A stretch of 64,000 nt of DNA, from contig NZ_AUEP01000004.1 of assembly GCF_000426045.1 (NCBI RefSeq), positions 186,001 through 250,000 on the forward strand, in the 5' to 3' direction. A program made the translations under genes and the position numbers. The DNA is from Marmoricola sp. URHB0036. GTDB taxonomy: Bacteria; Actinomycetota; Actinomycetes; Propionibacteriales; Nocardioidaceae. The notes beneath the pieces are model-generated. The model was given only the letters and a program-made list of their open reading frames with translations, made no database searches and was not told the origin of the DNA. Shown here piece after piece: positions 1 through 64,000 of the stretch (within the stretch, counting starts at the first letter, position 1; each line of letters begins with the position of its first letter).

Positions 1-489
1 CTCGACGTAGGCCTGGACGATCGCGTCGATGCTCTGGTCGACGTCCACCACCTGTCCGTGCTCGTCGGGTGCGAGGGCCTCGAGGGTGGCGAACTGCGAG
101 TCGAGCAGCGAGGCCGGCATGAAGTGCCCCGGCCGGCTCGCCTGACGGCGGGCGATGACCTCGCGCGTCCCGTGCAGGTGGAGGAACTCCACCTCGGGGG
201 CGTGCCCACGCAGCTGGTCGCGGTACTTCCGCTTCAGCGCCGAGCAGCTCATCACACCACCGCTCTCCTCGTGGTCCACCAGCCACTCCCCGATCGCCTC
301 GAGCCAGGGATGCCGGTCGTCGTCGTCGAGGGCTTCGCCCGCCGTCATCTTGGCGATGTTGGCCGGCGGGTGGAAGTCGTCGGCGTCGGCGAACGGCACC
401 CGCAGGCGCTGGGCAAGGGCGGCCCCGACCGTCGACTTGCCCGAGCCCGAGACGCCCATGGCCACGACCAACGGTGCAGAGTGCGGCAT
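1..489 (-). CDS. gntK: Gluconokinase, 3' end cut by window edge
   Basis: This is a gluconate kinase, which uses ATP to make 6-phosphogluconate in the cytosol and so feeds the pentose phosphate pathway. From the ATG at 489 the P-loop GVSGSGKST lies at residues 12-20, followed by the family blocks ADDFHPPANIAKM and DDDRHPWL. An AGGAG sits 5 bases before the ATG. 163 codons are visible and the frame is still open at base 1, so only the last few residues of a normal 165-175 residue protein are missing. The gene is divergent from the GntR-family regulator at 614 with a palindromic operator between them, which suggests gluconate-type control. Confidence 0.93.
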   Translation of the reverse strand, partial: MPHSAPLVVAMGVSGSGKSTVGAALAQRLRVPFADADDFHPPANIAKMTAGEALDDDDRHPWLEAIGEWLVDHEESGGVMSCSALKRKYRDQLRGHAPEVEFLHLHGTREVIARRQASRPGHFMPASLLDSQFATLEALAPDEHGQVVDVDQSIDAIVQAYVE

Positions 490-540
490 CGGATCTCCTG
501 GCTGTCGTCGGTCGCCTGTGTCGGCCGTCACAGTCTGGGT

Positions 541-587
541 CAAAGATCTGATCTTTGCAATACCTCAGTCGTAAATGGCTGATCTTT
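541..587. promoter_or_regulatory. Palindromic operator plus a repeated half-site between gntK and the GntR regulator
   Basis: CAAAGATCTGATCTTTG at 541-557 is a perfect palindrome of 8-base arms around a central T. The half-site CTGATCTTT occurs at 548-556 and again at 579-587, 31 bases apart, about three helical turns. It lies in the divergent spacer, so binding by the neighbouring FadR-type regulator could control both genes. The site is seen directly; the binding protein is inferred from position. Confidence 0.7.
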
Positions 588-613
588 CGAGGGTTCTCTG
601 CGAGGATGACGGC

Positions 614-1342
614 GTGCCAGAACGTCCCGACCATCCCGGTACCCGCATCTCGGGCCAGCTGCACGGCGGGACGCTGGACGACGTCGGCGGCCGCATCGTC
701 GGCGGCGCGCTCGCACCCGGCGCGGTGCTCACCCTCGACCGCCTCTCCCACGAGTACGCCGTGTCGGTGTCCGTGGCCCGCGAGGTGGTCCGGGTGCTCG
801 AGTCGATGGGCATGGTGACGTCACGACGCCGGGTCGGCGTCACGGTGCTCGACCGGTCGCACTGGAACGTCTTCGACCCCCGCTTGATCCGCTGGCGACT
901 GGCCAGCCCCGACCGGGGCGCGCAGCTGCAGTCGCTGAGCCAGCTGCGTCGCGGCTTCGAGCCGGTGGCGGCCTCCCTGGCCGCCGGCGCCGCGACCTCC
1001 GAGCAGTGCGGCACCCTCGCCCGGGCCGTCAGCGACATGGTGGTGCACGGGCACTCGGGCGACCTCGAGGCCTATCTCGTGGCGGACGTGACCTTCCACC
1101 GCACGCTGCTCGAGGCGAGCGGCAACGAGATGTTCGGCTCACTGGGCGACGTGGTGGCCGAGGTGCTCACCGGGCGGACCCACCACGGGCTGATGCCGGA
1201 CCGACCCAACCCGGAGGCGATCGCGCTGCACGACACGATCGCGCGCGCCGTACGCACGGGAAACGCGACGGAGGCCGAGCGTGCCATGCGCGAGCTCATC
1301 GAGGAGGCCGCCGAGGCGATGTCACGGGAGCTCGACGGCTGA
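614..1342 (+). CDS. FadR-subfamily GntR transcriptional regulator
   Basis: This is a transcription factor with an N-terminal winged helix (about residues 20-80, including the DRLSHEYAVSVSVAREVVRVLES helix-turn-helix stretch) and a C-terminal all-helical FCD effector domain. FCD metal-site motifs are visible: DVTFHRTLLEASGN and LHDTIARAV. I place the start at GTG 614 because GAGGA at 602-606 lies 7 bases before it; an in-frame ATG at 575 would overlap the second operator half-site and has no clear ribosome site. It is divergent from gluconokinase, so it probably senses gluconate or a related sugar acid and represses gntK and itself. The effector is inferred from context only. Confidence 0.88.
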   Translation: MPERPDHPGTRISGQLHGGTLDDVGGRIVGGALAPGAVLTLDRLSHEYAVSVSVAREVVRVLESMGMVTSRRRVGVTVLDRSHWNVFDPRLIRWRLASPDRGAQLQSLSQLRRGFEPVAASLAAGAATSEQCGTLARAVSDMVVHGHSGDLEAYLVADVTFHRTLLEASGNEMFGSLGDVVAEVLTGRTHHGLMPDRPNPEAIALHDTIARAVRTGNATEAERAMRELIEEAAEAMSRELDG

Positions 1343-1361
1343 TCCCGGGGCCGACATACGA

Positions 1362-1407
1362 AAACTGGCACGATGCGACCGAGGTCTTGGTCGCATCGTG
1401 CCAGTTT
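1362..1407. terminator. 19-bp perfect hairpin between convergent genes
   Basis: The arms AAACTGGCACGATGCGACC (1362-1380) and its exact reverse complement (1389-1407) are separated by an 8-base loop. The element fills the 98-base gap between the stops of the regulator (1342) and groEL (1441), which converge. It ends in only three T residues on either strand. A bidirectional terminator is the likeliest role, though this perfect arm length is unusually long for that. Confidence 0.75.
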
Positions 1408-1440
1408 CACGACACCGGTTGTTGAACCGGCAGCGTCACC

Positions 1441-3117
<1,677 letters not shown>

Positions 3118-3162
3118 TCACTGCGGATCGAGGTGCGGTTCGTCCCGGACTACCGAGGTCAA

Positions 3163-3456
3163 TCAGGAAACGATGGCCAGTACGTCGCGGGCGGAGAGGA
3201 TGAGGTACTCCTCGCCGGCGTACTTCACCTCGGTGCCGCCGTACTTGCTGTAGATCACCTTGTCGCCGATGTTGACGTCGAGCGGGACCCGGTTGCCGTT
3301 GTCGTCGATGCGGCCCGGGCCGATGGCCAGGACCTCGCCCTCCTGGGGCTTCTCCTTCGCGGTGTCCGGGATGACCAGGCCTGACGCCGTGGTCTGCTCG
3401 GCGTCCAGCGGCTGGACGACGATCCGGTCCTCGAGGGGCTTGATGTTGACCGACAC
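3163..3456 (-). CDS. groES: Co-chaperonin GroES
   Basis: This is the 10 kDa co-chaperonin that caps the GroEL ring. Its 97 residues match the family length. The N-terminal [16 protein letters not shown], the mobile loop region with [18 protein letters not shown] and the C-terminal [17 protein letters not shown] are all canonical. The start is GTG at 3456, with GGAGG 10 bases upstream on the minus strand. It is the first gene of the groES-groEL operon, and the roughly 110 bases upstream carry two CIRCE operators, so HrcA-type heat-shock repression is expected. Confidence 0.98.
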
Positions 3457-3550
3457 TTCTGATCAGCCTCCACTTTCCACACTGGTTGGTTTAAGAGTTT
3501 GCGCACCCGTGGGGTGTACGCCGTCGCGGGGGTCGTACGGATCACGAGCG

Positions 3551-3577
3551 CTGGCACACTCACGGGGAGAGTGCCAA
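3551..3577 (-). promoter_or_regulatory. CIRCE operator 1 upstream of groES
   Basis: On the minus strand TTGGCACTC, a 9-base spacer and GTGTGCCAG form a CIRCE inverted repeat with the standard N9 spacing; the canonical arms are TTAGCACTC and GAGTGCTAA. It is the weaker of the two copies. CIRCE is the binding site of the heat-shock repressor HrcA. Confidence 0.85.
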
Positions 3578-3585
3578 TGACGAAA

Positions 3586-3612
3586 CTAGCACTCAGACCA
3601 ACCGAGTGCCAG
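3586..3612 (-). promoter_or_regulatory. CIRCE operator 2 upstream of groES
   Basis: CTGGCACTC, nine bases and GAGTGCTAG on the minus strand form the better CIRCE copy, 8 bases away from the first. It ends only 36 bases before the GTG start of the divergent methyltransferase at 3649, so HrcA bound here could also affect that gene. Confidence 0.88.
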
Positions 3613-3648
3613 ATCGGGTGGCGTGCAGTCGGCTGCGAGGATGTGCCG

Positions 3649-4815
3649 GTGGATCTCGACGCGTTCCGGTGGCTGCTGTCCGAGCCGGGTCAGCGCCTCC
3701 TCGAGGCAGCCGGGGCGGCCGGGGCAGCCGGGGGGTCCGAGCTGGCGGCACAGTCCGCGTTGCGTCGTACGGCCAGCCCCGAGCACGTCGCGGCCGCACT
3801 GACCCAGGCCGAGCTGCGACGACGAGCGGTCGCGAAGTTCGGTGACCTCGCCGGCCGGATGTACTTCACCCCCGAGGGCCTCGAGCAGGCCACCCGGCTC
3901 CCGGTCGCCGCCCATCGAGCAGCGCGGGTGCAGGCCGCCAGCGCGGCCACAGTCGTCGACCTCGGCTGTGGCATCGGTGGCGACCTGGTCGCGTTCGCCC
4001 GGGCCGGCGCCACCTGCGTGGGCGTCGACCTCGATCCGCTGCGCGTCGAGGTCGCACGCGCCAACCTCGAGACACTCGGTCTCGGCGGCGCGGTGACGGT
4101 CGCCGACGCCACCGCCATCGACACCGCCCCCTTCGACGTGGCGTACGCCGACCCCGCGCGCCGCACCGGGAAGGGGCGCACCTTCGACGTCGACGACTGG
4201 ACACCACCCTGGTCGTTCGTCGAGTCGCTGCTGGCGCGGGACTCCTGCGTGAAGCTGGCACCGGGCCTCCCCCACGCGCTGGTGCCCGAGGGCGTCGAGG
4301 CGGAGTGGGTCAGCGACCACCGGGAGGTCAAGGAGGCCGTGCTCTGGTCCGGACGGCTGGCCACCACCCGGCGCCGCGCGACCGTTCTCGGCGACGGCGG
4401 ACTGGCCACCCTCACCGACGAGGACGACCCGGGCGCCCCGACCGGACCGGTCGGAGAGTTCCTCTACGAACCCGACGGCGCCGTCATCCGGGCCGGACTC
4501 GTGACGGCGGTCGCCTCCGGCGTCGATGGCCACCTGCTCGACGAGCACATCGCCTACGTGACGTCCGGGGCGTCCTTCCGCTCGCCGTTTGCCCGCGGGT
4601 ACAGGGTGCTCGAGGAGGTGCCGTTCCGTGAGAAGCCGCTGCGAGCTGCGCTGCGGGAGCGCCGGATCGGGCGACTGACCATCAAGAAGCGTGGAGTGTC
4701 CGTCGTGCCCGACGAGCTGAGGAAGCGGCTCGCCCTGCGCGGCGACGAGGAGTCGACCCTGGTGCTCACGCGGGTGGACGGCAAGGGCACGGCTTTCCTG
4801 GTCGAGCCGTTCTGA
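3649..4815 (+). CDS. Class I SAM methyltransferase with THUMP-like C-terminal domain
   Basis: This is a predicted SAM-dependent methyltransferase of the actinobacterial family with a THUMP-like C-terminus, probably acting on nucleic acid; the substrate is unknown. The SAM loop VVDLGCGIGGD lies at about 102-112, a post-motif YADPARRTGKGR at about 165-175, and the C-terminal basic block GRLTIKKRGVSVVP near 340. I chose GTG 3649 because GAGG lies 8 bases upstream; longer in-frame starts would overlap the groES CIRCE sites. An alanine-glycine-rich stretch follows the first helix. Expected length is 388 residues. It is divergent from groES, and its promoter must lie within or beside the heat-shock operators. 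Confidence 0.85.
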   Translation: MDLDAFRWLLSEPGQRLLEAAGAAGAAGGSELAAQSALRRTASPEHVAAALTQAELRRRAVAKFGDLAGRMYFTPEGLEQATRLPVAAHRAARVQAASAATVVDLGCGIGGDLVAFARAGATCVGVDLDPLRVEVARANLETLGLGGAVTVADATAIDTAPFDVAYADPARRTGKGRTFDVDDWTPPWSFVESLLARDSCVKLAPGLPHALVPEGVEAEWVSDHREVKEAVLWSGRLATTRRRATVLGDGGLATLTDEDDPGAPTGPVGEFLYEPDGAVIRAGLVTAVASGVDGHLLDEHIAYVTSGASFRSPFARGYRVLEEVPFREKPLRAALRERRIGRLTIKKRGVSVVPDELRKRLALRGDEESTLVLTRVDGKGTAFLVEPF

Positions 4816-4831
4816 TGGTGAAGGCCGTCCG

Positions 4832-6295
4832 ATGAGCGAGTTCCCGCACCACGGTGCGCCGGCGCCGGAGTCACGGGCGGTCGTCGACGCGGAGTCGGAT
4901 CGCACCCGCTGGATCGCCCTGCTCGTCTGCTGCAGCGCGCTGTTCATGACCCTGCTCGACGTCAGCGTCACCAACGTCGCGCTGCCCTCGATCAGCCGGT
5001 CGACCGGGGCCGGAACCTCGCAGCTGCAGTGGATCGTCAGCGGCTACACCCTCGCGTTCGGACTGGTCCCCGTCCTGGCCGGCCGGCTGGGTGACGACCA
5101 CGGGCGCCGGTTGATGTTCCAGATCGGCGTCGCCGGGTTCGCCCTCACCAGCGCGCTCTCCGGACTGGCGCCGACCGCCGAGATCCTGATCGTCGCGCGC
5201 GTGTTCCAGGGCATCTCCGGGGGACTGATCAACCCGCAGGTGTCGGGCCTGATCCAGCAGATGTTCCAGGGCGAGGAGCGCGGACGGGCGTTCGGGGCAC
5301 TCGGCACGACCGTGGGGATGGGCACCGCGCTGGGGCCGCTCGTGGGAGGAGCCCTGATCGCGCTCGGGGGTCCCGACCTCGGCTGGCGGCTGGTCTTCTT
5401 CGTCAACATCCCGGTCGGGATCGCGGTCATCCTGCTGGGCCGGAGGTTCCTGCCGCAGACGCCGGCCACCGGTCGCCACCGCCTGGACGTGATCGGTTCG
5501 CTGATGCTCGGGACGGCGACGTTCTGCGTCCTGTTCGGCGCCGTCCAGTCCGAGCTCCTCGGCCGGTCGGTCGTGCTGCTGGTGGTCCCGACGGCCATGC
5601 TCCTGCTCCTGTTCTGGCGACGCGAGCGCCGGCTGACCCGGGAGGACCAGGACCCGCTGGTCGACCTGCGGTTGTTCCGGCGGCCGTCGTACACCGCCGG
5701 CGTCGTGCTCGCGCTCGCCTACTTCCCGGCCATGGCAGGACTCCCGCTGGTGCTGGCGCTCTACTTCCAGCGCGGGCTCGGGTTCAGTGCCCTGCACTCC
5801 GCGCTCGGGGTGACGGCGTTCGCCGTCGGGAGCGCGGTGTCGGCCCAGACGGCCGGTCGGTTCGTGACCCGCGTGGGTCGGCCGCTGATCGTCGTGGGCA
5901 CCTCCACGTTCGGCGCAGGCGCGATCGCGATGGCGCTGGCCGCTCACTCGGCGCCCGACCAGCACGCCGTGCTGGTGCTGGCCGGCCCGCTGTTCGTGAT
6001 GGGTCTCGGCAGCGGCGCCGTCATCACGCCCAACCAAGCGCTGACGCTCGCCGACGTCGACCCGGTCGCGGGCAGCACGGCCGGCGGCGTGCTGCAGACC
6101 GCCCAGCGCGTGGGACTCGCCATCGGGCAGGCCGTCATCGGTGCGGTCTTCTTCTCGGCCGTCGTCGGGTCCGGGCCGGAGGCCTACGCCCATGCGCTGC
6201 AGGCCGCGGTGATCACGGCACTGTGCTTCGTGACCGCTGCTACCGCGATCGGGATCTGGGAGGTCGTGCGCGGGCGCCGAGCCGCGACGCGATGA
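4832..6295 (+). CDS. DHA2-type MFS drug efflux transporter
   Basis: This is a 14-helix major facilitator protein of the EmrB/QacA type, a proton-driven exporter of small hydrophobic compounds in the cytoplasmic membrane. It has 487 residues with regularly spaced hydrophobic segments. The conserved LDVSVTNVALPSI of helix 1 and GRLGDDHGRRLMF (motif A, loop 2-3) are clear, as is LGTTVGMGTALGPLVGG (motif C, antiporter type). The start ATG 4832 follows GAAGG and lies 16 bases after the upstream methyltransferase stop. Its 3' end overlaps the convergent VanZ gene by 56 bases. The substrate cannot be inferred. Confidence 0.9.
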   Translation: MSEFPHHGAPAPESRAVVDAESDRTRWIALLVCCSALFMTLLDVSVTNVALPSISRSTGAGTSQLQWIVSGYTLAFGLVPVLAGRLGDDHGRRLMFQIGVAGFALTSALSGLAPTAEILIVARVFQGISGGLINPQVSGLIQQMFQGEERGRAFGALGTTVGMGTALGPLVGGALIALGGPDLGWRLVFFVNIPVGIAVILLGRRFLPQTPATGRHRLDVIGSLMLGTATFCVLFGAVQSELLGRSVVLLVVPTAMLLLLFWRRERRLTREDQDPLVDLRLFRRPSYTAGVVLALAYFPAMAGLPLVLALYFQRGLGFSALHSALGVTAFAVGSAVSAQTAGRFVTRVGRPLIVVGTSTFGAGAIAMALAAHSAPDQHAVLVLAGPLFVMGLGSGAVITPNQALTLADVDPVAGSTAGGVLQTAQRVGLAIGQAVIGAVFFSAVVGSGPEAYAHALQAAVITALCFVTAATAIGIWEVVRGRRAATR

Positions 6296-6605
6296 AGCCG
6301 AGGGACAGCCCGATCCCGATGCCGATCGCGTCGGCCACGAAGTCGGGCAGGTTGCCGTCGCGGTTGATCGGCAGGGTGGCCTGGAGGACCTCCGTGACAG
6401 CGGCGTACGCCGCCAGGCCGAACCCGAGGGCCACCCAGGGCACCTGCGCCCACCGACCGGCGACGGCGAGCGCCACGAAGATCAGCGCGTGCACCACCTT
6501 GTCGTCGGGACCGCCCTGCGGGACGTCGTCGCCGGGCGTGAGGAACATGGCCAGGCTGATCCCGAGCAGCAGTGCGAAGACCGTGCGCGCGAGCTGTGCC
6601 CTCAC
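6240..6605 (-). CDS. VanZ-like small membrane protein
   Basis: This is a 121-residue membrane protein of the VanZ-like family, named for a glycopeptide-resistance accessory gene; most members have no known function. The conserved features are KVVHALIFVALA in an early helix, an ALGFGLAAYAAVTEVLQ helix with the typical Glu, NRDGNLPDFVADAIGIGIG, and a short Arg-rich tail. GTG 6605 overlaps the TGA of the upstream hydrolase (GTGA), so it is translationally coupled. It converges on and overlaps the MFS gene. Confidence 0.8.
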   Translation of the reverse strand: MRAQLARTVFALLLGISLAMFLTPGDDVPQGGPDDKVVHALIFVALAVAGRWAQVPWVALGFGLAAYAAVTEVLQATLPINRDGNLPDFVADAIGIGIGLSLGFIASRLGARARPPRSRSR

Positions 6606-7213
6606 CCGAGGTTGGCCCGCTCCGCACCGATCGTGGTGTCGGCTCCGTGGCCGGTGTGCACGACCGTCTCGTCGGGCAGCTCGAAGAGCCGGGTCCGGAT
6701 CGACTCCTTGATCTGGTCCTCGTCGCTGAACGAGCGACCGGTGGCACCGGGGCCACCTTCGAACAGGGTGTCCCCGGTGAACACGCAGCCGAGGTCGTGC
6801 ACGTAGAGGCAGACCGCGCCCGGTGCATGTCCGGGCGTGTGGATCACCTTGAGGGCTGCGCCACCGACCTTGACGGTCTGACCGTCCTCGAGGTCGACGT
6901 CCCAGAGGTGGTCGGTGTGGGTGAGCTCCCAGACCGGCTTGTCCGCGGGGTGCATCAGGATCGGCGCGCTCACCCGCTCGCGTAGCTCCGGTGCGACCCG
7001 CACGTGGTCGTCGTGCGCGTGCGTGGCGATGATCGCCTTCACCGTGCGCCCGGCCACCACGGCGAGGATGTCCTCGACGTCGTGCGGCGCGTCGATGACG
7101 ATGCACTCCTCGTCGTCACCGACCACCCAGATGTTGTTGTCGACGTCGAAGGTCTCGCCGTCGAGCGAGAAGGTGCCGCTGCTGACGGCATGGTCGACGC
7201 GTACTCCACTCAT
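6602..7213 (-). CDS. Metallo-beta-lactamase-fold hydrolase, probable mycothiol-pathway partner
   Basis: This is a 203-residue metal-dependent hydrolase with the glyoxalase II-like fold. The zinc motif HAHDDH is at 65-70, and further ligands lie in HTPGHAPG, GDTLF and the C-terminal HTGHGADT. In mycobacteria a homologous gene sits directly beside mscR (Rv2259/Rv2260), where it is thought to hydrolyse the S-formylmycothiol product. Here a secreted SGNH hydrolase separates the two genes, but all lie on one strand with short gaps (31 and 54 bases). Cytosolic, no signal peptide. Activity on S-formylmycothiol is inferred, not shown. Confidence 0.88.
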   Translation of the reverse strand: MSGVRVDHAVSSGTFSLDGETFDVDNNIWVVGDDEECIVIDAPHDVEDILAVVAGRTVKAIIATHAHDDHVRVAPELRERVSAPILMHPADKPVWELTHTDHLWDVDLEDGQTVKVGGAALKVIHTPGHAPGAVCLYVHDLGCVFTGDTLFEGGPGATGRSFSDEDQIKESIRTRLFELPDETVVHTGHGADTTIGAERANLG

Positions 7214-7244
7214 GGGCCCGAGACTACGGGCGCGTGGGCGGCCG

Positions 7245-8294
7245 TCAGTGACGGGCCGTCCATGCCTTCGCCTGCTGGCGTGAGTAGAGACGGTCGGCCG
7301 CGTCCACGCTGCTCCGGTCGTCGACGTCCACGCCTGCCTTGTCGGCGAGCCGCAGCACCCGCGGGCTGTGCAGGTCGGGGACGCCGATCGTCTCGGGCTC
7401 GATCGAGGCGTCGCGAGCGGCGTACGTCCGCTGGCGCGCAGCGAGCTCGCTCGCGGAGGCGACCGCTGTGCGCATCGTGGCCGCGGAGGCGACGACCGTC
7501 GCTCCGGTCAGCTTGGGGCTGACCAGCGGGGTGTAGCCACTCGCGTGGCCGGTGCGGTTCGGGTGGTAGGACTCACTGATCGGGTTGGACAGTCCGTTGA
7601 GCCACTCCGGCGACCCGCACACAGCGTGGCCGATGAAGGCCGAGGTCGGGTTGGCGAACCCGAAGCCGGCAGCCGAGGCGGCCGCGCTCAGCCGGGCGTT
7701 GAGCTGGTCGGCGGTCTGGTTGAGCCGCGTCTCCTCGCTCGGCGAGAACCAGGTCAGGGCATTGCAGTCCTCGCCGTTGAAGATCCTCGGGTAGCCGACC
7801 ACGACGACCTTGGCCGACGGGGCCTTGCCGCGGATCGAGGAGTACAACGACGCGAGCGACCCCGGCAGCGTGTTCGCGATGTAGCGCTGGGCGCCGTCGA
7901 CCGCACCGTTGCAGTTGCTGGCCCAGCCGGGCAGGGCGCACTCGGTGAGGACGTCGGCGAAGCCCGCGTCGTTCCCGCCGACCGAGATGGTCACGTACGA
8001 CGTGCTGGCGCTAAGGGCACTCAGCTGGGTGTTGCGGACGTCGGCCACCTTCGCGCCCGAGCAGGCCCGGAAGTTCAGCGAGTACGCACGCGCGGCCGCG
8101 ATCAGGCTCGGGTACGCGTAGACCGAGCGCTGGCAGGTGGACCCGTCGTTGAGATAGGTGCGGGTCCCGACCCCGCTCGAGTACGAGTCACCGAGTGCGA
8201 CGTACGACGGAGTGGCGGCGTGGGCCGCCGGAAGCCCGAGAGCCCCGGCCGCCAGCGCGAGCAGTGACACGACGAGTCCGAGCCGACGCACCAT
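7245..8294 (-). CDS. Secreted SGNH/GDSL hydrolase
   Basis: This is a secreted esterase or lipase of the SGNH family. The signal peptide covers residues 1-26 and ends AHA before ATPSYV. Block I GDSYSSG (35-41) carries the nucleophile Ser37, block III GGND is at 107-110, and the catalytic His is in SYHPNRTGH near 245. Paired cysteines at about 55/79, 120/129 and 178/227 suggest three disulfides, as in the Streptomyces enzymes. A 70-80 residue polar C-terminal extension follows the catalytic domain. It lies between mscR and the metallo-hydrolase in the same direction. The substrate is unknown. Confidence 0.9.
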   Translation of the reverse strand: MVRRLGLVVSLLALAAGALGLPAAHAATPSYVALGDSYSSGVGTRTYLNDGSTCQRSVYAYPSLIAAARAYSLNFRACSGAKVADVRNTQLSALSASTSYVTISVGGNDAGFADVLTECALPGWASNCNGAVDGAQRYIANTLPGSLASLYSSIRGKAPSAKVVVVGYPRIFNGEDCNALTWFSPSEETRLNQTADQLNARLSAAASAAGFGFANPTSAFIGHAVCGSPEWLNGLSNPISESYHPNRTGHASGYTPLVSPKLTGATVVASAATMRTAVASASELAARQRTYAARDASIEPETIGVPDLHSPRVLRLADKAGVDVDDRSSVDAADRLYSRQQAKAWTARH

Positions 8295-8348
8295 CAGGGG
8301 TCTCCTGGTCTTCCGAGAACGTGACCCGCGTCACACTAGACCTCTCCG

Positions 8349-9437
8349 TCAGGAGATGACCACGACCGATCGGAGCACGTCGCCGCGGTGCATCTTCTCG
8401 AAGGCAGCCTCGATGTCGCCGAGCCCGATCTCCTCGGTGACGAAGGCGTCGAGGTCGAGCCGCCCCTGCTGGTAGAGGTCGACCAGCATCGGGAAGTCGC
8501 GGCTCGGCAGGCAGTCGCCGTACCAGCTGGACTTGAGCGCTCCCCCGCGGCCGAAGACGTCGATGAGCGGGATGTCCGGGACCTTCATGTCGGGTGTGGG
8601 CACGCCGACGAGCACGACGGTGCCGGCCAGGTCGCGGGCGTAGAAGGCCTGCTTCCAGGTCTCGGGACGGCCGACCGCATCGATGACGACGTCGGCGCCG
8701 AAGCCGCCAGTGAGGGCCTGGATGGCCTCGACCGGGTCGGACTCCTTGCTGTTCACGGTGTCGGTGGCCCCCAGGCTGCGGGCCGTCTCGAGCTTCCGGT
8801 CGTCGATGTCGACGGCGATGATCTTCGCGGCGCCGGCCAGGGCGGAGCCGGCGACGGCGGCGCAGCCCACCCCGCCGCAACCGATCACGGCCACGGACAT
8901 GCCGCGGCCCACGTTGCCGGTGTTGATGGCCGCGCCGATCCCGGCCATCACGCCGCAGCCGAGCAGCCCGACCGCGGCAGCGCGGGCGCTCGGGTCGACC
9001 TTGGTGCACTGGCCGGCCGCGACGAGCGTCTTCTCGGCGAAGGAACCGATGCCGAGCGCGGGCGAGAGCTCGGTGCCGTCCGCCAGCGTCATCTTCTGGG
9101 TGGCGTTGTGGGTGTTGAAGCAGTACCACGGCTCACCGCGGTTGCAGGCCCGGCAGTCGCCGCACACCGCTCGCCAGTTGAGTACGACGAAGTCACCGGG
9201 CGCCACGTCGGTGACGTCGGGACCGACCGCCTCGACGACGCCGGCCGCCTCGTGGCCGAGCAGGAACGGGAAGTCGTCGTTGATCCCGCCCTCGCGGTAG
9301 TGCAGGTCGGTGTGGCAGACCCCGCAGGTCTGCACCTTGACCAGTGCCTCACCCGGTCCGGGATCCGGCACGTTGATCGGCTCGATCGTGACCGGAGCAC
9401 CCTTGCTGCGCGCCACGACGCCCTTGACCTGCTGCAT
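8349..9437 (-). CDS. mscR: S-(hydroxymethyl)mycothiol dehydrogenase
   Basis: This is a zinc- and NAD-dependent formaldehyde dehydrogenase that oxidises the formaldehyde adduct of mycothiol; it also has S-nitrosomycothiol reductase activity in characterised homologues. The 362-residue medium-chain dehydrogenase shows the catalytic zinc region [11 protein letters not shown] (C38-C41), LLGHEAAG, the four-Cys structural zinc site [15 protein letters not shown] and the Rossmann motif [10 protein letters not shown]. The start at ATG 9437 has AGAGGGAG just upstream. The gene implies that the organism makes mycothiol, which confines it to the Actinobacteria. Confidence 0.95.
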
Positions 9438-9472
9438 GCGACTCCCTCTCGTCGTACGGACTCGCACACAAC

Positions 9473-10552
9473 CTAGACGAGCACCACGTCCACCGGCATC
9501 GAGGAGTCGGCGGGGAGGTCGAGGTGGGACGGGGTGCGGCCGCGGGCGACCATCTCGGCGCCGAGGGCGGCGACCATGGCGCCGTTGTCGGTGCACAGGC
9601 CGGGGCGGGGGACGCGGACGCGGATGCCGCGCGCCGCGGCGCGTTCCTCGGCGAGCACGCGGAGCCGGGAGTTGGCGGCCACCCCGCCGCCGATGAGGAT
9701 GTCCTCGATGCCCTCGGCGGTCGCGGCGTCGACCGCCTTGCGGGTGAGCACGTCGCAGACGGCCTCCTGGAACGAAGCAGCCACGTCCGAGACGGGGACC
9801 GGCTCCCCGGACTCCTCCCGCGCCTGCACCCACCGGGCGACCGCGGTCTTGAGGCCGGAGAAGCTGAAGTCGAAGCGGTGCCGCTCGAGGTCGCGCCGCG
9901 AGGTCAGCCCGCGCGGGAAGTCGATGGCGACTGACGAGCCGGACGACGCTGCTTTGTCGATGTAGGGGCCGCCCGGGAACGGCAGGCCGAGCAGTCGCGC
10001 GACCTTGTCGAAGGCCTCCCCCGCCGCGTCGTCGATGGTCGAGCCCAGGGGTTCCACCGACGAGGTCACGTCGCCCACCCGGAGCAACGACGAGTGCCCG
10101 CCGGAGACGAGCATCGCCAGGCACGGGTCAGGCAGCGGTCCGTGCTCGAGCTGGTCGACGGCGACGTGGGCGGCGAGGTGGTTGACGCCGTACAGCGGCT
10201 TCTCCAGCCCCAGCGCCAGCGACTTGGCCGCGGCGACGCCGACCAGCAACGCACCGGCCAGCCCCGGGCCTGCGGTCACGGCGATCGCGTCGACGTCGCC
10301 GAGCACGATGCCGGCCGTCTCACAGGCACGCTCGATGGTCGGCACCATCGCCTCGAGGTGGGCGCGCGAGGCGACCTCGGGTACGACGCCGCCGAACCGC
10401 GCGTGCTCCTCCACCGAGGACGCCACGGCGTCGGCCAGCAGCGTCTGCCCGCTGACGATGCCGACCCCGGTCTCGTCGCAGGAGGTCTCGATGCCGAGGA
10501 CGAGAGGTCCGGCCGACGACGGCAACGATGAGGTCACGGCGCCATTGTGCAC
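9473..10552 (-). CDS. tsaD: tRNA N6-threonylcarbamoyladenosine transferase TsaD
   Basis: This is the catalytic subunit that moves the threonylcarbamoyl group onto A37 of ANN-decoding tRNAs, working with TsaB and TsaE. The 359-residue ASKHA-fold protein has [15 protein letters not shown], the metal-ligand region [47 protein letters not shown] and [12 protein letters not shown] 10552 has GGAG about 6 bases upstream; GTG 10537 is a possible alternative. Its partners tsaB and tsaE lie about 11 kb away in the same orientation, separated by the HAD, M20, rimI and SigK genes. Confidence 0.96.
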
Positions 10553-10583
10553 AGGTGCTCCGGGGTTCCCCCCGCCCCGGCCC

Positions 10584-10620
10584 AGAGGTAGCGTGCCGAG
10601 GTCGTCACCGACCTACCTCT
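10584..10620. other. Nested inverted repeats upstream of the HAD phosphatase gene
   Basis: AGAGGTAG (10584-10591) is matched by CTACCTCT (10613-10620), and inside lies AGGTCG-TCAC-CGACCT (10599-10614). The inner and outer right arms share two bases, so the two folds partly compete. The element ends 15 bases before the ATG at 10636. It may be a repressor site or a leader hairpin. Confidence 0.45.
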
Positions 10621-10635
10621 CGGGAGTCCCTCCTC

Positions 10636-12285
10636 ATGTCCCTGCGCCGCCCCCGCACCACGCTCACCGCTGCTCTCGTCCCCGGCATCGCCGCCACCGC
10701 GGCCCTGGCGGTCACCTTGACCGCCCCGGCGTACGCCGGCCAGCGGCACCACCAGGACCACCAGCAGCGACTCGAGCCGCGCACCCACTTCGTGATGCGG
10801 CCCGACGGGTCGAGCGGCAACACCCGGGACGGCGCGGGCATCCCCAACATCGACTCGGTGAAGTCGACGATCCGCACCTACTACGGCGCCGGCAGCGACG
10901 GCATCGCCGACCCCGACAGCTCGCCCTACATCTCCGAGATGAAGCAGATCGCCCGGTCGCAGTGGCGCTACCTCGACCGCGCCAAGAAGCAGGCCGTCCG
11001 CCACCACCGCAAGCCGGCGATCGTCTTCGACCCCGACGACACGACGCTGTGGACCTACGACATGGAGGACGCGGCGATGCACTTCAACTTCGACCCGGCC
11101 CTCCAGAACACGTGGGTCCAGGACCAGCGCTTCCCGGCCACGCCGTCGATGGTCGGATTCGTGAACCGGGCCAAGCAGAAGGGCTTCGCGATCTTCGGCA
11201 TCACCGGCCGCAGTGACACCCAGGAGGCAGCGACCCTCGGCAACCTGGACAAGGTGGGCTACACCCCGTTCAACGCCGACAACTTCTACACGAAGTGGTC
11301 GGGCACCAACCCGAAGCCGTCGTACGTCACCTGCGCCGCCGCGACCTGCACCACCGTCGAGTACAAGGCCGGCACCCGCAGGCACATCGAGAAGGGCCTC
11401 GGCTACGACATCGTGCTCAACGTCGGCGACCAGTGGTCCGACCTCCAGGGTGGGTACGCAGACAAGGTGCTCAAGCTGCCCAACCCGACGTACTTCCTGC
11501 CCAGTGCCGACCTCGACGGCACCCCGGCCGACCGGGCCTTCTCGCCGCGCAGCCGGTTCACCATGAAGCCGGACGGTTCGAGCGGCGCCACCGAGGGCGG
11601 CGAGGGCATCCCCAACATCGACATCGTGAAGACGACGATCCGCACCTACTACAAGGCCACCAACGGCATCGCCGACAAGAGCGACTCGCCCTACATCCGC
11701 GAGCTGGAGCGGACCACGAAGCACATCACGCCGAGCCTCGTCAGTGCCTGCCGCACGTCGGCACGGAAGGGCCAGCACCCCGTTGTCGTGCTCGACGCCG
11801 ACGACACCACGCTGTGGACCTACGACATGGAGGACGGTGCGATGAAGTTCAACTTCAACCCGACCGTCCAGAACGACCAGTGGGTCCAGCCGCAGCGGTT
11901 CCCGGCCACGCCCGGGATGGTGGCGCTGAGCAAGGCCGTCGACGCCGCCGGTTGCGACCTCGTCGGCCTCACCGGACGCAACGACGCCCAGAAGGACGCC
12001 ACCCTCGGCAACCTGGCCAAGGTCGGCTACACCGGGTTCACCTCGCCGAACTACTACACCAAGTGGGTCAGCGGGACCGTGCCGAGCGACCGTCCATGGC
12101 TGGCGGGCACCCCGTGCGCCGACGGCGTCTGCACGACCATCGAGTACAAGTCGCTCACCCGCAAGCACGTCGCCGCCCAGGGTCACCGCATCGTGGCCAA
12201 CCTCGGTGACCAGTTCAGCGACCTGATCGGTGGGTACGCCGACCGGCAGATCAAGCTCCCGAACCCGACCTACTACCTGCCGTAG
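10636..12285 (+). CDS. Secreted tandem HAD acid phosphatase (two catalytic domains)
   Basis: This is a 549-residue secreted protein built from two homologous HAD phosphatase domains, about residues 51-300 and 307-549. A signal peptide (1-34, ending AYA) starts at ATG 10636. Each half opens with a PDGSSG...GIPNID stretch and has a complete HAD catalytic set: DPDDTTLWTYDME at 132 and DADDTTLWTYDME at 387 (motif I), ITGRSD and LTGRND (motif II), a Lys in VEYKAGTRRH and IEYKSLTRKH, and NVGDQWSDLQGGYAD and NLGDQFSDLIGGYAD (motif IV). This resembles the class B/plant-type acid phosphatase group. Both halves look active. Likely role: phosphate scavenging outside the cell. Confidence 0.87.
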   Translation: MSLRRPRTTLTAALVPGIAATAALAVTLTAPAYAGQRHHQDHQQRLEPRTHFVMRPDGSSGNTRDGAGIPNIDSVKSTIRTYYGAGSDGIADPDSSPYISEMKQIARSQWRYLDRAKKQAVRHHRKPAIVFDPDDTTLWTYDMEDAAMHFNFDPALQNTWVQDQRFPATPSMVGFVNRAKQKGFAIFGITGRSDTQEAATLGNLDKVGYTPFNADNFYTKWSGTNPKPSYVTCAAATCTTVEYKAGTRRHIEKGLGYDIVLNVGDQWSDLQGGYADKVLKLPNPTYFLPSADLDGTPADRAFSPRSRFTMKPDGSSGATEGGEGIPNIDIVKTTIRTYYKATNGIADKSDSPYIRELERTTKHITPSLVSACRTSARKGQHPVVVLDADDTTLWTYDMEDGAMKFNFNPTVQNDQWVQPQRFPATPGMVALSKAVDAAGCDLVGLTGRNDAQKDATLGNLAKVGYTGFTSPNYYTKWVSGTVPSDRPWLAGTPCADGVCTTIEYKSLTRKHVAAQGHRIVANLGDQFSDLIGGYADRQIKLPNPTYYLP

Positions 12286-12314
12286 AAGCCTGCCGTAGAA
12301 GCCTGCCGTAGAAG
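12276..12314 (+). repeat. Three tandem 13-bp repeats spanning the HAD gene stop codon
   Basis: CCTGCCGTAGAAG occurs three times head to tail at 12276-12288, 12289-12301 and 12302-12314. The first copy contains the last codons and the TAG stop of the HAD phosphatase. The third runs into the AAGGAG ribosome site of the next gene. Confidence 0.95.
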
Positions 12315-12324
12315 AAGGAGACCC

Positions 12325-13536
12325 GTGGACCTGCACGACGACGCCCGCAGCATGGCCGGCGACCTCGCCGAGCTGCGCAAGGAGCTCCATCAGGATCCGG
12401 AGATCGGCCTCGACCTCCCCCGGACGCAGGAGAAGGTGCTGCGCGAGCTCGACGGGCTCGGGCTCGAGGTCTCCACCGGCACCGGCACCACGTCGGTGAC
12501 GGCGGTGCTGCGGGGCGGTGCCCGCGACGAGGCGGATCCGAAGACAGTGCTGCTGCGTGCGGACATGGATGCGTTGCCCGTCGTGGAGGAGACCGGGCTC
12601 GACTTCGCGTCGGGCAACGGCGCCATGCACGCGTGCGGCCACGACCTGCACACCGCCGGGCTGATCGGTGGCGCGCGGCTCCTGGCGCAGCACCGCGACC
12701 ACCTCCGGGGTGACGTGGTGCTGATGTTCCAGCCCGGAGAGGAGGGCTGGGACGGTGCCGGCGTGATGATCAAGGAGGGCGTCCTCGACGCGGCCGGTCG
12801 CCGAGTCGACGCGGCGTACGGGATGCACGTGTTCTCCTCGATGTATCCGCACGCGCAGTTCCTCAGCCGCCCGGGCACGATGATGTCGGCCTCGCACCAC
12901 CTGTCGGTCGTCGTACGCGGACAGGGCGGGCACGGCTCCTCACCGCACCGGGCCAAGGACCCGATCGCGGCCACGGCGGAGATGATCACCTCGCTGCAGA
13001 CGATGGTGACCCGGCGCTTCGACATCTTCGACCCGGTGGTCATCACGGTCGGGATCATCGAGGGCGGCACCCGGCGCAACATCATCCCGGACACCGCGCG
13101 GTTCGAGGCGACCGTGCGCCGCTTCTCCGAAGCAAGTGCGGTGCGGCTGCGCGAGGGCATCCAGGACACGCTGCGGGGCGTCGCCCGGGCACACGGGGTC
13201 GAGGTCGAGATCGAGTACAACGACGAGTACCCGCTCACCGTGAACACCGCCGCCGAGGTCGACTTCAGCGCGTCGGTGATCCGGGACGTGCTCGGCGAGG
13301 AGCGCTACGAGGAGATGGACGTGCCGATCGCCGGGTCCGAGGACTTCAGCCGGGTGATCGACGCAGTGCCCGGCGCGTTCATCGCCATCGGGGCGGTGCT
13401 TCCGGGTCTCGACCACGAGACCGCGGCCACCAACCACAGTCCGCGCGCCGACTTCGACCCGGCCGTGCTCCCCGACGCGGCGGCGGTCTACGCCGAGCTG
13501 GCCGTGCGGAAGCTCGAGGCGCTGGCGCAGGCCTAG
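12325..13536 (+). CDS. M20-family amidohydrolase
   Basis: This is a zinc/cobalt metallopeptidase-fold amidohydrolase of the M20D group (hippurate hydrolase, IAA-amino acid hydrolase, N-acyl-amino acid amidohydrolase). Its 403 residues carry LLRADMDALPV, the metal-binding MHACGHDLHTAGL, FQPGEEGWDGAG and a C-terminal TNHSPRADFD. The bacterial dimerisation domain lies in the middle (GQGGHGSSPHRAKDPIA). GTG 12325 has AAGGAG at a good distance, next to the 13-bp repeats. It converges with rimI, overlapping by 4 bases. The exact acyl substrate cannot be read from sequence. Confidence 0.9.
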   Translation: MDLHDDARSMAGDLAELRKELHQDPEIGLDLPRTQEKVLRELDGLGLEVSTGTGTTSVTAVLRGGARDEADPKTVLLRADMDALPVVEETGLDFASGNGAMHACGHDLHTAGLIGGARLLAQHRDHLRGDVVLMFQPGEEGWDGAGVMIKEGVLDAAGRRVDAAYGMHVFSSMYPHAQFLSRPGTMMSASHHLSVVVRGQGGHGSSPHRAKDPIAATAEMITSLQTMVTRRFDIFDPVVITVGIIEGGTRRNIIPDTARFEATVRRFSEASAVRLREGIQDTLRGVARAHGVEVEIEYNDEYPLTVNTAAEVDFSASVIRDVLGEERYEEMDVPIAGSEDFSRVIDAVPGAFIAIGAVLPGLDHETAATNHSPRADFDPAVLPDAAAVYAELAVRKLEALAQA

Positions 13537-13997
13537 GAGCCACCGCAGCCGCGGCCGAGGGGGAGCCGCAGCACCACTGCGGTGGTGCCGTCGGTGTAGT
13601 AGCGCGGACGGCGGTCGATCTCGACGAAGCCCTGGCCGGCGTAGAAGGACAGGGCCCCGCTGTTGTCCTCGCGCACCTCGAGCAGGAGCCGGTCGGCGGG
13701 CGTACGGCGGGCGGCGTCGACGACGCGCGCGAGCAAGGAGGCGGCGACTCCTCGACGTCGGTGGTCAGGCGCCACGGCGATCCGCTGGAGCTCGGCGATG
13801 TCGCCCGCGCTCGAGGTCACGGCGTGCCCGACGACCTGGCCGTCGGCCTCGGCCACCAGGTAGGTGACCGTCGGCAGCCGGCCGAGCACGCCCTCGCGGA
13901 CCAGGCCCTCGCTCCAGGCGTCGGCGCCGAGGCACTCGTCCTCGAGCCGGGCCACAGCGTCGACGTCGTCGGGACCGGCGGCACGGATCACGGTCAT
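13533..13997 (-). CDS. rimI: Ribosomal protein S18-alanine N-acetyltransferase
   Basis: This is a GNAT-fold acetyltransferase that acetylates the N-terminal alanine of ribosomal protein S18. The 154-residue protein has the acetyl-CoA loop ELQRIAVAPDHRRRGVAASLL and LLLEVREDNSGALSFYAGQGF, both typical of RimI. ATG 13997 overlaps the upstream stop codon as ATGA. RimI commonly clusters with tsaB, tsaE and tsaD in Actinobacteria; here it is 4 kb from tsaD and 8 kb from tsaB, which supports RimI over a generic GNAT. Confidence 0.85.
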   Translation of the reverse strand: MTVIRAAGPDDVDAVARLEDECLGADAWSEGLVREGVLGRLPTVTYLVAEADGQVVGHAVTSSAGDIAELQRIAVAPDHRRRGVAASLLARVVDAARRTPADRLLLEVREDNSGALSFYAGQGFVEIDRRPRYYTDGTTAVVLRLPLGRGCGGS

Positions 13998-14350
13998 CCG
14001 CTGGTCGTGTCGAGCAGCTGCAGCAGGTCGTGGGCCGCCAGCTCGACGTCCTTGTGCCGCCACTCGGAGGCCCGGTAGACGCAGGCGATCAGGGCCGTCC
14101 GGTGCACCCGGCGGAAGTCGCCGAGGACGAAGGCGTAGCGGGCCTTGGTCTCGTCGTTCGCCCCCTCGGTCAGGCCGAGGTGCCAGGCGGCGTACTCCTC
14201 CCAGGAGTGGTTCTCCAGGTAGGCGTTCTGGGCATCGGCGCCCGGTTGCACGTCGCCCCAGTCGCTGTCGAGGACGTACTGGCGGTTGCGGATCAGCCGC
14301 TCGGCATGCGCGACGGCGTCCGGGTTCACGGTGTAGCTGGCCACGGTCAC
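13994..14350 (-). CDS. Conserved actinobacterial protein of unknown function
   Basis: This is a 118-residue soluble protein, rich in charged and aromatic residues, without signal peptide or membrane helix. Distinctive stretches are YVLDSDWGDVQPG, SWEEYAAWHLGLTEGAND and FRRVHRTALIACVYRASEW. I recall near-identical small proteins in many Actinobacteria but no assigned function. It is translationally coupled to rimI (ATGA overlap) and divergent from the sigK operon; its promoter shares the 125-base spacer that holds the SigK-type promoter. I do not recognise a catalytic motif. Confidence 0.8.
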   Translation of the reverse strand: MTVASYTVNPDAVAHAERLIRNRQYVLDSDWGDVQPGADAQNAYLENHSWEEYAAWHLGLTEGANDETKARYAFVLGDFRRVHRTALIACVYRASEWRHKDVELAAHDLLQLLDTTSG

Positions 14351-14393
14351 ATCCTGACTGATGAAGGGGTCGAAAACTTTCTTCGTTCCGCAC

Positions 14394-14420
14394 CCATCCG
14401 GTTCCCGGGATACTCCGAAT
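14394..14420 (+). promoter_or_regulatory. SigK-type ECF promoter of the sigK operon
   Basis: CCATCC at 14394-14399 and CCGAAT at 14415-14420 are separated by 15 bases. These are the -35 and -10 elements I recall for mycobacterial SigK promoters. Transcription would start near 14427, about 50 bases before the sigK ATG, so the operon is probably autoregulated. Confidence 0.75.
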
Positions 14421-14475
14421 CACTCGAGGATCCACTTCTTGATGTCCAAGCAACACCGATCTGCGAAGGTTGCAC

Positions 14476-15099
14476 ATGACCCGGACGAGCTCCGATGCCT
14501 CCGATCCCCCTGACCGGGTGACGGGGATCTCGGCCGGCCCGGGGGCCGATCAGGCGCCCGACCTGGCCGAGCTGCTCAAGCTCTCCGGGCGGGGCGACGA
14601 GGCGGCGTTCGCCCGGCTGTACGACGCCACCGCGGCCCGTGCGTTCGGACTGGCCGTCCGGGTGGTGCGCGACCCGAGCCAGGCGGAAGAGGTCGCCCAG
14701 GAGGCCTTCCTGGAGATCTGGCGCACCGCGAGCCGGTTCGACCAGTCCAAGGGCAGCGCCGTCTCGTGGATCCTCACGCTGGTGCACCGCAAGGCGGTCG
14801 ACCGGGTCCGGTCGGCCGAGGCGAGCACCCGCCGCGACACGACGTACCACCAGGGCAACCACAAGATCGAGCACGACTCCACCGCCGAGGCCGCCCAGGC
14901 CTCGATGGAGGCACGACGGGTCCGGCAGGCGATGAGCTCACTGACCGAGGTCCAGCGAGAAGCACTCGAGCTCGCCTACTTCAAGGGCTACACGCACACG
15001 GAGGTCGCCTCGATGTTGGACCTGCCGGTGGGCACTGCCAAGACGCGGATCAGGGACGGCCTGATCCGACTACGAGACACGATGGGGGTAGGACAGTGA
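14476..15099 (+). CDS. sigK: ECF RNA polymerase sigma factor SigK
   Basis: This is an extracytoplasmic-function sigma factor. Region 2 (FARLYDATAARAFGLAVRVV and EEVAQEAFLEIWRTA) and region 4 (LTEVQREALELAYFKGYTHTEVA, PVGTAKTRIRDGLIRLR) are complete in 207 residues. The start is ATG 14476 with GAAGG 6 bases upstream, in preference to TTG 14470. It is coupled to its anti-sigma factor by a GTGA overlap. SigK identity rests on the neighbours rskA, FAD-oxidoreductase, DUF1365, Cfa and DUF1295, the same set as around M. tuberculosis sigK. Unlike mycobacterial SigK, which has a redox-active cysteine pair, this protein contains no cysteine. Confidence 0.9.
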   Translation: MTRTSSDASDPPDRVTGISAGPGADQAPDLAELLKLSGRGDEAAFARLYDATAARAFGLAVRVVRDPSQAEEVAQEAFLEIWRTASRFDQSKGSAVSWILTLVHRKAVDRVRSAEASTRRDTTYHQGNHKIEHDSTAEAAQASMEARRVRQAMSSLTEVQREALELAYFKGYTHTEVASMLDLPVGTAKTRIRDGLIRLRDTMGVGQ

Positions 15100-15845
15100 A
15101 GGAGTCCCTGCACGCTCTGTCCGGCGCCTACGTCGTCGACGCCCTCGACCAGGAGGAGCGCGAGGCTTTCGAGCGGCACCTGCCGCGGTGCCTGGACTGC
15201 CAGGCCGAGGTCGCCAGCCTTCGCGAGGCAACGGCGCTGATGGCCGACGACGCGGCCATGACACCCCCCGACTCCCTGCGCACCTCGGTGCTGGCCGGGA
15301 TCTCCACCATCCGCCCGCTCCCGCCCGAGATCGCCCACCCACGCACCGAGGAGTCGGCACCCAGCAACGTGGTGCCGATGCGCCGGCGCCGGTTCCGGGT
15401 CGCCTCGCTCGTCGCCGCAGCCGCGGTGGCGGCCTCGGTCGCGGTGGGCGTGGCCTGGCACCCCTGGGACGACCAGAACACGTCCTCGGTCTCGGCCGCC
15501 GACCAGGTCCTCGCCGCAGCGGACGCCCAGAAGGTGTCGCTCGACTTCAAGGACGGCTCCAGCGCGTCGGTGTACCGGTCGAAGAGCAAGGGCAAGGCCG
15601 TGATCCTGACCGATGGCATGGCCGCGCCGCCCTCCGGCAAGGTCTACGAGCTGTGGTTCCAGGACTCCAAGGGCACGATGGTGCCGGCCGGGTTGATGCC
15701 CAAGTCGCCCGACGCCAAGGTGCTGCTGCGCGGCAACGCGTCCGGCGCGACGGCTGTCGGGATCACCGTCGAGCCCGACGGAGGTTCCCAGGCTCCGACC
15801 ACGGCCCCCATCGCGCTGTTCGACCTCGACAAGGGCACCACGTGA
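15096..15845 (+). CDS. rskA: Anti-sigma-K factor RskA
   Basis: This is a single-pass membrane anti-sigma factor that holds SigK at the membrane until regulated proteolysis releases it. The cytosolic N-terminal domain carries HLPRCLDC at 28-35, a full HX3CX2C zinc anti-sigma motif; a membrane helix follows at about 101-121 after the positive MRRRRFR. The outer domain ending GGSQAPTTAPIALF is the RskA C-terminal fold. It has 249 residues. GTG 15096 overlaps the sigK stop, and its own stop overlaps the next start (GTGA), so sigma, anti-sigma and effector enzyme are made in sequence from one mRNA. Confidence 0.9.
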   Translation: MKESLHALSGAYVVDALDQEEREAFERHLPRCLDCQAEVASLREATALMADDAAMTPPDSLRTSVLAGISTIRPLPPEIAHPRTEESAPSNVVPMRRRRFRVASLVAAAAVAASVAVGVAWHPWDDQNTSSVSAADQVLAAADAQKVSLDFKDGSSASVYRSKSKGKAVILTDGMAAPPSGKVYELWFQDSKGTMVPAGLMPKSPDAKVLLRGNASGATAVGITVEPDGGSQAPTTAPIALFDLDKGTT

Positions 15846-17884
15846 CGCGCACGCCACCGGCACGCGTAGCGGTCGTCGGCAGCGGCGTCGCCGGGCTGAC
15901 GGCTGCGCACGTGCTCGGCAAGCAGTCCCACGTGACCCTGTTCGAGGCCGACACCCGCCTCGGCGGTCACGCGGACACCCATCTCGTCGACGGCCCAGGC
16001 GGTTCCTGGGCCGTCGACACCGGGTTCATCGTGCACAACGAACGCACCTACCCCCACCTGCTCCGGCTCTTCGACGAGCTCGGTGTGCAGACGCAGGACT
16101 CCGAGATGTCGATGTCGGTGCGAGACGACACGCCACTGGATCGATGGGGCGGTCTGGAGTACGCCGGTGCCCTCGGCCTGTCCGGGCTGTTCCCCTCGTG
16201 GCGCAACGCCGTGCGCCCGTCGTACGTGCGGATGCTGGTGGAGATCCCGCGCTTCCACCGGATGGCGAAGCGACTGCTGAGGACGGGAGCCAGTGGTTTC
16301 GAGACGCTCGCTGGCGCTCGCTCCTCAACCACCGAGCAGGGCGACGAGACGTTGGGTGCGTTCCTCGAGCGCGGCCGGTTCACCGCGAGGTTCCGCACCC
16401 ACTTCATGGAGTCGCTGGTCGCCTGCGTGTGGTCGTGCGACCCGGCGGTGGCCCTGGACTACCCGGCGCGCTACCTGTTCACCTTCCTCGAGCACCACGG
16501 CATGCTCGGCGTCTTCGGCTCGCCGACCTGGCGCACGGTCACCGGCGGCTCGGGGGAGTACGTCGCCCGCGTGGCGGCCCGCCTGCCCGACGTACGCACC
16601 GGCACCAAGGTCACCTCCGTCCTCGAGACTCCTGACGGCGTCGAGATCACCGACGGCAACGGCAGCGTCGACACCTTCGACGCCGTCGTGCTCGCCACCC
16701 ATCCCGGCCAGACGCTGGCCATGCTGGCCGAGCCGACGCAGGCGCAGCGCGAGGTGCTCGGCGCCATCGAGTTCTCGCCCAACACCGCTCAGCTGCACAC
16801 CGACAGCAGCGTGCTGCCCCGACTGCCGCGGGCGCGGGCGTCGTGGAACTACCTGCGCCGCCCCTCGACGACGGACCGCACCGTCACGGTCAGCTACGAC
16901 ATGCACCGGCTGATGCGGCTGCCCGAGCGCGCCGACGGCAAGCGGTTCATCGTCACCCTGGGCGGCCAGGACCTGGTCGACCAGTCCCAGGTCATCGACA
17001 CGATGGAGTACGAGCACCCGATCTACACGCCCACATCGGTGGCGGCGCAGCGGCGCCTGCCCGAGTGCGACACCGACCGCATCGTGCTCGCCGGCGCCTG
17101 GCACGGCTGGGGCTTCCACGAGGACGGTGCCCGGTCCGGCGTACAGGCCGCGGCGAAGCTCGGCGCCGGGTGGGAGGGCCCGTCGCCGCTCCCGGTCGAG
17201 CCCACGACCTACGCCACCACGATCCGACACACCCGTCGTACGCCGTTCAAGCGCAGCTTCACCCACCAGTCCCGCACCTGGCTGGTCGACCTCGACCACC
17301 TGCCCGACCACGGCGTCCTCGCCCGGTTCGAGTCGCGCGACCACCTCGGCGACCCCGACCGGACGCTGAAGCAGAACGTCGAGCACTTCCTGGCCGTCAA
17401 CGGTGTCGAGACCGACGGTGGCCGGATCGTGATGGCGGCCAACGCCCGGGCGTTCGGCTACTGCTTCAACCCGATCAGCGTCTTCTGGTGCCACCGCCGC
17501 AGCGGCGAGCTGGCCGGCGTCGTCGTCGAGGTGCACAACACCTACGGCGACCGGCACGCCTACCTCGTCCACCCCGACGGGCAGGGGCGAGCACGCACCG
17601 AGAAGCAGATGTACGTCTCGCCCTTCCACGGCACCGACGGCCACTACGAGATCGCCGTCCCGCGGCCCGGCACCAAGCTGCACGTGGCGGTGACGCTGCA
17701 CAGCGACGACGGCGCGGTGTTCAGCGCCTCGCTCGACGGCGAGACCACAAAGACCTCACCCCTGCGCAGCGCACCCGAGGCCCTGCGCGGAGCCCTGCTC
17801 ATCCGGGTGCACGGCAGCTGGCTGTGGGCACGCCGGCTGCGCATCCGTACCCGACCCGCACACCCCCGACAGGAAGGCGTCTGA
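15842..17884 (+). CDS. Fusion of FAD-dependent oxidoreductase and DUF1365 protein
   Basis: This is one continuous 680-residue protein. Residues 1-450 are a COG2907-type FAD-dependent oxidoreductase with the dinucleotide motif VVGSGVAGLTAAHVLG at 11-26, an NERTYPHLLRLFDELG block and a C-terminal AGAWHGWGFHEDGARSGV. Residues 460-675 are a DUF1365 domain (HTRRTPFKRSFTH, FGYCFNPISVFWC, HNTYGDRHAYLV). In M. tuberculosis these are two adjacent genes, Rv0449c and Rv0448c. GTG 15842 overlaps the rskA stop. Residues about 151-165 come from a 42-base repeat-like insertion. By analogy with proteobacterial stress-lipid operons it may oxidise fatty-acyl chains; the reaction is unproven. Confidence 0.88.
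   Translation: MTRTPPARVAVVGSGVAGLTAAHVLGKQSHVTLFEADTRLGGHADTHLVDGPGGSWAVDTGFIVHNERTYPHLLRLFDELGVQTQDSEMSMSVRDDTPLDRWGGLEYAGALGLSGLFPSWRNAVRPSYVRMLVEIPRFHRMAKRLLRTGASGFETLAGARSSTTEQGDETLGAFLERGRFTARFRTHFMESLVACVWSCDPAVALDYPARYLFTFLEHHGMLGVFGSPTWRTVTGGSGEYVARVAARLPDVRTGTKVTSVLETPDGVEITDGNGSVDTFDAVVLATHPGQTLAMLAEPTQAQREVLGAIEFSPNTAQLHTDSSVLPRLPRARASWNYLRRPSTTDRTVTVSYDMHRLMRLPERADGKRFIVTLGGQDLVDQSQVIDTMEYEHPIYTPTSVAAQRRLPECDTDRIVLAGAWHGWGFHEDGARSGVQAAAKLGAGWEGPSPLPVEPTTYATTIRHTRRTPFKRSFTHQSRTWLVDLDHLPDHGVLARFESRDHLGDPDRTLKQNVEHFLAVNGVETDGGRIVMAANARAFGYCFNPISVFWCHRRSGELAGVVVEVHNTYGDRHAYLVHPDGQGRARTEKQMYVSPFHGTDGHYEIAVPRPGTKLHVAVTLHSDDGAVFSASLDGETTKTSPLRSAPEALRGALLIRVHGSWLWARRLRIRTRPAHPRQEGV
16294..16335 (+). 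repeat. REP-like palindromic element inserted in frame in the FAD-oxidoreductase gene
   Basis: TGGTTTCGAG at the left and CTCCTCAACCACCGA at the right flank a GC-rich middle (CGCTCGCTGGCGCTCG), giving an imperfect inverted repeat of 42 bases, exactly 14 codons. I recall very similar intergenic repeats in Nocardioides and related genomes. It contributes the residues GFETLAGARSSTTE to the protein. Confidence 0.6.
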
Positions 17885-17885
17885 G

Positions 17886-19163
17886 ATGACGACGACTCCC
17901 TCACGCCCGGTCACCTCGTGGCCCGGCCTGCACAGCGTCCCCACCGGATTCAAGGCGCAAGTTTCCGCCCGGATCGCGCGCCAGCTGTTCCGCGCGGCCG
18001 TACGCCGACTCCCGGTCTCGGTCCACGACGGCAGCACCGTGCACGGCCTTGGCGGTCCCAGCATGGTGCTGCACCGCCCCGACGAGTTCTACGCCCGCAT
18101 CGGTCGCGACGGACTGATCGGCTTCGGTGAGTCCTACCAGACCGGTGCCTGGGAGGCGGCGGACCTCGGCGGCTTCCTGACCGTGCTCGCGGCCGAGCTG
18201 CCCACCCTGATCCCGGCGCCGTTGCAGAAGCTCCGCGCCGCCTACGTACGCCGCCCCCCACGTGCCCACGAGAACAACGAGCGCAACACCCAGGACAACA
18301 TCGCGCACCACTACGACCTGTCCAACGACCTGTTCCGGCTGTTCCTCGACGACACGCTGAGCTACTCCTCCGCGCTCTACGACACCTCGGTCGTCGACCG
18401 CGGCGACCACCTCGTGGCCGCGCCGCCGGAGGGTCGCGACCACGAGTCGCTGGCCGAGGCGCAGGTCCGCAAGATCGAGCGGCTGCTCGACCAGACCGGC
18501 GTCGGTGAGGGCACCCGCGTCCTCGAGATCGGCACCGGTTGGGGCGAGCTGGCGATCCATGCCGCCCGTCGCGGTGCGACCGTGCACTCGGTGACGCTCT
18601 CCCGCGAGCAGCTCGACCTGGCCGAGCAGCGCATCGCGGCCGCCGGCCTCTCCGACCGGGTGACGGTCGAGCTCAGCGACTATCGGGCCGTCGAGGGAAC
18701 CTACGACGCCGTCGTGTCGGTGGAGATGATCGAGGCCGTCGGGCACGAGTACTGGTCGACGTACTTCCGCACCATCGACCGCCTGCTCGCACCCCGCGGA
18801 CGGGTCGGGATCCAGGCCATCACCATGCCGCACGACCGGATGCTCGCCACCCGCCGCACCTGGACGTGGATCAACAAGTACATCTTCCCGGGTGGGTTCC
18901 TGCCGTCCGTGCAGGCGATCGAGCAGGTGACCCGTGCCGACACCTCGCTGCGGGTCGTCGACCGCCTCTCGTTCGGGCAGCACTACGCCGAGACGCTGCG
19001 CCGCTGGGACACCGCCTTCCAGGCAGCCCGCGACCAGGTGCGCGAGCTCGGGTTCGACGAGATCTTCGAGCGGATGTGGCACTTCTACCTCGACTACTCG
19101 CGGGCCGGATTCGCCTCGGGCTACCTCGACGTGCAGCAGCTGACCCTCGCGCGGGAGGCGTGA
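17886..19163 (+). CDS. Cyclopropane-fatty-acyl-phospholipid synthase family methyltransferase 1 (UfaA1-like)
   Basis: This is a SAM-dependent methyltransferase that would modify double bonds in phospholipid acyl chains. It has 425 residues. A HHYDLSNDLFRLFLDDTLSYSSALYD segment precedes the SAM loop VLEIGTGWGELAIHA, and VSVEMIEAVGHEYW holds the conserved Glu. The cysteine found in the YSCGYW-type motif of true cyclopropane synthases is Ser here (YSSAL), so methylation or methylenation other than cyclopropanation is possible. ATG 17886 follows AGGAAGG, one base after the fusion gene's stop. By position it matches M. tuberculosis ufaA1 (Rv0447c). Confidence 0.88.
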   Translation: MTTTPSRPVTSWPGLHSVPTGFKAQVSARIARQLFRAAVRRLPVSVHDGSTVHGLGGPSMVLHRPDEFYARIGRDGLIGFGESYQTGAWEAADLGGFLTVLAAELPTLIPAPLQKLRAAYVRRPPRAHENNERNTQDNIAHHYDLSNDLFRLFLDDTLSYSSALYDTSVVDRGDHLVAAPPEGRDHESLAEAQVRKIERLLDQTGVGEGTRVLEIGTGWGELAIHAARRGATVHSVTLSREQLDLAEQRIAAAGLSDRVTVELSDYRAVEGTYDAVVSVEMIEAVGHEYWSTYFRTIDRLLAPRGRVGIQAITMPHDRMLATRRTWTWINKYIFPGGFLPSVQAIEQVTRADTSLRVVDRLSFGQHYAETLRRWDTAFQAARDQVRELGFDEIFERMWHFYLDYSRAGFASGYLDVQQLTLAREA

Positions 19164-20500
19164 TGGCGACGACACAGCAGCGCACCACGACCGAGCACGT
19201 GACACCCGTCGGCGTCGCGCACCGGCTGGAGTCGACGCTGCGGCCGTTCGTCGGTGGTGACCTGCCGGTGCGGCTGCGCGCCTGGGACGGTTCCGAGGCC
19301 GGCCCGGTCGACGCTCCGCTGGTCGAGCTGCGGTCGCAGGACGCCGTACGACGACTGCTCTGGCACCCGGGCGAGCTCGGAGCCGCCCAGGCCTACGTCA
19401 CCGGTGAGATCGAGGTGCACCACGACCTCGACGAGGCGCTGACCCACGTGTGGTCGGTGGCGGCCGAGCGCGGCCTGGCCGGCGTACGCCCCTCCCCCGG
19501 TGCCTTCGTGCGTGCCCTGCGGGCAGCCGTCGACGTCGGCGCGCTGGGCAAGGCCCCGGCCCCGCCCGCCTCACAGGCGCGCGTGCGCGGCCGGCTGCAC
19601 AGCAAGCTGCGCGACCGGCGCGCGATCAGCCACCACTACGACCTGTCGAACGAGTTCTACTCGCTGATCCTCGACCCGTCGATGGCCTACTCCTCGGGCT
19701 ACTGGCGGTCCACCGATCCGTCGTCCGACCCGGAGTACGGCGTGGCCGACGCGCAGCGCGACAAGCTCGACCTCGTCTGCCAGAAGATCGGTCTCGGCCC
19801 CGGCATGCGCTTCCTCGACGTCGGCTGCGGCTGGGGGTCCCTCTCGCTGCACGCGGCGGAGCACTACGGCGCTGACGTCACCGGCGTGACGATCGCCGCG
19901 GAGCAGAAGAAGTTCATCGACGAGCGAGTCCGCGAGCGTGGGCTCGAGCACCTCGTCCAGATCAGGCTGCAGGACTACCGGGAGATCCCGGAGGTCTCGT
20001 CCGGTGACGGGTTCTTCGACGCCGTGGCCTCGATCGAGATGGGTGAGCACGTCGGCGAGCAGAACTACGGCACCTACGCGCAGGTCCTGCACGACGCCGT
20101 ACGTCCCGGTGGACGCGTGCTGGTCCAGCAGATGTCCCGAGCCGGCGGTCGCAACGGCCACCCCGGCGGCGGCCCGTTCATCGAGTCGTTCATCGCGCCC
20201 GACATGCACATGCGGCCGATCGGCGAGACCGTGGCCTACCTCGAGCGCGGCAGTCTCGAGGTCCGTGACGTGCACGCGTTGCGCGAGCACTACGTATTGA
20301 CCGTCGCGGGCTGGCTGGAGAGGTTCGAGGCCAACCTCGAGCGCCTGACCGAGCTCGTGGGCGAGGAGGTGGTCCGCGTCTGGCGGCTCTATCTCGTCGG
20401 CGGGGCGATGGCGTTCCGCGACGGCCGGATGGGCGTGGACCAGATCCTGATGGTGCGGCCGGGGGGTGCGCATACGCTTCCCCTCGTGAGGACATGGTGA
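19163..20500 (+). CDS. Cyclopropane-fatty-acyl-phospholipid synthase family methyltransferase 2
   Basis: This is a second Cfa-family SAM methyltransferase, 445 residues, starting at ATG 19163, which overlaps the preceding TGA by one base. It has an N-terminal SCP2-like region (WHPGELGAAQAYVTGEI), HHYDLSNEFYSLILDPSMAYSSGYW, the SAM loop FLDVGCGWGSLSLHA and IEMGEHVGEQNYGTYAQ. As in its neighbour, the substrate-site cysteine is replaced by Ser. The two copies are clearly divergent, so this is not a recent duplication. It probably performs a second step or takes a different chain position in the same lipid pathway. Confidence 0.88.
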   Translation: MATTQQRTTTEHVTPVGVAHRLESTLRPFVGGDLPVRLRAWDGSEAGPVDAPLVELRSQDAVRRLLWHPGELGAAQAYVTGEIEVHHDLDEALTHVWSVAAERGLAGVRPSPGAFVRALRAAVDVGALGKAPAPPASQARVRGRLHSKLRDRRAISHHYDLSNEFYSLILDPSMAYSSGYWRSTDPSSDPEYGVADAQRDKLDLVCQKIGLGPGMRFLDVGCGWGSLSLHAAEHYGADVTGVTIAAEQKKFIDERVRERGLEHLVQIRLQDYREIPEVSSGDGFFDAVASIEMGEHVGEQNYGTYAQVLHDAVRPGGRVLVQQMSRAGGRNGHPGGGPFIESFIAPDMHMRPIGETVAYLERGSLEVRDVHALREHYVLTVAGWLERFEANLERLTELVGEEVVRVWRLYLVGGAMAFRDGRMGVDQILMVRPGGAHTLPLVRTW

Positions 20501-21264
20501 CGCTGCCGCTGCTGCTCGTCTGCTCCTTGGCCGCCGTGGCGGTGCTGATGACGGTCACGGCGCTCGTCTCGCGTCGGGTCGGGCGGGTCGCGGTCGTCGA
20601 CGTCGTGTGGGGTCTCGGCTTCGTGCTCGTCGCCCTGGTCAGCGCCGTCCTCGGCGACGAGCCGGTGCGCTGGTTGCTGCTGGTCATGGTCGCCGTCTGG
20701 GGGCTGCGGCTCTCCTGGCACATCGGCAAGCGGCAGCTGGGGAATCCTCACGAGGACCCGCGCTATGCCGCGATGCTCGAGGGGTCGGGGTTCGGCACCG
20801 CAGTGCGCCGCGTGTTCGTCGTACAAGGCCTCGCGATGTGGGCGGTCTCGCTCCCCGTGCAGGTGGCCGCGATCGAGGGCACCCGCTGGCCGTGGCTGGT
20901 GTGGGTCGGCGCGGCGCTGTGGGCGGTGGGGATGGTCTTCGAGGCCGTCGGGGACGCCCAGCTGTCGGCGTACAAGAAGGACCCCGACCGGCCCCAGGTC
21001 ATGGACCGCGGGCTGTGGGCGTGGACCCGGCACCCGAACTACTTCGGCGACGCCAGCGTGTGGTGGGGGATCTGGCTGGCCGGTGGGCTGGCCGGCGGAT
21101 GGCTGCCGGCGCTGACGATCGTGGCGCCCGCGGTGATGACGTACTTCCTGGTCTTCGCCTCCGGAGCCCGCCTGCTCGAGCGCAGCATGATGAAGCGGCC
21201 GGGCTACCCCGAGTACGCCGCCCGCACCTCGATGTTCTTCCCGCTGCCTCCCAAGCGCGCCTGA
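20494..21264 (+). CDS. DUF1295 integral membrane protein (steroid-reductase-like)
   Basis: This is a 256-residue membrane protein with about six helices, of the DUF1295 family related to steroid 5-alpha reductases and isoprenylcysteine methyltransferases. The conserved C-terminal pattern DRGLWAWTRHPNYFGD is present, followed by GYPEYAARTSMFFPLPP. ATG 20494 overlaps the stop of the second Cfa gene by 7 bases. It corresponds to Rv0446c in the mycobacterial sigK locus. It would reduce or modify the lipid in the membrane; the reaction is unknown. Last gene of the SigK unit. Confidence 0.88.
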   Translation: MVTLPLLLVCSLAAVAVLMTVTALVSRRVGRVAVVDVVWGLGFVLVALVSAVLGDEPVRWLLLVMVAVWGLRLSWHIGKRQLGNPHEDPRYAAMLEGSGFGTAVRRVFVVQGLAMWAVSLPVQVAAIEGTRWPWLVWVGAALWAVGMVFEAVGDAQLSAYKKDPDRPQVMDRGLWAWTRHPNYFGDASVWWGIWLAGGLAGGWLPALTIVAPAVMTYFLVFASGARLLERSMMKRPGYPEYAARTSMFFPLPPKRA

Positions 21265-21276
21265 GACACTCGTGGG

Positions 21277-21642
21277 GTGGCTCCCGAGCATCCGCTGGAC
21301 CAACCTCTCGACCAGGTCAACGCCAACGACGTCGTGGCCTTCCTGGTGGAGCTGGTCGTGCTCGGCTTGCTGGCCTGGGCCGGCTTCCAGTCCGGGGGCG
21401 TGGCCGGCTGGGTGCGCGGCATCGGTCTTCCGGTGGTCGCCGCGGTCGCCTGGGGGCTGTTCGCCGCGCCACGCGCCCCGGTCTCGAACTTCTGGCTGCG
21501 GCTGGTCACCAAGCTGGTCGTCCTCGGAGCCGGGGTGGTGGCCGGGTTCGTCGTACTCCCCCTCTGGCTGGCCGTGCTGTTCGCCGTGGTCGTCGTACTC
21601 AACCTCGTGCTGATGTACGTCGGCCCGCTCGCACGCCGCTGA
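21277..21642 (+). CDS. YrdB/DUF2568-type small membrane protein
   Basis: This is a 121-residue protein with four hydrophobic helices (for example VVAFLVELVVLGLLAWAGF and LVVLGAGVVAGFVVLPLWL). The WGLFAAPRAPV segment is typical of the YrdB/DUF2568 family, whose function is unknown. GTG 21277 lies 12 bases after the DUF1295 stop, so it may be cotranscribed with the SigK unit. It converges on tsaB, with 19 bases between stops. Confidence 0.75.
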   Translation: MAPEHPLDQPLDQVNANDVVAFLVELVVLGLLAWAGFQSGGVAGWVRGIGLPVVAAVAWGLFAAPRAPVSNFWLRLVTKLVVLGAGVVAGFVVLPLWLAVLFAVVVVLNLVLMYVGPLARR

Positions 21643-21661
21643 CCGGGCACTCGACGAGGTG

Positions 21662-22291
21662 TCAGCTGACCCGCTTGGGCTTGCCCGGCTCGGCCGCGTC
21701 GGGGCGGCGCAGGTAGAGCGGCTCGGAGTCGAGGATCTCGAAGCGCTGGCGGGCGACGACGTCGCAGAGCACCGCGGCCGACGGGTGCTCGGGACTCGCT
21801 GCGTGGGGGAAGTGCCCCGGGTAGAGGGTCGCTCCGCGGCCGACCACGGGCACTCCGGTCGCCGCATCCTCCGGCTTGATCACGTCGGGTCCGGCCACCC
21901 GCCGCCCCTCGGCGTAGGACGCGAGGTAGACCTCCTTGCGACGAGCATCCGTGGCCACCACGAACTCCGAGAGTCCACCGTCGATCGCCTCGGCGGCCAG
22001 GATGTCGAGCGAGCAGACGCCGTAGACGGGCAGCGACCGGGCCAGGGCCAGCGTCCGAGCCGTGACGAGTCCCACCCGCAGTCCGGTGAACGGGCCTGGC
22101 CCGACGCCGACCGCGATACCGGTGACCGCGCCCACCGGGACACCCGCGGCAGCGAGCACGTGCTCGATCCCGGGCGCGAGCATCTCGCCGTGCCGCATCG
22201 ACTCCTCCGACTCGAAGGTCGCCACCACCGCGGACCCGTCGTGGAGCGCGACGGTCACGTGCGGGGTGGCGGTGTCGAAGGCGAGCAGCAC
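21662..22291 (-). CDS. tsaB: tRNA threonylcarbamoyladenosine biosynthesis protein TsaB
   Basis: TsaB is the non-catalytic partner that binds TsaD and TsaE in t6A synthesis. The 209-residue protein has FDTATPHVTVAL, the hallmark GVGPGPFTGLRVGLVTART and YGVCSLDILAAEA. The start is GTG 22291. It lies 13 bases downstream of the GNAT-TsaE gene on the same strand, in the common tsaE-tsaB order. Confidence 0.94.
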   Translation of the reverse strand: MLLAFDTATPHVTVALHDGSAVVATFESEESMRHGEMLAPGIEHVLAAAGVPVGAVTGIAVGVGPGPFTGLRVGLVTARTLALARSLPVYGVCSLDILAAEAIDGGLSEFVVATDARRKEVYLASYAEGRRVAGPDVIKPEDAATGVPVVGRGATLYPGHFPHAASPEHPSAAVLCDVVARQRFEILDSEPLYLRRPDAAEPGKPKRVS

Positions 22292-22304
22292 GGGTCCGAG
22301 CCTC

Positions 22305-23192
22305 TCAGATGAGCAGCTCGCGCCACCGGGGGCCCACGGGGCGCAGCTCGAGGGTGCGTACGTCGTCGTCGCTGCGCGTCAGGGAGAGCTCGAGCCGGTC
22401 GATCGCGAGCGCCTCGGCCAGTCCCTCGCCCCACTCGACCACCGTGACGGCATCGATCACGTCGGTGTCGAGGTCGAGGTCGTCGAGCTCGGCGGCACCG
22501 CCGAGGCGATAGGCGTCGACGTGGATCAGCGGTGGACCGTCGTCGAGCGAAGGGTGCACCCGCGAGATCACGAAGGTCGGCGAGGTGACGTTGCCGCGTA
22601 CGCCGAGGCCCTGGCCGATGCCCTGCGTCAGGGTCGTCTTGCCGGCACCGAGATCGCCGGTGAGGATCACCAGGTCGCCGTGACGCAGCAGGGTGGCCAG
22701 CCACTCGCCGAAGGCACGGGTGTCCTCGGCGGTGCGCAGGACGCGGGTGATCGGCAGCATCTTGAGCATGTTCAGCCGGTTCCCGTTGCGGCCGGACTCG
22801 ACGTACCCGAGCCGTCGCCAGAACTCGACCGTCCTCGGCAGCTCCACGCGGGCCTCGATCTCCAGGCCGCCGAACTTGCGGGCGGTCGCGATGGTCTCGG
22901 CCCGGGTCGCCATCTGCGCTGCGACGCCCAGCCCCCGCACCGAGTCGAGTACGCCGACCCGCCGCAGCCCGAGCAGCCGCCCACGTGGCTCGAGCAGCAG
23001 TGCACCCACGGGACGACCCTCGTGCTCGACCAGCAGTCCCCCGTGCGCGTCGAGGGCCTCGCTGATCGACTCCAGCGTCTCGTCGAGGGCGGTCGCGGGT
23101 GGGTCGAGCGGCGGTCGGTTGGCGAACGCCTCGTGGATCACGGCCAGCACGTCGGCCGCGCGTGAGGAGTCGACGGTCAGGATCTCGGTCAT
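22305..23192 (-). CDS. tsaE: GNAT acetyltransferase fused to TsaE ATPase
   Basis: This is a 295-residue two-domain protein. Residues 1-145 form a GNAT N-acetyltransferase (LRRVGVLDSVRGLGVAAQMATRAE as the acetyl-CoA block, then VEFWRRLGYVESGR). Residues 150-295 form TsaE, the ATPase of t6A synthesis, with Walker A GDLGAGKTT at 179-187, NVTSPTFVI and IHVDAYRL, and VVEWGEGLAEAL near the end. ATG 23192 overlaps the upstream stop as ATGA. The acetylation target of the first half is unknown. There is no frameshift or stop at the junction. Confidence 0.92.
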   Translation of the reverse strand: MTEILTVDSSRAADVLAVIHEAFANRPPLDPPATALDETLESISEALDAHGGLLVEHEGRPVGALLLEPRGRLLGLRRVGVLDSVRGLGVAAQMATRAETIATARKFGGLEIEARVELPRTVEFWRRLGYVESGRNGNRLNMLKMLPITRVLRTAEDTRAFGEWLATLLRHGDLVILTGDLGAGKTTLTQGIGQGLGVRGNVTSPTFVISRVHPSLDDGPPLIHVDAYRLGGAAELDDLDLDTDVIDAVTVVEWGEGLAEALAIDRLELSLTRSDDDVRTLELRPVGPRWRELLI

Positions 23193-24268
23193 GTCGTGGC
23201 CGACCCCACGAGCTCCTCGAGTGCCTCGTTGACCTGCTCGCGCGACTCGAAGATGACCATGTGACCGGCGCCCTGGCACTCGACCAGCGTGGCGTTCGGC
23301 AGCCGCTCGGCCATCTTGCGGCTGTGCCCGATCGAGGTGAGCTTGTCCTTGGTGCCGCAGATGATCGTCGTCGGCACCGAGGACAGGGTCGCGAGGTGCT
23401 CGAACTTGTCGAGCTGGGTGAAGTTCGGGAAGAACTCCGCGAGCACGTCGAACTTGGTGCCGGCGAGCATCTCGTCGAGGAACTCGACCTCTGCCGCCGG
23501 CACGTCCTTGCGGCCGAACGCGAACATGTCGGCCACCAGGAAGCCGATGTTCGACCCGGGCCGGCGGGCCGAGTCCACCAGCTCGGGTGCCTTGGCCAGC
23601 GCTGCGATCACACGCGGGGCGACGAGCGCGCCGACGTTGTCGGGGATCCACCGGCTCACCGTGCGGTGCGGCTGCAGCCCCCCGGCGGTGGTGGACACGA
23701 GCGCGACGCCCGAGACCCGCTTCCGGAACAGCTCGGGGTGCCGCTCGGCGAAGGCGATGACCGACATGCCACCCATCGAGTGGCCGATCAGCACGACCTT
23801 GCCCTTCGGCGCCACCGTCTCGATCACGCGGGCGAGGTCGTCGCCGAGCTGGTCGATGGTGGCGTGCTCGCGGTCGCCCCGCTGGGAGCGGCCGTGCGAG
23901 CGCTGGTCGTAGAACGCCATCCGGTGCTTGCCGCGGAACGCCTCGCGCTGGAAGTGCCAGCAGTCGAGGTTGAGGGCGTAGCCGTGGGCGAAGACGAGGG
24001 TCACGTCCTGGCGGGGCTTGCGGCGACGAGCGGCCTTCGAGTCGGCGTACGGCGCCACCTCGTCGACCTCCGCGTGCAGCACCACCCCGTCGTCACAGGT
24101 GACGTCGACCGCGTCGGAGTGGAGTACGCCGAGCCGGTCGGCCTGCGCCGCGCCGGACCGCCGGGCCTTGACGACCCGCCGCTCGACCACGACGCCGGTC
24201 GCGACGGCGGCCAGCGCGGCCGCGCCCAGACCTCCGGCGGCGTAGGCCAGGGAGCGCCTCGTGCTCAC
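23189..24268 (-). CDS. Membrane-anchored alpha/beta-fold hydrolase
   Basis: This is a 359-residue alpha/beta hydrolase with one N-terminal hydrophobic segment (about 7-28, SLAYAAGGLGAAALAAVATG). The nucleophile elbow GHSMGG places Ser at 164; an oxyanion HGYALN lies near 95, an acid in CGTKDK near 300 and the His in GAGHMVIF near 330. GTG 24268 overlaps the alr stop (GTGA). It sits between alr and tsaE, a conserved place for this gene in Nocardioides-like genomes. Esterase or lipase activity is likely; the substrate is unknown. Confidence 0.88.
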   Translation of the reverse strand: MSTRRSLAYAAGGLGAAALAAVATGVVVERRVVKARRSGAAQADRLGVLHSDAVDVTCDDGVVLHAEVDEVAPYADSKAARRRKPRQDVTLVFAHGYALNLDCWHFQREAFRGKHRMAFYDQRSHGRSQRGDREHATIDQLGDDLARVIETVAPKGKVVLIGHSMGGMSVIAFAERHPELFRKRVSGVALVSTTAGGLQPHRTVSRWIPDNVGALVAPRVIAALAKAPELVDSARRPGSNIGFLVADMFAFGRKDVPAAEVEFLDEMLAGTKFDVLAEFFPNFTQLDKFEHLATLSSVPTTIICGTKDKLTSIGHSRKMAERLPNATLVECQGAGHMVIFESREQVNEALEELVGSATT

Positions 24269-25425
24269 TCGTCCCCTTCTTCCCCGACCCAGACGCGGGT
24301 CTGGCGACCGCCCATCCGGGTGACGATCTCGTAGTCGATGGTCCCGCACCAGCGGGCCCAGTCGGTGGCGGTGGGCTCACCGTGCGACCCCGGTCCGAAA
24401 AGCACCACCTCGTCGCCGGCGTGCGTCTCGGGAGCGGCGACCACGAACTGGTCCATGCAGATGCGGCCGACCACGCGGCCACGCACGCCGTTGACGAGCA
24501 CCTCGGCCGTGTTGGAGGCGTGGCGCGGGATGCCGTCGCCGTACCCCATCGGCACCAGCGCCACCCGAATCGGCTCCTCGGCCACGAACGTGTGGCCGTA
24601 GGAGACGCCGGCGCCGGCCGCGAGCTCCTTGGTGAGTACGACGGTCCCGCGGACCGTCATCGCCGGAACCAGGCCGAGCTGCTCGGTGGTGACCACGTCG
24701 GGGGCCGGGCTGAAGCCGTAGGCGGCGATGCCGACCCGCACCAGGTCGTACCGCGCCCGCGGGTGGAGCAGCGCGCCGGCCGAGTTGGAGAGGTGGCGCA
24801 CCTCGGGCTCGAGACCGGCGTCCTCGGCGAGGGCGAGTGCCTCCTCGAAGGCCTCCTGCTGGGCTGCGTTGGCGGGGTGCTCGGGCTCGTCGGAGCAGGC
24901 GAAGTGCGACCACACACCGGTGACCCGGACGGCGCCGTCGTCCTGGGCCGAGCGGGCGGCGGTCACCAGGGCCAGCCACTCGCTGCGCGGGGCACCGTTG
25001 CGGGACAGCCCGGTGTCCACCTTGAGCTGCACGCGGCCCACCTCCCCTGCCTCGCGGGCGCCCCGGACGATCTCCTCGAGCTGGTCGAGCGAGGAGGCCG
25101 TGACGTCGACGCCGGCCTCCACCAGCGGCGCGAAGTCGGTGCCGGGCGCGGCCAGCCAGCACAGCACCCGACCGGCGTCGCCCGCGGCACGGAGTGCCAG
25201 CGCCTCGGCGCAGGTCGCGACGCCCAGCCACTCGGCCCCGGCGGATCGGGCTGCTCGCGCCACCGGCACCATCCCGTGGCCGTAGCCGTCGGCCTTCACC
25301 ACGACCATCACCTGACCTGTCGGGGAGCCCTTCCAGACCAGCTCGCGCAGCCGGCGCACGTTGTGACGCAGCGCGCCGAGGTCGACGACGACCTCGGCGT
25401 GAGTGCTGGGGGGCGCACCGACCAT
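24265..25425 (-). CDS. alr: Alanine racemase
   Basis: This is a pyridoxal-phosphate enzyme that interconverts L- and D-alanine for peptidoglycan. The PLP lysine is in VVVKADGYGHG (about K44), and the opposing tyrosine in GAGVSYGHTFVA. MGYGDGIPRHASN and RICMDQFVV are family signatures. I favour ATG 25425, because GGGAGG lies 9 bases upstream; ATG 25434 directly abuts that same element. The predicted protein has 386 residues. It is downstream of nnr and coupled to the hydrolase by overlap. Confidence 0.95.
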   Translation of the reverse strand: MVGAPPSTHAEVVVDLGALRHNVRRLRELVWKGSPTGQVMVVVKADGYGHGMVPVARAARSAGAEWLGVATCAEALALRAAGDAGRVLCWLAAPGTDFAPLVEAGVDVTASSLDQLEEIVRGAREAGEVGRVQLKVDTGLSRNGAPRSEWLALVTAARSAQDDGAVRVTGVWSHFACSDEPEHPANAAQQEAFEEALALAEDAGLEPEVRHLSNSAGALLHPRARYDLVRVGIAAYGFSPAPDVVTTEQLGLVPAMTVRGTVVLTKELAAGAGVSYGHTFVAEEPIRVALVPMGYGDGIPRHASNTAEVLVNGVRGRVVGRICMDQFVVAAPETHAGDEVVLFGPGSHGEPTATDWARWCGTIDYEIVTRMGGRQTRVWVGEEGDE

Positions 25426-25442
25426 GGGGAGCATCCTCCCAT

Positions 25443-26816
25443 TCAGGACGCCAGCCCCTGCACCACCTCGGGGATGGCGTCGGCCACGCGGGTCGCGGTG
25501 AGCGGCCCACCGCCGCTCGCCTGGGTGGCGGCGGCGCCGTGCAGCCACGACCCGACCGACGCTGCGTCCCACGGGTCGAGCCCGGCTGCCAGCAGGGATC
25601 CGATGACGCCGGCGAGCACGTCGCCGGCCCCGGCCACGGCCAGCCACGGCACGCCGCTCGTCGTGACACGCACCCGTCCGTCCGGCCGGGCGACCAGGGT
25701 GTGCCTCCCCTTGAGGAGCACTACCGCGTCGTACTCGCTGGCGGCGCGGCGCGCGAAGCCGAGCTGGTCGGCCTCCACGGCCTCACGCTCGACGTCGAGC
25801 ATCCGGGCCAGCTCTCCGGCGTGCGGGGTGAGCACCAGGCCAGGCGGCCCCTGCTCGACGTAGATCAGGGCATCTGCGTCGACCACCGTGGGCACGCCGT
25901 CGGAGAGTGCGTCGGCCAGCGCGGCTTCGGCGTCGGTGTCCCCACCGGAGCCGACCACCCAGGCCTGCACGCGTCCCTCGGAGGCGACGACCTCCGGGTG
26001 CCGCGCGCGTACGGCGTCGGCCGCCGACCCCGAGTAACGCACCATCCCGGCCAGCCCGGACCCTGCCCCTGACGTGCACAGCACCGCCGCACCGGGATAC
26101 GTCTCCGACCCGGCGCGCACGCCGACGACCCCGCGGGTGTACTTGTGGCCGAACGGCCCCGGCGTCGGCACCAGCCGGGCCACGTCGACCGGCTGCAACG
26201 CCTCGACCGGCGGCTCAGGCAGGTCGAGAGCGAGGTCGACCAGGTGGACGACGCCGCAGGACTGGGCTGCCGGGTCGACGAGATGGGCGATCTTGAGGGT
26301 CCCGAAGGTCACCGTCAGGTCGGCCCGCACGTGCCGGTCCGGCAGTCGCCCGGTGTCGACGTCGACACCCGAGGGGACGTCGACCGCGACCACGGGCACC
26401 CCCTCGAACAGCGCCAGCGCCTCCGCAGCCTCGTCGCGCAGTCCGGGGCGTCCGCCGATGCCGACGATCCCGTCGACCACCACGTCGGGACGGTGGGCCT
26501 CGGCGGCGAGCACGGCACGTCCACCGGACGACCTCAGTGCGGCCAGGCCTGCCTCGTGGACCTTCGAGGACAGCAGCACCGCCTCGACGGCGGCACCTCG
26601 TCGGGCCAGCATCGCCCCGGCCCAGAGAGCGTCACCGCCGTTGTCGCCCGCGCCGACCAGCAGCAGCACCTTGGCGGCGTACACCCTTCCGAGCAGGTCG
26701 GAGATCGCCACCGCCAGCCCGGCTGCGGCCCGTTGCATGAGGGCTCCCTCGGGAAGCCGGGACATCAGGGTCGCCTCGGCTGCGCGTACCTGCTCCACCG
26801 TGTGTGCGCTGCGCAT
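25443..26816 (-). CDS. nnr: Bifunctional NAD(P)H-hydrate epimerase/dehydratase
   Basis: This enzyme repairs damaged NADHX and NADPHX. The N-terminal half (about 1-215) is the epimerase with VGAGDNGGDALWAG and VDVPSGVDVDTG. The C-terminal half (about 220-455) is the ADP-dependent dehydratase with VVDADALI, LTPHAGELARM, LLKGRHTLV and VAGAGDVLAGVIGS. At 457 residues both domains are complete. It starts at ATG 26816, 10 bases from the next gene's stop. Confidence 0.95.
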   Translation of the reverse strand: MRSAHTVEQVRAAEATLMSRLPEGALMQRAAAGLAVAISDLLGRVYAAKVLLLVGAGDNGGDALWAGAMLARRGAAVEAVLLSSKVHEAGLAALRSSGGRAVLAAEAHRPDVVVDGIVGIGGRPGLRDEAAEALALFEGVPVVAVDVPSGVDVDTGRLPDRHVRADLTVTFGTLKIAHLVDPAAQSCGVVHLVDLALDLPEPPVEALQPVDVARLVPTPGPFGHKYTRGVVGVRAGSETYPGAAVLCTSGAGSGLAGMVRYSGSAADAVRARHPEVVASEGRVQAWVVGSGGDTDAEAALADALSDGVPTVVDADALIYVEQGPPGLVLTPHAGELARMLDVEREAVEADQLGFARRAASEYDAVVLLKGRHTLVARPDGRVRVTTSGVPWLAVAGAGDVLAGVIGSLLAAGLDPWDAASVGSWLHGAAATQASGGGPLTATRVADAIPEVVQGLAS

Positions 26817-26826
26817 GCACGCAACG

Positions 26827-27516
26827 CTAGCGGTGGCGCTGCCAGGGCCAGGTGAGGACGGCCCACCCGGCGACGAGGACGCCGAGCGACACGAAGACGT
26901 AGAGCGGCCACGGGCCGAACAGGCTCAGCAACGAGTCCGACCCCGGCTTGCGCACCAGGTAGCCGTAGTTGACGTCCACGACGGCGTCGAAGGCGTAGAC
27001 CACGACCGCCCACGCCGCGGTGACCAGCACCGTCAGTCGGTAGGTGTGCCAGGTCGGGCCGAGGCCGAGGCCGAGGGTCAGGTAGAGCGCCGACCAGACG
27101 ACCAGGAAGTGCAGCGACCAGAAGGCGAAGTAGCGCGGGTCCGGGATCAGCTGACCGAGCGAGGGCGTGAGGATGCCCTGGACGGTGAGCGTCAGCCCCC
27201 AGAAGTAGGTCAGCGACACCGGCAGCCGCTGGTGGGTCCACAGTCCCCACACCGCCGCCATCCAGGCGAGGTCGCACAGCGCCAGCGGGAGCGAGGTGCC
27301 GAGGTCGAAGGCGCCGGGGGTGAGCTGGAAGATCTGGCTCGGCACGGTGACGCACGGGATCGCGACCGCCAGCACCCGGCTGAACCGTCGCGCCGCCTCC
27401 GTCCCGCGCTGGCGCCGGCCCAGCAGCACGATGCCGACGGCACCGGCGAGGAAGACCAGGAGCAGCACGTAGTGCTGGACGCTGTAGGCCTGGAAGCGCT
27501 CGGCGGCCAGCGGCAC
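26827..27516 (-). CDS. TIGR02206/YwaF-type integral membrane protein
   Basis: This is a 229-residue polytopic membrane protein of the YwaF/TIGR02206 type, with about six to seven helices. Typical patterns are LPLALCDLAWMAAVWGL, YFWGLTLTVQGILTPSLG and NYGYLVRKP near the last helices. GTG 27516 starts one base after the acpS stop, so it is coupled to acpS. Function unknown. Confidence 0.82.
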   Translation of the reverse strand: MPLAAERFQAYSVQHYVLLLVFLAGAVGIVLLGRRQRGTEAARRFSRVLAVAIPCVTVPSQIFQLTPGAFDLGTSLPLALCDLAWMAAVWGLWTHQRLPVSLTYFWGLTLTVQGILTPSLGQLIPDPRYFAFWSLHFLVVWSALYLTLGLGLGPTWHTYRLTVLVTAAWAVVVYAFDAVVDVNYGYLVRKPGSDSLLSLFGPWPLYVFVSLGVLVAGWAVLTWPWQRHR

Positions 27517-27517
27517 C

Positions 27518-27868
27518 TCAGGACTCCAGCACGACGAACGCGACCGCCACTCCGGCATCGTGCGACATCGACAGGTGCACCCGCTCGACCCCCATCTGCT
27601 CGGCCCGGGCGGCGACGGTGCCGCGCAGCTCGAACGACGGCCAGCCACTCACGTCGCTGACGACCTCGGCGTCGTGCCACTCCAGGTCGCCCGGCGCGCC
27701 CAAGGCCTTGGCGATCGCCTCCTTGGCCGCGAACCGGGCGGCCAGCGACTCCAGCGGCAGCGCCGCCTCGGCCGGGGTGAACAGCCGGTCGCGCAGCGAC
27801 GGGGTGCGTTCGAGGGAGCGCTCCATCCGCGCGATCTCCACGACGTCGGTGCCCACCCCGATGATCAT
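27518..27868 (-). CDS. acpS: Holo-acyl-carrier-protein synthase
   Basis: This enzyme transfers 4'-phosphopantetheine from CoA to acyl carrier protein. Its 116 residues match the family. The magnesium-binding Asp is in [14 protein letters not shown], and the Glu in [29 protein letters not shown] closes the domain. It lies 18 bases downstream of glmS. The pantothenate kinase that starts the CoA pathway is just beyond glmS on the other strand. Confidence 0.95.
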
Positions 27869-27886
27869 GGTCCGACCGGCCCGGTG

Positions 27887-29731
27887 CTACTCGACCGTGA
27901 CGGACTTGGCCAGGTTGCGCGGCTGGTCGACGTCGTGCCCCATCACGGTGGCCAGCTCGCAGGCGAACAGCTGGAGCGGCACGGTCGCCACGATCGGCTG
28001 CAGCAAGGTGGGTACGACGGGCAGGGTGATGGTCTCGTCGGCGTACTCCGCGACCGAGGTGTCCCCCTCCTCGGCCAGCACGATCGTGTGCGCGCCCCGG
28101 GCCCGGATCTCCTGGATGGCGCTGATCATCTTGTCGTGCAGCTGGTCGCGTCCGCGGGGAGGCACGACGCAGAAGACCGGCAGCCCCTCCTCGATCAGCG
28201 CGATCGGGCCGTGCTTGAGCTCGCCGGCCGCGAACCCCTCGGCGTGGATGTAGGCCAGCTCCTTGAGCTTGAGCGCGCCCTCGAGCGCCACCGGGAAGCC
28301 GGCGTGGCGGCCCAGGAACAGCACCGACCTGGTCTGGGCGTTCTGCCGGGCGAGCGCGTAGATCGTCTCGGCCTGGTCGAGCATCCGCTGCACGTGGGCG
28401 GGCATCTGCTCCAGCTCGCTGATCACGGCGCTGATCTCGTCGCCGTACTTGGTCCCGCGCACCTGGGCGAGGTAGAGGCCGAGCAGGTAGCAGGCCATCA
28501 GCTGGGTCAGGAAGCCCTTGGTCGAGGCGACGCCGATCTCCGGCCCGGCGTGGGTGTAGATCACGGCGTCCGACTCGCGCGGGATGGTCGAGCCGTTGGT
28601 GTTGCAGATCGCGAGCACCTTCGCCCGCTGCCGCCGGGCGTAGCGGATCGCCATCAGGGTGTCGGCGGTCTCGCCGGACTGGCTGATCGCGATCACCAGC
28701 GTGTTGCGGGTCAGGATCGGGTCGCGGTAGCGGAACTCGTGGGCCAGCTCGACCTCGCACGGGATGCGGGTCCAGTGCTCGATGGCGTACTTGGCGACCA
28801 GGCCGGCGTAGTTCGCCGTACCGCAGCCGATGATGACGATGCGGTCGACGTCCCTCAGCTCGTCCTCGGTGATGCGCACCTCGTCGAGCTGGAGCTCGCC
28901 GCGGCCGTCGTGGCGGCCCAGCAGGGCGTCGGCGACTGCACGCGGCTGCTCGAAGATCTCCTTGCGCATGAACCAGTCGAAGCCGTCCTTCTCGGCGGCC
29001 GAGAGGTCCCAGTCGACGTGGTAGCGACGACCCGCGGCCTCGTGGCCGTCGAAGTCGGTGACGCGCACGTCGTCGCGGGTGATGGTGACGACCTGGTCCT
29101 GGCCGAGCTCGAGGGCCTCGCGGGTGTGCTCGATGAAGGCGGCGACGTCGGAGCCGAGGAAGTTCTCACCCTCACCGAGGCCGACGACCAGCGGCGAGTT
29201 GCGACGGGCGGCCACCACCAGGGAGGGGTCCTGGGCATCCACCGCCACCAGCGTGAAGGCGCCCTCGAGCCTGCGGCACACCGCCTGCATCGCCGTGGTG
29301 AGGTCGCCCGTGCGCTCGAGCTCGTTCTCGAGCAGGTGGGCCGCGATCTCGGTGTCGGTCTCGGAGCGCAGGTCGTGGCCCTCGCGCTCGAGCTCGTCGC
29401 GGAGCTGGGCGAAGTTCTCGATGATCCCGTTGTGCACCACCGCGACCCGGCCCTGCTGGCCGAGGTGCGGGTGGGCGTTGGTGTCGTTGGGGGCGCCGTG
29501 GGTGGCCCAGCGGGTGTGCCCGATGCCGGTCGTGGACGGCGGCAGGGGGGTCTCCTCGATCGACTTCTCGAGGTTGGCCAGCTTGCCGGCCCGCTTGTCC
29601 GAGACGATCGAGCCGTTGTCCACCAGGGCGATGCCGGCCGAGTCGTAGCCGCGGTACTCGAGAAGGCGGAGTCCCTCGATGACGACGTCGCGAGCCTGCT
29701 TGTCCCCGACGTACCCGACGATCCCGCACAT
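27887..29731 (-). CDS. glmS: Glutamine-fructose-6-phosphate aminotransferase (isomerising)
   Basis: This enzyme makes glucosamine-6-phosphate from fructose-6-phosphate and glutamine, the first step to UDP-GlcNAc. The 614-residue protein starts MCGIVGYVG with the catalytic Cys2, has the glutaminase domain to about residue 220, then two SIS domains ([34 protein letters not shown]). The canonical C-terminus [13 protein letters not shown] is intact. The UDP-GlcNAc it supplies is also the precursor for the wecB/wecC sugars at the other end of the window. Confidence 0.97.
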
Positions 29732-29774
29732 GGCGGTCAGTCTAGGTGCGCAGGTCACCACTATCGTGACGCGC

Positions 29775-30749
29775 ATGCCGAACGGGACGCACGCGAGCGA
29801 GAGCTCGCCGTACGTCGAGCTCGACCGCGAGGCGTGGGCCGCGCTCGGCAAGTCCATCGCCGCGGGAGCCACCGAGCAGCCGCTGTCCCACGACGAGATC
29901 GAGCGGGTCCGGGGTCTCGGCGACGAGCTAGACCTCGAGGAGGTGCAGCAGGTCTACCTGCCGCTGTCCCGCCTGCTCAGCCTGTACGTCGAGGCAGCCG
30001 GTCAGCTGCACCGCGCCACCGAGGAGTTCCTGCACCAGAGCCAGCCGCCGCGGACGCCGTTCGTGATCGGGCTCGCCGGTTCGGTGGCGGTCGGCAAGTC
30101 GACCACCGCCCGTGTCCTCCAGCAGATGCTGGCCCACTGGCCCGAGCACCCGCGGGTCGCCCTGGTCACCACCGACGGCTTCCTGCTGCCCAACGCCGAG
30201 CTGAGCCGACGCGGGATCCTGCACCGCAAGGGGTTCCCGGAGTCCTACGACCGCAAGGCGCTGCTGAAGTTCGTCATCGACATCAAGTCCGGCAAGGACG
30301 AGGTGGAGGCACCGACGTACTCCCACCTCGTCTACGACGTCGTCCCGGACGAGAAGGTCGTGGTGTCCAGCCCCGACATCGTCATCGTCGAGGGGCTCAA
30401 CGTCCTCCAGTCGGCCGGGGTCCGCCAGGACGGTCGTACCGGCCTCGCCGTCAGCGACTTCTTCGACTTCTCGGTGTACGTCGACGCTGCCACCAGCGAC
30501 ATCCGTCGTTGGTACACCGACCGCTTCCTGCGCCTGCGCGAGACCTCCTTCCGCGACCCGGCGTCGTACTTCGCCCGCTACGCCTCGCTCTCCAGGGACG
30601 AGGCCGTCGCCGAGGCCAACCGCATCTGGGACGAGATCAACGGACCGAACCTGAAGCAGAACGTCCAGCCCACCCGCTCGCGGGCGACGCTGGTGTTGCG
30701 CAAGGACCACGACCACTCGGTGCGCTGGGTCAGGCTGCGCAAGCTGTGA
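29775..30749 (+). CDS. coaA: Type I pantothenate kinase
   Basis: This enzyme phosphorylates pantothenate, the committed step of CoA synthesis. The P-loop GSVAVGKST lies at 102-110, and [21 protein letters not shown] and the C-terminal [17 protein letters not shown] are type I signatures. The predicted protein has 324 residues. TATCGT at 29762-29767 lies 7 bases before the ATG with no ribosome site, so the mRNA may be leaderless. It is divergent from glmS, with 43 bases between starts. Confidence 0.95.
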
Positions 30750-31366
30750 GCGGGATTCCCCCGACGCGCTGGGACCTGTTCGTCTCCGAGGACGCGATGT
30801 ACGGCCGCCACTTCGAGCAGCTGCTCGCAGACGGCGTCGACGTCGACGGCGAGGCCAGGCTGGCCGACGTGCTGGCGCCCCGCCGGGCCCGGATCCTCGA
30901 CGCCGGGTCGGGCATGGGGCGGGTGGGAGCGAGCCTGCTGCGTCGTGGGCACGACGTCACCGCCGTCGAGAAGGACCTCAAGCTGGTCGCCCAGTCCCGA
31001 CGCCTCTTCCCCGAGCTGGTCGTCGTCCAGTCCGACATCCTCGCGCTGTCTCCGGACCTGCTGGTGGAGCACGGTCGGCCGTCGGCGTACGACGTCGTCG
31101 TGGTGGCGGGCAACGTGATGATCTACCTGGCCGAGGACACCGAGACCCGCGCCCTGCGAGCGCTGCGCGACCTGCTCGCACCGGACGGCCGGATCCTGGT
31201 CGGTTACAACGCCGTGAAGGGGCCGCGGCACAGCCGCGACTACCCCTACGAGGACTTCGTGGGCCACCTCGAGGCGGCCGGTCTCGAGGTGCAGCACCGC
31301 TTCGGGTCCTGGGACCTGACGCCACCGGCCGACGACTACGTGCTGGCGGTGCTCAGCCGGGCTTGA
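30746..31366 (+). CDS. Class I SAM-dependent methyltransferase
   Basis: This is a 206-residue methyltransferase with the SAM loop [16 protein letters not shown] near residue 49, the acidic end of strand 2 VTAVEKD and [13 protein letters not shown] at motif IV. The N-terminal [22 protein letters not shown] is typical of small actinobacterial class I methyltransferases. GTG 30746 overlaps the coaA stop (GTGA), so it is coupled to coaA. The substrate is unknown. Confidence 0.85.
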
Positions 31367-31428
31367 CCACTCGGTGTCGGCAGAGATCGACCCGTGACGT
31401 CCGTGCCCGGCGCTCCTAGGATTCAGGG

Positions 31429-32808
31429 GTGGCCGGGGCGAGGGATCTCAGGGAACGCGCGCACCAGGCGCTGGGGCTGGCGAGGGCCCACGCCCGGGAG
31501 ACCGAGCGAGCCGCGGCCTTCGCCGACGAGTCGGTCCTGCTGGCCGAGGAGCTCGACGACCCGATCCTGCTCGCCGACGCGCTGGGCGCGCGGCTGACGA
31601 CCCACTCCGGGCCCGAGGACCTCGACGTCCGGCTCAGTACCAGCCTCCGGATGCTCGGCCTGGTCCGGCACTCGCCCGATCCCGGCGTACGTCTCGAGGC
31701 GCATCTCTGGCGGCTGACGACGGCCCTCGAGCAGCTCGACCTCGGCGCCGTACGCCGGCAGCTGGCCGCGCTCGAGCTGCTGGCCGACGAGACCGACGAG
31801 CCGAGCCACCGCTTCCACGCCTGCTCCCGACGAGCGATGTTCGCCCTGACCGAGGGCGACACCGTGGGCGCGGCTCGACTGGCGGCCGAGGCTGCCGATG
31901 CCGGCGTCGACGAGGTGCCGGGAGCCGACGCGGCCCTGCGCACCCTGCAGGCCGAGCTGGCCCGGCAGCGAGGCGAACGGACCGCGCTGGTGCAGCACGC
32001 CTCCACCTGCGAGAAGCGCGGCCGCTCCGGTGATCTGGCCTCGCTGCTCGCACAGGCGGCCGTGCTCTGGCTGGAGGGCGGCGAGCCGGAGCGCGCCCGG
32101 CAGCTGGTCGACCAGATCGCACCCGCCCTCGGCGACCTGCCGCGGGACGCCGACTGGCTGCTCGTGACCTGCAAGGTGTGCGAGGCGGCCGCAGGCAGCG
32201 GGCGCGCCGGGACGGCGGCCCGGTGCGCACGCCTGCTCGCGCCGTACGCCGGCCGCGGGGTGCTCGACTCCCGGGCGGTCGCGTTCGCGGGCGTCGTCGA
32301 CGACTACCTCGCCCTCGCGACGCGCGACCGTGAACAGGCGGCGACGGCCAGGGCGGCGTACCGCCGGATCGGAGCGGACTGGTGGGCCCGACGCGGACCC
32401 CTGGGCCGGACCCACGAACCCGTGACCGGTCCCGCGGGCGTGCGGGTGCTGCACCTCCACCCAGCCGAGGCCGAGCGGCCGACGGGGCTCTGGTGCGTGG
32501 GACGCGAGGGTGCGACGCGGATGGTGCCGTCCATGCAGGGGCTGGAGTACCTCCGCCAGCTGGTCGACCGGCCCGGGTGCGAGGTGCCCGAGGCGGCCGA
32601 GGAGTCCGAGCAGGTGCGGTCGGCCGTACGCCGGGCGATGCGTACCGCCCTGGCCCGCCTCGAGCTGCACGACGGCGAGGTCGCCTACGAGCTGCGTACG
32701 ACGATCCGCACCGGGCCCGCCTACCGCTACGAGCCCGACGCCTTCCGGCCGGTCGAGTGGCGCCTCGGCACCGATCAGCACGCCGCCCGCTCGGTCGGTG
32801 GGCCATGA
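31429..32808 (+). CDS. TPR-like helical protein with regulator-type C-terminal domain
   Basis: This is a 459-residue soluble protein. Residues 1-310 are an alpha-helical repeat resembling the TPR part of BTAD/MalT-like regulators (for example LAEELDDPILLADALGARL). Residues 370-450, with MQGLEYLRQLVDRPG and VRRAMRTALARLELHD, resemble the extreme C-terminal domain of large actinobacterial AAA-TPR regulators. The ATPase and DNA-binding domains of those proteins are absent, so this looks like a free-standing back half. TAGGAT at 31417-31422 lies exactly 6 bases before GTG 31429, a leaderless-mRNA pattern. I assign no function. Confidence 0.72.
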   Translation: MAGARDLRERAHQALGLARAHARETERAAAFADESVLLAEELDDPILLADALGARLTTHSGPEDLDVRLSTSLRMLGLVRHSPDPGVRLEAHLWRLTTALEQLDLGAVRRQLAALELLADETDEPSHRFHACSRRAMFALTEGDTVGAARLAAEAADAGVDEVPGADAALRTLQAELARQRGERTALVQHASTCEKRGRSGDLASLLAQAAVLWLEGGEPERARQLVDQIAPALGDLPRDADWLLVTCKVCEAAAGSGRAGTAARCARLLAPYAGRGVLDSRAVAFAGVVDDYLALATRDREQAATARAAYRRIGADWWARRGPLGRTHEPVTGPAGVRVLHLHPAEAERPTGLWCVGREGATRMVPSMQGLEYLRQLVDRPGCEVPEAAEESEQVRSAVRRAMRTALARLELHDGEVAYELRTTIRTGPAYRYEPDAFRPVEWRLGTDQHAARSVGGP

Positions 32809-32815
32809 TGGCGCG

Positions 32816-33760
32816 GTGCTGCACCTGCGACTTCGGATCCCCGGCGACCTGACCGACCAGGTCGTCGAGCTGTTGGAGGCCGACGAGACGGTGACCAACG
32901 TCGCCGTGGTGCCGGGCGGCTTCGCCAAGCCGGAGGGATGTCTCGTCCTGGCCGACGTGGCCCGCGAGAACGCGACCGGGGTGATCAAGCAGCTCCGCGA
33001 CCTCGACGTACAGCACCGCGGCTCGATCAGCATCGAGGAGATCGACACGATCCTCTCCGACGAGGCTGACCGCGTGGAGCGAGCGGCTCCGGGAGCACCC
33101 GACGACGGCGTGGTCTGGGTGTCGGTCGAACAGCACCTGCGCGAGGACTCGCGACTCTCCTTCGCCTTCATCGCGTTCATGACGCTGGCAGCCCTGATCG
33201 CCGGTGCCGGCCGCATCACCGACCAACCGATCCTGATCGTCGGCGCCATGGTCGTGGGACCGGAGTTCGCCCCCATCGCCGCCATCTGCTTCGCCCTGGC
33301 CCACCCCCGCCTCGGGATGATCCCTGCGGCGGTGCGCGCCCTGGTGACCGGCTTCGGAGTCGCGGCCGCCATCGCCACCGCGGTATGGGCCGTCGCCTAC
33401 TCCCTCGGCGCCTTCACCAGCACGCAGGCCTCCACGGGAGACCTGACGGACTTCATCGTGCGCCCTGACGGGTGGTCGTTCGCGGTCGCGTGCCTCGCGG
33501 GCATCGCCGGCACCCTGTCGCTGACCACGGCCAAGTCCGGTCCGCTCGTGGGTGTGTTCATCTCGGTGACGACCATCCCGGCCGTGGGCACGCTGGCCGT
33601 CTGCCTGGCCTGCGGGATCTGGTCCGAGGCCGGCTCGGCCCTGGCCCAGCTCGGGCTGAACCTGCTCGGCATCATCGTGGCCGGGACGCTCACGCTGCGG
33701 ATCCAGCGCCTGGTCTGGCAGCGGGTCTCGGTCCGGGCTCGGCACAGCCTGCTGAGCTGA
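32816..33760 (+). CDS. DUF389 membrane protein
   Basis: This is a 314-residue protein with a soluble N-terminal domain (HLRLRIPGDLTDQVVELLEAD, an ACT-like start) and about six membrane helices from residue 110 on (FAFIAFMTLAALIAGAG, ILIVGAMVVGPEFAPIAAI). The VGAMVVGPEFAPI block is the hallmark of DUF389. Function unknown; a transport-like role has been suggested for relatives. GTG 32816 lies 8 bases after the previous stop, so the two are probably cotranscribed. Confidence 0.85.
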   Translation: MLHLRLRIPGDLTDQVVELLEADETVTNVAVVPGGFAKPEGCLVLADVARENATGVIKQLRDLDVQHRGSISIEEIDTILSDEADRVERAAPGAPDDGVVWVSVEQHLREDSRLSFAFIAFMTLAALIAGAGRITDQPILIVGAMVVGPEFAPIAAICFALAHPRLGMIPAAVRALVTGFGVAAAIATAVWAVAYSLGAFTSTQASTGDLTDFIVRPDGWSFAVACLAGIAGTLSLTTAKSGPLVGVFISVTTIPAVGTLAVCLACGIWSEAGSALAQLGLNLLGIIVAGTLTLRIQRLVWQRVSVRARHSLLS

Positions 33761-33822
33761 GCGGGCTGGACCAGTACGCCGCTCCACCCGGCCCTGTCGG
33801 ACCTCGGCCCTACCATCCCTCC

Positions 33823-34455
33823 ATGGCGCAGATGAGCATGAACAAGGTCATCCACGGTGCGTTCCGGCGCGACCTCGACCGCTTCGTCGGGGCACTCACC
33901 AGCTTCACCGCCGGCGACTCCGCGCGGGCACACCAGCTGGGGCGGGCGTGGGCCAACTTCGACCTCCAGCTGACCGACCACCACGAGGGCGAGCACGAGA
34001 TCGCGTGGCCGGCCCTCGAGTCCGTCGGAGTCACCCGCGAGACGATCGCGCAGATGGACGCCGAGCACGAGACCATGGCGGCCGCACTGGCGCAGGCCCG
34101 CACGGCCATGAGCTCGCTGGAGTCGACGGCTGGGCAGGGCGAGGCCGAGGCCGCTCTCTCGGCCCTGATGCGGCTGCGCGACGTGACGGTGGAGCACCTC
34201 GACCACGAGGAGCGCGAGATCGAGCCGATCTACATCGCCAACGCCGACGGGCCCGAGATGAAGGAGATGGGCAAGAAGTTCGCCCGGACGGGACCGGCCA
34301 AGGCAGGCGTGTTCTTCACCTGGATCCTCGACGGCGCGACCGCCGAGGAGAAGCAGGCCCTCACGAGCAGCGTGCCCGGCCCGGTGCTGAAGATCCTCAC
34401 CACGCTCTTCGGGCGCAGCTACCGCAAGGACGTCGCTCCAGTCTGGAGCAGCTGA
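33823..34455 (+). CDS. Hemerythrin HHE-domain protein
   Basis: This is a 210-residue protein with an N-terminal four-helix HHE hemerythrin domain, expected to hold a non-haem di-iron centre. Candidate ligands are His11 (VIHGAF), DHHEGEHEIAWPALE near 56-70, DAEHETM and VEHLDHEEREIEPIY. The C-terminal 60 residues hold a hydrophobic segment (GPAKAGVFFTWILDG) of unknown purpose. TACCAT at 33811-33816 lies exactly 6 bases before ATG 33823, so a leaderless mRNA is likely. It may sense or scavenge oxygen or nitric oxide; that is family-level inference. Confidence 0.85.
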   Translation: MAQMSMNKVIHGAFRRDLDRFVGALTSFTAGDSARAHQLGRAWANFDLQLTDHHEGEHEIAWPALESVGVTRETIAQMDAEHETMAAALAQARTAMSSLESTAGQGEAEAALSALMRLRDVTVEHLDHEEREIEPIYIANADGPEMKEMGKKFARTGPAKAGVFFTWILDGATAEEKQALTSSVPGPVLKILTTLFGRSYRKDVAPVWSS

Positions 34456-34526
34456 CACACCGGCTGGGCATTCGTTGGGCGTCGGTGTTTGACTGACGGT
34501 GACCGTCGCCGAGCGAAGGAGAACTC

Positions 34527-35648
34527 GTGTCCCTGCGCACCACACCGCCGTTCCGAGCCGACCACGTCGGGAGCCTCCTGCGGCCCAAGCCGTTGCTCGA
34601 GGCCCGGGCTGCCCACGCCCAGGGCGAGATCACCGACGAGCAGCTGGCCGCCACCGAGGACGCCGCGATCGCCGACGTCGTACGCCTGCAGCAGGACGCC
34701 GGGCTGCAGACGGTGACCGACGGGGAGTTCCGTCGTACGTCGTGGCACATGGACTTCATCTACAACATCGAGGGCATCCGTCGTACCGAGGAGCAGATGG
34801 AGGTCCACTTCCACAACGCGGAGGGCGACCTCGACTTCACCTCGGCCGGGCTCGTGGTGCACGCCCCGGTGCGGATCGAGGAGCCGATCTTCGGCGGCGC
34901 CTTCGACTACCTCCAGTCGGTCGCGCCCGAGGGGATGACCCCGAAGCTGACCATCCCGTCGCCGAGCATGGTCCACTACCGCGGCGGGACGGCCGCGATC
35001 GACCCGAACGTCTATCCCGAGGAGGACCAGTTCTGGGACGACCTGTCGGCGGCGTACGCCCACCAGGTGCGGTTGATCGCCGAACGTGGCTGCCGCTACC
35101 TCCAGCTCGACGACACCAGCCTCGCCTACCTCAACGACCCCGAGCAGCGCGCCAACGTGGCCGCCCAGGGTCGTGACGCCGAGCACCAGCACGAGCGCTA
35201 CATCCGCCAGATCAACGCCGCCATCAAGGACCGTCCCGAGGGCCTGAACGTCACCACGCACATGTGCCGCGGCAACTACCGCTCCTCGTGGGCGGCCTCC
35301 GGCAGCTACGACTTCGTGGCTGAGGCACTGTTCAGCGAGCTCGACGTGGACGGCTTCTTCCTCGAGTACGACGACGAGCGCTCCGGCGGCTTCGAGCCCC
35401 TCCGGTTCGTGCCGAAGGGCAAGCAGGTCGTGCTCGGCCTGGTCACCACCAAGCGCCCGGAGCTGGAGAGCAAGGACGACCTCAAGCGCCGCATCGAGGA
35501 GGCGTCGAAGTACGTCGACCTCGACCAGCTCTGCCTCTCCCCCCAGTGCGGCTTCTCCTCCACCGTCGAGGGCAACAACCTCACCGAGGGCGAGGAGATC
35601 GACAAGCTCCGCCTCGTCGTCGAGACCGCCCAGGAGGTCTGGGGCTAA
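34527..35648 (+). CDS. MetE C-terminal-like (cobalamin-independent methionine synthase II) protein
   Basis: This is a 373-residue TIM-barrel protein of the UROD/MetE-like superfamily, similar to the catalytic half of cobalamin-independent methionine synthase. The zinc ligands are visible: THMCRGNYRSS, the Glu in FFLEYDDERSG and the Cys in LSPQCGFSS. It lacks the N-terminal MetE domain that binds folate, so it may take another methyl or alkyl donor; some relatives are epoxyalkane:CoM transferases. GTG 34527 has GAAGGAGA upstream. The stop is followed directly by the 32-base repeat array. Confidence 0.88.
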   Translation: MSLRTTPPFRADHVGSLLRPKPLLEARAAHAQGEITDEQLAATEDAAIADVVRLQQDAGLQTVTDGEFRRTSWHMDFIYNIEGIRRTEEQMEVHFHNAEGDLDFTSAGLVVHAPVRIEEPIFGGAFDYLQSVAPEGMTPKLTIPSPSMVHYRGGTAAIDPNVYPEEDQFWDDLSAAYAHQVRLIAERGCRYLQLDDTSLAYLNDPEQRANVAAQGRDAEHQHERYIRQINAAIKDRPEGLNVTTHMCRGNYRSSWAASGSYDFVAEALFSELDVDGFFLEYDDERSGGFEPLRFVPKGKQVVLGLVTTKRPELESKDDLKRRIEEASKYVDLDQLCLSPQCGFSSTVEGNNLTEGEEIDKLRLVVETAQEVWG

Positions 35649-35654
35649 CTCCCG

Positions 35655-35750
35655 CGACCGGGCAGTTCTGGTTGCCTGAAGTACGCCGACCGGGCAGTTC
35701 TGGTTGGCCGGAGTACGCCGAGCGGGGGCTTTTGGTTGGCCGGCGTCCAC
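35655..35750 (+). repeat. Left half of inverted 32-bp-period repeat array (three units)
   Basis: Three head-to-tail units of exactly 32 bases start at 35655, 35687 and 35719. Each contains the core TTCTGGTTG (TTTTGGTTG in the third) at 35666, 35698 and 35730, preceded by GGGC-type G tracts and followed by GCCGGAGTACGC-like sequence. The first two units are nearly identical. A degraded fourth unit may begin at 35751. The array starts 6 bases after the MetE-like stop. Confidence 0.92.
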
Positions 35751-35858
35751 CGCTCACCGGTCGTCGGGAAGCAGCCCGCTCGTGTGACCACCAGGGACCG
35801 CACGACCACGAACAACCTCGGATCCGTGGAGGCGTGCACATCCAGTGCCCGGTCGACG

Positions 35859-35986
35859 TCGTACGGCCAACCAGAAGTGCCCTCTCAGCGGCCCGCGATC
35901 AACCAAGACCGCCCTGTCAGCGCCGTACAGCAAACCAAAACCCCCCGCTCAGCGGACTGCAGCCCACCAGAAGTGCCCTCTCGGCG
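35859..35986 (-). repeat. Right half of inverted 32-bp-period repeat array (four units)
   Basis: Four units of exactly 32 bases end at 35890, 35922, 35954 and 35986. They carry the same core in reverse orientation (CAACCAGAA at 35868, with variants at 35900, 35932 and 35964), each followed by a CTCAGCG-like end. The last unit ends 3 bases from the glmM stop. With the left half and the 108-base centre (35751-35858), which shows no other feature, the array fills the whole 340-base gap between two convergent genes. Confidence 0.92.
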
Positions 35987-35988
35987 GG

Positions 35989-37335
35989 CTAGAGGGCGAG
36001 CTGCTGGTGTACGACGGCGGCGAGGCGGTCGGCGATGTCGCGGGCCTGGTCGGCGCTGGCGGCCTCGACCATGACCCGGACGAGCGGCTCGGTGCCGGAG
36101 GGGCGGAGGAGGACCCGGCCGGTGTCGCCGAGCTCGGCCTCGGCCTCGGCGACGGCGGCGGCGAGCACGAAGTCCTCGTCGGTGCGGGACTTGTCGACGC
36201 CGGGCACGTTCACCAGCACCTGCGGCAGCCGGGTCATCACGCCCCCGAGGTCGGCCAGGGTGCGTCCGGTCGCGGCCATCCGGTCGAGCACGTGCAGGGC
36301 GGTCAGGATGCCGTCGCCGGTGGTCGCGTGGCGGCTCATGATGACGTGGCCCGACTGCTCACCACCGAGGGTGAAGCCGGAGAGCTTCATCGCCTCGAGG
36401 ACGTAGCGGTCACCCACCTTCGTCTGCCGTACGCCGACACCGGCGGCCTTCATCGCCTGCACGAACCCGAGGTTGCTCATCACCGTGGCCACCACGGTGT
36501 CGTCGTGCAGCTCACCGGCCTCCCGCATCGCCAGCGCGAGGATGGCCAGGATCTGGTCGCCGTCGACGATGGCACCGCTCGCGTCCACCGCGAGGCAGCG
36601 GTCGGCGTCCCCGTCGAGGGCGAACCCGACGTCGGCACCGTGCTCGACGACCGCCTTCTGGAGGACCTCGAGGTGGGTGGAGCCGCAGCCGTCGTTGATG
36701 TTCACCCCGTCGGGCTCGGCACAGATCGCGACCACCTCGGCGCCGGCCTCGCGCAGCGCTCGGGGGCCGACCTCGAAGGCGGCACCGTGAGCGCAGTCCA
36801 GCACGACCTTGATGCCCTCGAGGGAGTGGCTGATCGTCGAGTCGAGGTGGGCGGCGTACTGCTCGACCGCCGTGTCCAGGGTGCGCACCCGACCCACCGC
36901 AGCGCCGGTCGGGCGGTCCCAGGGCTCTCGCATCCGCTTCTCGATGGCGACCTCGATGGCGTCGTCGAGCTTCACTCCCCCGCGGGCGAGGAACTTGATG
37001 CCGTTGTCGGGCATCGCGTTGTGCGACGCCGACAGCATCACGCCGAGGTCGGCACCGAGCTCGCCGGTCAGCCAGGCGACACCCGGGGTCGGCAGCTCGC
37101 CGAGCAGCAGCACGTCGACCCCGGCCGAGGCGAGACCCGCCACCACGGCGGCCTCGAGGAACTGACCGGAGATCCGGGTGTCGCGGCCGACGACCGCGAC
37201 CGGCCGGTGACCGTTGAAGGTGCCGGCCTCCGCGAGGATGTGCGCGGCGGAAACGGAAAGGTCCAGGGCCAGCTCAGCGGTGAGATCACCGTTGGCCAGA
37301 CCCCGGACCCCGTCCGTGCCGAAGAGGCGAACCAA
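35989..37335 (-). CDS. glmM: Phosphoglucosamine mutase
   Basis: This enzyme converts glucosamine-6-phosphate to glucosamine-1-phosphate for UDP-GlcNAc synthesis. The 448-residue protein starts with [17 protein letters not shown], has the phosphoserine loop [13 protein letters not shown] (S104), the magnesium site LDGDADRCL and the sugar-binding [22 protein letters not shown] lies near the end. The start is TTG at 37335, two bases after the rpsI stop, supported by alignment with the usual [12 protein letters not shown] start. It ends the rplM-rpsI-glmM gene string. Confidence 0.96.
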
Positions 37336-37337
37336 GA

Positions 37338-37841
37338 TCAGCGCTTGCTGAACTGCGGCGCCTTGCGGGCCTTCTTCAGACCAGCCTTCTTGCGCTCGAT
37401 GACGCGTGCGTCGCGGGTCAGCAGCCCGGCCTTCTTCAGACCCGGGCGGTTGGCCTCTTCATCGATGGAGTTCAGGCAGCGGGCCACGCCGAGACGCAGG
37501 GCGCCGGCCTGGCCGGTGATGCCACCGCCGTGGATGCGCGCGATGACGTCGAAGCGACCCTCGAGCTGGGTGGTCGCGAACGGCTCGTTGACGACCTGCT
37601 GGTGCAGCTTGTTGGGGAAGTAGCTGTCCAGCTCGCGGCCGTTGACCAGCCACTTGCCGGTGCCGGGGACGATCCGGACGCGGGCGACGGCCTCCTTGCG
37701 ACGGCCGGTGGCCGCGGCGGGGGCGATGGTCGCCGGCTTGGCGGGGGCGTCGGCACTCGGCGCGCTCTCGGAGGAGTAGGCGACACCCTGCTCGTCGACC
37801 TGGTAGGTCTCCTCGGCGGTGTCGTTCTCTGCGTCTGCCAC
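37338..37841 (-). CDS. rpsI: 30S ribosomal protein S9
   Basis: This small-subunit protein contacts the tRNA anticodon loops through its C-terminal tail. [15 protein letters not shown], the [10 protein letters not shown] block, [17 protein letters not shown] and the terminal [12 protein letters not shown] are canonical. As in other Actinobacteria there is an acidic, Ala/Pro-rich extension of about 45 residues before the S9 fold. I favour GTG 37841 with AAAGGA 5 bases upstream; GTG 37877, overlapping the rplM stop, would add 12 residues. Confidence 0.96.
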
Positions 37842-37873
37842 GTTGTTCCTTTGCGTGTTCTCGGGAGAGGTCG

Positions 37874-38317
37874 TCACTGGGAGACCTGCTTGATCTCGAA
37901 GGGCTTCGCCTTCTGGGCGGCGTGGGGGTGCTCGGGGCCGGCGTACACCTTGAGCTTCTTGATCATCTGGCGACCGAGGCGGTTCTTGGGGAGCATGCCC
38001 CAGACGGCCCTCTCGACGGCCTTGCGGGCGTCCTTCTCGATCAGCTCACCGATGGGGGTGGCGGAGAGACCACCGGGGTAGCCCGAGTGGTGGTAGGACA
38101 TCTTCTTGGTCGCCTTGTCGCCGGAGAGCGACAGCTTCGAGGCGTTGACGACGATGACGAAGTCACCGGTGTCGACGTGGGGGGCGAACATGGGCTTGTG
38201 CTTGCCGCGCAGCAGGTTCGCGATCTGGACGGCGAGGCGACCCAGACGGACGTCGGTGGCGTCGATGACGTGCCACTCGCGCTGGATGTCGCCCGGCTTC
38301 GGGCTGTAGGTACGCAA
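37874..38317 (-). CDS. rplM: 50S ribosomal protein L13
   Basis: This large-subunit protein is an early assembly factor. The 147 residues align end to end with Streptomyces L13: [60 protein letters not shown] and PFEIKQVSQ. That alignment fixes the start at TTG 38317. The gene leads the rplM-rpsI operon, with a strong promoter about 170 bases upstream and hence a long leader. Confidence 0.96.
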
Positions 38318-38488
38318 CGTTGTTGGCCTATCTGTGTCGTTCGTGTCCAACCGGGCTGATGCCGGGCTGGTGGTGGTGCTGCGCCTTCTGACGAACACTG
38401 CCCGCAACACGGCCCGGATCGGCCGGCGGCGGGACTGCCAGAGCCCCACAACGAGGAGGTGCTCAAGCGGCAGGAGGCGCGACCGACA

Positions 38489-38517
38489 AGGTTACCGGGG
38501 TGGTGAGTCCCGGTCAA
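38489..38517 (-). promoter_or_regulatory. Housekeeping promoter of rplM-rpsI
   Basis: On the minus strand TTGACC (38517-38512), a 17-base spacer and TAACCT (38494-38489) form a near-consensus primary-sigma promoter. Transcription should start near 38482, giving a 5' leader of about 165 bases before the rplM TTG. The leader includes a GTTCGT/ACGAAC pairing and runs of CCCGG/CCGGG that could fold. On the plus strand the same gap holds TAGGTT at 38554-38559, a weaker -10 candidate for gltA. Confidence 0.75.
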
Positions 38518-38658
38518 AACGAGACCCACTGGTCCCCTCCACCACCATGGGCATAGGTTGAAGAACGGAGGACGTGGGCATGGTGCCACAGCATCGCCCC
38601 GCGTCCGAACCGCTCGAACTGCCACCTCGACCCGCACCTGCGAACGCAAGGAGCCGAC

Positions 38659-39963
<1,305 letters not shown>

Positions 39964-40027
39964 CCACCTGCGCGACCTCCGGCCCGTCGGTCTGGCGGTC
40001 GGGACCGGGCTCGTCTCCCTGGGACTG

Positions 40028-40780
40028 ATGTACCTCGCTGCCCGCGGTGAGTGGCTCGGCACCGATGTCGGCCGCGGCAACGAGTTCTGCGAGGCCGCGC
40101 GCAGCGGGTGGCTCAAGCAACCGGCCAACTCGCTGAGCAACCTCGGCTTCGTCCTCGCCGGCGTGCTGGTCGGCTGGCACGCGGGACGACCGCAGGGTCG
40201 GCTGGCGCGACCGGGCCTGGCCACGTCGTACGCCGTCGTGGTGGTGCTGCTCGGACCGGGAAGCATGGCGATGCACGCCACCCAGACCACGCTCGGTGGT
40301 CATCTCGACATGACCAGCATGTTCCTCGTGGCGAGCTTCGCGGCGGCGTACGCCCTGATGCGTGCGGTGGGTCGGGACGCCGGGTTCTTCGCCCTCGTGT
40401 TCGCCATCGCGCTGGTGGCCTGTGAGCTGGTCGAACGCATCCCCGGCGAGCTCCCGGTCGTGATGCACGCCGGCAACCTAGTGTTCGGGGCCCTGCTGGT
40501 GCTGACGATCGTCATCGAGGTCCGGCTCCGTCGGGACCCTCCCACCGGGGACGGACGCTGGATCGTGGCCGCGGTGGGCTCGATCGCGGTGGCCTTCGTG
40601 GTGTGGAACCTCTCCAAGAACGACGCACCGCTGTGCGACCCGCACTCGCTGCTCCAGGGCCATGCCGTCTGGCACCTGCTGTGCGCGGTCTCGGCGTACT
40701 GCCTCTACCGCTACTGGAACAGCGCCGTCGTGCCGGTCGTGCGGTCTCAGCCCTCGCCCACCAGGTCGCGTATCGCCTGA
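40028..40780 (+). CDS. Alkaline ceramidase-family (CREST) membrane hydrolase
   Basis: This is a 250-residue protein with about seven membrane helices of the alkaline ceramidase/CREST superfamily, zinc-dependent intramembrane amidases. The conserved Ser and His are in GPGSMAMHATQTTLGG, the Asp in HLDMTSMF and the last two His in DPHSLLQGHAVWHLLCA. The start is uncertain: ATG 40028 lacks a good ribosome site, and the upstream codons back to the gltA stop also read as hydrophobic sequence without an ATG or GTG. Its 3' end overlaps the next gene on the other strand by 34 bases. The substrate is unknown; most Actinobacteria lack ceramide. Confidence 0.75.
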   Translation: MYLAARGEWLGTDVGRGNEFCEAARSGWLKQPANSLSNLGFVLAGVLVGWHAGRPQGRLARPGLATSYAVVVVLLGPGSMAMHATQTTLGGHLDMTSMFLVASFAAAYALMRAVGRDAGFFALVFAIALVACELVERIPGELPVVMHAGNLVFGALLVLTIVIEVRLRRDPPTGDGRWIVAAVGSIAVAFVVWNLSKNDAPLCDPHSLLQGHAVWHLLCAVSAYCLYRYWNSAVVPVVRSQPSPTRSRIA

Positions 40781-42843
40781 CGCAGGCTGTCCTCGAAGAG
40801 CATGGAGCCCTGCACGCTCAGGTGTGCGCCGTCGCGGTAGACCGAGACCCCGTGGACGAGGGCGCTGCAACCGTTGGTCCGGCACAGCAGGCTGGCCGTG
40901 TCGAGGTACTGCCCCCCGTCGTCGAGCACTGTGCGGCGCTCGTCGTCGATCACGCGCTGACGGAACCGGAGAGCGGCGCTGTCCGTGGAGAGCTCGCCAC
41001 AGGCGGATGACCTCGAGCGCCAGATGGTGGGGGCGAGGCACGCCGGCAGGCCGTCGTACTGCGGCACCGACCCGACCACCGTCACCGGGCCGACCTCGCG
41101 CAGCCGTCGGACGGTCCGGTCGATGGTGGCGTTCCAGGTCGCCACCCGCTCGGCGGTCGAGTCGCCGAACAGGGTGCTCTCGGGGCCGCCGAGATAGCCC
41201 GCGGTGGCGTTGGAGACGATCACCGCCGCGTACCTGCCCGGGTGGGCCTCCAGCTCCTCGATCGACCCCTGGACGAACTCTGTGCACACCGGCGTCAGTG
41301 CCCGGGATGTCAGGGCAAGCGGACATCCCCCGCTGGTGACAATGCTTGCGTCGTACCCCAGTGAGCGAGCGGCCGCGATGAACGGCTCGCTGAGGTGGCC
41401 GGCGTTCGAGTCGCCGATGAGCAGCACCGTGCCCCGCGGCCGCGGCACCGTCCAGGTGCACGGCGGGCGGTCCGGGCTGCCGAGCGGCAGCGTGTTGGCG
41501 CACCCGGCGGCGATGTCGACGTGCTCCGGCGCGACGTCGGCACGAACGGCCTGGATCCGGGCGCTCCCCCAGCCGTCCCTGGACAGCTGCCACACCCCGA
41601 GCCCGACGACGGTCGACGCCGCAACTCCGGCGACCAGGACAGCGGTGAGGGCGCGCCGCGAGGACGGCCAATGTCCGCGGTGGATGGGGCGCTCGACGTA
41701 GCGGTAGGCGGCCGCTGCCACGACCAGCGCCACCACCGCTGCAGCGGGCTTGACCCACCCCGCGTCCGGCCACAGGTAGGCGGCGAACAGGATGAACGGC
41801 CAGTGCCAGAGGTACCAGCTGTAGGAACGGTCCCCGAGCCAGGTCATCGGTCGTGCACTGAGCGCCGAGTGCACGGTGTCCGGTCGGTCGGTCGAGGCCG
41901 ACAGCAGCAGGGCGGTCCCCAGCACGGGTACGGCGACGAGGTACCCCGGCACGTCGGCCCCGTCGCGAAGCGCGAGCACCGACCCGACGACCAGCAGCGC
42001 ACCGACAGCTCTCACCAGCAGGGCCCGGCGACGGACCGAAGGCAGCAGTGCCAGGATCCCCCCGGCCAGGAACTCCCAGCCGCGTGCCGGAGTGCCGAAG
42101 AAGGCGAACTTGCGGAGCTCGGCCTGGGGGTCCGCGAACCGGCTGGTGAAGTGCTCGACGTGGATCCAGTTCTCCACCAGCGCCACGCAGAGCAGCAGAC
42201 TGGCCAGCCCCACCGCGGTGAAGCCGAGCAGCACCAGGCGGCGGGTCCGGCGTGCGTCGCGCCGTCGGCCGAACGCGAGCAACAGCGCGATGAAGGCGGG
42301 GAACAGGAGGTAGAACTGCTCCTCGACGGAGAGCGACCACGTGTGCAGGAACGGGTTCGAGTTCGCGTCCGGCTGGAAGTAACCACCAGTGGTGGCGAAG
42401 AAGTAGGCGTTGGCCGAGAGGAACGTGGCTGCGATGGCCGCCTTGGCGGCCTCGCCCTGGTCGGGTCCCACGGGCGAGTACAGGAAGGCGACCAGCACCA
42501 GCGTGACCAGCGTCATCAGGCACATGGCGGGCGCCAGCCGCCGTGCGCGCCGAAGGTAGAACTGGCCGAACCGAACCCTGCCTCCTGCGTCGGCCCGGCG
42601 CAGCAGCAGCCCGGTGATGACGTACCCCGAGATCACGAAGAAGACGTCCACACCGACGAACCCGCCGCGCACCGGAACGCCCGCGTGGTAGGCGACCACG
42701 ACCAGGACGGCGACTGCGCGAAGGCCCTGGATGTCCCGACGACGGCGCCGGGACCCGGCCTCGGTAGCGACACTCACCCGGCGAGCCGCCGCCGTGTCTT
42801 CCGGCCCAGCGCTTGCTGTCCTTGGCTCGAGCCGAGAGGTCAC
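40747..42843 (-). CDS. OafA/YrhL-type acyltransferase with C-terminal SGNH domain
   Basis: This is a 698-residue membrane protein that O-acylates (typically acetylates) cell-surface sugars. Residues 35-400 are an acyltransferase-3 domain with ten to eleven helices: DIQGLRAVAVLVVVAYHAG, FFVISGYVITGLL, FYLRRARRLAPA and FLHTWSLSVEEQFYLLFP. Residues 440-690 are a periplasmic-side SGNH domain with LLIGDSNAGH and the catalytic pair in DGAHLS near the C-terminus. I choose GTG 42843; TACCCT 8 bases upstream may be a -10 element. It borders the polysaccharide locus and probably decorates that polymer. Confidence 0.88.
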   Translation of the reverse strand: MTSRLEPRTASAGPEDTAAARRVSVATEAGSRRRRRDIQGLRAVAVLVVVAYHAGVPVRGGFVGVDVFFVISGYVITGLLLRRADAGGRVRFGQFYLRRARRLAPAMCLMTLVTLVLVAFLYSPVGPDQGEAAKAAIAATFLSANAYFFATTGGYFQPDANSNPFLHTWSLSVEEQFYLLFPAFIALLLAFGRRRDARRTRRLVLLGFTAVGLASLLLCVALVENWIHVEHFTSRFADPQAELRKFAFFGTPARGWEFLAGGILALLPSVRRRALLVRAVGALLVVGSVLALRDGADVPGYLVAVPVLGTALLLSASTDRPDTVHSALSARPMTWLGDRSYSWYLWHWPFILFAAYLWPDAGWVKPAAAVVALVVAAAAYRYVERPIHRGHWPSSRRALTAVLVAGVAASTVVGLGVWQLSRDGWGSARIQAVRADVAPEHVDIAAGCANTLPLGSPDRPPCTWTVPRPRGTVLLIGDSNAGHLSEPFIAAARSLGYDASIVTSGGCPLALTSRALTPVCTEFVQGSIEELEAHPGRYAAVIVSNATAGYLGGPESTLFGDSTAERVATWNATIDRTVRRLREVGPVTVVGSVPQYDGLPACLAPTIWRSRSSACGELSTDSAALRFRQRVIDDERRTVLDDGGQYLDTASLLCRTNGCSALVHGVSVYRDGAHLSVQGSMLFEDSLRQAIRDLVGEG

Positions 42844-42920
42844 GAGCCACAAGGGTACGGTGACGACGACTCGTGGCCCGGCGAACACGCCAGCGCCCAG
42901 GCTCGACACAGGAGGGGACA

Positions 42921-43757
42921 GTGCAGATGCAGGCTCGGGGTGCTGCGGAGGAGATCGCGAGCGGAGAGCGATTCGCCTTCGGCTCCAACTGGCGGTCCTT
43001 CCTCGACGTGCTGGACGAGGACCGGATCGCGGGCTCGATGACGGCCCTCGAGGAGTACCTGGGGGTCGGCGCCCTCGCCTCGAAGACTTTCCTCGACATC
43101 GGCTCCGGCAGCGGCCTGTCCAGCCTGGCGGCACGTCGCCTGGGCGCGACCGTGACCTCCTTCGACTTCGATCCCGGCAGCGTCGGCTGCACCCAGGAGC
43201 TACGGCGCCGCTACTTCCCCGACGACCCGGGCTGGCAGGTGTTCCAGGGCTCGGCGCTGGACGCGGACATGCTGTCCCGGCTCGGCACCTTCGACATCGT
43301 CTACTCCTGGGGAGTCCTGCACCACACCGGTGACATGTGGTCCGCCCTCGCCAACGTCGTCCCGCTGGTCAAGCCCGGCGGTCGGCTGTTCGTCGCGATC
43401 TACAACGACCAGGGCCGACCGTCGCGGGTGTGGAAGCGGGTGAAGCGCCGCTACAACGAGTCCGGCCCGGCCGGCAGGTGGGCGCTGCTCCAGGGATCCA
43501 AGGCCTATCTGTGGGGCAAGCCGGCCCTGCTGCGCCTGGCCCGTGGCAGGCGCCCCTCCCCCGGCCCGCCGCCACGCGGTATGGACCGTGGGCGTGACCT
43601 CGTCGACTGGGTGGGCGGCTGGCCGTTCGAGGTGGCCAAGCCCGAGGAGATCTTCGACTTCTACCGCGAGCGGGGCTTCACGCTCGAGAAGATGTTCACG
43701 TGCGGCGCGGGGCTCGGCTGCAACCAGTTCGTGTTCTCGCTGCCGGCCTCCGACTGA
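42921..43757 (+). CDS. Class I SAM-dependent methyltransferase
   Basis: This is a 278-residue methyltransferase with LDIGSGSGLSSLAARRLGA as the SAM loop, VTSFDFDPGSV after strand 2 and YSWGVLHHTGDMWSALANV at motif IV. The C-terminal half (WVGGWPFEVAKPEEIFDFY) resembles methyltransferases of surface-polysaccharide clusters. GTG 42921 has AGGAGG 5 bases upstream. It is divergent from the acyltransferase, and its last 97 bases overlap the O-antigen ligase gene on the opposite strand. A role in methylating a sugar of the exported polymer is likely from context. Confidence 0.84.
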   Translation: MQMQARGAAEEIASGERFAFGSNWRSFLDVLDEDRIAGSMTALEEYLGVGALASKTFLDIGSGSGLSSLAARRLGATVTSFDFDPGSVGCTQELRRRYFPDDPGWQVFQGSALDADMLSRLGTFDIVYSWGVLHHTGDMWSALANVVPLVKPGGRLFVAIYNDQGRPSRVWKRVKRRYNESGPAGRWALLQGSKAYLWGKPALLRLARGRRPSPGPPPRGMDRGRDLVDWVGGWPFEVAKPEEIFDFYRERGFTLEKMFTCGAGLGCNQFVFSLPASD

Positions 43758-45016
43758 GCAGAGGACTCCGGGACGACACAGGCAGCGGCCATCGCGAGCA
43801 CCGAGAAGCACAACGGGCCGATGGTGGTGGTGCCGTACCACTCCAGCGCTATCCCCGAGACGACCACCGAGACGGCCAGGGGCAACAGCGTGGTCGTGGC
43901 CCCGAGGCGCGTGCGCACGAGCGCGAGCACGACGAGTGCGAGCAGCAGCGCTCCGGCGATGACCCCGCAGGCGGCCAGCAGGCCCAGGTAGGTGTTGTGG
44001 GCGCTGATCTCGATGCCGAGGCGGGGGTCTGCGGTCGTCAGCTCGGAGAGCCGGCCGAGCCCGATGCCGGTGAACGGGTGGTGCCAGGTCTCGTCCAGGG
44101 CGAACTCCGCGATGCGTCCACGCTGTCCGAGCCCGTGCGTGACGCTCATGTCGCGACCGGCCGCGGCCAGGAAGCGATTGGTGACCAGCGGTCCGAGCAG
44201 GAACACCGCCACGAGTCCGATGAAGGCGACGAGCGCCACCTTCACCGGCGACTCGCGCAGCCATCGTGCGAAGACGATGACCGCGACTGAGCACGCCACG
44301 CACAAGAGGGCCGCGCGCGACCCGGACAGCACCACGCCGTACCCGCACAGGGCGACCACCGGGATGGTCCACCACCACGAGCCGTCGCTGGCCTCTCGAG
44401 CCCACGCTGCCGCCGCGACCGCACCCAGCGCCGCCAGCAACCCGAGGGTGTTGGCGTTCTCGCCGAAGGCCAGCGCCCCGAACCGGGCCTCCGTGCCGGG
44501 CGGGTTCACCAGCATCGGCACGCTGCCGACGCAGCCCCAGGCCATCAGCAGGAGCAGGAGGTGCCGCACGGGGAACCGGTGGAGGGCGGCGTTGGCGCCC
44601 TGCAGCACGCCGTACGTCAGGGCCAGGGCGGTGCCCTCCTTGAACAGGGCCGGCGGGGTCAGGGCGACGCCCGTGAGGATGCTGACCCCCAGCAGCGCGA
44701 GCAGCAGGAGCGCCACCTGCCGACCGCGCGTGTCCGCCAGCCGCCATCCGGCGAGCAGACCCACCGCGAGCAGCAGGGTGCCGATCCGGCGCACCACCTG
44801 CGGGTCGTAGCTGAGGGCCAGGGCCGTCGCCGCGAACCCGAGGTACGTCGCCGTCCAGGGCCGGAGCGTCGCGAGCACGGCCAGCGCCACGACGACTGCG
44901 AGCGTGGTGAGCAGGTGCAGCGTTCCCACGGTGCCGACGATGTAGCGGTAGACCAGGTAACCGGTCAGCAGGGGCAGGACCACCGCCGCCGCGCGAGGAG
45001 CCCACTCACGGGACAA
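43661..45016 (-). CDS. O-antigen ligase/polymerase-like membrane protein 1
   Basis: This is a 451-residue protein with about twelve hydrophobic helices, of the O-antigen ligase/Wzy superfamily that joins or polymerises lipid-linked glycans outside the membrane. The periplasmic loop contains GRIAEFALDETWHHPFTGIGLGRL and HNTYLGLLAACG, both typical of WaaL/Wzy-like proteins. It starts at TTG 45016, overlapping the ABC transporter stop by 11 bases. The hydrophilic last 35 residues are read from DNA that also encodes the methyltransferase on the other strand. Confidence 0.82.
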   Translation of the reverse strand: MSREWAPRAAAVVLPLLTGYLVYRYIVGTVGTLHLLTTLAVVVALAVLATLRPWTATYLGFAATALALSYDPQVVRRIGTLLLAVGLLAGWRLADTRGRQVALLLLALLGVSILTGVALTPPALFKEGTALALTYGVLQGANAALHRFPVRHLLLLLMAWGCVGSVPMLVNPPGTEARFGALAFGENANTLGLLAALGAVAAAAWAREASDGSWWWTIPVVALCGYGVVLSGSRAALLCVACSVAVIVFARWLRESPVKVALVAFIGLVAVFLLGPLVTNRFLAAAGRDMSVTHGLGQRGRIAEFALDETWHHPFTGIGLGRLSELTTADPRLGIEISAHNTYLGLLAACGVIAGALLLALVVLALVRTRLGATTTLLPLAVSVVVSGIALEWYGTTTIGPLCFSVLAMAAACVVPESSAQSEAGSENTNWLQPSPAPHVNIFSSVKPRSR

Positions 45017-46709
45017 GGGTCAGCGCTCCGTCCTTGAGCTCGACGACGCGGTCGGCATCCGCGATCGTCGACAAGCGGTGCGCCACGATGATCATGGTCA
45101 GCTCACCCTTGAGCTCGAGCAGCGTGCCCACCACCTGGCCCTCGGTGATGCTGTCGAGGGCCGCCGTCGGCTCGTCGAGCAGCAGCACCTGCGCGCGGCG
45201 GTACAACGCGCGGGCGATGCCGAGACGCTGTCGCTGGCCGACCGAGAGGCGTGCCCCCCCTTCGTGCAGGCGGGCGTCGAGGCCGTCCGGTATCTCCCGG
45301 ACGACCTGGTCGAGGTGGGCGCGCGCCAACGAGCTCCACACCCGGGCGTCGTCGGGTTCGTCGTCCCCGAGGGCGACGTTCTCCCGGACCGACGCGTCGG
45401 CGATGTAGACGTCCTGGGGGACGTAGGCGATGCGACTCATCCACGACGGGTCGGCGGTGCCGATCGCGGCTCCCCCGAAGGTCACCCTGCCGCGGGTCGG
45501 CGGAAGCAGGCCGAGCATGACCGAGACCAGGGTCGTCTTCCCGGATCCCGAGGGGCCGACGATGCCGACCATCTCCCCGCGAGACACCTCGAGGGTGATC
45601 TCGGAGAGCACGTCCACACCCTCGACGTACTCGAAGCTCACCTCGTCGAGGACCAGGTCACCGGCGTCGGGAAGGTCGCCCGCGGGCGAGATGTGGCGCT
45701 CGCCGATCTCCTCCAGCTCGTGGAGCTCACCCAGGACCGTCAGGCCGATCTCGATCGAGCTGCGCACCTGCGTCGCGATGCCGAGCATCCGCGCGACGCC
45801 CGGCACCAGGCGCATCGCGGCCACGACGTACAGGGCGATCAGGGGGAGCGTGTCGCTGGGATCGGAGGACTGCAGGGAGAGGAAGAGGGCGACCAGGACG
45901 CTGGCGTACAGCGTCACCTCCAGCACCAGTCGCGGTCCTTCACTGAGGATCAGGACCCGACGCTGCGCCTCTACCATCTCGCGCCTGGCCGACTCGACCC
46001 CGCGCACCGCGGTGGCGCGACCGTTGGCCACCGTCAGCTCGCGGATGCCGCGCAGCACGTTGGCGGCCTGGACGTACACCGCCGAGACGCGGCGGCCCAG
46101 CAGCTCGCTCTCGCGGCGGACGGCGCGCTGCGACACCACCAGGATGAGGAAGGCGAGCACCGCGAGGACCGCCGTCACGACGAGGGCGGCGACGGGACTG
46201 GCGACGAACAGGGCGGCCATCATCGCGAGCGCGCTGGTGGCCTCGACCGCGGCGCTCACCATGCCGACCAGGGCGCTGTTGGTGGAGAGGTTGACGTGGG
46301 CGACGGATCTGGAGAGCAGCTCAGAGGAGTTGGTCCCGAGGTGGAAGCGGTACGGCGCTTCGGCGTACGCGCGCAACACCCGTGTGCCGAGCCGGACCTC
46401 GGCCTCGGCGACGCGCCTGCTCCACCAGTACTTCACCAGGAACCCGGTGACGGCCCGGAGCACGAGCAGCAGCATCGACCCGATGATGAGCACCCCCGGA
46501 CGCTGCTCCCCCAACACCGGGAGCTGCACCGTGTCACCGCTCGACCCGCCGCTCGTGGTCAGCTGCGTCAGCACGGGGAACAGCAGCAGCAGCGCGAAGA
46601 AGTCGCACAGCGCCACCGCGACCGACAGCGCGATCGCGCGGCGCAACGAGGAGCGCAGCCGGTCGTCGAACAGCTGCAGGAACGTCTTGACCGCACGGAG
46701 GTCCTTCAC
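45006..46709 (-). CDS. ABC transporter, fused membrane and ATPase domains (flippase type)
   Basis: This is a 567-residue half-transporter of the MsbA/PglK type. Six membrane helices (about 20-315) precede an ATPase with Walker A GPSGSGKTT, signature RLSVGQRQRLGIARAL, Walker B VLLLDEPTAALD and the H-loop AHRLST. GTG 46709 overlaps the glycosyltransferase stop, with GGGGGAAGG upstream. No Wzx-type flippase is seen in the window, so this protein is the best candidate for flipping the lipid-linked oligosaccharide. That role is inferred from context. Confidence 0.9.
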   Translation of the reverse strand: MKDLRAVKTFLQLFDDRLRSSLRRAIALSVAVALCDFFALLLLFPVLTQLTTSGGSSGDTVQLPVLGEQRPGVLIIGSMLLLVLRAVTGFLVKYWWSRRVAEAEVRLGTRVLRAYAEAPYRFHLGTNSSELLSRSVAHVNLSTNSALVGMVSAAVEATSALAMMAALFVASPVAALVVTAVLAVLAFLILVVSQRAVRRESELLGRRVSAVYVQAANVLRGIRELTVANGRATAVRGVESARREMVEAQRRVLILSEGPRLVLEVTLYASVLVALFLSLQSSDPSDTLPLIALYVVAAMRLVPGVARMLGIATQVRSSIEIGLTVLGELHELEEIGERHISPAGDLPDAGDLVLDEVSFEYVEGVDVLSEITLEVSRGEMVGIVGPSGSGKTTLVSVMLGLLPPTRGRVTFGGAAIGTADPSWMSRIAYVPQDVYIADASVRENVALGDDEPDDARVWSSLARAHLDQVVREIPDGLDARLHEGGARLSVGQRQRLGIARALYRRAQVLLLDEPTAALDSITEGQVVGTLLELKGELTMIIVAHRLSTIADADRVVELKDGALTLVP

Positions 46710-47791
46710 CGCCTTCCCCCGGTGACCTCGTCGAACAGGTCCTGGTAGGCCGTGACGCACGCCGGCCACAGGTACTGCTCGCTGACGCGGATGCTCTCTG
46801 CGCCCATCCTGGTGCGCAGCGCAGCGTCGCTCGCCAACCGGTCGATCGCCTCGCTCATCGCGTCGGGGTCTCCCGGCGCGACGACGAACCCGTTGACCCC
46901 GTCGAGCACCATCAACCGGGTGGCTCCTACGTCGGTCGCGACGATCGGCAGACCGGTGGCCACCTGCTCGAGGATCGCGTTGGACATGCCCTCGAGGTTG
47001 GACGGGTGGATGGCCAGCTGTGCGGCCGCGAGCTCGCGCGCGACGTCGGCGGGCGTGTCGACGAGGTGCACCCGGTCGCCGAGGCCGAGCTCGGCCACCT
47101 CACGCTCGACCGTCGACCGGTCACCGTCCCCGCACAACCGCACCTGGAGGGGCGAACGGACGGTCGAGAGTGCCTTGAGCAGCGTGTCGTGCCCCTTGTA
47201 CCAGCGGTAGTTCGCGACCACTACGGCCGTCGGCGGCTCGGTGCCGGGATGTGCGCGCTCCACCGGTGGGGTCACGCCGTTGACCAGCAACCGGACCCGG
47301 TCGGCCACCGCACCCCACCGCGTCGCGAGCTCGGTGAGGGCAGCGCTGTTGACCGTCACCACGTGGGCGCGCCGCATGGCGCTGCGGAGCAAGGGTGCCG
47401 TGAGGCGGAACTCCTCGTCGAAGATGGTGCCCCGCAACCCGGCGATGCGGCGTGCGCGGGGCGCAAAGACCCGGGCAAGCGGGAGCGTCGGCATGATGGC
47501 GCCGGGAAGCCATGCCACGACCACGTCGGGTCGCGTCCGCAGGAGCAGGAACGTCAGGCGCACGAGCGCCACGATCCGCCGCAGCGTGGACGAGGGCAAC
47601 CACGGGGTGCCCATCAGGCGCCACCAGACACCGGCCGCGTCGAGCTGGGCCGTGAGTGGCCCACCGCGGTTGAGGAAGGCCATCCGCACGTCCACGCCCC
47701 GCTGGGCGAGCTCCACGGCGAGGCGGGTCATCTGTCCCTCGGCGCCGCCGAGGCTGGCGGTCCCGATCACCATCACGATCCGGCGACTCAT
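46706..47791 (-). CDS. Family 4 glycosyltransferase
   Basis: This is a 361-residue GT-B glycosyltransferase of the GT4 type. GTASLGGAEGQMTRLA at the N-terminus is the acceptor-side loop, NYRWYKGHDTLLKAL opens the donor domain, and HPSNLEGMSNAILEQVATG is the EX7E nucleotide-sugar motif. ATG 47791 overlaps the asnB stop (ATGA). It is part of a tightly coupled string of surface-polysaccharide genes. Donor and acceptor are unknown. Confidence 0.9.
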   Translation of the reverse strand: MSRRIVMVIGTASLGGAEGQMTRLAVELAQRGVDVRMAFLNRGGPLTAQLDAAGVWWRLMGTPWLPSSTLRRIVALVRLTFLLLRTRPDVVVAWLPGAIMPTLPLARVFAPRARRIAGLRGTIFDEEFRLTAPLLRSAMRRAHVVTVNSAALTELATRWGAVADRVRLLVNGVTPPVERAHPGTEPPTAVVVANYRWYKGHDTLLKALSTVRSPLQVRLCGDGDRSTVEREVAELGLGDRVHLVDTPADVARELAAAQLAIHPSNLEGMSNAILEQVATGLPIVATDVGATRLMVLDGVNGFVVAPGDPDAMSEAIDRLASDAALRTRMGAESIRVSEQYLWPACVTAYQDLFDEVTGGRR

Positions 47792-49671
47792 CGGGCGAGC
47801 ACCTCCCGGTGCCACAGCTCGAGCATCATCAGCGCGTACAGCCGCGCACTCCGGTCGACACCCGCTGCGTGCTCGTCGACGAGGCGGCGTACGGCGCGCG
47901 GGTCGAGGATCCCGCGCTCGACCGCCGTACGGTCGAGCAGGACGTCGTTCATCAGGTCCAGCAGCGGACCCCGCAGCCACTCGGCCAGCGGCACGCCGAA
48001 TCCCTGCTTGCGCCGGTGCACCAGGTCGTCGGGCACCCAGTCGGCCAGGAGCCGCTTGAGCAGCGCCTTGCTGGTGCCTCCCGCGAGCTTGCGGTCACCG
48101 GCGATCCCTGCTGCCCACTCAACGAGCTGCTGGTCGAGGAAGGGGCTGCGCGCCTCCAGGCTCACCGACATGGTGGTGATGTCGACCTTGGGCAGGAGAT
48201 CGCCCGGGAGGTAGGTGTGGGTGTCGACCGCCAGCAGCCGGTTGACACGGTCGGTGGCGGCGTACTGCTCCCACACCTGCTGCACGAGGTCGTAGGTGTC
48301 GTGCCCCGCGACGAGCCGCGCGAAGTCGTCGGTGAACAGCTCGAGCTTCTCCTCGGGGCGGAAGTAGGACAGGAACCGGGCGTACCTGCGTGCCGGGTCG
48401 CCCTCACCCAGCAGGGACAGCCCGGTGCCGAGCTTGCGCATCGGCGCCCGTCCGGCGCTGTGGGCACTGAACCAGGTGCCGGCGCGCAGCATGCCCTGCG
48501 CGACCGGGCGCGGAAGCCGGCGGTCGCCGGCGGCGAGGTAGCGCTCGTACCTCGTGTAGCCGGCGAGCACCTCGTCCCCGCCGTCGCCGTTGAGCGCGAC
48601 GACGACGTGCTCCCCGGCCATCTGGGCGAGGTACCAGCTCGGGATGGCCGAGGAGTCGGCGTACGGCTCGTCGAAGTAGGTGGCCAGCCGCGGCACGATG
48701 TCCAGCGCCTGTGGGCGGACCACGAGCTCGTGGTGCTCGGTGCCGAAGCGTTCAGCGACCCTGGCTGCGTGCGGCAGCTCGTTGAAGGCCTCGGACTCGA
48801 AGCCGATCGAGAACGTCTTGATCGGCTGGGTGCTCACCTCGCTCATGGCACCGACCACCGCGGAGGAGTCGAGGCCGCCCGACAGGAAAGCCCCGAGGGG
48901 CCGCTCCCCCACCAACCGCACCTTGACCGCGTCGAGCAGGTGGGCGCGCAGCTCCTCGACCAGCTGCTCGTCCGAGCGGGGGTCCGCCGCGCCCTCGGGG
49001 AGGTACTCGAGCTGCCAGTAGCGCTCGACCCGGACACCGGAGTCGTCGGCCACCAGGAGGTGCCCGGGAGGCAGCTTGTGCACACCCTCGACGGCCGACC
49101 ACGGGGCCGGGACGTACTGCAGGGTGAGGTAGTGGCTCAGTGCCACCGGGTCGGCGCGACGCTCGAGTGACGGGTCGACCAGCAGTGCCTTGAGCTCGGA
49201 GGCGAAGGCGATGCGGTCGCCGGCCTGCGCGTAGTACAGCGGCTTCTTGCCGAGACGGTCGCGGGCCAGGACGAGGCGACGACGACGGGCGTCCCAGACG
49301 GCGACCGCGAACATGCCGCGGAGGTGGTCGACGAACCGGGGTCCGAACTCCTCGTAGAGGTGCGGGATGCAGTCGGTGTCGGCCTCGCTGGCCAGGTGGT
49401 GTCCGCGGTCCCGCAGCATCGCCTGGAGCTCGGCGACGTTGTACAGCTCACCGTTGAAGACGCAGGACACCGTCTGCGACTCGTCGTGGGCGGGCTGGTG
49501 ACCGTGTCGCACGTCCTGGATCGAGAGCCGCCGCATCCCCAGGGCGATGTGCTCGTCGCAGTGGTAGCCGGCCTCGTCGGGTCCGCGGTGGAACAGCGTG
49601 GCGGTCATCTCCGCGAGCAGGTCGTCCCGGTCCGACGACCCGGCGTCCAGCAGGCCGGCTATGCCGCACAC
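47788..49671 (-). CDS. asnB: AsnB-type glutamine amidotransferase (asparagine synthase family)
   Basis: This is a glutamine-hydrolysing ATP-dependent amidotransferase. The 627 residues start with GTG then TGC, giving the catalytic Cys2 (CGIAGLLDAG); the glutaminase half has FNGELYNVAEL, and the synthetase half has the pyrophosphate loop FLSGGLDSSAVVG and GDGGDEVLAGYTRY. Members of this family inside polysaccharide clusters (WbpS, WbtH) amidate uronic acids rather than aspartate. Two nucleotide-sugar dehydrogenases nearby make that reading attractive here. It overlaps the upstream glycosyltransferase by 13 bases. Confidence 0.92.
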   Translation of the reverse strand: MCGIAGLLDAGSSDRDDLLAEMTATLFHRGPDEAGYHCDEHIALGMRRLSIQDVRHGHQPAHDESQTVSCVFNGELYNVAELQAMLRDRGHHLASEADTDCIPHLYEEFGPRFVDHLRGMFAVAVWDARRRRLVLARDRLGKKPLYYAQAGDRIAFASELKALLVDPSLERRADPVALSHYLTLQYVPAPWSAVEGVHKLPPGHLLVADDSGVRVERYWQLEYLPEGAADPRSDEQLVEELRAHLLDAVKVRLVGERPLGAFLSGGLDSSAVVGAMSEVSTQPIKTFSIGFESEAFNELPHAARVAERFGTEHHELVVRPQALDIVPRLATYFDEPYADSSAIPSWYLAQMAGEHVVVALNGDGGDEVLAGYTRYERYLAAGDRRLPRPVAQGMLRAGTWFSAHSAGRAPMRKLGTGLSLLGEGDPARRYARFLSYFRPEEKLELFTDDFARLVAGHDTYDLVQQVWEQYAATDRVNRLLAVDTHTYLPGDLLPKVDITTMSVSLEARSPFLDQQLVEWAAGIAGDRKLAGGTSKALLKRLLADWVPDDLVHRRKQGFGVPLAEWLRGPLLDLMNDVLLDRTAVERGILDPRAVRRLVDEHAAGVDRSARLYALMMLELWHREVLAR

Positions 49672-50747
49672 GTCGCACCGCCGTAGACCTGGAGGTGGGC
49701 GCTGACGACCGCGTCCGGGTCCGACCTCTCGCGGATCCGGTCGCGGGCAGCCGCTCCCAGGCGAGTACGACGCTCCGGATCCTCGAGCAGCGACGACATC
49801 TCCTCGACCAGCCGCCGGGCCGACCCGACCGGCACCAGGACGCCGGTGTCGCCGAGCAGCTCGCGCGCACCGCCCACGTCGGTCGCCACGACAGCGAGCC
49901 CGGAGGCCATCGCCTCGGCGATCGCGTTGCTGGAGCCCTCGCTGTGACTCGAATGGACGTAGAGGTCGGCCACGGCCAGGTAGGGACGCGTGTCCTCCAC
50001 CTTCCCGGGGAGGACGAGGTCGACTCCGAGCCGGCTCGCGGCCTCCTCGAGCGCAGGACGAGCCGGACCCTCGCCGACGACCACGAGCTGCACGCGCGAG
50101 GCCGCCTCGGCGAGCGCCTGTAGCAGCTCGAGGTGTCCCTTGACCGGGCGGAGGTTGCCGACCGAGACCACGCGCGGCGAGGACGTCGTCGGGAGGTCGT
50201 CGGCCGCAGCAGCCGGGTCGAAACGCCAGGGAGCGACGATGTTGGGGATGACGACGTGCTCGGCCCGCGCTCCGGGTGCGAAGGCCCGCCAGTGCTCGGC
50301 CACGACCGCGGAGTTGGACACGAGGGCGTCCGCCCCGCGCAGGGCGAGCCGCTCGAGCGAGGCGTGGGCCCGGGAGCCGCTGTCGAGGTGGGACCCGGCG
50401 TTGCGTCGCCAGGACACGTGCCGGACATGGCGTCGACCGACCAGCGCGAGGGTGGAGAGCACGTAGGCCCGCGCCAGCGCCGAGTGGACGACGTCGTACC
50501 GACCACGACGCAGCGCTCGCCGCAGCCGCAGGCCGGTGCGCGCCTCGGCGAGGGCACCCGCCACTCCGCCCACGCGTCCCGGCCCGAGCACCGTCGTGGT
50601 CCGCGGCAGCCCACTGGTGCCGTCGGACCCGTCGAGCAGGAAGGTGTCCACCTGCACGCCGCGGCGCTCCAGACCGTCGAGCAGCAGCCGTGCCTGCGTC
50701 TCCGTCCCGCCCTGACCGTTGCCGCCCAGCACGAAGGCCACCTTCAC
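49659..50747 (-). CDS. Family 4 glycosyltransferase
   Basis: This is a 362-residue GT4 enzyme with GGNGQGGTETQARLLLDGL at the N-terminus, VSVGNLRPVKGHLELLQAL in the linker and the EX7E motif SHSEGSSNAIAEAMASG. GTG 50747 has AGGA upstream and lies 8 bases after the nucleotide-sugar dehydrogenase stop. It would add one sugar to the lipid-linked repeat unit at the cytosolic face of the membrane. Confidence 0.9.
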   Translation of the reverse strand: MKVAFVLGGNGQGGTETQARLLLDGLERRGVQVDTFLLDGSDGTSGLPRTTTVLGPGRVGGVAGALAEARTGLRLRRALRRGRYDVVHSALARAYVLSTLALVGRRHVRHVSWRRNAGSHLDSGSRAHASLERLALRGADALVSNSAVVAEHWRAFAPGARAEHVVIPNIVAPWRFDPAAAADDLPTTSSPRVVSVGNLRPVKGHLELLQALAEAASRVQLVVVGEGPARPALEEAASRLGVDLVLPGKVEDTRPYLAVADLYVHSSHSEGSSNAIAEAMASGLAVVATDVGGARELLGDTGVLVPVGSARRLVEEMSSLLEDPERRTRLGAAARDRIRERSDPDAVVSAHLQVYGGATCAA

Positions 50748-50755
50748 CCCGCGTC

Positions 50756-52015
50756 CTAGAGCGTCTCGCGGGCGCCACCGAGTCGGTGCCGGGTGTCCAG
50801 CACGTAGCCCGGCGCCGCCGCCACGAGGTCGTAGTCGAAGTCGTCGTGGTCGGTCAGGATGACCACTGCATCGGCCGCCTCGACCACCGCTGCGTCCAGC
50901 TCGACCTGCTCGACACCCTCCGAACGCAGCCGCTCGATGTAGGGATCGGCCGCCTGGACCAGGCAGCCACGGGCCACGAGGAGGTCCGCGACGCGCAGCG
51001 CCGGTGACTCGCGGTCGTCGCCGGTGTTCTTCTTGTAGGACATGCCCACGAGCAGCACGGTGCTGCCGCGCAACGGCAACGAGCGGGCGTTCAACCCCTC
51101 CATCACCCGCTGTACGACGTAGTCAGGCATGTGCTCGTTGACGTCGTTGGCCAGCTCGACGAACCGGAAGCTGTAGCCCAGGGAGCGGCGCACCTGCCAG
51201 GAGAGGTACGACGGGTCGACCGGGAGGCAGTGCCCGCCCACCCCCGGACCGGGAGTGAACTTCATGAACCCGAACGGCTTGGTCGAGGCGGCGTCGATCG
51301 CCTCCCAGACGTCGATGCCGAGGTCGCGCGCGAACATGGCCAGCTCGTTGACCAGCGCGATGTTGACGTGACGGAAGGTGTTCTCCAACAGCTTGGTGAG
51401 CTCGGCCTCCTTCGGCGTCGACACGACCACGACGTCGTCGACGAGCCGCTCGTAGAGACCGACGACCTGCTTGCGGCACTTCTCCGTCACGCCGGAGGCG
51501 ACCTTGGGCGTGTTCACGAACCCGTGCGTCGCGTTGCCGGGGTCGATGCGTTCCGGGGAGTAGCCCACGTGGAAGTCGTCGCCGGTCTGCAGCCCACTGC
51601 CCCGCTCCAGGATCGGCACGAGGAGCTGCTCGGTCGTCCCGGGGTAGGTCGTGGACTCCAGCACGACCACGCAGCCCGAGGTGACGTGCGGGGCCAGGGC
51701 CGCTGCGGACTCCTCGATGAACGAGAGGTCGGGCAAGGTGTCACGGAGTGGCGTCGGCACCGTGATGATGGCGAAGTCGAAACCGGCGGCGTCGTCGTAC
51801 GTCGAGGTCGGGTGGTAGCGGCCCGACGCCAGGGCCTGCGCGAGCGTGTCGCTGCCGACGTCCTCGACGTGGCTGCGGCCGGATCGCAGACGGTCGACCT
51901 TGGTGTGGTCGACGTCGAGGCCGACCACGTCGAAGCCCACCTCGACGGCCCGCATGGCGATGGGGAGGCCGACGTAGCCCTGCCCGACGACGACGATCTT
52001 CTCTGCGCTGCTCAT
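50756..52015 (-). CDS. Nucleotide-sugar dehydrogenase (UDP-sugar 6-dehydrogenase family)
   Basis: This NAD-dependent four-electron dehydrogenase oxidises C6 of a UDP-sugar to a uronic acid. The 419-residue protein has the Rossmann motif VVVGQGYVGLPIA, LESTTYPGTTEQ, ENTFRHVNIALVNELA and the catalytic cysteine in GPGVGGHCLPVDPSYLSW. It resembles the WbpA/TviB group acting on UDP-GlcNAc or UDP-GalNAc more than UDP-glucose dehydrogenase. ATG 52015 overlaps the epimerase stop (ATGA); together with the epimerase it could make UDP-GalNAcA. Confidence 0.9.
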   Translation of the reverse strand: MSSAEKIVVVGQGYVGLPIAMRAVEVGFDVVGLDVDHTKVDRLRSGRSHVEDVGSDTLAQALASGRYHPTSTYDDAAGFDFAIITVPTPLRDTLPDLSFIEESAAALAPHVTSGCVVVLESTTYPGTTEQLLVPILERGSGLQTGDDFHVGYSPERIDPGNATHGFVNTPKVASGVTEKCRKQVVGLYERLVDDVVVVSTPKEAELTKLLENTFRHVNIALVNELAMFARDLGIDVWEAIDAASTKPFGFMKFTPGPGVGGHCLPVDPSYLSWQVRRSLGYSFRFVELANDVNEHMPDYVVQRVMEGLNARSLPLRGSTVLLVGMSYKKNTGDDRESPALRVADLLVARGCLVQAADPYIERLRSEGVEQVELDAAVVEAADAVVILTDHDDFDYDLVAAAPGYVLDTRHRLGGARETL

Positions 52016-52974
52016 CTGATGCGGTGCGGCGCCAGCTCGGCGGGCTGAGCCAGCTCCTCTCTCATCCAGGCAATGGTCTCGGCCAGCCCGACCTCGATCG
52101 GGACGGGTTGCACCTCGGGGAAGAGTGCGCGCAACCGGTCGTTGAGGGCCTGCGAGTGGCGTACGTCGCCGGGCCGCGACGGGTGCTCGGCCACCTCGAC
52201 CGGATGACCGATCTCCTGCTCCACCAGGGAGATGAGGCGGTTGAGCGAGACGCGGGCACCGAACGCCAGGTTGGTGGCCCCACCCGTGACCTTCCCCTTG
52301 GCGGCTCTGGCCAGGATGTCGCACACCGTGCCGACGTAGGTGAAGTCGCGGCTCTGCTCGCCGTCACCGTGTCGCGGCAACGGCTGCCCGCGCAGGGCCG
52401 CGTCGACGAAGGTGGGCACGACGGCGGCGTAGGTGTGGCCGGCACGCTGCTTGGGGCCGTAGACGTTGAAGAACCGCAGCGGCAGCACCGGCAGGTCGAA
52501 GACGCTCTGGAAGGCAAGCGCATAGCTCTCGGCCGCGAGCTTGGACACCGCGTAGGGACTCATCGGGACGCAGCGGAGATCCTCGTGCTTCGGGAGGGTC
52601 GGGTTGGCGCCGTACACCGAGGACGAGGACGACATCACGACGTACGCGTCGGCGGCCAGGGCGGCCTGGAGCACCGACAGGGTGCCGGTCGCGTTGGCGT
52701 GGTGCGAGGCGAGCGGGTCCTTCAGCGAACGCGGCACGGAGCCGAGCCCGGCGAGGTGCACGACGGCATCGCACCCGGCCGTGGCACGCCGGAGCGCGTC
52801 GGGGTCGAGGATGCTGGCCTGCACGAGCTCGACGTCGAGGACGTCGAGGTTGTCGAGGTGTCCGGTCGACAGGTCGTCGATGACCCGGACCGCGTCCACT
52901 GTGGGGTCGTCCACCAGGCGCTCGCAGAGATTGCTGCCGATGAACCCGGCCCCGCCGGTCACCAGGACCCTCAT
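52012..52974 (-). CDS. NAD-dependent sugar epimerase/dehydratase (UDP-GlcNAc 4-epimerase type)
   Basis: This is a 320-residue extended SDR enzyme. It has TGGAGFIGSNLCERL at the N-terminus, the serine in VVMSSSSSVYGANP, SPYAVSKLAAESYA with the YxxxK pair and FFNVYGPKQ. The pattern matches the WbpP/TviC UDP-GlcNAc C4-epimerase group. AAGGAGG precedes ATG 52974. Overlap with the downstream dehydrogenase supports a joint WbpP/WbpA-like route to a galacto-configured aminouronic acid. Confidence 0.9.
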   Translation of the reverse strand: MRVLVTGGAGFIGSNLCERLVDDPTVDAVRVIDDLSTGHLDNLDVLDVELVQASILDPDALRRATAGCDAVVHLAGLGSVPRSLKDPLASHHANATGTLSVLQAALAADAYVVMSSSSSVYGANPTLPKHEDLRCVPMSPYAVSKLAAESYALAFQSVFDLPVLPLRFFNVYGPKQRAGHTYAAVVPTFVDAALRGQPLPRHGDGEQSRDFTYVGTVCDILARAAKGKVTGGATNLAFGARVSLNRLISLVEQEIGHPVEVAEHPSRPGDVRHSQALNDRLRALFPEVQPVPIEVGLAETIAWMREELAQPAELAPHRIR

Positions 52975-53044
52975 GGTCCTCCTTCGTATCGTGGTCGTGC
53001 ACCGCGATCCGATCGCCCGGTGCAGGTCATTTCAACACAGATGG

Positions 53045-54184
53045 TCACATCGACCCCGCCGTCCCCGGAGGTGGCACACCGGCGTTCGCATAGGAAGCGA
53101 CGAGCCGGTCCAGCACCTGCGACTCGCGACGGGCCGGATCGACGGACTCGCGGGCTCGGGCCCCCAACCGGGCCAGGTCCTCCGGAGCCAGCTCGGCCAC
53201 CCGTCCGATCACCCGGGTGAGCGCCGCGACGTCACCGGCCGGGACCATCCACCCGTTGACGCCGTCCTCCACGAGCTCGTTGCTGCCGCGGATGTCGGTC
53301 ACGATGGCCGGGCGACCCGCTGCCAGCGACTCGATCACGCTGCGCGGCACTCCCTCGCGGTGGCTGGGCAGGCAGAGCACGTCCATGCCCTCCATCAGCT
53401 TGGCCAGCTCATCGCGGGTCAGGATCCCGTGACGGGTGACGCGGTCGCCTGCACCGGCCTCGCGGACGATCCGGTCCAGCTCCTCGCCGACCGGGTGGCG
53501 GTCCGAGGGAAGCGCCTCCCCCACGACGTGCAGGTGTACGTCGGACCGGCCGGTGATCGCTCGGGCCAGCTCGACGACACCCTTCTCCCGCACGAGTCGA
53601 CCGACGAAGACCAGCTGGAGCTGCTCGTCACGGGTGCGCGGAGGGATCTCGAACCAGTCGTCCTCGACGCCGTTGCCGAGCAGGACCAGGTGGCCCGAGT
53701 AGCCGCGTCGCTGCGCCTCACGCAGGTCTTCGACGCTCTGGAAGAGCAAGGTGTGGGTGCGCCTCGACTGCCACTGCTCGACGCGCTGCACGACCCGCTC
53801 GAGGGTGCCCTGGGGCGGCCACGTGTGCAGGAACCCGTGCACGGTGTAGAAGACGCGGGTGGAGCGTGGCCACCACGGGCTGGGCAGCGCACGGACGGCC
53901 AGGCTGGCCGCCGGGCTGTGCAGGTGGACGAGGTCGGGCTCCCAGTCGGACACCGTCCGGGCGAGGCGGCGGGCGGCGCCCAGCATCGCTGCGGGCCGCA
54001 GCGCCCGCGGAAAGGCGATGTCGACCGGGTCGAACTCCCGGAGCGCGTCCCAGTGCCGGTCGTCGGTACGACGACAGGCGAGCCGCACGTCGTACCCGAG
54101 CGCGCGGAGGCGCCGCAGCTGTGGGGTCAGCAGCGTGACCGCGGTGTAGTCGACCGCTGCTACGTGCAGGATGCGTCTGCTCAC
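53045..54184 (-). CDS. Family 4 glycosyltransferase
   Basis: This is a 379-residue GT4 enzyme. LHVAAVDYTAVTLLTPQLRRL is the N-terminal loop (GGAE replaced), HLHSPAASLAVRAL and YTVHGFLHTWPP follow, LVFVGRLVREKGVVELARA opens the donor domain, and LPSHREGVPRSVIESLAAG is the EX7E motif. This resembles the CapM/WcaI-like group. GTG 54184 overlaps the upstream dehydratase stop. Confidence 0.9.
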   Translation of the reverse strand: MSRRILHVAAVDYTAVTLLTPQLRRLRALGYDVRLACRRTDDRHWDALREFDPVDIAFPRALRPAAMLGAARRLARTVSDWEPDLVHLHSPAASLAVRALPSPWWPRSTRVFYTVHGFLHTWPPQGTLERVVQRVEQWQSRRTHTLLFQSVEDLREAQRRGYSGHLVLLGNGVEDDWFEIPPRTRDEQLQLVFVGRLVREKGVVELARAITGRSDVHLHVVGEALPSDRHPVGEELDRIVREAGAGDRVTRHGILTRDELAKLMEGMDVLCLPSHREGVPRSVIESLAAGRPAIVTDIRGSNELVEDGVNGWMVPAGDVAALTRVIGRVAELAPEDLARLGARARESVDPARRESQVLDRLVASYANAGVPPPGTAGSM

Positions 54185-56037
54185 GTGCGCCCGACGTCCG
54201 CGGTGTCGTACCCGTCCTGCGGCACGGTGAGCATCCGCTCGGCGGCGGCGCGCAGTCCGGCCCGCACGACCCACTCGTCCGCGTCAGGATCGAGATCACG
54301 GAGTACGTCGTCGGGGCAGGCCGGCACGGGGACGTGGGAGATCAGCTCGTGTCGCGGCCGCAGGTCGACCTCTCCGGGACCGAAGACCTCCTCGTGCATC
54401 TTCTCTCCCGGGCGCAGGCCGGTGTAGACGATGTCGACCGGCTTGCCGCTGAGCTCGATCAGCTGCTGGGCCACATCCGCGATCGAGACCGGGTCACCCA
54501 TGTCGAGCACCAGCACGTCGCCGCCCCCACCGATGGCGCCGGCCTGGATGACCAGCTGCACGGCCTCACGGATGGTCATGAAGAAGCGCGTGACGCGCGG
54601 ATCGGTGACCGTGACCGGTCCGCCCTGCGCGATCTGGGCGGTGAAGGTGGTCAGCACCGATCCGCGGCTGCCGAGGACGTTGCCGAAACGCACGCTCAGG
54701 TAGTCGCCGTCGGCGACCGCCCCCGCGGCCGCGGTGAGTCCCTCGGAGATCCGCTTGCTCCAGCCGAGAACGCTGCAGGGACTCGCCGCCTTGTCGGTCG
54801 AGATGTTCACGAACCTCACGACGTGGCACGCCCGGGCGGCGTCGAGGACCACCTGGGTGCCGCGGACGTTGGTCTTCACGGCCTCGCCGGGTGCACCCTC
54901 CAGGAGCGGCAGGTGCTTGAGCGCCGCGGCGTGGAAGACGACGTCGGGGCGGTGTCGCTGGAAGACCGCGTGCACCCGGGCGGCGTCCCGGATGTCGACC
55001 AGCTCGAGGTCGTCGGAGTTGGTCAGCGCCCGGCCGTCGATCGAGAGCTGCACCGCGTGCAGCGCCGATTCGTCCCGGTCGAGCATCACCAGCCGTTCGG
55101 GCCCGAACTGCGCGATCTGTCGACAGAGCTCGGACCCGATCGACCCGCCGGCGCCCGTCACCAGCACCCGCTGGTGGGCAAGGTACCCGGCGATCTCGTG
55201 GACGTCGGTCTCGATGGGCTTGCGGCCGAGGAAGTCCGTCACCTCGATGTCGCGGACGTCCTTCATCTGCAGCTGCGCGGGGTTCGTCAGGTCAGCGGTC
55301 GAGGGGACGACCTTGAGCTCGAGCCCGTGCTGCACCGCCTGCCGGTTGAACGTGCGCACCAGCTCCGAGGTCGCGCTCGGCACGGCCATGATGACGGTGC
55401 GAGCCCCGACGGAGTGGGCGACATTGGCGAAGTCGGTCGCCAGGCCCATGACCGGGACGCCGTTGAGACGGCGGTGCCGCTTCGCCGGGTCGTCGTCGAC
55501 GAGGGCGACGGGCTCCCAGGGGCACTCCGGGTCGCGCACCATGGACTGGATCAGCTGGGTGCCACCGAGCCCGGCGCCGATCACCACGACCGGACGGCGC
55601 GCACGGGTGTTGGGCGGGTGCACCTCGATCCACTCCCGCATCATCCGGTAGGCCGCACGGGCCCCCAGGAGCAGGGCGAAGGTCACGCAGGGCCCGATCA
55701 CCGTCACCGAGACACGCATGGGTGATCCGAGGAGGACGTTGACGATCATCGTCAGGGCGGCCACCACCGCCGCCAGGCCGGCGACCAGCACGGCGTCGTA
55801 GAACGACCCGATCTTGGCCCGCCCGTGGTGGAGGTGCAGAGGCAGGCCGAGCACCACGAAACCCAGGCCGCAGAGGACACCGGCCGCGGTCGCGGCACCG
55901 AGGTTCTGCACGTCGCTGTAGCCGACCGCCACCTGGACGGCCGCCATGCTGACGAACCCGGCGACCCAGCAGAGGAAGTCGTAGGCCACCAGCAGGTAGA
56001 CCCTGCCCCTCCTGGCCCGGACCAAGATGTCTCGCAC
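54181..56037 (-). CDS. Membrane-bound nucleotide-sugar 4,6-dehydratase (WbpM/CapD type)
   Basis: This is a 618-residue protein with four N-terminal membrane helices and two Rossmann modules: VVVIGAGLGGTQLIQ near 153 and VLVTGAGGSIGSELC near 290. WbpM/PglF enzymes dehydrate UDP-GlcNAc to a 4-keto-6-deoxy sugar. The STDKAASPCSVLGWSKR segment carries Ser and Lys of the active site; the usual Met of the S-M-K set reads as Leu (VLG). GTG 56037 has GAGGAG 5 bases upstream, so I prefer it to an earlier in-frame start at 56079. It supplies a deoxy-amino-sugar precursor for the polymer. Confidence 0.9.
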   Translation of the reverse strand: MRDILVRARRGRVYLLVAYDFLCWVAGFVSMAAVQVAVGYSDVQNLGAATAAGVLCGLGFVVLGLPLHLHHGRAKIGSFYDAVLVAGLAAVVAALTMIVNVLLGSPMRVSVTVIGPCVTFALLLGARAAYRMMREWIEVHPPNTRARRPVVVIGAGLGGTQLIQSMVRDPECPWEPVALVDDDPAKRHRRLNGVPVMGLATDFANVAHSVGARTVIMAVPSATSELVRTFNRQAVQHGLELKVVPSTADLTNPAQLQMKDVRDIEVTDFLGRKPIETDVHEIAGYLAHQRVLVTGAGGSIGSELCRQIAQFGPERLVMLDRDESALHAVQLSIDGRALTNSDDLELVDIRDAARVHAVFQRHRPDVVFHAAALKHLPLLEGAPGEAVKTNVRGTQVVLDAARACHVVRFVNISTDKAASPCSVLGWSKRISEGLTAAAGAVADGDYLSVRFGNVLGSRGSVLTTFTAQIAQGGPVTVTDPRVTRFFMTIREAVQLVIQAGAIGGGGDVLVLDMGDPVSIADVAQQLIELSGKPVDIVYTGLRPGEKMHEEVFGPGEVDLRPRHELISHVPVPACPDDVLRDLDPDADEWVVRAGLRAAAERMLTVPQDGYDTADVGRT

Positions 56038-56137
56038 GCCAACTCCTCGCGTCCCCTGAGAATGAGACCAACTCAACACAAGATGTCACGTGCGGGTCAT
56101 GTTCTGGCACACCGCACCGTTGTCAGGGCTGCGTGAT

Positions 56138-57469
56138 TCAGGCCCCTCCGGGGTCATCGTTCCCCGAGGGACGCGGCTTATGCCGGAATCCCAAGGGTTT
56201 GCGCCCACCGCCGCTCTCACCGGTGCGCGCGCCACGCAGCAGTACGCCGTCGGCGTACGACGCCAGGCCGCACGCGAGCGCGATCCACATGAAGCGGTTG
56301 CCGACGATGTCGCTCGAGGTCTGGGCGTTGACCAGCCAGTAGACGACCGTCGCGAACACCACGGCCTCCCGCGGGTCGGTGGTCACGCGTTGGAGCCGGA
56401 GCAGGGCCAGCACCGCCAGCAGCCCGAACGCGAGCACGGCCAGCAGGCCACCCTCGGAGAACGTCTCGGCGAAGATGTTGTGCGCGTAGGCGACGCCCGC
56501 ATCGTTCGCGACCTGGCCGCCGATGTCGCTGCGAAGGGCGAAGTCTCCCCAACCGATGCCGGCGGGCGAGATCGCCCCCAGGTGGATCGCATCGCTCAAC
56601 AGGTCCGTACGCAGGCTGTCGGCCAGGCCCGACTGCACGGACTCGACGATCCGCGCCCCGCCTGCTCCACCGGCCAGCCGTGCATACAGGTACGCCGCGA
56701 CGGCCACGGCGGCGCCGAACACAACCAGCAGGGCCCGGCGTCCGGCGAAGCACCGGCCGGTCAGCACCACGACGGCCAGCGTCAGCACCACCGCGATCAG
56801 CGGCCCGCGGCTGCCGATGTGCACCTGCACCATGCCGAAGCCCGCCGCCAGGGGCAGTGCCCACCACCATCGTCGGCGCGACCCGAGAGCGACCACCAGC
56901 AGGACCACGACCGTGGCACCGACAAGCCGCGAGGAGCTGATGGTGTCGACCATCGCCAGCGTGAAACGACCCGGTTGGAGGATGCGCGTCGGGTCGTTGA
57001 GCTCCAACGCCCCCACGGCGACGGCCGCACCGAAGATCGCCTGTGCCCACGCCCATGCCCACCTGGTGAGGGCGCTGTCCAGCAGCAGGATCGCCGCACA
57101 GAGCACCGGCAACAGGACGAACGCCATCGTGGCGAGCTTGGTCGGCCCGTACCCGTCGCCGCTGCTCATCAGGGCACCGGGCAGGAACCCGACGACGAGC
57201 AGCAGCAGCGGCCCGGTGACGGCGGGGTGGATGCGCAGTGGTTGGCCGAGCCGGTGCACCACGCACAGCGCCACGGCGGCGGTGCCGATCCAGACCGGTT
57301 CGACGGGCGACCAGACCATCAGCACCGAGTTGCGCAGGTTCCAGCTCGACGCCCACCAGGCCAGCGACACGGCGTACGCCCACGGGGCGATCCGGGCCTG
57401 GATGGTCGAGCCGGCACCGGTCCGCAGGACCCGGTCGGCCGCAGGCAACGGGACAGGCGTGCTGCTCAC
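56138..57469 (-). CDS. O-antigen ligase/polymerase-like membrane protein 2
   Basis: This is a 443-residue protein with ten to twelve hydrophobic helices. It belongs to the O-antigen ligase/Wzy superfamily, with HLGAISPAGIGWGDFALRSD and AYAHNIFAETFSEGGLLAVLAFG in the long outer loop. It starts at GTG 57469 with GGAGG upstream. It is divergent from the chain-length regulator, so the pair may act together as polymerase and length control, leaving the other such protein (43661-45016) as a ligase or second polymerase. Confidence 0.84.
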   Translation of the reverse strand: MSSTPVPLPAADRVLRTGAGSTIQARIAPWAYAVSLAWWASSWNLRNSVLMVWSPVEPVWIGTAAVALCVVHRLGQPLRIHPAVTGPLLLLVVGFLPGALMSSGDGYGPTKLATMAFVLLPVLCAAILLLDSALTRWAWAWAQAIFGAAVAVGALELNDPTRILQPGRFTLAMVDTISSSRLVGATVVVLLVVALGSRRRWWWALPLAAGFGMVQVHIGSRGPLIAVVLTLAVVVLTGRCFAGRRALLVVFGAAVAVAAYLYARLAGGAGGARIVESVQSGLADSLRTDLLSDAIHLGAISPAGIGWGDFALRSDIGGQVANDAGVAYAHNIFAETFSEGGLLAVLAFGLLAVLALLRLQRVTTDPREAVVFATVVYWLVNAQTSSDIVGNRFMWIALACGLASYADGVLLRGARTGESGGGRKPLGFRHKPRPSGNDDPGGA

Positions 57470-57502
57470 AACGACCTCCGTCCCGGCGGCTGGCTGGCCC
57501 CG

Positions 57503-57574
57503 ACCCTAACCGTGCCGCGACGCGCCTCACCCTCTGGCGCGCGTCGAGGCGAGCGTGTCCGGGTCCCCTAGGGT
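57503..57574. promoter_or_regulatory. Candidate divergent promoters between polymerase and chain-length genes
   Basis: TAGGGT, a good -10 hexamer for a high-GC actinobacterium, occurs on the minus strand at 57508-57503 (towards the polymerase) and on the plus strand at 57569-57574 (towards the chain-length gene). No convincing -35 is seen for either. The 153-base spacer has no other feature. Confidence 0.4.
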
Positions 57575-57622
57575 GGGGCCCCGAGCGACCCGGGCAGGTC
57601 GATCGACAGCGAGGGGGCACCG

Positions 57623-58891
57623 GTGACGCCAGTCCAGTACCTGCGGGCCTTCGCGCGCGGGTGGTGGATCATCGTGCTCTGCGTGGTCGCGGGCACGGCC
57701 CTCACCCTGCTGCTCGACCAGCTGGCCACCTCGACGTACACCTCGACCTCCAACGTCCTGGTCTCCCCCGTGCGGACGGCCCACACGACGTCGTCCGATG
57801 CCTACTCCGCCGCCCTGCTGGCCCAGCAACGGATGGCGTCGTACGTCGAGATCGCCGGTGGGGACACCGTGGCCCAGGATGTCCTCGAGCGGCTCGACCT
57901 GCACCTCAGCGTGGACCAGCTCGAGGACCGGATCGCGGTCTCGGTGCGCACCGGCACCACGCTGCTGACCATCAGTGTGCGCGACCCCCATGCCGACGAA
58001 ACCCGACAGATCGCAGCCCATGCAGCGGAGTCGGTCGCGACGGTCATCGACCGGATCGAGGCCACCCGCGGTGAGGGTCGCCCCGTCCTTCGGGCAGCAG
58101 TCGTGAGCCAGGAGCGGCCGGCCGTCTCGGCCACGGCGGCCCCGGCCTGGCGCAACCCCGTGGTCGGTGCCGTCGCAAGCCTGCTGGTGGGGCTCGGGCT
58201 GGCCGTGGCGGTGGCGAGGCTCGACCCCCGGTTGCGCGACGAGGACCAGGTCGTCGACGCCCTGGGCGCGCCGGTGCTGGGGGTGCTGCCCGGACCGGCC
58301 GAGCAGCATGACGAGGCGGTCCGCGAGCTCCGCACCAGCCTCTTCTTCCAGCTCCCCGGTGCGGACAGGTGCCTCTCGGTCGCCGTCAGCAGTCCGCACG
58401 CCGTGGAGGGAGTGCCGCAGCTGTCGAGCGCCGTCGCGAGCGCCCTCGCGGACACCGGCGCGCGTGTGCTGCTCGTGGAGGGTGACCTGCTCGACCCCCG
58501 CCTGGCCGCCCTTCTCGAGCTCAACGCCGCAGGTGCCGGGCTGACGGACTACCTCGACGGCGGTGCCACGATCGACGACGTGACCCGGAAGCACGCCGCG
58601 TCCGGTGTCGACGTCATCGTCGCGGGGACGACGCCGACCAACCCGGCCGACCTGCTCCACTCGCCGGCCCTCGGCCAGCTGGTCGAGGATGCCGCACACC
58701 GCTACGACTTCGTGCTGGTGACCGCCCCGCCCACGACCGTCGGGACCGACGCGGCCGCCCTGGCCGCCCGCTGCGACGGCGTGCTGCTCACGGTCGTGCG
58801 CGGGCGTACGACGGAGCCGGAGGTGGTCGCGGCCCGGACCCAGTTCGAGCGGGTGCACACTCCGGTGCTCGGTGCTGTGCTCGTGTCCTGA
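57623..58891 (+). CDS. Wzz-type chain-length regulator with degenerate BY-kinase-like domain
   Basis: This is a 422-residue polysaccharide co-polymerase. An N-terminal membrane helix (about 14-32), an outer Wzz domain and a second helix (about 180-199) precede a cytosolic ParA/BY-kinase-like fold (230-422). That fold has lost its catalytic motifs: the Walker A position reads VSSPHAVEGVPQLSSAV with no GKS/T, Walker A' reads VLLVEGDLLDPRL, and Walker B reads FVLVTAPP without Asp. No C-terminal tyrosine cluster is present. It is the only plus-strand gene within the minus-strand part of the polysaccharide locus. Confidence 0.88.
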   Translation: MTPVQYLRAFARGWWIIVLCVVAGTALTLLLDQLATSTYTSTSNVLVSPVRTAHTTSSDAYSAALLAQQRMASYVEIAGGDTVAQDVLERLDLHLSVDQLEDRIAVSVRTGTTLLTISVRDPHADETRQIAAHAAESVATVIDRIEATRGEGRPVLRAAVVSQERPAVSATAAPAWRNPVVGAVASLLVGLGLAVAVARLDPRLRDEDQVVDALGAPVLGVLPGPAEQHDEAVRELRTSLFFQLPGADRCLSVAVSSPHAVEGVPQLSSAVASALADTGARVLLVEGDLLDPRLAALLELNAAGAGLTDYLDGGATIDDVTRKHAASGVDVIVAGTTPTNPADLLHSPALGQLVEDAAHRYDFVLVTAPPTTVGTDAAALAARCDGVLLTVVRGRTTEPEVVAARTQFERVHTPVLGAVLVS

Positions 58892-58898
58892 CCCGCCG

Positions 58899-59891
58899 TC
58901 ACCCGAACGCAGGAGCACCCAGCATCCGCGGCAGCGAGAGGTAGCCGGCGAGGACCGCCAGGCACCCGACCGACGCCAGCCCTGCCGGGAGCACCGCGAC
59001 CAGCAGGCAGCACGAGGCGCTGGCGCCGGCGACCAGCAGCGCCACCGTGAGGTGCGGCCAGCGTCGGTGGTCGAGGACGCGTTGGTAGACGTGCAGCCGG
59101 TGCGCCTCGCGCCAGCGGTCGCCGCGCGCGACACGGCGTGCCAACGTGACCGCGACGTCGGCGAGGTAGACCAGCAGCGGCGCGACGGCGCCGAGGAGAC
59201 CGCTGCCGGACGCCCAGGTGCCGACCGCGAGCAGGGCCACGACCGCGCCGACGAAATAGCTGCCGCTGTCACCGAGGAAGACGCGTGCCGTCGGCGCGTT
59301 CCACGGCAGGAAGCCCAGCGCCGCTCCCAGCAGGGCCGCCCCGAGGACGGAGAGGAGGCGATGGTCGTCCTGGAGGCCGACCACGAGGTACCACCCGCCG
59401 CACACCATCGCGAAAAGCGCCGAGATGCCGTTGATGCCGTCCATGAAGTTGACCGCGTTCACGGTCCACAGCACCAGAGCGATCCCGACCGCAGCGGCGA
59501 CCACACGCAGGAGCAGTGCCGTGCCGTCCAGCGAGGACACACCGCTCGCGATGTAGGAGACGACGAGGGCGACGCCGGCGACGAGCTGCACCAGCAGCCG
59601 GATCTCGGGCGACAGCGACCGGACGTCGTCGACCAGACCGAGCACGGCGAGCGGAACCGCGAAGACCAGAAGCGGCACCAGCACGACCTGGCCGGCACCG
59701 GCCGCCACGCAGGCGATCACCACTGCCACGGTCACGGCCACCCCGCCGCCACGGGGTATCTCCCCGCGGTGCGAGGAACGGACCGAGGCGGCGTCGACCA
59801 CCCGCCACCGGCGTAGGACCGGAACGGACAGTCCGACCAACGTGACCGCCGACACCGTGGCGACCAGGAAGGCGACCCACGAGTCAGCCAC
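58899..59891 (-). CDS. WecA/TagO-type undecaprenyl-phosphate sugar-1-phosphate transferase
   Basis: This is a 330-residue membrane enzyme with about eleven helices of the MraY/WecA superfamily, which starts glycan assembly by placing a sugar phosphate on undecaprenyl phosphate. LGLVDDVRSLSPE, NAVNFMDGINGIS, FLGDSGSYFVG and the cytosolic His motif EAHRLHVYQRV are all present. GTG 59891 overlaps the SDR stop by 8 bases. Its stop lies 7 bases from that of the convergent chain-length gene, with no terminator between. Confidence 0.92.
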   Translation of the reverse strand: MADSWVAFLVATVSAVTLVGLSVPVLRRWRVVDAASVRSSHRGEIPRGGGVAVTVAVVIACVAAGAGQVVLVPLLVFAVPLAVLGLVDDVRSLSPEIRLLVQLVAGVALVVSYIASGVSSLDGTALLLRVVAAAVGIALVLWTVNAVNFMDGINGISALFAMVCGGWYLVVGLQDDHRLLSVLGAALLGAALGFLPWNAPTARVFLGDSGSYFVGAVVALLAVGTWASGSGLLGAVAPLLVYLADVAVTLARRVARGDRWREAHRLHVYQRVLDHRRWPHLTVALLVAGASASCCLLVAVLPAGLASVGCLAVLAGYLSLPRMLGAPAFG

Positions 59892-60801
59892 TCCGCACCT
59901 CGCGACCCAGGCGTCGCCACGCGTCCTCCGCGTCGGCCGTCGGTCGGAGCTCTCGGCCCAACCAGGTGGGCTCGACCGGCTGGCCGAAGAGCAGCACCTC
60001 CGCACGTCGTCCCCACCCTGCGTGGCGCAGGCCGGCGGCCCGGACGACTGTCCGCGCGACCGCGTTCGGCAGACGGAGAGGCCGTCGTCCACCCAGGAGC
60101 CAGGAGAGCTCGTACGGCGAGAGCCCGTCCCCGGTGTGGGCCACGACCACGGGCGGATCGGCGTGCTCCAGCAGGAACCCGATCGCCGTGCACATCGAGT
60201 CGACGGTCAGCTGCGGGCTCGGTCCGTCCGGTGTCCGCGCCACCACGCTGAGCCTGGACGAGGCCAGTCGCACCAGCGACCGGGTCGTCGGGCGCGAGGC
60301 GACCTGCACGCCCACCGGACGGTAGATCACCAACCGGGTCGGGCCAGGAGCCTCGGCGAGGAGCAGGTCCTCGCCCACGGCCTTGGACCTCGCGTACGCC
60401 GAGTGCGGCTGGTGCCGCTCGCTGTCATCCAACCGGAGCCGGCCCTGGACAGCGGCACTGCTGACGTGCACGAAACGGGGAACCCCGGCGCGAGCACAGG
60501 CGCGCAGCAGGCACAACGGCAGCACCGCGTTGGGCCACAGGAAGGCGGCGTCGTCGGAGGAGACGGGATCGGCGTTCCCGGCGGCGTTGACCACTGCCTC
60601 CAGTCCACCGAGGTCGAGCTCCTCCGACTCCTCCTGCGCGGCCGCGACCCAGGTGTCGCGACCGTCCGACGGCGACAGCCGTGGCCCGCGGGGAGCACGC
60701 AGCGGCACCACGTCACGACCTCGGGCCCGTAGGTGGGCCGACACCGCACCGCCCACGAGCCCATGGGCACCGAACACCCCGACCCGAGCGCCCGGTGCCA
60801 T
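59884..60801 (-). CDS. NAD-dependent epimerase/dehydratase (SDR)
   Basis: This is a 305-residue extended SDR enzyme with GVFGAHGLVGGAVSAHL for NAD binding, HVSSAAVQGRLRL with the active serine and SAYARSKAVGEDLLL with the YxxxK pair. The first loop is longer and more charged than in UDP-sugar 4-epimerases, and the C-terminal third (SPYELSWLLGGRRPLRLP) is of the kind found with WecA-like genes. ATG 60801 overlaps the wecC stop by one base. It is probably a nucleotide-sugar or lipid-linked sugar epimerase or reductase; the substrate is unclear. Confidence 0.82.
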   Translation of the reverse strand: MAPGARVGVFGAHGLVGGAVSAHLRARGRDVVPLRAPRGPRLSPSDGRDTWVAAAQEESEELDLGGLEAVVNAAGNADPVSSDDAAFLWPNAVLPLCLLRACARAGVPRFVHVSSAAVQGRLRLDDSERHQPHSAYARSKAVGEDLLLAEAPGPTRLVIYRPVGVQVASRPTTRSLVRLASSRLSVVARTPDGPSPQLTVDSMCTAIGFLLEHADPPVVVAHTGDGLSPYELSWLLGGRRPLRLPNAVARTVVRAAGLRHAGWGRRAEVLLFGQPVEPTWLGRELRPTADAEDAWRRLGREVRSG

Positions 60802-62063
60802 CAACCGGTCCTGCTTCCTCGCCAGATCCCCCTGGTGTCCACGACCTGCTTGTCCTCCAGCAGGGCCGGGTCGAGGTCGACGAACGCCGCGTGGTGCACG
60901 AGCAGCAGCACGACGTCGCTGCGGTCGAGGGCCTCGGCGAGGTCGTCGAGCACGACGTTGTCGTACGGCGCCAGGGCGGCCGGCAGCTTCTCGGCGTACG
61001 GCTCGACGGCCAGCAGGTGCAGGTCGGGCCGGGACTCGGCGAGCCGCTGGACGACGGTCACGGCCGGGCTCTCCCGCATGTCGTCGACGTCGGGCTTGAA
61101 CGCCAGCCCCAGGCACGCCACGGTGGCGCCCGTGGCCGCGACACCGTCGACGCGGTCGACGACCTGCTGGGGCCGGGCATCGTTGACCTCGCGTGCCTGG
61201 CGGATCAACCGGGCCTGCTCGGGAGCCGCTGCCGCGATGAACCACGGATCGACGGCGATGCAGTGCCCGCCCACACCGGGACCGGGCTGGAGCACCTGCA
61301 CGCGCGGGTGGTGGTTGGCCAGCTCGATGACCTGCCAGACGTCGAGCCCGAGGTGGTCGCACACCTCGGCGAGCTCGTTGGCGAAGGCGATGTTGACGTC
61401 ACGGAAGGTGTTCTCCACCAGCTTGGCCATCTCGGCGCTGGCCGCGTCGGTCAGGGAGATCTCACCCTCGACGAACAGCTCGTAGAGCGACGCGGCCCGG
61501 CGACCGCACTCCGGCGTGAGCCCGCCGACGACGCGGTCGTTGCTGACCAGCTCGTCGAGGGTGTGGCCCGGCAGCACCCGCTCGGGACAGTGCGCGATGT
61601 GCACGTCCGGTGACTCCGGGTGCTCGTGGGGAAGGCGCAGGTCCGGGCGTTCCTCGGCGATCCAGGCGCTCATCCTGGCCGTCGACCCCGGCGGACAGGT
61701 CGACTCCAGGATCACCAGCTCGTCACCGCGCAGCAGCGGGGCGATCGCGCGCGCTGCCTGCTCGACGTGGCGCAAGTCCGGCTGGTGGTCGTCGACGAAC
61801 GGTGTGGGCACGGCGACCACGTAGACGTCGGCCGCCACCATGTCGGCCGACGCCGTGAGCCTCCCGGCGTCGACCACCCGACGGACGACCTCGTCGAGGT
61901 CCGGCTCGACGATGTGCACGGTGCCACGGTTGAGTGCCTCGACGACCCGTGGGTCGGTGTCCACGCCGTGCACGCGGAGACCGTGGTCGGCCAGGACCGC
62001 GCTCGTGGGCAGGCCGATGTAGCCCAGCCCGATGACGGCCACGCCACGCTCGTAGGACGTCAC
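60801..62063 (-). CDS. wecC: UDP-N-acetyl-D-mannosamine dehydrogenase
   Basis: This enzyme oxidises UDP-ManNAc to UDP-ManNAcA. The 420-residue protein has VIGLGYIGLPTSAVLA, ILESTCPPGSTARM, ENTFRDVNIAFANELAE and the catalytic cysteine in GPGVGGHCIAVDPWF. The last motif is typical of WecC, as opposed to the HCLPVDP of the other dehydrogenase in this window. It starts at GTG 62063 and overlaps the wecB stop, so the two are coupled and form the standard UDP-GlcNAc to UDP-ManNAcA pathway. Confidence 0.93.
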   Translation of the reverse strand: MTSYERGVAVIGLGYIGLPTSAVLADHGLRVHGVDTDPRVVEALNRGTVHIVEPDLDEVVRRVVDAGRLTASADMVAADVYVVAVPTPFVDDHQPDLRHVEQAARAIAPLLRGDELVILESTCPPGSTARMSAWIAEERPDLRLPHEHPESPDVHIAHCPERVLPGHTLDELVSNDRVVGGLTPECGRRAASLYELFVEGEISLTDAASAEMAKLVENTFRDVNIAFANELAEVCDHLGLDVWQVIELANHHPRVQVLQPGPGVGGHCIAVDPWFIAAAAPEQARLIRQAREVNDARPQQVVDRVDGVAATGATVACLGLAFKPDVDDMRESPAVTVVQRLAESRPDLHLLAVEPYAEKLPAALAPYDNVVLDDLAEALDRSDVVLLLVHHAAFVDLDPALLEDKQVVDTRGIWRGSRTG

Positions 62064-63253
62064 GGGCGCCCCTGGGCGGTCACCGGCTCCGCTGCCGGCG
62101 CATCCAGGTCAGCGACCACGAACGGCTCGGGCATGGGGCCCAGGCCCAGCAAGAAACGGATCGCGCCCGTGCTCCGCCGAGCGGCCTCCCCGTCGCCGTA
62201 GGGGTTCACGGCCCGCGCCATCTCGGCGTACGCCGTGGGGTCGTCGAGAAGACGCTCGATCTCGTGGGCCACTCGTTGCCGGTCGGTGCCGATCAGCCGC
62301 ACGACTCCGGCCTCGACTCCCTCCGGGCGCTCGGTGGTGTCGCGCAGCACCAGGACCGGCTTGCCGAAGCTCGGCGCCTCCTCCTGCACGCCGCCGGAGT
62401 CGGTGACGACGAGCCGGCACCGGGCCATCAGGTGGGCGAACTCGGCGTAGGCGAGCGGCTCGGTCAGGATCACGTTGGGCAGCTCGCCGAGGGCAGGCTG
62501 CACGGCGTCACGCACCACCGAGTTGCGATGCAGCGGGAGCAGTACGTCGAGCTCGGGATGGTCCCGGGCGACATCACCGATGGCCGCCACTGCCTGCTGC
62601 ATGGGCTCTCCCCATGACTCGCGGCGATGGGTGGTCACCAGCACAAGCGGCCGGTCGCGACCCAGGGACGCCACCCGCTCGTCGGTGAACGCGACCGGCT
62701 GCTGCACCGCCCACTGCAGGGCGTCGACGACGGTGTTGCCGGTGACCAGGATCGTCGCCGGATCGACCGACTCGAGCTCGAGGTTGCGTCGGGCCGTCGC
62801 GGTCGGCGCCAGGTGCAGCGACGTGACGACACCGGTCAGCCGGCGGTTCGCCTCCTCGGGGAACGGCGAGCGGAGGTTGCCGGTGCGCAGGCCGGCCTCC
62901 AGGTGGACCACGGGGACGCCGGCCAGGAACGCGGCGAGCGACGCGGCGAAGGCACTGGTGGTGTCGCCCTGCACCACCACGGCGTCCGGTCGCTCGGCCT
63001 CTAGCACGCGCTCGAGCTCACTCAGGACCGCCCGCGCCACCGCGTTGGGGGTGGCTCCGTGGCTCATCAGGTCGAGGTCGACGTCCGGCGTGATCCGGAA
63101 GAAGGAGTGGACCTGGTCGAGCATCTCCCGGTGCTGACCGGTGACGACCACCTGCGTGCGGAGGTCGCCGTCGGCACGCAGGGCGCGCACGAGTGGGGCG
63201 AGCTTGATCGCTTCGGGACGGGTGCCGTAGACGACCAGGATGTGCTTCCGCAT
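62060..63253 (-). CDS. wecB: UDP-N-acetylglucosamine 2-epimerase (non-hydrolysing)
   Basis: This enzyme interconverts UDP-GlcNAc and UDP-ManNAc. The 397-residue GT-B-fold protein has VVYGTRPEAIKLAPLVRAL, VQGDTTSAFAASLAA, HLEAGLRTGNLRSPFPEE, THRRESWGEP and TDSGGVQEEAPSFGKPVLVLR, all family hallmarks. GAGGAGGG lies before ATG 63253. It uses the UDP-GlcNAc whose precursors are made by the GlmS and GlmM encoded upstream. Confidence 0.96.
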   Translation of the reverse strand: MRKHILVVYGTRPEAIKLAPLVRALRADGDLRTQVVVTGQHREMLDQVHSFFRITPDVDLDLMSHGATPNAVARAVLSELERVLEAERPDAVVVQGDTTSAFAASLAAFLAGVPVVHLEAGLRTGNLRSPFPEEANRRLTGVVTSLHLAPTATARRNLELESVDPATILVTGNTVVDALQWAVQQPVAFTDERVASLGRDRPLVLVTTHRRESWGEPMQQAVAAIGDVARDHPELDVLLPLHRNSVVRDAVQPALGELPNVILTEPLAYAEFAHLMARCRLVVTDSGGVQEEAPSFGKPVLVLRDTTERPEGVEAGVVRLIGTDRQRVAHEIERLLDDPTAYAEMARAVNPYGDGEAARRSTGAIRFLLGLGPMPEPFVVADLDAPAAEPVTAQGRP

Positions 63254-63287
63254 GGGCCTGCCCTCCTCACGTCCGCGTCCCGAGACA

Positions 63288-64000
63288 TCAGGACCGTAAC
63301 GCAGCCCTCGCGCCTGACTGGTCGAGCAGGTCGCGCAACCGGCGTTCGAATCCGGGCGCGTCGGTGTCCTGCATCGTCCACACCTGCGGCGGATGCTGGC
63401 CGGCGGAGATCATCCGGGCCAGCTGCCCACCCTCGTGGAGGAGGACGACGTCGAGGTGCCGCGCCAGGGAGAGGAGCTCCGTCAGCGGCACCAGAGGGCG
63501 CACCGCGAAGACGTCGCCGAGACCGGCCCGCGTGACCTCGAGGCGCCGCTGGTCCCAGTCGCTCGTGAACACGTGCACGCGGATGCGTCGGCGGTCGCGC
63601 GGCGCCGTCCGGCGTACGACGTCCATCAGGTCGCCCAGCCTCGGGTCGGACCCCCAGGGTTCGAGGTGGCAGATGTCGATGACGCCGCTGCCGGAGACGT
63701 CGTACGTCGACTCCACGAGCGGGACGGACGTCAGCTCGTCGACCCGGGACAGCAGCCGGACGCGGTCGGCGAGGGCACTGTCACGGCAGTCGGCGAGCAT
63801 CGCCTCCAGGCCCTCGCGCTCGCCGAACGACAGCTGGTCGGCCAGGGCAAAGGTCACCAGCTGCACGAACTCGCCCAGCCCACACTCGGGGAGCTCGACG
63901 CCCTGCTCGTGCAGCGCGCGCCGCAGCTCACGGCCGAGCGCGTCCTCGGGAGCGGGGGTGTCGTCGACGGCGAAGGCACCGGGGTCGGACAGGTCGGCGA
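63288..64000 (-). CDS. Probable glycosyltransferase, 5' end cut by window edge
   Basis: The frame is open from the window end down to a stop at 63288, giving 236 codons and part of a longer protein. The visible part looks like the back half of a GT-B fold: VHVFTSDWDQRRLEVTRAG reads like the start of a donor-domain strand, then FAVRPLVPLTELLSLARHLDVVLL and a C-terminal helix FERRLRDLLDQSG. I do not see an EX7E motif. It ends 34 bases before wecB, so it is probably the preceding gene in the same unit. The family cannot be named with confidence. Confidence 0.6.
   Translation of the reverse strand, partial: ADLSDPGAFAVDDTPAPEDALGRELRRALHEQGVELPECGLGEFVQLVTFALADQLSFGEREGLEAMLADCRDSALADRVRLLSRVDELTSVPLVESTYDVSGSGVIDICHLEPWGSDPRLGDLMDVVRRTAPRDRRRIRVHVFTSDWDQRRLEVTRAGLGDVFAVRPLVPLTELLSLARHLDVVLLHEGGQLARMISAGQHPPQVWTMQDTDAPGFERRLRDLLDQSGARAALRS

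Follow-up and report, generated by a model that had tools for sequence, protein, structure and literature searches.

The stretch of Marmoricola sp. URHB0036 DNA that we analyzed (64,000 nt; hereafter, the window) contains an array of short repeats in the gap between two convergent genes, and the question that this locus raises is what such an array is and how it came to be there. A repeat-family search and a unit model reproduced the layout given in the original prediction, i.e. three forward (F) and four reverse (R) units with an exact period of 32 bp. As had also been claimed, the array fills the gap between the two stop codons to within a few bases, with 4 nt left on one side and 3 nt on the other (Table 1). 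The two arms had been described as facing each other across 108 bases; there is indeed a loop, but it is shorter than it appears, since the core scan detected a degenerate R core within it, in 32-bp register with R1.

Table 1. Features of the repeat array and the neighbouring genes (positions in the window).
Feature	Position	Strand	Basis and remarks
Upstream neighbour gene, 373-aa ORF, start GTG	34527..35648	+	ORF list and gene call; stop codon 4 nt before F unit 1
F unit 1, 26 scored bases of the 32-bp unit	35653..35678	+	PWM score 31.1; repeat-family search
F unit 2	35685..35710	+	PWM score 37.7
F unit 3	35717..35742	+	PWM score 31.7
Inter-arm loop	35743..35842	.	The equivalent loop of one other G000 copy holds the nuclease gene
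Degenerate extra R core, 2 mismatches to the core	35843..35857	-	Core scan
R unit 1	35864..35889	-	PWM score 37.6
R unit 2	35896..35921	-	PWM score 28.9
R unit 3	35928..35953	-	PWM score 27.4
R unit 4, 3 nt from the stop codon of the downstream gene	35960..35985	-	PWM score 33.3; gap measurement
Downstream neighbour, 448-aa protein, used as marker gene, presumably phosphoglucosamine mutase-like	35989..37335	-	ORF list; all 24 genomes of the genus, own included, have a match

The unit consists of a short core and a variable remainder. In the genome of URHB0036 (G000), it reads approximately GCCGA(C/G)(C/A)GGGC(A/G)NTTYTGGTTGGCCG, of which GCCGA(C/G)(C/A)GGGC(A/G)NTT is common to other species. 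The claim that the units share a core stands for this common part, and needs correction for TTCTGGTTG, the lineage-specific half, which is only partly kept even in the window array (TTTTGGTTG in F3; R2, R3 and R4 differ). With up to three mismatches allowed, the core has 12 matches in the window, five of them inside the array, against 4.1 expected, and none of 100 shuffles reached 12.

Short and regular repeats could also represent a CRISPR, an integron attC array or a chance repeat, and we consider the probability of any of these to be negligible. The array contains no spacers, its units vary outside the core, its arms are opposed, and an Rfam search of positions 34500-37500 of the window gave no match; the judgement that it is not a CRISPR was thus correct. 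Moreover, CRISPRs are made of identical repeats and unique spacers, whereas the variable part of the present units is common to units of the same arm in three of four genomes. A chance repeat is refuted by the reversed-pattern controls, which gave no pairs in G000 and in four other scans, and pairs in two of 341 genomes in the family-wide scan.

The possibility that the array lacks sister copies was not borne out, as at least 15 arrays of the window type are present in the 4.83-Mb genome G000; these 15 regions were taken from listed places, and further weak arrays may be present. When up to three mismatches were allowed, a 19-base pattern gave 70+67 genome matches versus 20+34 for the reversed pattern, and with one mismatch 59 versus none. 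The array regions were read with the unit model, and their genes were called from codon usage, with the window as training set. When split at long loops, they form 18 clusters, of which seven lie in convergent gaps, 11 in co-directional gaps and none in a divergent gap, and the distance from a stop codon to the arm that follows it is between -5 and +7 nt in 20 of the 21 cases measured. One of the G000 arrays (L024) carries the gene of a predicted nuclease between its F and R arms. From the list of units, we had the impression that the base after GGGCA is more often G in plus-strand units and C in minus-strand units.

Searches with the lineage-specific half gave the impression that the array is unique to G000, and it was the conserved half that revealed its relatives. 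Apart from G000, none of 149 family genomes had more than single or double matches to the TGGTTG half, and exact-pattern scans of genome contigs with the lineage-specific half, which are blind to other units and may omit the own genome, found nothing. Neither the array (by pattern scan) nor a relative of the nuclease was found in viral contigs, and blastn did not find the array in plasmids and phages. A search for the core at 32-base periodicity, which had been proposed along with the original prediction, yielded sister arrays in the host as well as tandem pairs of the shared half in 39 of 341 family genomes. At least three pairs are present in 26 of these (hand count). The highest pair counts given here are those of G257 (101+95) and G084 (52+55), followed by G071 (31+36) and G000 (20+23, against 0 for the reversed pattern). 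The G084 counts are slightly inflated, because the same arrays are found at both ends of its contig C1 (21-394 and 4051814-4052187), which looks like the untrimmed overlap of a circular chromosome.

Between species, the copy number varies from a single pair at one extreme to about 200 tandem pairs at the other, and the second half of the unit also changes. Even within one genus, cores and array positions are not stable from one species to the next. This can be followed at the site of the downstream marker gene, which was scanned in 24 genomes of the same genus, own included. At this site, G071 has an array made of a different unit with the same 32-bp period, G084 has two degenerate units, G089 has units about 650 nt further on, and in the remaining relatives the scan showed no units near the gene.

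Together with the 18 clusters of G000, 27 from G257 (20 regions) and 28 from other genomes (25 single loci) give a set of 73. The single loci are 25 of the 29 in L063-L091; L063, L084 and L091 were dropped as lone pairs inside genes, and L068 because it repeats a G000 array. The longest array of the set, L079:1437-1996 of G169, has seven F and 11 R units with the core variant GCCGAGCTGGC/GCCGAGCTGAC. The gaps that hold the clusters are convergent in 36 cases, co-directional in 33 and divergent in four, versus eight, 42 and eight for the 58 gene pairs of the window that served as baseline. Arrays of this kind are hence not restricted to convergent gaps. Both arms are present in 30 of the 73 clusters, and F precedes R in all 30; the other 43 are one-armed as cut (F only or R only), some of them being halves of one array split by a gene or a long loop. 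Arrays start at the stop codon: 69 of 79 gaps, measured only for arms pointing away from the gene and counted from lists, are between -5 and +12 nt, and in several arrays the gene's own stop codon overlaps the first unit (gap of -5).

Such a placement would suit bidirectional terminators, in which transcripts from either side form a long hairpin by pairing of F with R, and a nuclease gene lies in some of the arrays by coincidence. Besides the start at stop codons and the 69 of 73 clusters in convergent or co-directional gaps, this explanation can draw on the fold of the window array, which is better than that of shuffles (z -3.58), and on four of seven single loci re-examined elsewhere, where the innermost F-R pair is close to a palindrome outside the core as well (0.8 to 1.0 over ten bases), although covariation cannot be judged from a single locus. 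However, an excess of folding is expected for any inverted repeat, and the terminator scan detected a single terminator-like site within the window array, on the minus strand. One-armed arrays exist, and the link with the nuclease described below is left unexplained.

We also compared the units of four genomes. In G257, G084 and G071, a unit resembles the others of its arm more closely than those of other arrays, which is not the case in G000 (0.60 versus 0.60). Over the variable 17 nt, F and R units of the same array are about as similar to each other as those of different arrays (same versus other arrays: 0.55 versus 0.55 in G257, 0.56 versus 0.59 in G084, 0.48 versus 0.47 in G071 and 0.57 versus 0.57 in G000). 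For positions 16-25 of the innermost F-R pairs, the values are 0.66 versus 0.59 (G257), then 0.61 versus 0.63, 0.58 versus 0.51 and 0.62 versus 0.61, an excess that is small at most. The low level of F-R covariation in these four genomes speaks against RNA hairpins without excluding them, and a conserved protein-binding core with a drifting remainder fits better than selection for pairing of F with R. An RNA hairpin or terminator was therefore set back as the main function, and we regard the terminator explanation as unlikely. A terminator, a recombination site and a protein-binding array had all been put forward for the locus; the last of these is now the best supported, and the first has been weakened by the F-R comparison and by the one-armed clusters.

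What the arrays may serve as binding sites for is indicated by genes outside the window, a link that hence could not be seen from the window sequence. The nuclease gene in L024 encodes a protein of about 325 aa, and nuclease homologues lie beside or between the arms of arrays in G082, G257 and G134. Pfam AbiEi_4 was matched by two of ten proteins from array loops or flanks, namely those of G000 contig C4 (L024) and G082 (L082), and the loop protein of L138 (G257) had no Pfam match. The proteins of L024, L082, L138 and L085 (beside the G134 array) form one family with identities of 47 to 66%, and in L024, L082 and L138 the nuclease gene is the sole gene called between the arms. Other genes found between arms (L025, L122, L139 and L140) encode MDMPI_N, HIT, ArsR-type HTH plus AHSA1, and short-chain dehydrogenase proteins; these bracketed genes have no common theme that would point to gene capture by the arrays.

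The family combines matches to an AbiEi-like winged helix with matches to a Vsr-type (MTES_1575/DUF559) nuclease domain. At E <= 0.1, AbiEi_4 was matched by 32 of 42 homologues, MTES_1575 by 29 (best 2.5e-7), AbiEi_1 by 14 and DUF559 by seven, and one AbiEi model of PADLOC matches all 42. For the G000 nuclease itself, AbiEi_4 is the sole Pfam match, and MTES_1575 was not matched. In the alignment of the 42 homologues, E211, E255, G258, H262, D271 and R274 are invariant and D244 is conserved in at least 90%. A search of three family members against NCBIfam gave no match, and a profile search of solved structures found no relative. The nuclease fold is thus predicted from weak matches in relatives and from the conserved residues. 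MTES_1575 has been described as a novel Vsr REase with a Vsr fold; in the portion of that paper drawn on here, it occurs in fusions with HEPN and other domains, without mention of repeat arrays (PMC3710099). G000 has a second nuclease homologue on contig C7 (L219:1673-2551), with no array alongside and a weak second match downstream.

Are nuclease and array associated beyond these cases? Homologues at 1e-30 occur in 260 of 341 family genomes. A score of 277 bits is reached by 38 genomes, with scores falling off gradually below this line, and most of this group sits in a supported clade of 35 rows of the nuclease tree. At least three 32-bp tandem pairs are present in 15 of these 38 genomes versus 11 of the 303 others (hand count). 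In other words, 11 of the 26 genomes with at least three pairs have no nuclease of 277 bits or more, and one of them (G147) is absent from the 1e-30 matches. The 32-bp pattern is blind to arrays with a 31-bp period, which were found at 12 of the top 30 homologue loci, and many lower-scoring homologues have arrays of another sequence (16 loci shown).

Tandem identity (at least 0.70 over 40 nt) served as the array criterion for 76 non-duplicate homologue loci. These comprise the top 30 by score, 20 picked lower, 27 from a class-wide search of 345 genomes (85 nuclease-positive at 1e-20) and L138, less two duplicates (L180 and L190); they were chosen by score and not at random. An array is present upstream of the nuclease gene at 55 of the 76 loci, downstream at 52, on both sides at 44, on either side at 63 and on neither at 13. 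The control frequency is six of 219 single 400-nt tiles from 22 marker-gene loci, from which the G071 marker locus was excluded as it has an array. An inverted match of at least 0.85 between the two flanks was found at 57 of 76 nuclease loci and at none of 219 control pairs. Both outer neighbour genes were called at 73 of the nuclease loci, and they are convergent in 65 of these, compared with 8 of 58 gene pairs in the window.

Two unrelated cores taken from the nuclease flanks of other genomes are also dispersed in those genomes. One, GTGATCATGCA, comes from the flanks of G367, G369 and G487, and occurs as tandem pairs in five of the 345 class genomes (G367, G369, G487, G428 and G577, with family codes f29, f31 and f41; 9 to 116 pairs each), versus none for the reversed pattern. 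All five are among the 85 nuclease-positive genomes, including G428 and G577, which were not used to choose the core. In four of the five, the nuclease gene is flanked by the exact core on either side; in G367 it is exact upstream, with a one-base variant downstream. The other, a 22-bp unit from the nuclease flanks of G004, forms 53+52 tandem pairs in G004 and none in 11 other genomes. The recurrence in other actinobacteria of a nuclease gene with its own repeat array suggests an undescribed selfish or regulatory repeat system.

The array periods bear on how a protein might bind. Of 58 loci called at 0.75, 41 have a period of 31-34 bp, eight of 21 or 22 bp, six of 42-44 bp, which are perhaps doubled 21-22 bp periods, and three others. 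Most of these are near two or three helical turns; the three others (19, 26 and 38 bp) do not fit whole turns. The F-R spacings of 34 junctions are mostly 40-42, 51-52, 62-63, 73 and 83-84, with 48, 56, 66, 120, 137 and 141 as exceptions. Their phasing at 10.5 bp has an R of 0.67, but 16 of the 34 belong to the single 51-52 class. The 14 junctions that are left when spacings up to 55 are removed have a p of about 0.03, and with the period set to 9, 10 or 11 bp, p is 0.05, 0.03 and 0.01, respectively; helical phasing of the spacings is therefore suggestive only.

The period class follows the nuclease tree, a quick tree in which 25 of 73 inner branches are open, with 19 changes over 63 labelled rows against a mean of 30.5 after shuffling (none of 300 shuffles as low). 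The signal is carried by the finer period label, as the distinction between two and three turns alone clusters weakly (10 changes; 10 of 300 shuffles as low). This agreement may reflect shared descent of arrays and genes, and so is no proof of recognition.

Upstream of the nuclease gene, the word CCTGTGGA or TCCACAGG (as in TTGTCCACAGG) occurs within 110 nt at 55 of 76 loci, versus 6 of 2364 control windows. Relative to the start codon that was chosen, most six-base forms lie near -48 or -57; the word is oriented one way at 40 loci and the other way at 15. We take TTGTCCACAGG to resemble the actinobacterial DnaA box; the word may tie the nuclease gene to replication, or be a part of its promoter.

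This motif at a fixed place, the periods of nearly whole turns and preferred F-R spacings, which fit proteins bound side by side, and the conservation of catalytic-looking residues would also agree with regulatory or chromosome-organising sites of the host. The protein would then be a domesticated DNA-binding factor, with its nuclease domain used in sensing, repair or defence, and the arrays would be selected rather than selfish. Cores and positions that turn over within one genus, the range in copy number, and array-bearing genomes that have no high-scoring nuclease speak against host sites of this kind. A selfish or drifting element fits these three observations better, and we hold the host explanation to be conceivable but rather doubtful.

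The system that is closest in layout, though not in enzyme or repeat type, is REPIN/RAYT (REPtron), which in the parts of the two papers drawn on here combines an enzyme gene with a scattered extragenic repeat in matched pairs (PMC3116915, PMC8266576). The present repeats likewise are dispersed extragenically and also bracket an enzyme gene. It would nevertheless be very improbable that they are REPs or REPINs whose driving enzyme is a tyrosine (HuH) REP-associated transposase encoded at another place in the genome. According to Pfam searches, which covered the bracketed proteins only, the enzyme matches AbiEi and a Vsr-type REase and no HuH (Y1) family. In addition, the units form tandem arrays with fixed periods of about two to three turns and a short dyad core, instead of single-strand hairpins, and their consensus has no GTAG/CGTC-type tag.

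Two other known systems share some features. The ends of multi-site transposons (Tn7-like, Mu) flank an enzyme gene with opposed arms that contain several protein-binding sites; in the present case, the number of units per arm varies widely and one-armed copies exist. The AbiEi-like winged helix is shared with the AbiE type IV toxin-antitoxin systems, and in the portion of the source concerned, AbiEi binds two 23-bp inverted repeats in its operator and Rv2827c four in tandem, with gaps of 3 or 13 bp (PMC7319586). The present family differs in its match to a nuclease domain and in its arrays, which flank the gene on either side and recur at dozens of further places. By analogy with the repeat binding of AbiEi and Rv2827c, a winged helix on the core of each unit would be the natural reading.

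Taking these results together, we think it probable that the window array is a dispersed, gene-less copy of the DNA target of the resident nuclease, in a layout like that of REPIN/RAYT with an unrelated enzyme and unrelated repeats. To the broader proposal we lend about as much belief as doubt: an undescribed two-part element, present throughout the Actinomycetes, in which a nuclease with an AbiEi winged helix and a Vsr-type domain homes behind convergent stop codons, is bracketed by head-to-head arrays of putative binding sites near whole helical turns, and seeds nuclease-less copies, the unit being re-invented together with the protein in each lineage. Points that weigh against the nuclease-target reading include the 13 array-free loci, the array-free homologue of contig C7 (L219), the 11 array-bearing genomes with no nuclease of 277 bits or more and the four divergent clusters. 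Neither an empty site nor a target duplication has been established. That no family of this kind has been described, as originally stated, holds for Rfam and for open-access full-text literature, among whose listed matches there were no repeat arrays around AbiEi/DUF559 nucleases; subscription journals and preprints could differ.

If the window array is such a target, binding, cutting and the spread of arrays could proceed as follows. The winged helix would bind the unit core, one protein per unit, and the proteins would lie on one face of the DNA helix because the units are mostly near two or three helical turns apart. The REase domain would then nick or cut the DNA, and repair would copy arrays into new sites, with the best survival just behind stop codons. 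We infer the spread from the number of arrays per genome and from the way in which they turn over from species to species; that they lie behind stop codons may reflect a preference for such targets or be the residue of selection. At the nuclease gene, bound arrays could act as an operator. Elsewhere, arrays could be inert passengers, roadblocks for RNA polymerase, which a bound array could halt, or sinks for the nuclease protein.

The nearest pair of enzyme and repeat known to us, REPIN/RAYT, rests on one enzyme fold, and a second, unrelated pair in Actinomycetes would allow a comparison of how bacterial genomes acquire scattered repeats. If the reading is true, it would also provide many natural protein-DNA pairs, in each of which one winged helix is matched with a particular core and period. 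It would further hint at what proteins currently annotated as AbiEi antitoxin or DUF559 do, and perhaps explain tandem repeats of unclear origin that are found at the ends of genes in Actinomycetes genomes.

Finally, the nuclease match contains one stop codon in G071 (L152) and one in G287 (L151). As G071 is still array-rich, arrays may outlive an intact nuclease.
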